A DNA stretch of 35,929 nt, taken from assembly GCA_018061565.1 (NCBI GenBank), contig JAGOTX010000003.1, forward strand, positions 1 through 35,929, in the 5' to 3' direction. The stretch comes from Pseudomonadota bacterium. GTDB lineage: Bacteria > Pseudomonadota > Alphaproteobacteria > Paracaedibacterales > UBA11393. The position numbers were made by a program, and so were the translations under genes. How positions within the stretch are numbered: the first letter of the stretch is position 1; each line of letters opens with the position of its first letter. Below the pieces are notes generated by a model. That model was not told where the DNA came from. It did not search any database and worked only from the letters and a program-made list of their open reading frames with translations. Shown here one piece after another: positions 1 through 35,929 of the stretch.

Positions 1-36
1 TCATAATACTGTGTCCTACTTTCCGGGGGCAATCCA
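1..36. mobile_element. Right end of a probable IS3-family insertion sequence (partial)
   Basis: Positions 12-36, read on the minus strand, begin TGGATTGCCCCC and end AGTAGGACA. This has the form of an IS3-family terminal inverted repeat: TG/CA outer ends, a run of C, then a GTAGGACA-like inner part. The CA end falls at position 36, so the body of the element would lie to the left, outside the window, and host DNA would start at about 37. Only one end is visible, and no transposase reading frame or target duplication can be checked. It could be a solo remnant. Confidence 0.5.
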
Positions 37-105
37 AACCTTAATGCAATCGTTTTTTTGTATCTTATTTTGATCCATTCTCTTTTGAAAAAATATAAAA
101 ATCAC

Positions 106-132
106 GGGCATGCATGCCCCTCCTTTTTTTTT
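106..132 (+). terminator. Palindrome plus T-tract, terminator-like
   Basis: Positions 106-119 are a perfect 14-base palindrome (gggcatgcatgccc) that can form a 5-bp GC-rich stem with a 4-base loop. A run of nine T follows at 124-132. This is the form of a Rho-independent terminator for plus-strand transcription, so it could end a transcript leaving the IS-like element to the left. No plus-strand gene in the window feeds into it. Confidence 0.5.
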
Positions 133-155
133 GATTAATCAAAAAAATGTATTGT

Positions 156-383
156 TCAGGATGGACTACTTAACTCTTCTGGATTTTCTTTCCAATTTCT
201 TATTTTTTCTGCAATAAAGACAATTGCATCTTTTCTACCTTCACTATAAAAATCTTTAGAATTTATATGATTGTGGTAATATGCAACTCTTTCATTAGGA
301 AGATCAACAGTCATTTAAACAAGTTGCGTTAAACTTGCAAAGCTTCCAGAAAGTAAAGATAGTATGGGAAATATTTTTTTCAT
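156..383 (-). pseudogene. Small secreted protein gene interrupted by one in-frame TAA
   Basis: Reading the minus strand from ATG at 383 gives a short signal-peptide-like sequence (MKKIFPILSLLSGSFAS...) of 22 residues, then TAA at 317-315. The same frame reopens at once with ATG at 314 and runs 52 more residues to TGA at 158-156. AAGG lies a few bases upstream of the 383 ATG. The 75-codon whole looks like a small exported protein split from its signal sequence by a single nonsense codon. The downstream part (it contains AYYHNH and ends ENPEELSSPS) is hydrophilic and matches no family I know. It lies 54 bases after the stop of the exported protein at 438-2495 on the same strand, so the two may share a transcript. 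Alternatively TAAATG is a termination-reinitiation site making a 52-residue cytosolic peptide. A sequencing error is also possible. Confidence 0.55.
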
Positions 384-437
384 AATATGCCTTTTTAAAT
401 ATTAAAATTGAATCTAGAATTTCCTTGTTTGAGACTC

Positions 438-2495
438 TTAAATAGTATTTCTAGAAAGCAATATTTCTAAATATTCATAAGATTCTAATTCACCTTTAAT
501 CTCGGGAAAGATATTTTCAACACAATGTTCAAGCAGTGCATCAAAAACACTCTTAACGCTCCAGTTTATAGCAATAATACTATCTCCATCCTCTAAATCT
601 AAATAATTTAAAATTATTTTTTTGATTTTTTTTGAGACATCAATTGGAGATGAATAGGTTCTAATACCAAATTCAAAGGCCTTTTGCGACCAATTACAGT
701 TTATATTTTGGATTTTATTTTTAATAATAAGTAACTTTTCCCCTTGTTTAAATATATTATCTAATTCTGCATTACCATGACTGATATATCTTAAAGAACT
801 CAACATGCGTTCAAAAAGTCCTTCACGACAAGAACGTTCATTTTGACCAGTAAAAGCATCTAAGGATTCATTCATTAGACTAATAAACCATAATTGCAAG
901 TTATCTTCATTTTGATCACCTTTATACAAATAAGAAAATACAGAGGTAAGAAGATCCTTCCCTCCTCTAACGTTTTTAATTGTTCTAAAAAAATATGGAA
1001 TATTTTGTTGTCTAAATCTTGATAAGGTCTTACGAATAAATGATATGCCATAATATTTTTTTTCTAAGTTTTCTTGTTCTAATACTTCTAAAATAGCTGT
1101 TGATAAAGATATTGTTTTTTCATGGAAATTAATCATTTGATTATAATAATTATGAATTTGGAAGCCTTCAGCAAAAAATGGATGTCCCTGCAAGCGATTG
1201 ACTAAAAGTTCATCTTGTTCCTCTCTATTTAAGTTAGCGTTATGAAAGTAATTTTCGTGTAAATATTCAAATTCTTGTTCTAAAAGCTCTGTTGAAATAT
1301 CCGTCGTATTATTTCCTAAATTTTTGATAGAATCATAAGCTGAATAAATCGGAACATAAGAGAAGAATCGTTCATATCTTTGTAAAATGTTTTCCAAAGT
1401 TTGCAAATGATCCTTGCCCAAAAATATGATTAATGAGAACAAAATAACCAAATCATCCGATAATGCGGATAATCTAACCACATCTTTCATTGTTTGATAA
1501 CTTTGTTCATCTAACATTTTAAATAAATTATTAAATTCGAAATCATAATGTCGAATATTAAATGGTTTTCTAACAATAGGATTTAAAAAAATAAAAAAAT
1601 CTGTTACCATATGAAAAAATTCAAACTCAATATTTTTAATAACTTGTAAATGGGGAGTAAACAGATTATTTCGCAAACATGAGGAAAACAATTCATTTTG
1701 TGCAGCATAGCAGGCATTAAATATTTGAAAATTGTTTTCTGTCGGCAAAATCGGTCGATCTGAATCTAATTTAAAAATTGACATAACCATTTTATAAAAA
1801 TGTGTTTTTTCAACTTTTGGACCAAATTTTATAGTAGAAAGTTTATCAATCCAGTTAATAAAAATCTCAAAATTTTGTGGTTTAATTTTTTTAAAAAAAT
1901 CTAAAAGTTCAAAATTATAAAGTAAATGTATTTCATTAAAAAGATTTTTTTGCCGAATTATTACCGATTCGGGAGAAAGAATAACGCCTTCTAAATTAAA
2001 ATAAGCCATTATTTGTTTTGCATATTTATTTTCAATCCTTTTTATAAAATCTAAAATCTCAGTTTTATTTTTTGCGTCAAAAAACTTACTAATATTTTTA
2101 TTTTCTAAGATGATTTCATATTTTATAAAAGGAATTTCCATAAGCTTACTTACAAAACCTTTTTTTTGTTCATCAGTCATAAATTTTGTATAAAGAAGGC
2201 ATATTTCAACAAAAGTATCAGAAATTTTTTTTTTGGTGCCTTCAAAGAAATCAACAATATCTTTATTTTGATCTCGTGAAAGCCTTAAAGGTGATAATTG
2301 TGATTCTAATGAACTTTCTTCCTCTAAAAGTTTTAAAGGCAATAATCGATATTCTAATGAACTTTTTTCTTCACCAACGATTGCAGCATGACTATCTTCA
2401 TGTATTATAACCGGATTAAAAACTACATCATTGTCAGATGCTTTAAGCTTAATAATAGATATAATTATAGTAGTTAAAATAATATTTTTTTTCAT
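438..2495 (-). CDS. Exported alpha-helical protein of unknown function, member of a two-gene paralogous set
   Basis: The 685-residue protein starts MKKNIILTTIIISII, a positively charged then hydrophobic N-terminus that looks like a signal peptide, with likely cleavage near LKAS. The rest is rich in Leu, Ile, Lys, Glu, Phe and Asn and looks almost entirely helical; I recognise no catalytic motif. Near residues 40-72 a 16-residue unit is duplicated (SSLEYRLLPLKL... then SSLESQLSPLRL...). The C-terminal part contains LW-x-x-x-LMNES followed by SCREGLFER (Cys556) and SLR. The same pattern and spacing occur in the product at 30076-32244, so the two proteins appear homologous. ATG at 2495 is preceded by GGTGA. 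The gene is followed by the broken small secreted gene at 156-383. Function unknown; an effector or envelope role is only inference from export and family expansion. Confidence 0.8.
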   Translation of the reverse strand: MKKNIILTTIIISIIKLKASDNDVVFNPVIIHEDSHAAIVGEEKSSLEYRLLPLKLLEEESSLESQLSPLRLSRDQNKDIVDFFEGTKKKISDTFVEICLLYTKFMTDEQKKGFVSKLMEIPFIKYEIILENKNISKFFDAKNKTEILDFIKRIENKYAKQIMAYFNLEGVILSPESVIIRQKNLFNEIHLLYNFELLDFFKKIKPQNFEIFINWIDKLSTIKFGPKVEKTHFYKMVMSIFKLDSDRPILPTENNFQIFNACYAAQNELFSSCLRNNLFTPHLQVIKNIEFEFFHMVTDFFIFLNPIVRKPFNIRHYDFEFNNLFKMLDEQSYQTMKDVVRLSALSDDLVILFSLIIFLGKDHLQTLENILQRYERFFSYVPIYSAYDSIKNLGNNTTDISTELLEQEFEYLHENYFHNANLNREEQDELLVNRLQGHPFFAEGFQIHNYYNQMINFHEKTISLSTAILEVLEQENLEKKYYGISFIRKTLSRFRQQNIPYFFRTIKNVRGGKDLLTSVFSYLYKGDQNEDNLQLWFISLMNESLDAFTGQNERSCREGLFERMLSSLRYISHGNAELDNIFKQGEKLLIIKNKIQNINCNWSQKAFEFGIRTYSSPIDVSKKIKKIILNYLDLEDGDSIIAINWSVKSVFDALLEHCVENIFPEIKGELESYEYLEILLSRNTI
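2281..2376. repeat. Two-copy 48-bp tandem repeat inside the exported protein gene
   Basis: Units at 2281-2328 and 2329-2376 share most bases, including the exact run attctaatgaacttt. They encode two copies of a 16-residue, Leu/Glu-rich segment just after the signal peptide. The period is a multiple of three, so copy number can change without breaking the frame. Confidence 0.75.
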
Positions 2496-2601
2496 AGTTC
2501 ACCAAATAAAAATTAAAACAAATGAATATTATCTCAAAATTTAATTGTTATCAATAAAAAAACAACAAAATATTATTTTTTTAACAATATTATTTATCCA
2601 T

Positions 2602-5600
2602 TTAAATAAGTTCAAGCAAATTAAGTAAAAACTTGCGGCAAATAAGATAGCTTTTTTTAAAGTCTTCAGGCTTAAATTGCACAAATAGTTTTTGATCCGC
2701 CCGAAACTTAACGATGGGCGCAACGTCTTTTGATTGAAGCCACGTCAATAATTTTTGTGGATTTGAAAACATATTGTTGTGAAAGGTTAATAAAAACCCT
2801 TTAGGGCCAACCTCTACCTTTTCAACATGGGCTTTTTTAGATAAAAGCTTCAAGTCACAAACCTCTAAAAGGTTTTTAACTTCCATTGGGAATTTTCCAA
2901 ATCGATCAACAAGTTCAACCGCAAAACTATTAATTTCTTGTGAATCGGTAATGGCTGATAATCGTTTATAAAGGTTAAGACGAAGGCCCAAATCACTAAT
3001 ATAACGTTCAGGAATTAAAACAGCCCCACCAAGGTTAATCTGCGGCATCCAATCTTCTTCATAAACTTCTCCCATAAGATTGGCTTTGGTTTTTAAAATC
3101 GTTTCTTGTAAAAGTTGCTGGTAAAGTTCCATCCCCACTTCTTTCATATGGCCAGATTGTTCTTCACCAACTAAGTTACCCCCCCCCCTCAAATCAAGGT
3201 CATGATTTGCAAGATTAAATCCAGCCCCCAATGTATCCAGGCTTTGAAGAATTTTTAAGCGTTTTGTTGCATTTTCAGATAAGATTTTATGTTCTGGAAC
3301 CGTAAAGTAGGCATATGCTTGAATTTTTGAACGCCCTACCCTGCCCCTTAATTGATAAAGCGTTGCAAGGCCAAATAAATGCGCTTTATGAAGTATAATC
3401 GTATTAACAGAAGGCATATCAATACCTGATTCAATAATGTTGGTTGCCAATAAAACATCAAAATGACGATCACAAAAATCGGATACTGCATCTTCAATGT
3501 CATGGGGGACCATTCTTCCGTTAACCGTTACCACACGAAGATTTGGCAGAATCTCTTTTAAAAATGCTTGAATTTGTTTTTGGTCTTCAATATGGGGGCA
3601 AACATAAAATACTTGCCCCCCCCTATGGCATTCCCGAAGAATTGCTTCCTTAAGCGCCACTGGGTCTTGTTCTAAAACAAACGTTCGAACAGGCAGCCTA
3701 TCAACAGGTGGCGTTGTTATAAGTGACAGTTCCCTCACCCCCGTTAAGGACATTTGAAGAGTTCTTGGAATGGGCGTTGCCGATAAAGTTAAACAGTGAA
3801 TATTAGAATGGTTTTGTTTTAAGCGTTCTTTTTGATTCACGCCAAAGTGCTGTTCTTCATCAACAATTAAAAGCCCAAGATCTTTAAAGTCAACATCTTT
3901 TGCAAGAATTGCGTGCGTTGCAATCAAAATGTCGACTTTACCTTCTTTAACATCCCATTTTAGTTCCTTTGATTGTTTATCCGTTAAAAGGCGAGATAGA
4001 TAAGCTATTTTATAAGGCATATCTAAAAATCGCTTTTCAAACGTTCTAAAATGTTGGCGGCAAAGAAGCGTTGTTGGAGTTACAATGGCGACTTGTTTTT
4101 GATTGGAAACAGCCAAATATGCAGCGCGTAAAGCAACTTCTGTTTTACCGAACCCAACATCGCCACAAATTAACCGGTCCATAGGCTTACCAGACGTTAA
4201 GTCATTAAATGTATCCTCAATCGCAATATATTGATCATCCGTTTCAACATAAGGGAATCGATGACAAAATTCTTTATATTCTTTCTCATCAAGTGTCAAA
4301 ACATCCCCCTTTAGGGTTGATCTTTTTGCGGCAATTTCAATTAAATAATCAGCTATGAGTTGAATACGTTTTTTAACTTTGCCTGTTTTTGTTTTCCAGC
4401 TGCTTGTGCCAAGTTTATCCAGCTGAACAAGGGCTGAAGCGTTTCCATATTTACTAATCAGCTCCATATTTTCAACGGGTAAATAGAGTTTGTTCCCGCC
4501 GTCATATTCTAAAATTAAGCAATCATGGGGATTTTCATTAATATCCAACGTTACAAGCCCTAAATAACGGCCTATTCCATGGTCTTTATGAACAATAAGA
4601 TCCCCTTGAATAATGTCATTAAGTTCTTTAAAAAAGCGTTGATGTCCTCTTTTTTTAATTTTTGTAAGGCGTTGACGTTCGCCTAAAATATCTTGATCAG
4701 ACAAAAGAATAAAATCTTTTGACGAAAATCCTTTTTCAATTGATATAATTAAAAACTCTATGTTTTTTGATTCTTCAATATTTAAAAGCTCAACAATGCG
4801 CTCTTGCACACCAAGGGATGAAAAAGCCAAAATCACCTTTTTAACTTTAGACGTATTTAAAATGTATTCTTTCAAATCATCTAAATAGTCTGGGTTATGT
4901 TCACGGGAAGGTAGATTTGTTAAGATCCTTGCACCAACGTCCGTTGCCTCACTTTTTACAAAAGGGCTTAAAAGCGTAAAGTTAAAATCTGGGTTAATAT
5001 TATAAAATTCTTTTGGTGGAAGGGGTTTATAAATTTGCTCCCCAGAATACGGGTTAAGACGTGCCTTATAGTAATCAAAGATTAAGGATATTTGATCTTT
5101 AAGAATATCAACAACTAAATAATCTGCAAAGAAAGTTACTTTTTTTTCTTTTAACATTTCTTCTAAGGTTAAAAATTCTTGATCATATGAAAGGGGTGCA
5201 AAATGTTCATGCCCTTGAAAAGGGCGTCCATTGATGATGGATTGATAAAATTCATCCCTTTCAATATCAATATCCCCTTCTAATTGCCTGTAACGAATTG
5301 AAAATTGATCTAAAAAAGAAGCGTCCCACAAAACTTCTGAAGATGGTTTTATGGTTATGTCATTTAAAGGTATTGCATCTTTTTGTGTGGTTTGTGTGTC
5401 AATTTCAAAATAGCGAAAACTTTCAATTTCTTGATCAAAAAAATCAATCCGAATTGGTTTTTCTTCGCCTGTTAAAAAAACATCAATAAGGTGCCCTCTA
5501 ACGGCAAAATCACCCGATTCATAAACGGTATCACATCGTTTATACCCAAGTGCTATAAGAAGTGATACGACTTTATCCCTTTTTAAAACATCACCCTTTT

Positions 5601-5994
5601 TTAATGTTAAGGCCTTGTTATCCCAATACGATAAAGGGGGCATTTTTTGTAAATAAGAGGATGCCGTTACCAATAAAATAAATTCATCTTCTAAATTTTT
5701 AAATGATAAAAATGTTTGAATTCGTTGATTAACAATGTCTTGTGAAGGGCCTGCTCGATCATAAGGCAAACAATCCCATCCTGGCAGTGTTAAAATTTTA
5801 AATTTTGGATTCAATGCTTTTAATTGTTGTTCAACAATGTATAACTGTTCATTATTAAGGGCAATAAAAACATAAGATTCCCCCTTTTTTTCTGCCATAA
5901 ACTTTAAGAAAAAAGGAATATACCCTTGAGGGATGCCATCAATCCTTTTTAAAGATTTTTCATTTAAAATGTTTTCCAATGAATTCATATACAA
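2602..5994 (-). CDS. mfd: Transcription-repair coupling factor Mfd
   Basis: Mfd is a DNA translocase that displaces RNA polymerase stalled at lesions and recruits UvrA for nucleotide excision repair. The 1130-residue product is full length for the family (about 1150). Order seen: an N-terminal UvrB-like region (LPGWDCLPYDR near residue 70), the RNA-polymerase-interacting region (DLIVHKDHGIGRYLG), then the helicase core with Walker A GDVGFGKT at 611-618, DEEQ box at 712-715, LSATPIPRT, and motif VI in LRGRVGRS. The C-terminal domain follows. Start: ATG at 5994, with an alternative two codons in at 5988. It is divergent from the S9 peptidase gene. The coding strand carries a ten-base poly-G (3179-3188 on the plus strand as C) within LRGGGNLVG and an eight-base tract at 3616-3623; the frame is intact through both. 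Confidence 0.97.
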   Translation of the reverse strand: MYMNSLENILNEKSLKRIDGIPQGYIPFFLKFMAEKKGESYVFIALNNEQLYIVEQQLKALNPKFKILTLPGWDCLPYDRAGPSQDIVNQRIQTFLSFKNLEDEFILLVTASSYLQKMPPLSYWDNKALTLKKGDVLKRDKVVSLLIALGYKRCDTVYESGDFAVRGHLIDVFLTGEEKPIRIDFFDQEIESFRYFEIDTQTTQKDAIPLNDITIKPSSEVLWDASFLDQFSIRYRQLEGDIDIERDEFYQSIINGRPFQGHEHFAPLSYDQEFLTLEEMLKEKKVTFFADYLVVDILKDQISLIFDYYKARLNPYSGEQIYKPLPPKEFYNINPDFNFTLLSPFVKSEATDVGARILTNLPSREHNPDYLDDLKEYILNTSKVKKVILAFSSLGVQERIVELLNIEESKNIEFLIISIEKGFSSKDFILLSDQDILGERQRLTKIKKRGHQRFFKELNDIIQGDLIVHKDHGIGRYLGLVTLDINENPHDCLILEYDGGNKLYLPVENMELISKYGNASALVQLDKLGTSSWKTKTGKVKKRIQLIADYLIEIAAKRSTLKGDVLTLDEKEYKEFCHRFPYVETDDQYIAIEDTFNDLTSGKPMDRLICGDVGFGKTEVALRAAYLAVSNQKQVAIVTPTTLLCRQHFRTFEKRFLDMPYKIAYLSRLLTDKQSKELKWDVKEGKVDILIATHAILAKDVDFKDLGLLIVDEEQHFGVNQKERLKQNHSNIHCLTLSATPIPRTLQMSLTGVRELSLITTPPVDRLPVRTFVLEQDPVALKEAILRECHRGGQVFYVCPHIEDQKQIQAFLKEILPNLRVVTVNGRMVPHDIEDAVSDFCDRHFDVLLATNIIESGIDMPSVNTIILHKAHLFGLATLYQLRGRVGRSKIQAYAYFTVPEHKILSENATKRLKILQSLDTLGAGFNLANHDLDLRGGGNLVGEEQSGHMKEVGMELYQQLLQETILKTKANLMGEVYEEDWMPQINLGGAVLIPERYISDLGLRLNLYKRLSAITDSQEINSFAVELVDRFGKFPMEVKNLLEVCDLKLLSKKAHVEKVEVGPKGFLLTFHNNMFSNPQKLLTWLQSKDVAPIVKFRADQKLFVQFKPEDFKKSYLICRKFLLNLLELI

Positions 5995-6115
5995 AAACTA
6001 AGAAGATTATAATATAAAGTCTATCAGGATTTTTTAATTTTATAAAATCTAAAAATCTTATTTTTTACTCTATTTCTACTAAAATAATTTATCAATAATT
6101 TTTATATATAAAACA

Positions 6116-6143
6116 TTGATTTTTATATTTTTAATACTATAAT
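6116..6143 (+). promoter_or_regulatory. Putative sigma70-type promoter of the S9 peptidase gene
   Basis: TTGATT at 6116-6121 and a perfect TATAAT at 6138-6143 are separated by 16 bases, about 35 bases before the chosen ATG at 6178. The surrounding DNA is very AT-rich, so chance matches are possible, but both boxes lie in the expected place in the mfd/peptidase divergent gap. Confidence 0.5.
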
Positions 6144-6177
6144 ATGTTTTGTGTTAATTATTTTAAAAAGATTTCCA

Positions 6178-8373
6178 ATGAATATTAAAAAACTGGCTAT
6201 TGATAAAACAAAATTTTTAAAAGTCAAAAAAACAATTGCCTCTGCGTTGATGACGTTTAGTTTGTCAACGTCAATGGGAATGGTTGCGCAGGAATATGCT
6301 GCCATTGCAGGGCTACCTGCTACTCAAAGTGTTTCAACACGTCCATTATTTAAGGCTGAAATGTTGCCAGAAATGCTTCCTAATATGATTTTTTCTATAT
6401 GTATTGATGGTTCATTCCTTCAACATATTGGCAATCAAGTGATTATTCAGAAATTACTTGCAACAGGCGGTATTGAGGATGTGCGTACCATTGACCTTAT
6501 GCAAGGTGAAACGAAAGAAATTTTAGAATCTGGTAAAGAACTTTTTGTTGCTGAATTTATGGCACCAGGATTTTTAGTTTTTCGTTTTGGTATAAAAGAA
6601 TATAAGGATTTTAATTCAGATAGTAATCATTCAAGCACTCATACAGATTGCATTACCAAATATTTTGATATTGCTGCAAACACTTTTTTTGAAATATCTC
6701 ACCCTGATTTTTGGAATACTTATATAGAAAAGTCAACAACAGATCCTCAAAAATTAAATGTTAATCTCTATGGTATTAAAGATACAAGCGCTGAGACTGG
6801 CCAATCAAAACGTGTTTTTTTTGACTTAACAACTAAAACATTTGGAGAGACAATGATTGATCTTTGTAAATTTCCAGCACATATAATCAACAATAAATAT
6901 ATCTATGAAAAAGATAAAGCAAGAAATTCGGTAGATATCTATAAATATCAAATTGTGGATAAAAAAATAGTTAGAGAAGAAACTCTTTTATGTAGTATTT
7001 CATCGCCTCTACATGATTATGCGTTAAACGATGAAAGTTTTCTTACATATACAAAAAGTAATGGACAATATCTTATTCCTTATATGGTTGATTTAAACGA
7101 TGAAGCCCCGATGGAAGTTCCTCTTTTAACGCCATCAGAGATGAGAACTTTAAAACTTGATGTTTATGATCCTCAAATTATTGATGGTTTACTTGTTTAT
7201 AAAACACATGGAGAAGAACGTGTTTTTCATTATAAACCAGTAGATGGTTTAGAACTTGGCAAAAAAGGATTACTTGCTCAAAAAATCTTAGAAAAGTATT
7301 CATCAGAACTATGCCTTCTTTTGTCCAATAATTTATATGGAAAAACACCGGAAAATATTCAGGGAAGTCTGTACAGTATGTATCTCGATTATAAACAATA
7401 TATGCATGAAGTTGGCTTAACCGAAGACAATATTTTGGCAAGTTTTTCAGAAATAGAAAGAACATTTTTAAATCTTTTAGAGGCGAATAAAAGCATATTT
7501 ATTGAGATTTTTAATGAAGTTATTTTTCCTAAAATATTAAAATCTCAATTTGCAGAAGTTCATCATACCAGTATTGAAACTGCGGACCCAAAATTTAATC
7601 AAGTTCTTTACTATACAAAACCAGAAGGAAGTAAATCTGATGGATGGTTTATTATAGATGTTCATGGAGGCCCACATGCAAGAGTATTTAATGAATTAAG
7701 TACAGAGCAACAGTTTTTTTCAAGTCGTGGCTACCCTTATATTGTAACAAATATTCGTGGTTCAACAGGGTTTGGCACACGTTATGAAATGGCATCTGAT
7801 AAACATTGGTATGATGTGATGGATGATGTTCAAAAAGTTGTTGAATGGGCAAGGGCAACAGGTATTGGTCAACACCCCATTATTATGGGAACAAGCTTTG
7901 GCGGATATGCTGCAGCAGCTTGCTTTGCAAAAGGGATCAGTGACGTTGTCATTCCGATCAATGGAATATTTGATATTGAACTGAATGAAAAAAAGCTAAG
8001 TAAAACAATTCATACAGAATCAAATGCTAAAAAACAATATGGCGAAACTGCTGAAGAAAAAGCACAAACCAGTGTTACAACGCATTTAACCAAAAGACCT
8101 GGAAAAATGTTCATCTTCTGCGGATTAAAAGATACTATTTGTTTGCCAGAACAAAGTAGAACTTTGTTTGATAAAATGAAGGAACTTGGCAATAATGTTG
8201 AAATGGTTTCTTTTGAAGGGGAAGGTCATGGATTTTCTATTAAAAAAGATATCGTGAAACTCCGTTTAATTGAGGAATTTTTAGGCAATATAACAGGTTA
8301 TCAACATGAACCAAACGGATATGGGCTTCTTGCAACGCATCCTGGTATTGTTTATGAAAGATCACAAAGCTAA
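6178..8373 (+). CDS. Exported prolyl oligopeptidase-family (S9) serine peptidase
   Basis: The 731-residue product has an S9-type alpha/beta-hydrolase domain at its C-terminus. Visible are the oxyanion region DVHGGPH, then NIRGSTGFG, the nucleophile elbow GTSFGGYA (Ser573), the acid GLKD (Asp652) and the base GEGHGF (His684), in correct order. Residues 70-400 probably form the beta-propeller that gates access in this family. The N-terminus (MNIKKLAID...) has a basic stretch, then a hydrophobic segment ending near SMGMVA-QEY, which looks like a signal peptide, so the enzyme probably acts in the periplasm or outside the cell. An upstream in-frame ATG at 6151 exists, but 6178 gives a better signal sequence and spacing from the promoter. 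The substrate would be oligopeptides; the exact specificity cannot be read from the sequence. Confidence 0.9.
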   Translation: MNIKKLAIDKTKFLKVKKTIASALMTFSLSTSMGMVAQEYAAIAGLPATQSVSTRPLFKAEMLPEMLPNMIFSICIDGSFLQHIGNQVIIQKLLATGGIEDVRTIDLMQGETKEILESGKELFVAEFMAPGFLVFRFGIKEYKDFNSDSNHSSTHTDCITKYFDIAANTFFEISHPDFWNTYIEKSTTDPQKLNVNLYGIKDTSAETGQSKRVFFDLTTKTFGETMIDLCKFPAHIINNKYIYEKDKARNSVDIYKYQIVDKKIVREETLLCSISSPLHDYALNDESFLTYTKSNGQYLIPYMVDLNDEAPMEVPLLTPSEMRTLKLDVYDPQIIDGLLVYKTHGEERVFHYKPVDGLELGKKGLLAQKILEKYSSELCLLLSNNLYGKTPENIQGSLYSMYLDYKQYMHEVGLTEDNILASFSEIERTFLNLLEANKSIFIEIFNEVIFPKILKSQFAEVHHTSIETADPKFNQVLYYTKPEGSKSDGWFIIDVHGGPHARVFNELSTEQQFFSSRGYPYIVTNIRGSTGFGTRYEMASDKHWYDVMDDVQKVVEWARATGIGQHPIIMGTSFGGYAAAACFAKGISDVVIPINGIFDIELNEKKLSKTIHTESNAKKQYGETAEEKAQTSVTTHLTKRPGKMFIFCGLKDTICLPEQSRTLFDKMKELGNNVEMVSFEGEGHGFSIKKDIVKLRLIEEFLGNITGYQHEPNGYGLLATHPGIVYERSQS

Positions 8374-8398
8374 AAAATAGATAAAACGTTTAAAAAGC

Positions 8399-8429
8399 CA
8401 TTGCAAACTAGAATAAAATAGTCGCAATG
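8399..8429 (+). terminator. Weak hairpin after the S9 peptidase gene
   Basis: cattgc (8399-8404) pairs with gcaatg (8424-8429), and acta (8407-8410) with tagt (8419-8422), around an AT-rich loop. Only a weak T-rich stretch follows, so it may be a poor or Rho-assisted terminator before ileS. Confidence 0.3.
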
Positions 8430-8507
8430 CCTTTAATATTTTAACTCGACAAAAAGCTCTATTCCTTATATAAAAGATATAAATATTTTAAAACCAATAG
8501 AATGTAT

Positions 8508-11270
8508 ATGGACTTTAAGAACACAGTTTTTCTACCACAAACGTCTTTTGCAATGAAGGCTGGGCTTAACACATTAGAAGTGAATCTTTTAAATCATTGG
8601 AAGGAAACAAACCTTTACCAAAAAATTAGAAAAAAAAGTAAAGGTAAAAAAAAGTTCATTTTGCACTACGGCCCCCCATATGCGAATGGCAACATTCATA
8701 TTGGTCATGCGCTTACATCAATTTTAAAGGATATTGTTGTAAAAACAAAGCAAATGCAAGGATATGATGCGCCGCTTGTTCCAGGGTGGGACTGCCACGG
8801 CCTACCTATTGAATGGAAAATTGAAGAACAATATAAAGAAAAAGGCTTAAAGAAAGATGAGGTTGACCCCATAGAGCTTATCGCATCATGTCGAAGCTTT
8901 GCTAAAAAATGGGTTGATATTCAACGCGAAGAATTTAAGCGTCTTGGCATTGTAGCCGATTGGGATAATCCTTATATCACCATGGATTTTGCAACAGAAG
9001 GAAAGATAGTTGAAGAAATTTCTAAATTTCTTTTAAATGGGACCCTTTATAGAGGATTAAAGCCCGTTCTTTGGTCTGTGGTTGAAAAAACAGCTTTGGC
9101 AGACGCTGAAACCGAATATAAAGACCATACAAGTGATTCTATTTATGTAAAGTTTAAAATTCAAAATGGTAAAGGTCCATTAGAAAGCGCTTATGCTGTT
9201 ATTTGGACAACAACCCCTTGGACGTTACCAGGAAACAGAGCCATATCCTTTGGACCTGATTTTAAGTACAGTGTTATATCCATTAATAATGAAAAGTATC
9301 TGGTTGCAGAAGATTTGCTGCAAAACTTTTTAAAGGCAACTGAACAAACAGAATATCAAAAAATTGCTTCCCTTAAAGGGACTGAATTAGAAGGGCTTAT
9401 CTGTCAGCATCCCTTTTATGGTGAAGGATACGACTTTGATGTACCCTTTTTACCAGGTGATCACGTCACAACAGAAGCCGGTACAGGGCTTGTTCACACA
9501 GCACCAGGCCACGGGGAGGATGACTTTAATATTTGTAAAACATTCAATATCCCAGTTCCTGAAACCGTTAAGGGTGATGGATTTTATTTTGATCATGTCC
9601 CGCTTTTTAAAGGTGTCCATATCTTTAAAGCCAATCCTGTTGTGATGGATAAGTTAACAGAAAAAAATGCCCTTTTGAGCCATTCAAAGTTGGTTCATAG
9701 CTACCCCCATTCTTGGCGTTCCAAAGCCCCTTTAATTTATAGGGCAACGCCCCAGTGGTTTGTAAAAATTGACCCAACAATCCGTGAAATTGCCTTAAGT
9801 GAAATTGAAAAAACAGATTTCTTCCCCGAAAAAGGAAAAACCCGCATTCAATCCATGGTTCAAAATCGCCCTGATTGGTGTTTGTCCCGTCAACGAGTTT
9901 GGGGTGTGCCTTTAGCCTTTTTTGTTCACAATGAAACAGGTGAACCATTAAGATGTGAAAAAGTTCAAAATAGAATTATTGATGCAATTTCAAAAAATGG
10001 CGTTGAAGCCTGGATTACAATGAATTCTGATGTTTTCTTGGCCAATGATTATTCTGTGAATGATTATTCAAAAGTAACAGATATCGCCGATGTTTGGTTT
10101 GATAGTGGCGCAACACATGCTTATGTTTTACAAGCGCGCGCAGAACTTGCTTGGCCAGCTGACTTGTATTTAGAAGGGTCCGATCAACACAGAGGGTGGT
10201 TTCAGTCTTCCCTTTTAGAATCTTCTGGAACAATGCAAAAAGCTCCTTATAAGGCAATTTTAACCCATGGCTTTACGTTGGATGAAAAAGGACATAAAAT
10301 GTCCAAATCATTAGGAAATGTGATAGCCCCTCAAGATGTTATTGAAAAAATGGGTGCCGATATCTTGCGCCTTTGGGTTGTAAACTCCGACTATACCGAA
10401 GATCAACGTATTGGAAATGAAATTTTAAAGCAACAAGAAGACATATACAGACGCTTTAGAAATACATTAAGATATTTACTGGGTGCCCTTTCTGGCTTTA
10501 ATGAAACAGAAAGCATCAACTATGATGAAATGCCGATCCTTGAAAAATGGATTCTTCATCGATTAACAGAGATTGATCAACTTCATAAAGAAGCGATTGA
10601 AAATTATGAATTGATGCATTTTTACAGCCACCTTCATGCTTTTTGTTCGCAAGATTTATCGGCCTTTTATTTTGATATCAGGAAAGACAGCCTCTATTGT
10701 GATTCAAAAAATTCGGTAATACGCCGTTCGGCAAGAACAGTGATGGATAGTGTGTTAAATGCGCTTATTCGTTATCTTGCGCCCGTTTTAAGCTTTACAG
10801 CAGAAGAAGCCTGGTTTGCTTATAAAGGAAATCAAGAATCATCCATCCATGAAGAAGAATTTTTAACAATCGATAACCGTTGGAAAAATAATTCCCTTGG
10901 TGACTACTGGAAAAAAGTACGTCATCTTCGCCGTGTTATGACCACAGCACTTGAAGTAGAACGCCAAGCAAAATCAATTGGATCAAGCCTTCAGGCACAA
11001 ATTTTTGTGTATGTAACAGCTGAACTTGCTCAAGTTTTAGAAAAAGTGGACATTGCAGAACTTGCTATTACATCCAAAGCAACGCTTGTTATTGCAACCC
11101 CGCCATCTGGCGCTTTAATGCTTGATGACGTTGAAGATGTTGGTGTTGTTGTTGCTGGAGCTGATGGCCAAAAATGCCAACGCTGCTGGAAGATTTTACC
11201 CGAAGTTGGTGATTTAGAAAGAGAACATAAAGAGGTTTGTCATCGTTGCGAAGACGTTATTTTTGATTAA
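8508..11270 (+). CDS. ileS: Isoleucyl-tRNA synthetase
   Basis: This class I synthetase charges tRNA-Ile and edits misactivated valine. The product is 920 residues from the ATG at 8508, which gives the family-typical start MDFKNTVFLP; another ATG lies two codons upstream at 8502. Seen in order: HIGH at 64-67 (within GNIHIGHA), the CP1 editing domain with TTTPWTLPGNRA and the GTGLVHTAPGHGEDD motif, KMSKS at 597-601 followed by LGN, the anticodon-binding domain, and a C-terminal zinc knuckle CQRCW ... CHRC. All catalytic motifs and the zinc Cys are present. The bacterial-type sequence with the C-terminal zinc site matches the form common in most bacteria. It is convergent with fmt, with 15 bases between stop codons. 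Confidence 0.97.
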   Translation: MDFKNTVFLPQTSFAMKAGLNTLEVNLLNHWKETNLYQKIRKKSKGKKKFILHYGPPYANGNIHIGHALTSILKDIVVKTKQMQGYDAPLVPGWDCHGLPIEWKIEEQYKEKGLKKDEVDPIELIASCRSFAKKWVDIQREEFKRLGIVADWDNPYITMDFATEGKIVEEISKFLLNGTLYRGLKPVLWSVVEKTALADAETEYKDHTSDSIYVKFKIQNGKGPLESAYAVIWTTTPWTLPGNRAISFGPDFKYSVISINNEKYLVAEDLLQNFLKATEQTEYQKIASLKGTELEGLICQHPFYGEGYDFDVPFLPGDHVTTEAGTGLVHTAPGHGEDDFNICKTFNIPVPETVKGDGFYFDHVPLFKGVHIFKANPVVMDKLTEKNALLSHSKLVHSYPHSWRSKAPLIYRATPQWFVKIDPTIREIALSEIEKTDFFPEKGKTRIQSMVQNRPDWCLSRQRVWGVPLAFFVHNETGEPLRCEKVQNRIIDAISKNGVEAWITMNSDVFLANDYSVNDYSKVTDIADVWFDSGATHAYVLQARAELAWPADLYLEGSDQHRGWFQSSLLESSGTMQKAPYKAILTHGFTLDEKGHKMSKSLGNVIAPQDVIEKMGADILRLWVVNSDYTEDQRIGNEILKQQEDIYRRFRNTLRYLLGALSGFNETESINYDEMPILEKWILHRLTEIDQLHKEAIENYELMHFYSHLHAFCSQDLSAFYFDIRKDSLYCDSKNSVIRRSARTVMDSVLNALIRYLAPVLSFTAEEAWFAYKGNQESSIHEEEFLTIDNRWKNNSLGDYWKKVRHLRRVMTTALEVERQAKSIGSSLQAQIFVYVTAELAQVLEKVDIAELAITSKATLVIATPPSGALMLDDVEDVGVVVAGADGQKCQRCWKILPEVGDLEREHKEVCHRCEDVIFD

Positions 11271-11285
11271 TAACGTTTCCTGACT

Positions 11286-12212
11286 TCATCTTCTGTGGGC
11301 ATAGCCTCTTATAAAAGCATCCACATCCATTATTTTGCCGCCTTCTGGTTGAAGAACAAGAATTTTAAGAGACCCTTTGCCGCAGACAATGTATAGGTCG
11401 CCATCCTTTTGAACAATACTTCCAAACTCAAAATCATCCAATTCAAAAAGTGATGGTTCAACTTGGTGAATTTTGATTCTTAAGCCCTCATAAGATGCCC
11501 AAACACTAATTTGCGGAACAAGGCCACGAATCACGCGATCTAAAACAACCGCTGGTAATGAAAAATCTAAGTTTCCCTCGTTCTTTTCAAGCTTTTTGGC
11601 ATAAGTAACGCCGTCTGTTGGTTGATGTATTGGCTTTAGGGTTCCAAGGTTTAGCCCTTCAAGGGTTGAAAGAATGAGCTTAGCCCCTAAAGTTGAAAGG
11701 TTGTCATACAAAGAAGTGGTTGTTGTATGGTCAAAAATTTCAATACTTTCCCATTCAAGCATGGGGCCAGTATCCAGTCCTTCATCCATAAACATTGTGG
11801 TAATACCTGTAAATGTATCGCCTTCCATGATGGCACGCTGAATAGGTGCAGCACCACGCCATCTTGGTAAAAGGGATCCATGAATATTAACGCACCCGAG
11901 GGGGGGGGTGTCTAAAATTTCTTTTGGCAGCAAAAGCCCATAGGCTACAACAACAGCAATGTCCGCATTAAAGCTTTTAAAAAGCTCTATTTCCTCCAAA
12001 GATTTTAAGGAGAATGGCGTAAAGACAGGAATACCCTTTTCATTTGCCCATATATGGGTTGGGTTTTCTTGCACTTTATAGCCCCTACCCTTTTCTTTTG
12101 GTGGCTGGCAATAAACGGCAACAATTTCATGTTCACTCTCAAATAAAGATTTTAAAGGAGCAAGCGCAAAATCGGGCGTGCCCATAAAAATAATGCGAAG
12201 GGGCCGTGTCAT
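11286..12212 (-). CDS. fmt: Methionyl-tRNA formyltransferase
   Basis: Fmt transfers a formyl group from 10-formyl-tetrahydrofolate to Met-tRNA-fMet for initiation. The 308-residue product is of normal length. It begins with the Rossmann-type IFMGTPDFA, carries the formyltransferase signature HGSLLPRWRGAAPIQ with Asn109 and His111, and MDEGLDTGPML with Asp147, matching the catalytic Asn-His-Asp of the family. A short C-terminal tRNA-binding domain follows. It sits 12 bases after the RND transporter stop on the same strand and may be read from the efflux promoter. No def gene, its usual partner, is next to it. A nine-base poly-G tract at 11900-11908 (plus strand) encodes Pro codons just before CVNIHG. 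Confidence 0.96.
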   Translation of the reverse strand: MTRPLRIIFMGTPDFALAPLKSLFESEHEIVAVYCQPPKEKGRGYKVQENPTHIWANEKGIPVFTPFSLKSLEEIELFKSFNADIAVVVAYGLLLPKEILDTPPLGCVNIHGSLLPRWRGAAPIQRAIMEGDTFTGITTMFMDEGLDTGPMLEWESIEIFDHTTTTSLYDNLSTLGAKLILSTLEGLNLGTLKPIHQPTDGVTYAKKLEKNEGNLDFSLPAVVLDRVIRGLVPQISVWASYEGLRIKIHQVEPSLFELDDFEFGSIVQKDGDLYIVCGKGSLKILVLQPEGGKIMDVDAFIRGYAHRR

Positions 12213-12224
12213 AAATGTAAATGT

Positions 12225-15200
12225 TTAATCCTCAAAACTTTGAATAAGACCCTTTTTGGGCTTGTAAAAACCAATATAGGTATAAATAGCTGGTAATACA
12301 AAGAGCGTAAAGAGCGTTCCAACAGACATTCCCCCCACAATAACCCAGCCGATTTGACGGCGAATTTCAGAGCCTGGCCCTGTTGCAAGTGCAAGGGGAA
12401 ACGCCCCCAAAACCATGGCGGCTGTTGTCATTAAAATGGGACGAAGTCGCACATGACAGGCTTTGTGGATGGCTTCTTTGATTTTTAAGCCCTTAGCTTG
12501 CAGTTCATTGGCGAACTGAACCATTAAAATACCGTGTTTAGTAATCAGCCCTATAAGCGTAATAAACCCAATTTGCGAATACATGTTGGCAGAACCATCC
12601 TTAATAATGGCAAGCGTTATAACAGCACCCGCCAAAGATAATGGAACAGATAGCATAATAATAAATGGATCCTTCCAGCTTTCAAACTGGGCACTTAAGA
12701 CAAGATAAATAAAAATAAGCGCTAAGCCAAAAATAAGGGCAATAACACTTTTTTCCTTTATAAAGGTGCGTGTATTACCAATAAATTCGTATGAACTATC
12801 CTCATCAAAACTTTCAGCAAAATTTGCTTTAACGCGATCAATCGCATAAGAAACGTCTGTTCCAGAATTAAGTTCAAGGAACATATAAGCCGCGCGTTGA
12901 CGGTTATAACGATCAATGTTTGGAAGACCAATTGTTGGCTCCATTTCGATCAGTTCAGCAAGCGGCAAAAGAACACCGTCCTTTGCTGTTTGGCTAGGGC
13001 CTGTGCGCATCAAAAGTTTTAAAATATCTTCCTTTTTACGCTTATCTTGTTCTTCTACTTCAACCCAAACGTCATACCGGCGATTGTTTTTAGTAAACTT
13101 ATTCGCAAGTTTTCCGCGCACAAATGTTTCGACCGTTTCAGCAATGGCAAGGGGATCAATCTTAAGGCTAATTGCTTTTTCACGGTTAATCTTAACAGCA
13201 TAGTCCATTCTACCAATAAGCGGCGTTCCTTGTATTTTTTTACCCATTGGTCCGGATGCAATAAAAGCTTCATCTTGTATAGATGAGGTTGCAAGGCGCA
13301 TTAAATCTTTTAATGCGGTCATGTCTCTTGTTGTACGAAGGGCTAATTGAATATTTGTAGAACCCGCTGTCGAATCTGAACCGTCCGAAAATTGTTCAAA
13401 ATAAACACCAGGATTGAGTTCTTGTTGCCTTTCGAGTTCCCGTTTAACTTCTTCAGATGTTCTGGAGCGATCTTTTTTTAACGTTACAAATGCATCAAAC
13501 TGTGTTGCATTCGTAATATTTGTACTACGCCTTTCAACTTCTGGAATTTGTGCAATAAATGCATCCAACTGTTTAACATATTTTTCAGTGTAATCAATTG
13601 TTGCCGTATAAGGTGCGTGGCCCTTAATAAAGACATAGCCTGTATCTTCTTTAGGGGATTGCATTTTAGGTAAAAATTGCCATTGGAAAAGACCAAAAAG
13701 AGCCAGTCCAACACCAATACTTATGGTTTTTAAACGATTATCCAATGCCACTTTTAAATAGTGATCATAAGATGAATCAATGAATGAAAGCCACTTTTCA
13801 GCAGGAAGGGCACGCTTAATTCTAGACGCTATGCGCATATCATCAGGTGCTATTGCCTCTTGATGCTTTAAAAGACGCGAACACATCATAGGCGTTAAGG
13901 TTAAAGCCGCAAATCCAGAGATAATAACAGAAACAGCAAGTGTTAGAGCAAATTCACCAAGGAACTTACCAATTCGTCCGCTCGCAAAGGAAACTGGTGC
14001 ATAAACAGCGGCCAACGTAATGGTCATGGCAATCACAGGACCACTAATTTCGCGAATACCAATAAAAGACGCTTTAAAGGGTTTCATACCATCTTCAATA
14101 TAGCGATAGATGTTTTCAAGCACAACAATTGCGTCGTCTACAACAAGGCCAATGGCTAAAACCATGGCCATCAATGTTAGCATGTTAATTGTAAAGCCAA
14201 ACAACCACATAACAGCAAACGTTCCAATAAGAGATACTGGAATCGTCACAAGCGGAATAACAGATGCCCGAAATGATTTTAAAAAGAAGAAAACAACAAA
14301 AATCACCAACACGACAGATTCAAAAATTGTTCGATACACTTCATTAATAGAACGTTCAATAAATTCAGATTGATCACTTGAAATAAACATTGTGCGATCT
14401 TTTTTAAGCTGTTCCAAAATGGTTTTCATTTCTTCCTTAACACCGCGGGAAATTTCAATTGGATTAGCGGTTGCTTGTTTAAAAATAGCAATACGAATAC
14501 CAGGCTTGCCATTTAACGTTGTTCTTGAATCTTTATTATTGGTTTCAAGTTTTGCATAACCAACATCTTTTAACCTAATTAAAGTATCCCCTTTAGAGTG
14601 AACAATAATTTGGTCAAATTCTTCTGGCTTTTCAAGGTTAGACATAGCCGTTACGGAATATTCACGATCAAATGATTTTAATTTTCCAATGGGGCGTTCA
14701 AAATTTTGGCGACGAATCGCATCTAACACTTTATCGGGCGTTATACCGAACGATGCTAACTTTTTAGGGTCAACATAAATGCGCATAATATAAAGACCAG
14801 AACCAGAAATTTCAACATTGGAAACATTTGGGACTGATTCAAATCGTTTTTTAAGTTCATTTTCAGCATAGTCGTAAAGGTCTTCTAAAGGTGTCGTTTC
14901 ACTAACCAATGCAATTGTGACAACCGGTCTTTCTTCTTGCCGGCTTTTTCGAAGTGTTGGCGCATTAACTTCCCTGGGCCAAGAACCACCTTGGTGAACA
15001 CGGGCAATACGATCACGCACTTCATTCATTGCAATATCCATATTGACGTCTGATCTAAAATTTAAAGAAACCTCACTCTTACCGTCTTTACTTGAAGATT
15101 GTACAACGTCTAAACCTTCAATACCGGCAATCACTTCCTCAATTTGACGCGTGATTTGAGATTCCATAATTTCAGGCCCAACACCAGGCCAATTGGTTTC

Positions 15201-15341
15201 AATTGTAACGGCAGGTTCTTTTATTGTGGGATATTGTTGAAGGGGTAATTTGGTAAAACCAACAAGCCCTACAACCGTAATCAGCAAGGTTAAAACCCAC
15301 GCAAAAACAGGGCGACGAATACAAACTTCAGATAATTTCAT
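12225..15341 (-). CDS. RND-family inner-membrane efflux transporter (AcrB/MexF-like)
   Basis: A 1038-residue proton-driven pump subunit expected to work as a trimer with the adaptor encoded just upstream and an outer-membrane channel encoded elsewhere. It starts MKLSEVCIRRPVFAWVLTLL (TM1) and shows the periplasmic porter region, the TM4 signature with two adjacent acidic residues Asp402-Asp403 in GLVVDDAIVVLENIYR (the proton relay of RND pumps), a second porter region and a final TM block ending in FVLPAIYTYIG. The two-lobe layout and length (AcrB 1049) fit the HAE1 group of drug and hydrophobe exporters rather than metal pumps. It starts 6 bases after the adaptor stop, so the two are certainly co-transcribed. 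The substrate is not readable. Confidence 0.93.
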   Translation of the reverse strand: MKLSEVCIRRPVFAWVLTLLITVVGLVGFTKLPLQQYPTIKEPAVTIETNWPGVGPEIMESQITRQIEEVIAGIEGLDVVQSSSKDGKSEVSLNFRSDVNMDIAMNEVRDRIARVHQGGSWPREVNAPTLRKSRQEERPVVTIALVSETTPLEDLYDYAENELKKRFESVPNVSNVEISGSGLYIMRIYVDPKKLASFGITPDKVLDAIRRQNFERPIGKLKSFDREYSVTAMSNLEKPEEFDQIIVHSKGDTLIRLKDVGYAKLETNNKDSRTTLNGKPGIRIAIFKQATANPIEISRGVKEEMKTILEQLKKDRTMFISSDQSEFIERSINEVYRTIFESVVLVIFVVFFFLKSFRASVIPLVTIPVSLIGTFAVMWLFGFTINMLTLMAMVLAIGLVVDDAIVVLENIYRYIEDGMKPFKASFIGIREISGPVIAMTITLAAVYAPVSFASGRIGKFLGEFALTLAVSVIISGFAALTLTPMMCSRLLKHQEAIAPDDMRIASRIKRALPAEKWLSFIDSSYDHYLKVALDNRLKTISIGVGLALFGLFQWQFLPKMQSPKEDTGYVFIKGHAPYTATIDYTEKYVKQLDAFIAQIPEVERRSTNITNATQFDAFVTLKKDRSRTSEEVKRELERQQELNPGVYFEQFSDGSDSTAGSTNIQLALRTTRDMTALKDLMRLATSSIQDEAFIASGPMGKKIQGTPLIGRMDYAVKINREKAISLKIDPLAIAETVETFVRGKLANKFTKNNRRYDVWVEVEEQDKRKKEDILKLLMRTGPSQTAKDGVLLPLAELIEMEPTIGLPNIDRYNRQRAAYMFLELNSGTDVSYAIDRVKANFAESFDEDSSYEFIGNTRTFIKEKSVIALIFGLALIFIYLVLSAQFESWKDPFIIMLSVPLSLAGAVITLAIIKDGSANMYSQIGFITLIGLITKHGILMVQFANELQAKGLKIKEAIHKACHVRLRPILMTTAAMVLGAFPLALATGPGSEIRRQIGWVIVGGMSVGTLFTLFVLPAIYTYIGFYKPKKGLIQSFED

Positions 15342-15347
15342 ATGCCC

Positions 15348-16670
15348 TTATCCTTTTGCTTTTTCTTTTTTATCAACAGATTGATCTGCTTTTTCGTCAC
15401 GCTCTTTTATTGCATCTTCTGAATTATCGATCGCAACAGTGTTTTCTGGTTTTGGATCTTGGTTATCACCATCTAACGGCGCTTCTATCTTTTTTTCAAC
15501 TCCTTGTTTCTTTTCAACAGACAAATTCACCAAATCATCTGGCATATTGGTTACTTTTACTTTTTCACCACCACCACGAACTTGCCCTGCCGTTATCACA
15601 ATCATACCCGGTCTTAAACCGCTTTTAATTTCAACTTTTCCATTTTCGCTATAGCCCCTAATAATAGGTGCTGGAATTGCACGCCCTTTATCAACAACAA
15701 AGACATATTCTTTATCTTGAATAAGCTGAACGGCTGTTTCATCTACTTGCAAAACATCGCCCTGTTCACCTGTAATAACACTCACATTACAAAACAGACC
15801 TTGTCTTAAATCTCCACTTTCATTTGGAATAGAGCCTACAATATTTAAGCTGTGCGTATCAGAATCAATCGCAGAATCAACAGCTTGTACAACCCCTTTA
15901 AAAGCACGATCTTTTAATGCATCAACTTTAATTTCAAGGGCTTGGCCAACACCAATATCGTGAACACTGCGTTCTGGCACAGAAAATTCAACCTTCATTG
16001 GCGTTTCATCAACAAGTTTAAAAAGCTCTTGATCATTTCGTACTGTTGCGCCTTCAGAATATTCAATAATACCAGCAGTGCCTTCAAAAGGTGCAATAAC
16101 TTTTGTTTTTTCTAATTGAGCTTCAGCTTCTTCCAATTTACCTTTTGCCATCGAAAGGCCTGCTTTTGCTTCGTCATATTTTTTCTTACTTTCAAAATTT
16201 TGATTGTGAAGCTGTTCAATACGTTTAAAGTCAAGCTCGCGCATTTCAAGTTCACCTTTTGCGCTTGCAACACGTGCTTTATAATCTGCATCTTCAAATT
16301 CAATCAACAAATCACCTTTTTTAACAGCACAGCCTTGTTCAAAATGAATTTTTTTAATTTTAGCTTGCCCACCAGGCATTTCAGATTTTACAACAACAGA
16401 ATTATTGGCACGAAGTTTTCCAGAAGTCTCTATTCTTTTTGTCATTGGCTTTACTTCAGCAATGCAAACTTCAACCGGTAAAACACGATCTTCTTTATTT
16501 AATAGCTGCTCGCGCTCACTTTTTAAAATATACTCACACACACTTTTAACAGGCCGTTCCATTAAACGAATAACAGAAAGTAAAATAACAAAACCTGCAA
16601 CAGCACCAAGGCCAAGCAACAAAATACCTTGTGTTTTTAATTTTTCTATCATTTCTTTAAACTTTGACAT
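15348..16670 (-). CDS. RND efflux periplasmic adaptor (membrane fusion protein)
   Basis: The 440-residue product links the RND pump to an outer-membrane channel. It has one N-terminal membrane segment (about residues 15-37, GILLLGLGAVAGFVILL) and no lipobox Cys, so it is anchored by a helix rather than lipid. Then come a barrel-sandwich start (VVVKSEMPGGQAKIKKIHFEQG), a coiled-coil hairpin rich in Lys, Glu and Ala (about 120-180), the second half of the lipoyl-like motif (IAPFEGTAGIIEYSEGATV) and beta-barrel and membrane-proximal domains ending near residue 385. The last 50 or so residues are an unusual Lys/Asp/Glu-rich, probably disordered tail. ATG at 16670 is preceded by a purine-rich AAGAAGAGAG. 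The RND gene follows directly. Confidence 0.92.
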   Translation of the reverse strand: MSKFKEMIEKLKTQGILLLGLGAVAGFVILLSVIRLMERPVKSVCEYILKSEREQLLNKEDRVLPVEVCIAEVKPMTKRIETSGKLRANNSVVVKSEMPGGQAKIKKIHFEQGCAVKKGDLLIEFEDADYKARVASAKGELEMRELDFKRIEQLHNQNFESKKKYDEAKAGLSMAKGKLEEAEAQLEKTKVIAPFEGTAGIIEYSEGATVRNDQELFKLVDETPMKVEFSVPERSVHDIGVGQALEIKVDALKDRAFKGVVQAVDSAIDSDTHSLNIVGSIPNESGDLRQGLFCNVSVITGEQGDVLQVDETAVQLIQDKEYVFVVDKGRAIPAPIIRGYSENGKVEIKSGLRPGMIVITAGQVRGGGEKVKVTNMPDDLVNLSVEKKQGVEKKIEAPLDGDNQDPKPENTVAIDNSEDAIKERDEKADQSVDKKEKAKG

Positions 16671-16853
16671 ATCTCTCTTCTTGAAATATAAAGACTCTTA
16701 AATTAAAGTCTAGCACACAGAAATAATGTTGTGAATATTTTTTTTTATAATAAATATATTATAATGCATGAAAATATTTTTTATATTAACAAGAATTAAT
16801 TAAAAAGAGTTATTTTTTTAACATATTATTTGTTTGATTTATTTTAAGGATGC

Positions 16854-16885
16854 AAAAAAAAGCCTTTGCAAAACTGCAAAGGCTT
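16854..16885 (-). terminator. Rho-independent terminator of the Bax inhibitor-1 family gene
   Basis: Read on the minus strand, a perfect 10-bp stem agcctttgca/tgcaaaggct (16875-16884 with 16861-16870) has a 4-base loop and is followed by at least seven T. It lies 24 bases after the stop at 16909 and separates that gene from the efflux genes downstream. Confidence 0.85.
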
Positions 16886-16908
16886 AAAATAACTATCTAA
16901 ATAAAATC

Positions 16909-17622
16909 TTATCGACGATCACCAAATAGGCGAAGAAGGGATAAGAATAGATTGATAAAGTTAAGATACAAGTTAAGAGCCCCAAATATCACTTTACGTG
17001 AAAGCGTATCAGATGAATCTCTTTCATCATAAATTTCTTTGAGTCTTTGAGAATCGTAAGCCGTAAGTCCTGTAAACACAACAACGCCAATTGCTGAGAT
17101 TGTAAAGTCAAGAACTGTACTTTGCATGAATATATTAACAATAGAAGCAATAATAATTCCAAAAAGCCCCATCATTAAGAAAGAACCCATCTTTGTAAGG
17201 TCTGCTCTTGTTGTGTATCCCCAAATACTGGTGGTTAAAAACATTGATGATGTAATAAAGAACACCCTTACAATGCTTTCGCCTGTATAAGCTAAGAAAA
17301 TAGCTGATAAAGAAACGCCCATTAATGTTGCATAAACTAAGAATAAAGAACGAAGCGTTCCAACTTCAAATGTATGCAGTTTGGCACTAATTAAAAACAC
17401 CATAATAAGGGGTGCAAACATCACAACATATGCCAAAGGTGAGGCAAAAATAGCGTTCATAATCTGTGGTTGTGTTGAAATGAAATACGCAACCAATCCC
17501 GTTATTGAAAGACCAATCGTCATTGTATTATATATTTTTATCATATAAGAACGAAGACCTTGGTCAATGTTAATAGCAGAGACGGATGCTCTTGAAATAG
17601 GATCTTGATAGTGATTTGACAT
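16909..17622 (-). CDS. Bax inhibitor-1 / YbhL family integral membrane protein
   Basis: A 237-residue protein with seven predicted membrane segments and the family's C-terminal pattern (FTGLTAYDSQRLKEIY..., then NLYLNFINLFLSLLRLFG). The two Asp in the TM6-7 region typical of BI-1 calcium channels are plausible in AYDSQ and YDERD. In bacteria these proteins are linked to calcium leak or to membrane-protein quality control with FtsH, but the exact role here is unknown. I chose ATG at 17622 because GAGGAG lies 8 bases upstream and the product begins MSNHYQDP; a longer frame from 17652 lacks a ribosome-binding site. It has its own promoter and a strong terminator, so it is monocistronic. Confidence 0.9.
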   Translation of the reverse strand: MSNHYQDPISRASVSAINIDQGLRSYMIKIYNTMTIGLSITGLVAYFISTQPQIMNAIFASPLAYVVMFAPLIMVFLISAKLHTFEVGTLRSLFLVYATLMGVSLSAIFLAYTGESIVRVFFITSSMFLTTSIWGYTTRADLTKMGSFLMMGLFGIIIASIVNIFMQSTVLDFTISAIGVVVFTGLTAYDSQRLKEIYDERDSSDTLSRKVIFGALNLYLNFINLFLSLLRLFGDRR

Positions 17623-17661
17623 GATATATCTCCTCATGATTAGTTGATTCACTTTAGAAAA

Positions 17662-17689
17662 AGTATATCATAGATGATTTTGTTTTCAA
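17662..17689 (-). promoter_or_regulatory. Putative promoter of the Bax inhibitor-1 family gene
   Basis: On the minus strand TTGAAA (17684-17689) and TATACT (17662-17667) are 16 bases apart, about 40 bases upstream of the chosen ATG at 17622 and its GAGGAG ribosome-binding site. Confidence 0.55.
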
Positions 17690-17716
17690 ATATTTAAATA
17701 AATCTAAATATCTGTT

Positions 17717-18277
17717 TTATTTTAGTTGTTTAATCGCATGACGAGCGTTCAAGAATGCTTTTGTGATGCCTTTGTCGCCTAAATTGATACCCTCAAGGCG
17801 AATTGTTTCAATATTTTCAACACCAATAAATTTAAAGAAGCATTTTAGGTAAGATTCTTGATGTTCAAAATCTTTTAAAGCGTCATTTTCAAAATAATAC
17901 CCCCCCCTTGAAAGGGCTAAAATTACTCTTTTATTGCGAACAAGTCCTTCTACTCCTTGGGATGAATACCTAAATGTTTTGCCAGATACAGCAAGCCTAT
18001 CAAGCCAGGCTTTAAGCTGTGTTGGAATTGTAAAATTATACATAGGGGCACCAATCACAATAACATCACATGACAAAAAAACTGTTAAGTGGTGATTGTT
18101 TTCAATGGATTCAAAATCATTAACAGAAAAATGCGCCGGCGCAGATTCGCTTAAATCCACATACTTAACGGTTACGTCTTGATTTTTTTCTTCTAAATAT
18201 TCAACGATTTCAAGGGATAGTTTTTTGCTAAAAGAATCCTTACCATTGATACTGCTGTCTACATGTAAAATTTTCAT
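17717..18277 (-). CDS. azoR: FMN-dependent NADH:quinone/azo reductase (AzoR family)
   Basis: The 186-residue product has the flavodoxin-like fold of AzoR: MKILHVDSSINGKDSFSKKL at the N-terminus (phosphate-binding loop), GAPMYNFTIPTQLKAWLDR in the middle (FMN binding and dimer contact), and LSRGGYYF before the last helix. The family reduces quinones and azo compounds with two electrons and protects against thiol and quinone stress. ATG at 18277 is preceded by AAGGAG at good spacing, so the longer in-frame extension to 18343 is rejected. An eight-base C tract (17900-17907) encodes the Gly-Gly of SRGGYY. It lies downstream of the cytochrome oxidase gene with about 100 bases between, so its own promoter is likely. 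Confidence 0.9.
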   Translation of the reverse strand: MKILHVDSSINGKDSFSKKLSLEIVEYLEEKNQDVTVKYVDLSESAPAHFSVNDFESIENNHHLTVFLSCDVIVIGAPMYNFTIPTQLKAWLDRLAVSGKTFRYSSQGVEGLVRNKRVILALSRGGYYFENDALKDFEHQESYLKCFFKFIGVENIETIRLEGINLGDKGITKAFLNARHAIKQLK

Positions 18278-18375
18278 AAAATAACTCCTTAAAAATACAC
18301 TATTTATAATGCTAACACTCTTAAAAATATGCAGCAACACCATAAGTAGATTGATAAGGTTTCACTGAACAAATT

Positions 18376-19194
18376 TTAAACACTGCCACCCCACCAATAA
18401 ATTGAACAAAAAAGAAAAATCCAGACAATATCAACAAAGTGCCAATACCAAATTGATGTTTCAAATCCAACGTGGTGATGCTGAGTTATATCACCTTCTT
18501 TAAAAGTTCGGATATAACAAACAAGTAACAAAAGCGTTCCAACGACAACGTGGGCACCATGCAATCCCGTTGCTAAGAAAAAAGTTGTGGCATAAATTCC
18601 ATCTGTAAATTTAAAGGCCGTATGGCCATATTCTAATGCTTGTAGCATTGTAAATATTAATCCTAAAATAATTGTCAAAAGAAGGCCACGCCTTGTATCC
18701 TTCATATTATTTTGCTTTAAGGCATGATGCGCCCAAGTTACAGTTGTTCCAGAAAGTAAAAGAATTAATGTATTTAAATAAGGAAGATCAAACGCTTCCA
18801 ATGTTTTAATCCCTTGAGGTGGCCAAACACCCTTTGTAAACTGATCATTAATATAGGCAATCGGGTCAAGTGCTGCATTAAAATAAGACCAAAAAAATGC
18901 AAAAAATAGCATTAATTCTGAAATGATAAATAAAACCATACCAATTTTTAAACCATTTTGAACGTGCTTTGTATGAGCGCCCTTTTGTCTTGATTCTTTA
19001 ACTACATCTAATAACCAAGCACTGATAACAGCCAAAACACATAATAAACCTATGCCAAATAAAATATAATCAAGTTTATGCATAGCTAATATGCTACCTA
19101 TGATAAAAACTAAAAGCCCCATTGATAACGCAAAAGGCCAAGGGCTCGGATCAACCAAATGAAATGGATGTTTATTTTTAGAAAATTCTGACAT
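18376..19194 (-). CDS. ctaE: Cytochrome c oxidase subunit III
   Basis: The 272-residue protein has seven membrane segments and clear subunit III signatures: the N-terminal HPFHLVDPSPWPF, then SELMLFFAFFWSYFNAAL, TWAHHAL, GLHGAHVVVGTLLL and YWHFVDIVWIFLF. Subunit III stabilises the catalytic core of aa3-type oxidase in the inner membrane. No subunit I or II gene, nor ctaB/ctaG, lies within the window; upstream is divergent alaS, so the gene is separated from the rest of the complex on that side. No clear ribosome-binding site precedes the ATG at 19194. Confidence 0.95.
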   Translation of the reverse strand: MSEFSKNKHPFHLVDPSPWPFALSMGLLVFIIGSILAMHKLDYILFGIGLLCVLAVISAWLLDVVKESRQKGAHTKHVQNGLKIGMVLFIISELMLFFAFFWSYFNAALDPIAYINDQFTKGVWPPQGIKTLEAFDLPYLNTLILLLSGTTVTWAHHALKQNNMKDTRRGLLLTIILGLIFTMLQALEYGHTAFKFTDGIYATTFFLATGLHGAHVVVGTLLLLVCYIRTFKEGDITQHHHVGFETSIWYWHFVDIVWIFLFCSIYWWGGSV

Positions 19195-19363
19195 AATTTT
19201 TAGCCAATAATTAAAAAAGATATTACAAATAGTTTATGGCAGATTTGCTTAAAATTCAATTCCTTGTAAAACACGGGGATTGTTTATAAAAAATTGTATA
19301 CCACGTTATTTTTCAACTTTCATCATATTAACTTTTCATAGACAATTCTGTTATTTTTTTGAT

Positions 19364-19393
19364 TTGCGCTTAACTTCATAAAAAGCCTATAAT
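19364..19393 (+). promoter_or_regulatory. Putative alaS promoter
   Basis: TTGCGC (19364-19369) and TATAAT (19388-19393) with an 18-base spacer, about 35 bases before the alaS ATG at 19429. Confidence 0.55.
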
Positions 19394-19428
19394 AAACACC
19401 AATAATAATGAATTTATGACAAAATTTT

Positions 19429-21984
19429 ATGAAACATCTATCGGATATTAGACGCACGTTTTTAAACTATTTTAAAAATCAAGGACATGAAGTTATCAAT
19501 TCAAGCCCTGTTGTGCCACAAAATGACCCAACATCGATGTTTACCAATGCTGGCATGGTGCAATTTAAGGACGTTTTTACAGGCAAAGAAGTAAGACCTT
19601 ATAAAAGGGCAACATCGTCCCAAAAATGCATTCGTGCAGGTGGCAAACATAACGATCTTGACAATGTTGGCTATACAGCCCGCCACCACACTTTTTTTGA
19701 AATGCTTGGCAACTTTTCTTTTGGTGACTATTTTAAAGAGGATGCCATCCACTTTGCTTGGGAAATGGTAACCAAAGAATTTAATCTTCCAAAAGATAAA
19801 CTCCTTGTAACCGTATACCATGAGGATACAGAAGCTTTTAATCTTTGGAAAAAAATTGCAGGCTTTTCAGATGATAAAATTATTAAAATCAAAACGGCGG
19901 ATAATTTTTGGTCAATGGGGGACACAGGGCCCTGTGGGCCTTGTACTGAAATATTTTATGACCACGGCGATACTATTTTGGGGGGGCCTCCTGGATCTAG
20001 AGATGAAGATGGCGATAGATTCATTGAAATCTGGAACCTTGTTTTTATGCAGTATGAACAGATATCTAGTGGCAATCGGATCAATTTACCCAATCCATCA
20101 ATCGATACAGGCATGGGGTTAGAACGTGTTGCAGCGGTTCTTCAAGGGGTACACAACAACTATCAAATTGACCTTTTTAAAAATTTAATTCAAAGCATTG
20201 AAGACCACATTGGAAACACCGGGGCAATTCAATCTTACCGTGTTATTGCAGATCATTTAAGAGCCTGTTCCTTTATGGTTGCAGATGGCATTACCCCTTC
20301 AAATGAAGGAAGAGGCTATGTCCTGCGCAGAATTTTAAGACGCGCCATGCGACACGCCCACCTTTTAGGTGCGAAAGAACCGTTAATGCACAAATTAGTC
20401 CCTACTCTTCTTCAAACAATGGGGGACGCTTACCCAGAACTCAATCGAGCAAAAGAGTTCATTAAACAAACCTTTAAAGGGGAAGAAGAAAAATTCCGCC
20501 AAACGTTGGATAAGGGGCTTCGCCTTTTAAGGGATGAAAAAGAATCCATTCGTCAAAATATACTTTCAGGCGATGTGGCCTTTAAACTGTATGATACATA
20601 CGGTTTTCCGTTTGACCTTACACAAGATATTTTGCGCCAAGAAAATATATCCGTTGATGTGGACGGATTTAATCAAGCGATGACTGTTCAAAAAGAACGT
20701 GCCCGCCAAGCATGGGTTGGAAGTGGTGAAACATCCAATGACGCTATTTATTTTGACCTTAAACAAACCATTGGTACATCCGAATTTTTAGGGTATACAA
20801 CGTTAACTTCTGAAGCTGTTGTTCAAGCAATCATTAAAGAGGGTGTTCTTTTAAACGAAGCATCCAAAGGGGATGAGGTGTTACTTGTTTTTAACCAAAC
20901 ACCTTTTTATGCTGAATCTGGTGGGCAAAAAGGCGACTGTGGAGAGATTGTATCAGATGATGTTACTGTACAGGTCTTAGATGTTCAAAAAAAACTGGAT
21001 GATATTTTTGTGCATAAATCCGTCATTTTGAAAGGAACTATCAAAAAAGGAGATGCGCTAAAACTTATTGTTAATGAAGAGAATCGTTTAAAAACAGCAG
21101 CGAATCATTCTGCAACGCACCTTCTTCATAAAGCGTTACGTTCCGTTTTGGGTGAACATGTTGTTCAAAAAGGATCTCTCGTTGGAAGTGTCCGTTTAAG
21201 GTTTGACTTTACGCATAATCACCCCCTTACAAAAGAGGAAATATCCGCTGTTGAAAGCATAGTTAACAAAGAAATTTTAAAGAACCAAGCAACAAAAACC
21301 CTTCTTATGACGCCAGATGAAGCAATTAACCAAGGGGCATTGGCTCTTTTTGGCGAACGCTACGGGGATGAAGTTCGTGTTGTAAGCATTGGGGGAAATT
21401 TTTCAACAGAACTTTGCGGGGGTACCCATGTATCGAGCACAGGCGATATTGGACTTTTTAAAATTATTTCAGAAAGCAGCATTGCGTCAGGCATTCGCCG
21501 TATCGAAGCGATGACAGGCCTTAAAATTGTTGATGAATTTAACGAATTGGAAACAAAGCTTGATAACGTTATCAAAGACGCAAAGGAAGAAAAGTTATCC
21601 CTCAATAAGCAAATAACACAGTTAAAACAGCAACTCACCCTCGCCTCTTTAACATCAGTGGATGAAACGATCATAAAAGAAGATGTTCAGTGGTCAATAA
21701 AACACTTAAAAGATGTTAACCCTTCAGAGCTTCGCGCTATTTCTGATCACCTTCTTCAAAAATTCCCTGGTGTTATGATCGTAACAACAGTTGTTGAATC
21801 TAAAATATCCCTCAGTATTGCCGTTTCAAAAGAACTTTTTGATAGAATTCAAGCAAATAAACTGATCCCCCTTGCAACAGAGCACTTAAAAAGTAAGGGG
21901 GGGGGGGGCAAACCAGACTTTGCACAAGGTGGCGGTGTTGATACAGAAAAATTATTAACGTTGCTAAAAGAATTAACCCGTTAG
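19429..21984 (+). CDS. alaS: Alanyl-tRNA synthetase
   Basis: This class II synthetase charges tRNA-Ala. The 851-residue product (family about 875) shows the catalytic domain (RRTFLNYF, PVVPQNDPTSMFTNAGM, RHHTFFEMLGNFSFGDYF, the GMGLERV motif), the tRNA-recognition helix bundle, and the editing domain with zinc-type residues His560 and His564 (HSATHLLH) and Cys663 and His667 (CGGTH). The C-terminal C-Ala domain ends with the glycine-rich GGGGKPDFAQGGG. That glycine run is encoded by twelve consecutive G at 21897-21908, the longest homopolymer in the window, and the frame stays open through it. The stop is two bases from the stop of convergent cca. Confidence 0.97.
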   Translation: MKHLSDIRRTFLNYFKNQGHEVINSSPVVPQNDPTSMFTNAGMVQFKDVFTGKEVRPYKRATSSQKCIRAGGKHNDLDNVGYTARHHTFFEMLGNFSFGDYFKEDAIHFAWEMVTKEFNLPKDKLLVTVYHEDTEAFNLWKKIAGFSDDKIIKIKTADNFWSMGDTGPCGPCTEIFYDHGDTILGGPPGSRDEDGDRFIEIWNLVFMQYEQISSGNRINLPNPSIDTGMGLERVAAVLQGVHNNYQIDLFKNLIQSIEDHIGNTGAIQSYRVIADHLRACSFMVADGITPSNEGRGYVLRRILRRAMRHAHLLGAKEPLMHKLVPTLLQTMGDAYPELNRAKEFIKQTFKGEEEKFRQTLDKGLRLLRDEKESIRQNILSGDVAFKLYDTYGFPFDLTQDILRQENISVDVDGFNQAMTVQKERARQAWVGSGETSNDAIYFDLKQTIGTSEFLGYTTLTSEAVVQAIIKEGVLLNEASKGDEVLLVFNQTPFYAESGGQKGDCGEIVSDDVTVQVLDVQKKLDDIFVHKSVILKGTIKKGDALKLIVNEENRLKTAANHSATHLLHKALRSVLGEHVVQKGSLVGSVRLRFDFTHNHPLTKEEISAVESIVNKEILKNQATKTLLMTPDEAINQGALALFGERYGDEVRVVSIGGNFSTELCGGTHVSSTGDIGLFKIISESSIASGIRRIEAMTGLKIVDEFNELETKLDNVIKDAKEEKLSLNKQITQLKQQLTLASLTSVDETIIKEDVQWSIKHLKDVNPSELRAISDHLLQKFPGVMIVTTVVESKISLSIAVSKELFDRIQANKLIPLATEHLKSKGGGGKPDFAQGGGVDTEKLLTLLKELTR

Positions 21985-21986
21985 AC

Positions 21987-23192
21987 TTAAGAATAGGAAT
22001 ATATAGCTTCCAAAGCCTTGATCTTTCGCATACAAACAACGTCTTTAATGTTTTTTGCGTTGTGTGAAATGTCTGAAAAATCAATTAATTCTAAAGCCAA
22101 AACAGCGGCTTTGAGGTAATCTTCTTGTTTAAAATGATCAACACGTCCTTGTATATCTGCTTTTGCACAAATAAGAAGGCGTTTTAAATTTTCATCGCTT
22201 AATTTTTTAATTTTAAAAGCATCTAAAACCTCAATCAGTGTTTTAGGTTTAAGGTCAAATAAGCGATGGATGTGGAGGTGATATTTAACAAAAGCTAGGA
22301 TAAAATTTTTGTGTTTTAAAATGCCGTAATGGTTTAAAAACTCTTTGACAGGAGCAAGGCCTCTGTGTTCATGACCAATGTGCTTTGGTATTATTTCTTT
22401 TGGTGTTAAAGCTTTTCCTAAATCGTGCAAAAGTCCTGTGTAAAGGCAAATAAGATCTTGTGTTTCTTGTCTTATGGCATCTAAAACGCAAAGAGTGTGA
22501 ACAAAAGCATCCCCTTCTGGGTGGTATTGTTTTGATTGTTCAACACCGTAAAGGGCAAAAATAGATGGAAAAATAACATCTAACACGTTCAAGTCAAAAA
22601 GTGTTTTAAAAAAGATGGATGGTTTTTTTTCCAACAAGGCTTTTTCAAGTTCTAGCCTTACACGTTCTGGTTTTAAGTGTTTTAGTTCATCTCTCATAGA
22701 AGATATTTCAGACGTGCAGCTTTCATGAAGTTTGAAATTTTGAAATCGAGTTTTAAAGCGAGCAAGCCTTAGTACACGAACGGGGTCCTCTTTAAAAGCG
22801 TTACTTACGGGCCTTAGGATTTTATGTTTTAGATCTTCTAAGCCATTGAATGGGTCAATATAGTCTTTTCCATCAAATGCCATGGCATTGATTGTTAAAT
22901 CACGGCGTTTTAAATCTTCTTTGAGCGTTACATTAGGCGATGCATCTACTTCAAACCCTTTATAGCCATTTGCTATTTTGCGCTCACGTCTGGCAAGGGC
23001 GTATTCTTCACCTGTTTTGGGATGTAAAAAAACAGGAAAGTCTTTTCCAACTTGATGAAACCCAAGGGCAAACATATCATTTGGTGTGGCACCAACAACA
23101 ACATAGTCTTTATCTTTTGAAGGCACGTTTAAAATTTGATCCCGAACGCTGCCCCCAACAAGATACACTTTTATGTGAGATGGAAATTCCAT
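21987..23192 (-). CDS. cca: CCA-adding tRNA nucleotidyltransferase with HD domain
   Basis: It adds or repairs the 3' CCA of tRNAs. The 401-residue product begins KVYLVGGSVRD (residues 8-18) with the catalytic DKDYVVVG (Asp27, Asp29), then KDFPVFLHPKTGEEYALARRE, RRDLTINAMA, and the neck and body with EDPVRVLRLARF. A metal-binding HD domain (LLHDLGKALTP) follows. The order and wording of these motifs closely match the Escherichia coli-type multifunctional Cca (nucleotidyltransferase plus HD phosphatase/phosphodiesterase). It is probably the last gene of the bamD-lysS-lipoprotein-cca operon, 12 bases after the lipoprotein stop. Confidence 0.94.
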   Translation of the reverse strand: MEFPSHIKVYLVGGSVRDQILNVPSKDKDYVVVGATPNDMFALGFHQVGKDFPVFLHPKTGEEYALARRERKIANGYKGFEVDASPNVTLKEDLKRRDLTINAMAFDGKDYIDPFNGLEDLKHKILRPVSNAFKEDPVRVLRLARFKTRFQNFKLHESCTSEISSMRDELKHLKPERVRLELEKALLEKKPSIFFKTLFDLNVLDVIFPSIFALYGVEQSKQYHPEGDAFVHTLCVLDAIRQETQDLICLYTGLLHDLGKALTPKEIIPKHIGHEHRGLAPVKEFLNHYGILKHKNFILAFVKYHLHIHRLFDLKPKTLIEVLDAFKIKKLSDENLKRLLICAKADIQGRVDHFKQEDYLKAAVLALELIDFSDISHNAKNIKDVVCMRKIKALEAIYSYS

Positions 23193-23204
23193 TCTCTAAT
23201 TTAT

Positions 23205-23852
23205 TTAAAACTTTGTAAGGTAAATATGACCTTCTATCAACTGTTGACGAAGAAGCGTTAACACTTCTTGAATGTCTTTTGAGCTAAACCCTTTATTGAC
23301 TGATGAATAATAATACCCTTCTAAATTATTATTTTTTAAATCAACAAAATAAATTCTGCATGTTGAATGAGCTGTTGAGATTGAAAAATATTGATGATGT
23401 TGTTCTCTGATACCGCTCATAATCGGTTCAAATACAATTGCATAATCGCAGTTATACTGTGATTTGAGCATTGTTAAGTCATAAGGAGAAAGCCCTAATG
23501 CATTTTCGTGTGTTTTTATAAGATTTTTTGGATTTAAAGGTGTTTCAACAATTGTAACCTTCATGCCATTTGATCGAAATGTTTTTGAAAACTCTTTTTG
23601 GTAATTGTTTACAACAGCTTCATGGGTTAGCCTTTTAATATCTTGTTCATTAGACAAACAATAATTGACCAGTAATTCAACAAGGCCTTTTTCAATAACT
23701 GGATTAACCTCACCAATTTGTAAAATAACAACGGATGCAGGCTTACTCAAAATTGACCTTTTAATACGGATATTTTCCCTTTGAGGACCGCAACCAGTGA
23801 TCAAAACAAGACAAACCATAAAGCTTAGTAAGTGTTTAAAATAATGTTTCAT
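23205..23852 (-). CDS. Putative lipoprotein of unknown function
   Basis: The 215-residue product starts with a lipoprotein signal peptide: Lys/His-rich N-terminus, hydrophobic stretch, lipobox LITGC with lipidated Cys21. The mature part looks like a mixed alpha/beta domain (VVILQIGEV, then NCDYAIVFEPI and CRIYFVDLKNNNLEGYYYSS). This resembles the layout of small periplasmic lipoproteins but I cannot name the family. It sits between lysS (19 bases upstream) and cca (12 bases downstream) on the same strand, so it is translated from the same message. ATG at 23852 is preceded by AAAAAGGAAAAA. Confidence 0.85.
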   Translation of the reverse strand: MKHYFKHLLSFMVCLVLITGCGPQRENIRIKRSILSKPASVVILQIGEVNPVIEKGLVELLVNYCLSNEQDIKRLTHEAVVNNYQKEFSKTFRSNGMKVTIVETPLNPKNLIKTHENALGLSPYDLTMLKSQYNCDYAIVFEPIMSGIREQHHQYFSISTAHSTCRIYFVDLKNNNLEGYYYSSVNKGFSSKDIQEVLTLLRQQLIEGHIYLTKF

Positions 23853-23871
23853 TTTTTTTCCTTTTTAAAAA

Positions 23872-25425
23872 TTAGCCAATTTTTTTCTCAATTAAATGAA
23901 TCATGTTTTGAACACCATAAAGCGCAATAAATGACCCCATTCGTGGCCCTTCTGTTTGACCAAGGAGCACTTCATACAGGCTTTTAAACCATGATCTTAA
24001 ATCGTCATAAGGGTAGCGTTTTCCAATTTCAAAAACGATTGCTTGGCATTCTTCTGCTGTGGCTTGTTCACTTAAAGAGGTCAACTCTTTTTTCAAATCC
24101 TGCATGGCTTGAACATCCACTTCTGTTGGGATTTTATAAATCTTATTGGGCTTAATAAAACCTTGATAGTAACGGATAGCATAAGAAATGAGTTTATCTA
24201 AAAAGGGGTAAGATTCTGGTGTTAAAGAGTCCCTATATTTTTGAACAAAGCCCCAAAGAACAGATGGATCTTCACTATTACAGACAGATGCAAGGTTTAA
24301 GAGAATATTAAAGCTTAAAGGGGAACCTGAATTATTAAGGTCACCTTGATGAATATGCCAAACAGGGTTTTCTAATTGTTCTTGATTCGATTGCGCTTTA
24401 TACTTTTCACTAAAGGTTAAATAGTCATCAACCGTTTTTGGAATAACATCAAAATAAAGACGTTTTGCGCGTTTTGGGGTTTGATACATATAGTAAGCCA
24501 AACTTTCATGGGGGGCATACTTTAACCAGTCATCAATTGTTAATCCGTTACCTTTTGATTTTGAAATTTTTTGGCCTTCTTCATCTAAAAAGTGTTCATA
24601 AGTGAGGTTGAGGGGGGGGGTGCGCCCTAAAATATGACTGACTTTAGAAGACAGTGTTACAGAATCAATAAGGTCCTTACCGCTCATTTCATAGTCAACT
24701 TCTAAGGCATACCAACGCGTACCCCAATCAACTTTCCATTGCAGTTTACAGTTGCCACCTGTAACAGGTGTTTCGACGAATTGATCAGTTAATGGATCTT
24801 TATAAACAACGGTATAGCTATCTAGTTTTCTTTCAACCATCGGCACTTGTAAGACGACACCAGTTTTAGGGCAAACTGGCAAAAAGGGACTATAAGTTGC
24901 CCGTCTTTCTTCGCCAAGTGTTGGTAAAATAACGTTCATAATCTCATCATACCGTTCAAGAACACGCTTTAAGGCGTTATCCAATAAACCATTTTTATAA
25001 AAATCTGTAGCACTTTTAAATTCATATTCAAAACCAAAAGAATCTAAAAAACGGCAAAGCATAGCGTTATTGTGGGCACCAAAACTATCAAACTTTTCAA
25101 AGGGATCTGGAATGGAAGTTAAGGGTTTTCCAATGTGTTGGCGCAACATTTCTTGATTCGGCACATTATCTGGCACTTTTCGAAGGCCATCCATATCGTC
25201 TGAAAAACAAAATAAACGAACAGGAATATCTGTTAGGTGTTTTAGGGCATGGCGGACCATGCTTGTTCTTGCAACTTCGCCAAAGGTGCCAATATGAGGA
25301 AGGCCTGAGGGGCCATACCCTGTTTCAAGCAAAATATACCCTTTTTCAGGCGTTTTATTATTTAAACGGTCAACAATTCTTCTTGCTTCTTCAAAAGGCC
25401 ATGCTTTTACAAGTTCATACGACAT
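23872..25425 (-). CDS. lysS: Class I lysyl-tRNA synthetase
   Basis: It charges tRNA-Lys. At 517 residues it has the class I architecture, not the class II fold of most bacteria: GYGPSGLPHIGTFGEV with HIGT at 44-47, and the KMSKS counterpart KISKS at 286-290 followed by KGNGL. The N-terminal MSYELVKAWPFEEARRI and the YPYDDLRSWFKSLYEVLLGQ C-terminus fit the archaeal-type enzyme that is standard in alphaproteobacteria and also found in spirochaetes. This supports the taxonomic placement of the window. A nine-base poly-G tract lies at 24612-24620. It lies 30 bases after the bamD stop. Confidence 0.96.
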   Translation of the reverse strand: MSYELVKAWPFEEARRIVDRLNNKTPEKGYILLETGYGPSGLPHIGTFGEVARTSMVRHALKHLTDIPVRLFCFSDDMDGLRKVPDNVPNQEMLRQHIGKPLTSIPDPFEKFDSFGAHNNAMLCRFLDSFGFEYEFKSATDFYKNGLLDNALKRVLERYDEIMNVILPTLGEERRATYSPFLPVCPKTGVVLQVPMVERKLDSYTVVYKDPLTDQFVETPVTGGNCKLQWKVDWGTRWYALEVDYEMSGKDLIDSVTLSSKVSHILGRTPPLNLTYEHFLDEEGQKISKSKGNGLTIDDWLKYAPHESLAYYMYQTPKRAKRLYFDVIPKTVDDYLTFSEKYKAQSNQEQLENPVWHIHQGDLNNSGSPLSFNILLNLASVCNSEDPSVLWGFVQKYRDSLTPESYPFLDKLISYAIRYYQGFIKPNKIYKIPTEVDVQAMQDLKKELTSLSEQATAEECQAIVFEIGKRYPYDDLRSWFKSLYEVLLGQTEGPRMGSFIALYGVQNMIHLIEKKIG

Positions 25426-25455
25426 AATTGTACTCTTTCTTTTTGATATTCTTTT

Positions 25456-26211
25456 TTAAGATGCAGTTTTTGGGGTCATTAAGGAAATTGCTTTTTCAGT
25501 CCAACTGCTATTCTTAAATTGTTTTTTAAGTTTTTCTAAATAGAATTTTGCTTGGCTTCGAACACCAAGAGCTTTATAAGCTTCAACAAGCCGGTAATAC
25601 GCTTCTTCAACTTGTCTTGATTCTGGATAATCATCAATAACTGTTTTAAACCGATTAATCGCAGAAACATAAGAATAGATATTCATGTAATAAATACCAA
25701 CGTCCATTTCTTTTGCTGCCATATGGTCTTTAACTAAAATACTTTTTTCTTTTGCATCTTTAGCATGCTCTGTACCTGGATAGCGTTGAATAAGCTCGTC
25801 AAAAAATGAAACACTTTCATCTGCAATTGTTTGATCTCTTTGAATAAGGGGGATTTGTTCATAAGCACAAATACCACGCATGTAAAGAGCGTAAGGGACT
25901 TCGCTGTGACCTGGATGAAGCTGAATAAAGACATTAAAAGCCTCTGATGCTTCTTCAAAAGAACCAGCACGGTAAAGGGAATAGGCACTTAACAGTTGCC
26001 CATTAATAGCATAGTCTGAATAAGGGTGATTTCTTTCAATTTCAGAAAAGATTTTTGCAGCTTTTTTAAAGTCTTTATTTGTCAGTTCTTTATTGGCTTG
26101 CTTGTAAATAACTTCTGGGTCTTTATCGGCAAAACTTTCCTCATCACCAGAACAAGACGCAAGAAAGAAAACACTTAAAAATGCAATACTTTTTTTTAAA
26201 TTAATCGTCAT
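25456..26211 (-). CDS. bamD: Outer membrane assembly lipoprotein BamD
   Basis: BamD is an essential lipoprotein partner of BamA in inserting beta-barrel proteins into the outer membrane. The 251-residue product has the lipobox FFLASC (Cys20) followed by tandem TPR-like helical repeats: YKQANKELTNKDFKKAAKIFSEIERNHPYSDYA, then AYSLYRAGSFEEAS and a large loop YALYMRGICAYEQIPLIQRDQT that is characteristic of BamD. The last repeat is AYKALGVRSQAKFYLEKLKKQF. Length is normal (about 245). It is the first gene of the bamD-lysS-lipoprotein-cca group and must have its promoter in the 26212-26350 region. Confidence 0.95.
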   Translation of the reverse strand: MTINLKKSIAFLSVFFLASCSGDEESFADKDPEVIYKQANKELTNKDFKKAAKIFSEIERNHPYSDYAINGQLLSAYSLYRAGSFEEASEAFNVFIQLHPGHSEVPYALYMRGICAYEQIPLIQRDQTIADESVSFFDELIQRYPGTEHAKDAKEKSILVKDHMAAKEMDVGIYYMNIYSYVSAINRFKTVIDDYPESRQVEEAYYRLVEAYKALGVRSQAKFYLEKLKKQFKNSSWTEKAISLMTPKTAS

Positions 26212-26239
26212 AAGAACAACACATTAGATTTTTATAAAT

Positions 26240-26288
26240 AAACTTCCCTATTTGTACCATACTATTTAGACTTAGGGGAAGTTTTTTT
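26240..26288 (+). terminator. Terminator-like inverted repeat upstream of bamD
   Basis: aaacttcccta (26240-26250) pairs with taggggaagttt (26273-26284) with one bulged G and a 22-base loop, then a run of T to 26288. It would terminate plus-strand transcription, yet no plus-strand gene precedes it for more than 4 kb. It may block antisense transcripts or act as an operator near the bamD promoter. Confidence 0.35.
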
Positions 26289-26344
26289 AAAACTATTAAA
26301 AGTCATTCAAAAAATTAACCGTTTCTTAATATATATCATGTTAA

Positions 26345-26667
26345 TCTAATGATGTAAGACGCATTAGGCGGGGAGGGATTAAGAGCGATCCCTTGACATT
26401 AGCAAGTTAGGAAAGGAGTACCTTAACCGAAAGAAATCTTACACACCTGTTCGTGTGGCATAATAAACCTCGATATCAAGGTTATTATATACACACATCT
26501 TCAAAGCGCAATATACTTTGATAACCGTTGAGTTATGCCTTGTTTAAAGGCCTCTAAAGCACCGGTTGGTTGCTATTGTTTCGTGGTGGAGGAGGTGGGG
26601 GCCGTGATCGATTTGGGTTTCTGTGGGGGCCCCTCAGAACACGAAGAATGCCCAAAATCAGTTTTTT
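26345..26667 (+). ncRNA. Candidate structured RNA gene, family not recognised
   Basis: This segment has no usable reading frame but is about 44% G+C by hand count (26341-26640), well above the neighbouring spacers. It is dense in inverted repeats: tgtaaga/tcttaca (26353-26359 with 26437-26443); agggat/atccct nearby at about 26374-26392; cacac/gtgtg (26442-26446 with 26453-26457); ataataaacct with aggttattat (26460-26488, one bulge); tcaaag/ctttga (26501-26506 with 26516-26521); gcctt/aaggc (26537-26551); ttcgtg/cacgaa (26580-26585 with 26640-26645); ggggcc/ggcccc (26598-26603 with 26628-26633). It ends in gatttggg/cccaaaatc followed by T6 (26662-26667), which sets the strand as plus. I looked for and did not find tmRNA (tag, T-loop), RNase P RNA (P4) or SRP RNA signatures. 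Ends are approximate and the promoter is not clear. Confidence 0.5.
26610..26667 (+). terminator. Probable terminator of the candidate RNA
   Basis: gatttggg (26610-26617) pairs with cccaaaatc (26651-26659, one bulged A), enclosing a GC-rich inner palindrome (ggggcccc, 26626-26633), and six T follow at 26662-26667. The long enclosed segment makes it less canonical than the terminator at 16854-16885. Confidence 0.45.
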
Positions 26668-26815
26668 CGTTAAGTTTCTCTTAAGAAAATCCTTATATTA
26701 ACTCTGTCTAAAAATAAAAATTTTGGTTTTGAAAGATCAAAAAGCTTAACAAGATTTTAAACAGATATTTAGTCTGATTAATATCCGCTTAAATATATCA
26801 CTTCACACGAAAACC

Positions 26816-26844
26816 TTTACGAATAATTTAAGATGTTTTACCAT
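26816..26844 (+). promoter_or_regulatory. Possible promoter of the dipeptidase gene
   Basis: TTTACG (26816-26821) and TACCAT (26839-26844) have a 17-base spacer, about 34 bases before the ATG at 26878. The same TACCAT with a 17-base spacer from a TTGCGT box precedes tyrS. The -10-like box lies inside a small inverted repeat aagatg/catctt (26830-26855). Confidence 0.3.
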
Positions 26845-26877
26845 ACTATCATCTTCATTTAAAGATCTTAAAAAATT

Positions 26878-27699
26878 ATGGAAACAATGACGTTATCACC
26901 CACTATACTGCCATCTATCGCTGTAAAAGCTTGGAAAGAACCTTTTGTAGACAACGATATTGCATCAAATATACTGTACAATTCTATTTCGTCTGATGAT
27001 TTAAACTTTATTCGTGTTACAGAAAATGGTGAAGAACTTATTGATTTAAAAAATATTAATCACCCAAGGTTAAAACCTTTATCGTCTATGGATCATACAA
27101 TTTTAGATTTAGATCCTAATTGTTCAAAAGTACGTTTTGGTGTTTTTAAAAGACTCCTTAACATGCTTGATTTATTACCAGAAAATATTGGTATAGCTTA
27201 CTTTGAAGGGTTAAGGCCTTTATATTTACAAAAACAATATTTTGATAAGAAATTTAAAGAAATGGCCAGCATTATAGAAAATGCTGAAAGCGCCTATATT
27301 GAAGCAAGTAAAAGTGTAGCGCCTTTTATTGATAATATCCCCCCCCATTCAACAGGTGGTGCCATTGATATGACTCTATATAAATGTGTTGATTTTAACT
27401 ATATCCCTTTAGATATGGGAAAATTTGATGTAACAACGGGGGAAAAAAATCAACAAGAAACCTTTTCAGAAAATACATCCAAAGAACAAAGAATCAATCG
27501 ATTATTGCTGGTTAATGCCGCAATAAAAGCGGGTTTTGTTAACTATGGTTTTGAATGGTGGCATTACAGTTATGGCGATAGAGCTTGGGCTTATGTTTTA
27601 AAAAAAGATGAAACGCTTTATGACATGGCTGTTTCAAAAGATGATCCAATCTTGTTAATCAAAAAGTCAGAATATATAAAATCAATTTTATCTTTTTAG
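26878..27699 (+). CDS. ddpX: D-alanyl-D-alanine dipeptidase (VanX/DdpX, peptidase M15D)
   Basis: A zinc dipeptidase expected to cleave D-Ala-D-Ala. The 273-residue product keeps the family residues: Arg113 in FEGLRP (transition-state Arg), the zinc ligands His157 and Asp164 in PPHSTGGAIDMTL (family form SxHxxGxAxD), and Glu226 and His229 in EWWHYSY (catalytic base and third ligand). There is no signal peptide, so a cytoplasmic enzyme is likely, as for VanX and DdpX. It stands alone with no vanH/vanA ligase or van regulator, and no ddp transporter genes, so a role in peptidoglycan turnover or use of released D-Ala-D-Ala is more likely than glycopeptide resistance. An eight-base C tract (27339-27346) encodes the two Pro just before the first zinc ligand. 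Confidence 0.88.
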   Translation: METMTLSPTILPSIAVKAWKEPFVDNDIASNILYNSISSDDLNFIRVTENGEELIDLKNINHPRLKPLSSMDHTILDLDPNCSKVRFGVFKRLLNMLDLLPENIGIAYFEGLRPLYLQKQYFDKKFKEMASIIENAESAYIEASKSVAPFIDNIPPHSTGGAIDMTLYKCVDFNYIPLDMGKFDVTTGEKNQQETFSENTSKEQRINRLLLVNAAIKAGFVNYGFEWWHYSYGDRAWAYVLKKDETLYDMAVSKDDPILLIKKSEYIKSILSF

Positions 27700-27840
27700 A
27701 TTGATATATATACATGACACATTTTGATTTAATTAAAGCCAAAAAGGAGTTCAATTTAGTAAAATCAAGCACAAAACCAAATGATACTCACTCAATTTAT
27801 AAAAGTTGTGCAATAAGTTTAAACTTTTTTTTTAAGAATT

Positions 27841-28389
27841 CTATCCAGGTATAAAAACATTAACATTATTTAAATTAGATTCTAACACTTCCTGACCATT
27901 TACAGGATACCAAACGTTACTACTTTCTGGATAATATCCACCAACAGAATTACTTGATATGACACAAAAGCCGGATACAAAGTAGAGCCAACTTGGGTAA
28001 GCGGCGCTTTAGATTGATCAACAAGATTCATATTCCGTGCTTGAGCAGCATTGAGCCATTGCCCATCATTTTTAAAACTCACACGGAACGCGTTTCCACT
28101 ATCAAACGAAACACTCTTGAAATCCAGAAGCTGAAACATGACAAACGTCATTATCTTCATATCCAAATCGAATAATATTTCTGTTTTGAACATAGGCAGC
28201 ACAAACAAATTTATTTGGATCACTTGGAAAGGTTAAAGGAACTTTTTTTTTCTTGCCCCTTTTCAAGCAAAATTAAGTTTGGATCATACATGATTCCTTT
28301 AAATGGGTTAGGTGCATCAGCATAAGAGTGTGACATGCAAAAAAATCCACTCTACAAGGAAAAATAACAATAACGTTACGGTTTATCAT
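27841..28389 (-). pseudogene. Frameshifted remnant of a gene for an exported protein of about 180 residues
   Basis: Following the minus strand from ATG at 28389 (MINRNVIVIF...) to TAG at 27843-27841, protein-like sequence continues only by changing frame at least three times. Recognisable pieces in order are SYADAPNPFKGIMYDPNLI; then, after a slip in the A-rich run near 28245, VPLTFPSDPNKFVCAAYVQ and IIRFGYEDNDVCHVSASGFQ; then, after a shift near 28105, SFDSGNAFRVSFKNDGQWLN; then, after a shift near 27970, VGGYYPESSNVWYPVNG. The net length stays a multiple of three. The pieces have the look of a secreted beta-rich protein (Tyr/Trp/Asn/Gly). I do not recognise the family. The gene is clearly decaying. 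The 27700-27840 spacer to its left holds nothing else I can support. Confidence 0.65.
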
Positions 28390-28511
28390 TAAAGCAAACC
28401 TTATAAATAAAAAAACTTTCTGATTTTAATATAAATGAGAATTTTTAATAAAAAGTTAACTTTTCCTCACTATACTAAAATCATCGTATGATTTTAAAAA
28501 AGGTATTTTTT

Positions 28512-29831
28512 ATGAAATTCAAACCATTTAAAAAGAATAAGGCTCTGTTACCAGTCATTATTCTATGTTCAACAATCAATATTTTTAGCGGAGCAATTGG
28601 TATTGTTCCACAACAAAATGTTATAAATCAGCACCCCCAAAACAATGATGAAGATGCTTCAGCTGTTGCTGCTCTTAAAAAATGTCCAAATACAAAGTAT
28701 CCTACATCACGTTATTTTGGCACAGGATTTGTTGGCATTATACCACAAGTTAAAATGACCATTAATGAGAATACTTGGACACAAAAAATGAACCAACCAT
28801 GCATTTTTGATGAAGCCGTCATTCGCGATCAATTCCAAACAGATATTGCACTTTGGCTTAATACAATTCTTGTGAAAAAAGGTGTTGGTGAAATGGTTGG
28901 GGGCAAAAAACTAAAAGCAAAACATATATCAAAACTCAATGAAACACAAAATTTTTTAAAAAGATGGTTTTTATTAATGGCATTTTCGCCTCTTAAATAT
29001 GTCACAAAGGATAATGCTGGCGCAAAGAATCCAGGAACACCAGATTACCAGATTCCTCAACCGTTCCCCTACCCTTTAGCTTCTGCATTAAGTCATGGTC
29101 AAAGAATGATTATAGAACTTCAAGACGTTGTCAATGGAAAAGGTCTTGATAGCGCGTTTTATAATTTACTTCTTGGTGGTGATACAGATGAAAAACCAAT
29201 AATAGACGAACTTCGAAGTTTTGCATCCCACGGAACACATCAAGAACCAAATGGAAAAGTTGCTGAAGATAAACTATTATCTGGTTTTATGAGCGCAATT
29301 CAACTCGATCACCATATGGTTGATGTTCCACTTGGTGGGGTCGGTAATAAAAATGAAATGGGCTTTTTTATTGGTGCTGAAGGACAAAGTTATAAAGTCG
29401 GTCAAGATACGGGCTTTGGCAATTTTCAACTTGGGCATATTTTTATTGGCGTGCATCGCTTTAATAATGGGGTATCGTCTTTACTTATGGGTGTTGAAAG
29501 TACAGCACCCCATAAAAATTCTCCCTTTAAAACAGGTGGGAAAAATCACAACATAACAAGCGGCATGAAAGATTCAACAACCAATCGTTCTGCAACGGGT
29601 GGACAAAAATGGGCAAACCTTTTAGGCGGTATGGCACCAGCTACATATGGCGGTATGATTATTAACGTAACACGTGTTGAACTACCAAAAATAAAACTCT
29701 TGTTTGATACCGTTCTTGCTATGCCAGAAAATCAGCAAGCGTTATTGTTTCAAAAAATATTAACAATGAATGCAAATGAAGCTAATCAATACTTAAGATC
29801 AATGCCCGAACTTGCAAGTGTCTTTGCTTAA
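28512..29831 (+). CDS. Exported protein of unknown function
   Basis: The 439-residue product starts MKFKPFKKNKALLPVIILC, a basic then hydrophobic signal peptide with likely cleavage near FSGA. An ATG 24 bases upstream (28488) is in frame, but 28512 has AAAAAAGG about 10 bases ahead and a better signal sequence. The mature protein is rich in Gly, Asn, Lys and His. It has two Cys close together after the signal (58 and 97), which could form a disulfide. Notable parts are YFGTGFVGIIPQVKM, LSHGQRMIIELQDVV, a Gly/Phe-rich stretch (MGFFIGAEGQSYKVGQDTGF) and the Leu/Asn-rich C-terminus QALLFQKILTMNANEANQYL. I recognise no domain. It is convergent with the exported helical protein at 30076-32244, with a palindromic repeat between them. 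Confidence 0.8.
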   Translation: MKFKPFKKNKALLPVIILCSTINIFSGAIGIVPQQNVINQHPQNNDEDASAVAALKKCPNTKYPTSRYFGTGFVGIIPQVKMTINENTWTQKMNQPCIFDEAVIRDQFQTDIALWLNTILVKKGVGEMVGGKKLKAKHISKLNETQNFLKRWFLLMAFSPLKYVTKDNAGAKNPGTPDYQIPQPFPYPLASALSHGQRMIIELQDVVNGKGLDSAFYNLLLGGDTDEKPIIDELRSFASHGTHQEPNGKVAEDKLLSGFMSAIQLDHHMVDVPLGGVGNKNEMGFFIGAEGQSYKVGQDTGFGNFQLGHIFIGVHRFNNGVSSLLMGVESTAPHKNSPFKTGGKNHNITSGMKDSTTNRSATGGQKWANLLGGMAPATYGGMIINVTRVELPKIKLLFDTVLAMPENQQALLFQKILTMNANEANQYLRSMPELASVFA

Positions 29832-29840
29832 AAAAGTCAT

Positions 29841-30045
29841 GACGTCTTTCAACTCTATAAACGAAAATGTTGCAAAATAGATTTTTATCTAAAAAATCCT
29901 AACCTTATTGTCACTCCTGCAAAGGCAGGGGTCTATAAAATCCTTATATATTAAGGATTCTAAATTACTAATTTGTGGATTCCCGCCTTTGCGGGAATGA
30001 CAATTCTCATTTTGCAACAGTTCTAAAAGAAAGTTGAAAGACGTC
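29841..30045. repeat. Dispersed palindromic element, copy 1, with outer inverted repeat
   Basis: The core at 29868-30019 (152 bp) has perfect 10-bp terminal inverted repeats tgttgcaaaa/ttttgcaaca. It contains three internal hairpins: ctcctgc/gcagggg, atccttatat/ttaaggat and ttcccgc/gcgggaa. It aligns without gaps to the reverse complement of 35649-35800 with about 15 differences by hand (about 90% identity). Outside the core lies a separate perfect 14-bp inverted repeat, gacgtctttcaact (29841-29854) and its complement at 30032-30045. The element encodes nothing and is of MITE or Rickettsia-palindrome type. It sits between two convergent genes, where it could also end transcription from both sides. 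Confidence 0.85.
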
Positions 30046-30075
30046 TATTTTTATGAGGCGCAACAACAAAATCTG

Positions 30076-32244
30076 TTATTTTGACGTTGAATGTTCTAAC
30101 TTTTCAATCTCACTTTTTAATTGAAACCATAAGCCATCATTTAAGTCAGGTTGTGAATCTTCAAATGAATCAAATATTGCTTCTATTTCTGCGTTGAAAC
30201 TTTCATTTTTTTCAAATCCTTCAAAATAGGAATCAAGAGCATCCTTAAAAGATTGTTGAGCGTCTGCTATAAAGCTTGTAGAACGGACACCTTTTTCAAA
30301 AAGTATTTTTGCCCAAAATTCATAATTTTTAAGCTGATTTATTTTAACGGAGATGAAAAGATCATTTTCTGCTTGCTTAATAATACTGTAAAGCTCTGGA
30401 TCATTGATTTCTTCAATAACACTTCTAAGAGATGTTATAACACGCTCATTAACACCTTTTATGCAACTTGTGGGATTCTTTTCACTATCATATGCTTTTG
30501 CCGATTCTTCCATAAAGGTATAAAGCCAAAGCCTAATTTTTTGATGATCAGGACTGATTTTTTGAAGATATGTTACAACTGACTGCATATTTTCACGTTC
30601 TGATAAAACATTGTTTGTTCTAAGGATCCATTCAAAAACATCCCGCGTTATAGAAACATTTTTTTGTGGATCTTTTAATAGATCTTCTATTTCTACATTT
30701 AAAAGTTGAATAATAACATCATAGGCTAGTAAGTCATTTGATATTCTATTATTAACAATATCGATAACGGATTTAATAAATTTTTTAACTTCTCCTTTAT
30801 GGTTTATAACAGGCGTATCTGCTAATATATGAACCATAAAAGCCAAACCCATTTGGCGTTGCTGCCCCCTTAATCTTTGTTCAAAATCTTCATAATTATA
30901 GAGTGCACACAGATGAAGAAGAGCGTTATTGAGCTGTTCTTCTGTTTGAATATTCTGATTCTGATTCATTGCATCTGCAAAACGACAGGCTGGTATATAT
31001 GAAAAAAAATCTCTATGTTGTGCAAAAAAACGTACTAAATTTGGATAAAATTGAGATGGCACATGACAAAGGCCTTCAAGAATGAACACTTTTCTTTCTC
31101 CTTTATCTCCAATTGTTGATATGCCATAAATTCTATTGGCTGTTTCTGCAAGATTGATAAAATTTAAAGGATTTTCTTTTTTCAAAAGATGAACCATTTT
31201 CATTCTATTTTTTCGATTTAATCCTAAAGATAAAAGATCAATCGCTCTTAAAAATTCATTATAATAATCACTATCTATTTCTTTTAAGGCATTAATAAGT
31301 GGCATTTTATCCTGATCACTACCACATGTTGTTGATAATTTTAAAAATGCGTTTAAAAAAGGTTTATAAGCATTTTCTGAAACTTCTGAAAAGACAAGGA
31401 TAGATCTTGCTTTATCTGCATCATTCATGTGTTGTGTAAGCGTTTTGACTGATTCTAAAAAAGAGGGATACGCTAAAAGCCTGATTCTAGAAAGCCCTTT
31501 AATAACGAATGATCGTTGATTTGCATTCATATTTTGAGAAAAGGCAAGAGTTGCATGAACAAACTCTTTTGAATAACGTAACGCGTCAACATGACTTAAC
31601 GCTTCGATAACAATAGATCGAAAAGGACTATAAGATAAATCAGCACAGATTCGACCTATTAAAAGATCAAAATCATTATATTCTCCATCATCAACACGCA
31701 AAATGGCATCAATTACCTTGATTTTTTCTTCCATGGGCATGCGCTTTGACAGTTTATTAACAAAATTAATAAACAATTCATTTGTTATATACCGTTCTGG
31801 AATATCGGCAATTTTTATAATAAGATTAAACAAATCACTTGATGATGATCCCATACTCAAAGATTGAATGCACCTTACAAAATCTGGATTTGCCCATTTA
31901 TTTAAGCCTATTTCACCAAATGCCAACGTAACAAAATAGCGATTTTTAATATCTGCTTGATTGGTAAACGCTAAAACAGTCTCCACAAACTTTTTTTGAT
32001 CTTGCGTTTCAATTTTTATAAATGATCGAGAAATTGTCTCTTTATCATTTAAAATCATACCAGACGTTAACATATCAAAATCTGGATTGTTCAATAACTT
32101 TTCTGACGAAAGAATTGAAAGATCTTCCTCACTCAAACAGTTCTTTAAGATAAAATCAGCTGAACTTTGTGCCGCTATCATTGTTGCTATATGAAAAACA
32201 TAGGAAACAAAAAAAATAGAGCCTCTATAAATGGTTTTTAACAT
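30076..32244 (-). CDS. Exported alpha-helical protein of unknown function, paralog of the 438-2495 product
   Basis: The 722-residue protein has an N-terminal hydrophobic segment (SIFFVSYVFHIATMIAA) that looks like a signal peptide with cleavage near AAQ. The body is a series of degenerate helical units of roughly 35-40 residues with recurring patterns such as LSRIRLLAYPSFLESV, FSEVSENAYKPFLNAF and LKEIDSDYYNEFLRAI, suggesting a HEAT- or Sel1-like superhelix. I cannot assign a family. The C-terminal part has RLWLYTFMEES, then SCIKGVNER (Cys594) and SLR, matching the 685-residue product's LWFISLMNES, SCREGLFER and SLR. ATG at 32244 is preceded by AAAAGGGA. It is divergent from tyrS. Function unknown; helical-repeat exported proteins of this kind are often host-interaction proteins, but that is inference. 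Confidence 0.8.
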   Translation of the reverse strand: MLKTIYRGSIFFVSYVFHIATMIAAQSSADFILKNCLSEEDLSILSSEKLLNNPDFDMLTSGMILNDKETISRSFIKIETQDQKKFVETVLAFTNQADIKNRYFVTLAFGEIGLNKWANPDFVRCIQSLSMGSSSSDLFNLIIKIADIPERYITNELFINFVNKLSKRMPMEEKIKVIDAILRVDDGEYNDFDLLIGRICADLSYSPFRSIVIEALSHVDALRYSKEFVHATLAFSQNMNANQRSFVIKGLSRIRLLAYPSFLESVKTLTQHMNDADKARSILVFSEVSENAYKPFLNAFLKLSTTCGSDQDKMPLINALKEIDSDYYNEFLRAIDLLSLGLNRKNRMKMVHLLKKENPLNFINLAETANRIYGISTIGDKGERKVFILEGLCHVPSQFYPNLVRFFAQHRDFFSYIPACRFADAMNQNQNIQTEEQLNNALLHLCALYNYEDFEQRLRGQQRQMGLAFMVHILADTPVINHKGEVKKFIKSVIDIVNNRISNDLLAYDVIIQLLNVEIEDLLKDPQKNVSITRDVFEWILRTNNVLSERENMQSVVTYLQKISPDHQKIRLWLYTFMEESAKAYDSEKNPTSCIKGVNERVITSLRSVIEEINDPELYSIIKQAENDLFISVKINQLKNYEFWAKILFEKGVRSTSFIADAQQSFKDALDSYFEGFEKNESFNAEIEAIFDSFEDSQPDLNDGLWFQLKSEIEKLEHSTSK

Positions 32245-32343
32245 AGCTGTTAATCCCTTTTAAGATAGGTAATATACTTTTATTTGACCACAGATATGTT
32301 AATAAGAAATTAATGAAAAACAGCAAAATCCCTATAAATCCTT

Positions 32344-32372
32344 TTGCGTTTCAATTATTTTTGCCGTACCAT
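32344..32372 (+). promoter_or_regulatory. Possible tyrS promoter
   Basis: TTGCGT (32344-32349) and TACCAT (32367-32372) with a 17-base spacer, about 40 bases before the tyrS ATG. It uses the same -10-like box and spacing as the site upstream of the dipeptidase gene. Confidence 0.35.
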
Positions 32373-32411
32373 ATCTTTTATAAATTTTAAGCGAAGAAGG
32401 TTCTTCTATTG

Positions 32412-33662
32412 ATGCAATTTAAATCAAGTTTTTTAAAAGAAGCACAGTGGCGTGGATTCATTCACCAAGCAACAGATATTGAAGCATTAGATGAACTGAT
32501 GGCAAATGAATCGATTGTTGCCTATATTGGGTTTGACCCAACAGGTGATAGCCTTCATGTAGGTCACATGGTGAGCATTATGTTGCTGCGCCTTTTACAA
32601 AAGCATGGTCATAAACCCATTGCACTTTTAGGGGGAGCAACCGCTAAAATAGGTGATCCAACCGGTAAGGACGCTATGCGCCAAGCTTTGAGTGATGAAC
32701 AAATAGAGCACAATGCAGAATCCCTTAAAGATTGTTTTAAGCCATACCTTAATTTTGATAATATTGAAAATAATGCCATTATGCTTAACAATGCAGATTG
32801 GCTTTCTAAGCTTAATTATTTAGAATTTTTAAGCACATATGGACGCCATTTTTCAATCAATCGTATGTTGACGTTTGATAGCGTTAAAACAAGATTAGAG
32901 CGCGAACAACCTTTAAGCTTTTTAGAATTTAATTATATGATTTTTCAAGGTTATGATTTTGTTGAACTCAGTAAAACGTATAATTGCGTTCTTCAGTGTG
33001 GCGGATCTGACCAGTGGGGCAATATCGTAAGTGGTGTTGATTTAGGACGACGTATTCTTAATAAATCTATTTTTGGGTTTACAACACCCCTTGTTACCAC
33101 AAGCGGTGGCGCAAAAATGGGTAAAACAGAAAAAGGTGCTGTTTGGCTTAAAAAAGATAAGCTTTCCCCCTTTGATTATTGGCAATTTTGGCGAAACACA
33201 GAAGATGCTGACGTGATTAAGTATTTAAAGCTCTTTACAGATCTTGACTTTGAAACAATTCAGTCTTTTGAGCACTTAAAGTTTGAAGAACTAAACGACA
33301 TTAAAAAGCTTCTTGCGGATGAAACCACAAAAATCCTTCATGGGGTAGACTGTCTGGATGAAATTCACACAACAATTAAAACATTGTATGAGAAAGGATC
33401 AGGATCTGACCTCTCACAACTTCCAACATTTGAAATTGAAAAAGATGTTCTTTTAAAAATACCCATAGAAGACCTTTTTGTTTTTGTAAATCTTTGCGCC
33501 TCTAAAGGGGAAGCAAGACGCCTTATTGATGGAAAAGGTGCAAGAATTCAAGATAATCTTGTTCAAAACGGAAAAGATTTTATTGATATTTCTGTTCATA
33601 ATGATAATCTCATTAAGCTTTCATCTGGCAAAAAGAAACACCATGTATTAAAGGTTTTGTAA
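32412..33662 (+). CDS. tyrS: Tyrosyl-tRNA synthetase
   Basis: This class I synthetase charges tRNA-Tyr. The 416-residue product has PTGDSLHVGHM with the HIGH counterpart HVGH at 49-52, the tyrosine-binding YDFVELSKTYNCVLQCGGSDQWGNI, and KMGKT at 235-239 followed by EKGAVWL (KMSKS counterpart of the bacterial TyrS form). A C-terminal S4 RNA-binding domain (LCASKGEARRLIDGKGARI) completes it. I chose ATG at 32412 with AAGAAGG upstream; a TTG one codon earlier is also in frame. It is the first gene of the tyrS-waaA-radC cluster. Confidence 0.96.
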   Translation: MQFKSSFLKEAQWRGFIHQATDIEALDELMANESIVAYIGFDPTGDSLHVGHMVSIMLLRLLQKHGHKPIALLGGATAKIGDPTGKDAMRQALSDEQIEHNAESLKDCFKPYLNFDNIENNAIMLNNADWLSKLNYLEFLSTYGRHFSINRMLTFDSVKTRLEREQPLSFLEFNYMIFQGYDFVELSKTYNCVLQCGGSDQWGNIVSGVDLGRRILNKSIFGFTTPLVTTSGGAKMGKTEKGAVWLKKDKLSPFDYWQFWRNTEDADVIKYLKLFTDLDFETIQSFEHLKFEELNDIKKLLADETTKILHGVDCLDEIHTTIKTLYEKGSGSDLSQLPTFEIEKDVLLKIPIEDLFVFVNLCASKGEARRLIDGKGARIQDNLVQNGKDFIDISVHNDNLIKLSSGKKKHHVLKVL

Positions 33663-34922
33663 GTGGAAAAAGTTTTTTTCTTTTTCTACAAGATTCTAGG
33701 TTACTTAATTTATCCTTTTGTTCTTATTGTCATTCAAAAAAGATTAAAAAAAGGCAAAGAAGATAAAAATCACTATCAAGAAAGGTATGGCATCCCCTCC
33801 TTTAAAAAAAACGAACAAGAGGTTGTTTGGTTGCATGGAGAAAGCATTGGTGAGGTTTTATCGCTTTTACCCCTTATTCATTATTGGCAAAAGAAAAATC
33901 CTGATGATTTGATTCTTATTACAACCATGACAAAAACCGGTGGTGATATGATTAAAAGTAAAATGCCAGATGGTTGTGTTCATCAATTTATTCCAATGGA
34001 TATTTACCCCTGGTGCAAACATTTTTTAGATTACTGGAATCCTAAAGTATATATTTTAGCAGAGTCTGGAATTTGGCCAAATCTAATCTCTTTATGCAAA
34101 AAAAGAAATATCAAAATCAAACTGATCAGTGCCAAGCTTTCTTTAAATTCGTACACTCTATGGAAGCGATTTCATTTTTTTTCAAAACATTTTTTTAAAC
34201 TTTTTGATTGTGTTTTAGCGCAAACAGAGGAGCACCAAAAACGCTACCTTAATCTTGGGGCTAAAAATGTTTTAACCATGCCAACATTAAAATATTTAAA
34301 TGACCCTTTAAAATATGATGAAGAGATCTATAACAATTTAAAAGAACAATGCAATAATCGCCTTGTTTTTTGTGCTGTTAGCACCCATAAAGGTGAAGAA
34401 AACCTTTTTGTTAAAACATATAAAAGCCTTCGTCAAAAACATCCCAATCTTTTACTGATTCTTATTCCCCGTCATATTGATCGAATAGAAAATATCGTAC
34501 AAGATATTCAAAAATGTGATGCAACAATAAACATTGAACGAAGATCAGAATCATCATCCATTCATGCATCAATAAATATTTATATTGTGGATACTTTTGG
34601 TGAGGTTGGGCTTTTTTGCAAGCTTTCAAATATCGTCATCTTAGGAGGAACATTTGTCAATATTGGTGGACATAACCCCCTTGAACCACTCATGCTAGGC
34701 TCTCGCCTTATTGTTGGTCCCTATCACCAAAATATTAAAGATCTTGTTTTAGATTTAAAAGACTGCATAACCCTTGTTGAAAAAGATCAAGATTTAGAAT
34801 TATCTATCCACACCATGTTAACAGAACCGTCAACATCTTTAACATTCGAAGATCATACAAAAAATATTATTGCAGAAAAACAAAATACGCTTAACACTAT
34901 AATAGAGAAGTATATCGTATAA
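33663..34922 (+). CDS. waaA: 3-deoxy-D-manno-octulosonic acid (Kdo) transferase
   Basis: WaaA (KdtA) adds Kdo to the lipid A precursor on the inner-membrane cytoplasmic face. The 419-residue product has an N-terminal membrane anchor (FFFFYKILGYLIYPFVLIVI), the ERYGIP motif, HGESIGEV (likely catalytic Glu64 by family analogy), AESGIWPNLI, and in the C-terminal half STHKGEE, PRHIDR and GGTFVNIGGHNPLEP, all typical of GT30 enzymes. It starts with GTG directly after the tyrS TAA, so translation is probably coupled. Its presence indicates that the cell makes lipid A with Kdo, unlike some reduced intracellular alphaproteobacteria that have lost LPS. Confidence 0.95.
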   Translation: MEKVFFFFYKILGYLIYPFVLIVIQKRLKKGKEDKNHYQERYGIPSFKKNEQEVVWLHGESIGEVLSLLPLIHYWQKKNPDDLILITTMTKTGGDMIKSKMPDGCVHQFIPMDIYPWCKHFLDYWNPKVYILAESGIWPNLISLCKKRNIKIKLISAKLSLNSYTLWKRFHFFSKHFFKLFDCVLAQTEEHQKRYLNLGAKNVLTMPTLKYLNDPLKYDEEIYNNLKEQCNNRLVFCAVSTHKGEENLFVKTYKSLRQKHPNLLLILIPRHIDRIENIVQDIQKCDATINIERRSESSSIHASINIYIVDTFGEVGLFCKLSNIVILGGTFVNIGGHNPLEPLMLGSRLIVGPYHQNIKDLVLDLKDCITLVEKDQDLELSIHTMLTEPSTSLTFEDHTKNIIAEKQNTLNTIIEKYIV

Positions 34923-34935
34923 AGTTTAATTACTC

Positions 34936-35619
34936 GTGCAAAAAAAACCGCATTACCATGGCCACAGAGAACGTTTAAGAGACCGCTTTAATAAAGTTGG
35001 CTACCTTGGTCTGCATGACTATGAACTGCTTGAAATGATGCTATATCTAGCCATTCCAAGGGGAGATGTCAAACCCATTGCCAAAGACCTTTTAAATGAA
35101 TTTAAAACATTAGAAGGCGTTTTCCATGCAGATGATAAATTATTACAAGAAATAGAAGGCGTTGGTCCTTCAACCGTTCATGCCTTAAAGGTTGTATTAG
35201 CCCTTCATCAACGGATCCTTCAAATTAATATTCAAAAAGGAAACATTCTTTCAAACTTTTCAAAAGTGTTGGATTACTGCTATACCCATATGGCATTTGA
35301 ACGCGTGGAGGAAATTCGTATTTTATATTTAGATGCAAAAATGAGATTGATAAAAGATGAAGTCCACCAACAAGGAACTGTTGATACGTCAATGCTTTAT
35401 ATTCCAGAAGTTGCAAAACGTGCCCTAGATCTTGGCAGCCTTGGGATTATTCTTATTCATAATCATCCGTCAGATCATGTTGATCCTTCACAAAAGGATC
35501 TTCAAATAACAGAGCTTTTAGAAAAAGCGCTAACACCTTTAAATATTACCCTTCATGACCATATCATTATTGGGAAAAATAAATATTTTTCGTTTAAGCA
35601 AAACAAACTGATTCTTTAA
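34936..35619 (+). CDS. radC: RadC-family JAB/MPN-domain protein
   Basis: The 227-residue product is normal for the family. It has an N-terminal helix-hairpin-helix-like region (MQKKPHYHGHRERLRDRF, then IEGVGPSTVHALK) and a C-terminal JAMM metal-binding motif: Glu earlier in the domain, then His175-x-His177-Pro in HNHPSDHVDPSQKD with Asp188. The name comes from a radiation-sensitivity allele now attributed elsewhere; the biochemical role in DNA metabolism is unresolved. It begins with GTG at 34936, 13 bases after the waaA stop, as third gene of the cluster. Confidence 0.94.
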   Translation: MQKKPHYHGHRERLRDRFNKVGYLGLHDYELLEMMLYLAIPRGDVKPIAKDLLNEFKTLEGVFHADDKLLQEIEGVGPSTVHALKVVLALHQRILQINIQKGNILSNFSKVLDYCYTHMAFERVEEIRILYLDAKMRLIKDEVHQQGTVDTSMLYIPEVAKRALDLGSLGIILIHNHPSDHVDPSQKDLQITELLEKALTPLNITLHDHIIIGKNKYFSFKQNKLIL

Positions 35620-35643
35620 AAAAATATGCATAAATCATTTTAT

Positions 35644-35805
35644 GAGACTGTTGCAAAATGAGAGTTGTCATTCCTGCGAAGGCAGGAATCCACAAATTAA
35701 TAAGTTAAAATCCTTGATATACAAGGATTTTATAGCCCCCTGCCTTCGCAGGGGTGACAATTAAGTTAGGATTTTTTAGATAAAAATCTATTTTGCAATA
35801 GTCTC
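35644..35805. repeat. Dispersed palindromic element, copy 2 (opposite orientation)
   Basis: The core 35649-35800 is the inverted counterpart of copy 1 (29868-30019), gap-free and about 90% identical by hand alignment. Here the terminal inverted repeat is longer: gagactgttgcaaaa (35644-35658) against ttttgcaatagtctc (35791-35805), one mismatch. Internal hairpins ttcctgc/gcaggaa, atccttg/caaggat and cccctgc/gcagggg are kept. It lies 24 bases after the radC stop, before xseB. Confidence 0.88.
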
Positions 35806-35864
35806 TTTATTTGGGTCAAAAAATATGCTATACCAAACAAAGAAATACCCAAAAATTATAAAAC

Positions 35865-35929
35865 ATGAGCGAAAATATATCCTTTGAAAATGCCTTAACA
35901 GAACTTGAAGGCCTTGTACGCCAACTGGA
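35865..35929 (+). CDS. xseB: Exodeoxyribonuclease VII small subunit (5' part only)
   Basis: The first 21 codons, MSENISFENALTELEGLV..., match the conserved start of XseB (MSE...FEEALAELE-x-I-V-x-x-L). The gene runs off the right edge. XseB forms the multi-copy small subunit of exonuclease VII, which degrades single-stranded DNA with XseA. No strong ribosome-binding site is visible before the ATG at 35865. Confidence 0.85.
   Translation, partial: MSENISFENALTELEGLVRQL

Follow-up and report, generated by a model that had tools for sequence, protein, structure and literature searches.

The interval 26353–26667 of the window, by which we mean the whole analyzed stretch of 35,929 nucleotides on contig C59 of its own genome (G000; 1.25 Mb, 136 contigs), is probably one gene of a multi-copy, lineage-specific, structural noncoding RNA of ~300 nt that would be CtrA-driven, present at high dosage, and homodimerizing, with expression, dimerization, and CtrA binding being inferred. 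Comparison of the sequences establishes a set of dispersed intergenic copies with a common predicted fold and a TTAA-N7-TTAA box at a near-fixed distance, both within the order and in one genome outside it (G112).

The locus lies between bamD on the minus strand (25456–26211, TIGR03302 match) and an M15-peptidase gene on the plus strand (26878–27699). The gap of 666 bases between these two open reading frames, given in an earlier note on this DNA, was reproduced. The G+C enrichment described there is confirmed as well, with 0.44–0.445 over 26345–26667 compared to 0.245 and 0.233 in the adjoining spacers and 0.344 in the whole window, and the run of six T is found at 26662–26667. The description of the locus as highly foldable would not have been sufficient on its own. 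The folding energy is ordinary (MFE z-scores of −1.05 on the plus and −2.04 on the minus strand), such that the inverted repeats in the window alone are no proof of an RNA; the structure is backed instead by comparison. The unit begins before 26345, with a CtrA-type box at 26315–26329, and a further box is present at 26670–26684; both boxes, and the multi-copy nature of the locus, had been missed. The open frames inside the 26353–26667 RNA are all short, the longest having 47 codons, and the cores of the family contain indels of 1–6 nt. Further along the window, 28488–29831 encodes a predicted protein with a C-terminal match to Pfam Ntox11 (novel toxin 11; E 7.5e-8). The parts of the window copy are the following.

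26315–26329, plus strand: CtrA-type full site TTAACCGTTTCTTAA (TTAA-N7-TTAA), its center ~31–35 bp before the probable RNA start.
26342–26347, plus strand: −10-like hexamer TAATCT, with TATATT at the same place in other copies (copy alignment; inferred from position).
26353–26667, plus strand: structured RNA gene of ~315 nt from P1 to the T-run, with a probable start near 26352 (multi-copy alignment, Rfam-negative, models R1 and R2, covariation).
26353–26443, plus strand: Domain I, closed by P1, TGTAAGA (26353–26359) with TCTTACA (26437–26443) (covariation).
26373–26394, plus strand: P2 hairpin, GAGGGATT (26373–26380) with GATCCCTT (26387–26394) (covariation).
26453–26496, plus strand: P4 hairpin, with outer stem GTGTG/CACAC, in sister copies of the same genome GAATG/CGTTC (copy alignment, covariation).
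26472–26477, plus strand: self-complementary loop GATATC, a predicted homodimer kissing loop (palindrome covariation).
26501–26521, plus strand: P5 hairpin, TCAAAG...CTTTGA (RNA fold; other lineages have a hairpin of different sequence at the same place).
26523–26567, plus strand: P6 hairpin, AACCG...CGGTT (fold, copy alignment).
26583–26602, plus strand: G-run core GTGGTGGAGGAGGTGGGGGC, the most conserved sequence of the family, with a two-tier G-quadruplex pattern (alignments).
26610–26667, plus strand: P7 terminal hairpin, GATTTGGG (26610–26617) with CCCAAAATC (26651–26659) around GGGGGCCCC, plus T6, terminator-like in the own genome (read from the sequence).
26670–26684, no strand assigned: second TTAA-N7-TTAA site, 3′ of the T-run (copy alignment of the 3′ ends on C59, C126, C77, C131, C66, C113, C9, and C61).

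The window locus is one of at least 10–11, about a dozen, dispersed copies in its genome. A nucleotide search of that genome finds 12 places at E < 1e-49, and pattern searches return 11 copies of the 5′ stretch and 10 of the core. Many of these copies are located where contigs end, as the assembly is interrupted by the repeat. The block common to the aligned copies extends from the TTAA-N7-TTAA at 26315 to just beyond the T-run, the flanks being unrelated, and the copies differ at paired positions, as in the two versions of the outer P4 stem.

Relatives were also found in other genomes. A sequence-only core model of 77 positions (R1) detects the RNA in 7 of the 42 genomes of the order, with 2–12 copies each, and outside the order in G112 (8 copies); other matches in the class are single and weak. 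Members of another subfamily, termed type B, yielded a further core model (R2), with which 17 copies were detected in G022, 18 in G009, 11 in G034, 6 in G037, 4 in each of G030 and G038, 1 in G035, and a single weak one in G004. R2 also recovers the copies of the window's own genome (E 3e-7), and in the wider class it contributes 4 copies in G112 and 4 in G151, a genome consisting of one contig. The two models together thus give relatives in 12 of the 42 genomes of the order (one of them weak) and in two genomes outside. The copy number is ~8–25 in most carriers, with a maximum of ~25 per genome. The identity between genomes is mostly ~40–60% of the aligned positions, and within a genome it reaches 97% (G022 and G112). 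The remaining 30 members of the order have no R1 or R2 match, among them G031, a congener of G022; models built on sequence only may miss diverged copies. Matches to the pattern in Actinobacteria, Meiothermus, Planctomycetota, and others, and in one viral contig, were discarded, since all seven that were inspected (not covering all the Actinobacteria hits) were judged to have arisen by chance in GC-rich DNA. When one mismatch was allowed, the pattern hits in other members of the order were mostly coding glycine-rich repeats.

The box lies 37–41 nt before P1 in nearly all copies of all lineages. In the interval tested, an exact TTAA-N7-TTAA is present in 30 of 47 copies, compared to a mean of 0.9 and a maximum of 5 in shuffled sequences, and nearly all of the remaining copies are within one mismatch of it. 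Among the type B copies, 23 of 30 have the exact form; the copy on contig C26 of G027 has no good box. The published full site of CtrA is TTAA-N7-TTAAC (PMC3692519), and TTAA-N7-TTAA is given as the full site in a second source (PMC9005958). The sequence around the box differs between the copies of G001, suggesting that selection, rather than recent copying, is the likelier reason for its retention there. All five carriers tested have an OmpR-type regulator that matches the CtrA profile NF045991, above the cut-off in G000, G001, G022, and G027 and slightly below it in G112 (342 vs 350 bits); G009, G030, G037, and G151 were not covered. The best structure match of the regulator is CtrA itself (PDB 4qpj). 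In the absence of CtrA-binding or transcript data, it can be strongly inferred from the sequences that the RNA copies are under a CtrA-activated promoter. One type B copy of G022 (L329, G022:C93:33500-36200) precedes ctrA by ~200 nt and has the same orientation.

The copies share a recurring architecture, in which P1 closes a 5′ domain that includes P2 and P3, followed by the long P4, two more hairpins, the G-run core, and the GGG/GGNGGCCC hairpin P7. The covariation was counted on a separate global alignment with the ends trimmed at P1, the MAFFT alignment A3 having misplaced the 3′ strand of P1. Over 27 representatives, P1 is paired in 94% of the cases, with double changes in five of six pairs, while shuffles give a mean of 75% and a maximum of 81%, and slid partners give 49–60%. 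The stem occurs as GTAAGA/TCTTAC, GAGGGC/GCCCTC, GATGGC/GCCATC, GGGGG/CCCCC, and GAGAAT/ATTCT. For P2, the pairing in the same 27 representatives is 89%, with double changes in seven of eight pairs (shuffles at most 73%, slid controls 36–56%), and for the five P4 pairs adjoining the loop it is 95% in 21 representatives, with double changes in all five (shuffles at most 63%). The number of extra pair types is not above that of the shuffles, and the evidence for the fold rests therefore on the percentage paired and on the double changes. It should be mentioned that the ends of P1 were chosen by pairing and that P4 was centered by hand on the palindrome, so both figures are biased upward. With this reservation, the alignments demonstrate a common predicted fold that is kept by compensatory changes despite the divergence. 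The GGNGGCCC hairpin P7 recurs in other type A lineages, and its type B form is GGGCCCC. Only the copies of the window's own genome have an evident T-run terminator, the 3′ end elsewhere being uncertain. Four type B copies of G022 (L334, L335, L336, and L337) have an extra domain of ~130 nt beside the P4 hairpin.

The loop of P4 contains a 6-nt palindrome in all 21 representatives, with six different sequences among them; all 63 cells are Watson–Crick, and double changes occur at all three symmetric positions. A less biased estimate than this hand-centered test is provided by a fixed search rule (hairpin stem of at least 4, loop of 6–8, 6-nt palindrome), according to which 60 of 66 RNAs have a palindromic-loop hairpin, compared to 16% of dinucleotide shuffles, the other six lacking a clean palindrome. 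Family-wide, nine palindromes are found (CGCGCG, GATATC, GTATAC, AGCGCT, CGATCG, CGTACG, GAATTC, ACCGGT, and CACGTG), and in G151 AGTACT was read by eye. Neighboring letters of a palindrome cannot all pair within one loop, and the covariation argues therefore for pairing between two copies of the RNA. There are no dimerization data, and the homodimer formed through the P4 loop is an inference from these patterns. A similar argument has been made for OLE and GOLLD, where covarying palindromes of symmetric kissing loops were used as evidence for homo-oligomers, the OLE palindrome switching from GGCC to GAUC or AGCU (PMC12286853).

The main rival to a functional RNA gene is a selfish dispersed repeat, MITE-like or a retro-element satellite, that is, a promoter-plus-RNA unit whose RNA serves its own copying. 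We consider it unlikely, but it cannot be disregarded. The copies are scattered in unrelated intergenic sites, they are closely similar within genomes, and their distribution is patchy, as illustrated by the lack of a match in G031, which keeps this possibility alive. The neighbors of one G038 copy (L272, on G038:C4) sit beside two different G022 copies (L268 and L269), and such a different combination of shared neighbors suggests recombination between copies, a further point in favor of this rival. However, the flanks of a copy are no more alike than mismatched flanks (7.22 vs 7.01 for direct and 7.38 vs 6.95 for inverted comparison), and neither target-site duplications nor terminal inverted repeats were seen at the copy flanks, where the element ends are approximate. 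Around ~40 copies, the adjacent genes have mostly nothing in common and lie in both orientations, with no family recurring beyond rare pairs. A G022 copy has no nucleotide-level match in the plasmid collection and the window copy none in the phage collection, the single viral-contig hit to the core pattern being the one attributed to chance above. Moreover, the fold, the palindrome, and the CtrA box survive down to ~45% identity across families and orders, whereas decay would be expected of an element that is purely selfish.

In the G-run core, G runs with spacers of 1–3 nt are present in 81 of 93 cores, compared to 35% of shuffles, while the letters and the length of the core vary, the indels included. 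A two-tier G-quadruplex, predicted from the sequence pattern alone, would explain such a variable core. Downstream of the P7 hairpin, the motif WATRYCY occurs in 38 of 96 copies, mostly at 10–17 nt, and in 2 of 96 further downstream. Mimicry of a Shine–Dalgarno sequence through AGGAGG was discarded, as this motif is present in 35 of 58 type A cores but in only 7 of 39 type B cores and is hence not the conserved feature. The CsrB and RsmX/Y/Z RNAs have a response-regulator box upstream, occur in several copies, and have a purine-rich core. A sponge of this kind, driven by a response regulator and titrating CsrA through GGA motifs, is matched by the GGA-rich type A core, the multiple copies, and the box upstream, but it is very improbable here. 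No CsrA match was found in G022, G034, G038, and G009, which have from several to ~25 copies each, the type B cores are rich in GGC and GGT rather than GGA, and the family has no array of GGA hairpins. The CsrA match of the window's own genome (G000:C65:487-594) is below the cut-off and has an internal stop, suggesting a decayed gene. With CsrA missing in several carriers, the sponge is rejected for the family; at most, it might apply to some carriers, such as G001, G002, and G027.

We give even less credence to a leader or attenuator that acts in cis on the gene downstream, which in this case is the M15 peptidase at 26878. In the window the next gene is indeed on the same strand, starting ~210 bases on, and the RNA end is terminator-like, but over the ~40 copies the orientation of the downstream gene varies, and the neighboring families do not recur beyond the rare pairs already mentioned.

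As to the identity of the RNA, the earlier note had left open a strongly diverged known RNA or a lineage-specific one, and had proposed a cmscan search, a search for relatives, and a covariation analysis. At the gathering thresholds, none of the 4227 families of Rfam 15 has a hit in the whole window, the hits around the locus at E ≤ 10 are at chance level, and 20 loci with diverged members give only one neighboring tRNA above the gathering score. No hit to OLE, GOLLD, or ROOL was obtained in the window or in these 20 loci, the presence of each of these models in this Rfam copy being unconfirmed, and ARAGORN finds no tmRNA gene. With no known family found, relatives detected, and covariation positive by pair counting rather than by R-scape, the first option is not borne out, and the results support the second, namely a previously undescribed, lineage-specific structured RNA family that matches no Rfam family. 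A diverged housekeeping RNA such as tmRNA, RNase P RNA, or 6S fits the size class but can be practically set aside, since, apart from these negative searches, ~8–25 copies in most carriers fit poorly with a single-copy RNA such as tmRNA or RNase P. No paper on small RNAs of Paracaedibacter or noncoding RNAs of Holosporales was found in a literature search that did not include subscription papers and most preprints, and a 2025 review of Holosporales mentions neither small RNA, nor noncoding RNA, nor CtrA.

Taking the locus as a CtrA-driven structural RNA gene, the following scheme can be proposed. It is strongly inferred that each copy would be transcribed alone from its own CtrA-activated promoter, such that the whole set would be switched on simultaneously when the cell or developmental cycle is in its CtrA phase. 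The RNA is inferred to homodimerize through the palindromic P4 loop, and the G-run core together with the P7 hairpin is inferred to form the active site. Paralogues within a genome would be kept alike by gene conversion or recent duplication. The high dosage, the single regulator, and the self-pairing loop point together to an abundant structural RNA that would be made in the CtrA phase. The CtrA of Ehrlichia, which increases stress resistance, is expressed at a late stage of intracellular growth (PMC9005958), and by analogy we guess that the RNA may belong to the transmission form. It is likewise a guess that the RNA works in trans and at high dosage. Its most likely action would be to bind a protein or RNA partner and hold it while the cells are in the non-replicating form that passes from host to host; nothing in the data points to a specific partner.

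A more far-reaching reading, which we put forward only tentatively and which may well prove wrong, is that the family represents an RNA class not seen before, tied to the cell cycle or to the transmission phase. With up to ~25 gene copies fired together by CtrA, the non-replicating cell form of protist endosymbionts would be loaded with a dimeric structural RNA bearing a G-quadruplex. This RNA would store, hold, or shut down some core machine, a task that in other bacteria falls to proteins or to RNAs encoded by a single gene copy, for example 6S. To our knowledge, only a few large structured RNAs without a known role have been described in bacteria, and most of them are not known as multi-copy. 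The present family adds an RNA with many copies in reduced genomes, a promoter for a master regulator that the copies share, and nine interchangeable palindromes as evidence for dimerization. It makes both the dimerization, through compensatory changes in the loop, and the expression directly testable, and it points to a large, so far unrecognized RNA component of what CtrA regulates in Paracaedibacter-like endosymbionts.

Among the known systems, the alphaproteobacterial trans-acting sRNA EcpR1 is similar in being linked to cell-cycle control; as far as the accessible part of its description allows a comparison (PMC4414408), it has no Rfam-level similarity to the present RNA and differs in architecture and copy number. 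As regards the control, the closest precedent is the CcnA RNA of Caulobacter crescentus, with one CtrA box at the promoter and one in the terminal region (PMC8959179). The same arrangement is found in the copies of the window's own genome, where the second TTAA-N7-TTAA site, directly 3′ of the T-run, parallels the terminal box of CcnA. The 182-nt CcnA gene is located at the replication origin, and its CCCC loop acts on the ctrA and gcrA leaders (PMC8959179), whereas the present family consists of many dispersed copies of ~300 nt that are G-rich and have a palindromic loop; no direct sequence comparison of the two was made. OLE, GOLLD, and ROOL are, like the present RNA, large and highly structured bacterial RNAs, with which it shares a covarying palindromic loop able to pair between copies (PMC12286853). 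The Rfam search gives no relationship to them, and the family differs in its smaller size, its many copies per genome, its CtrA-type promoter, and its single predicted symmetric loop.
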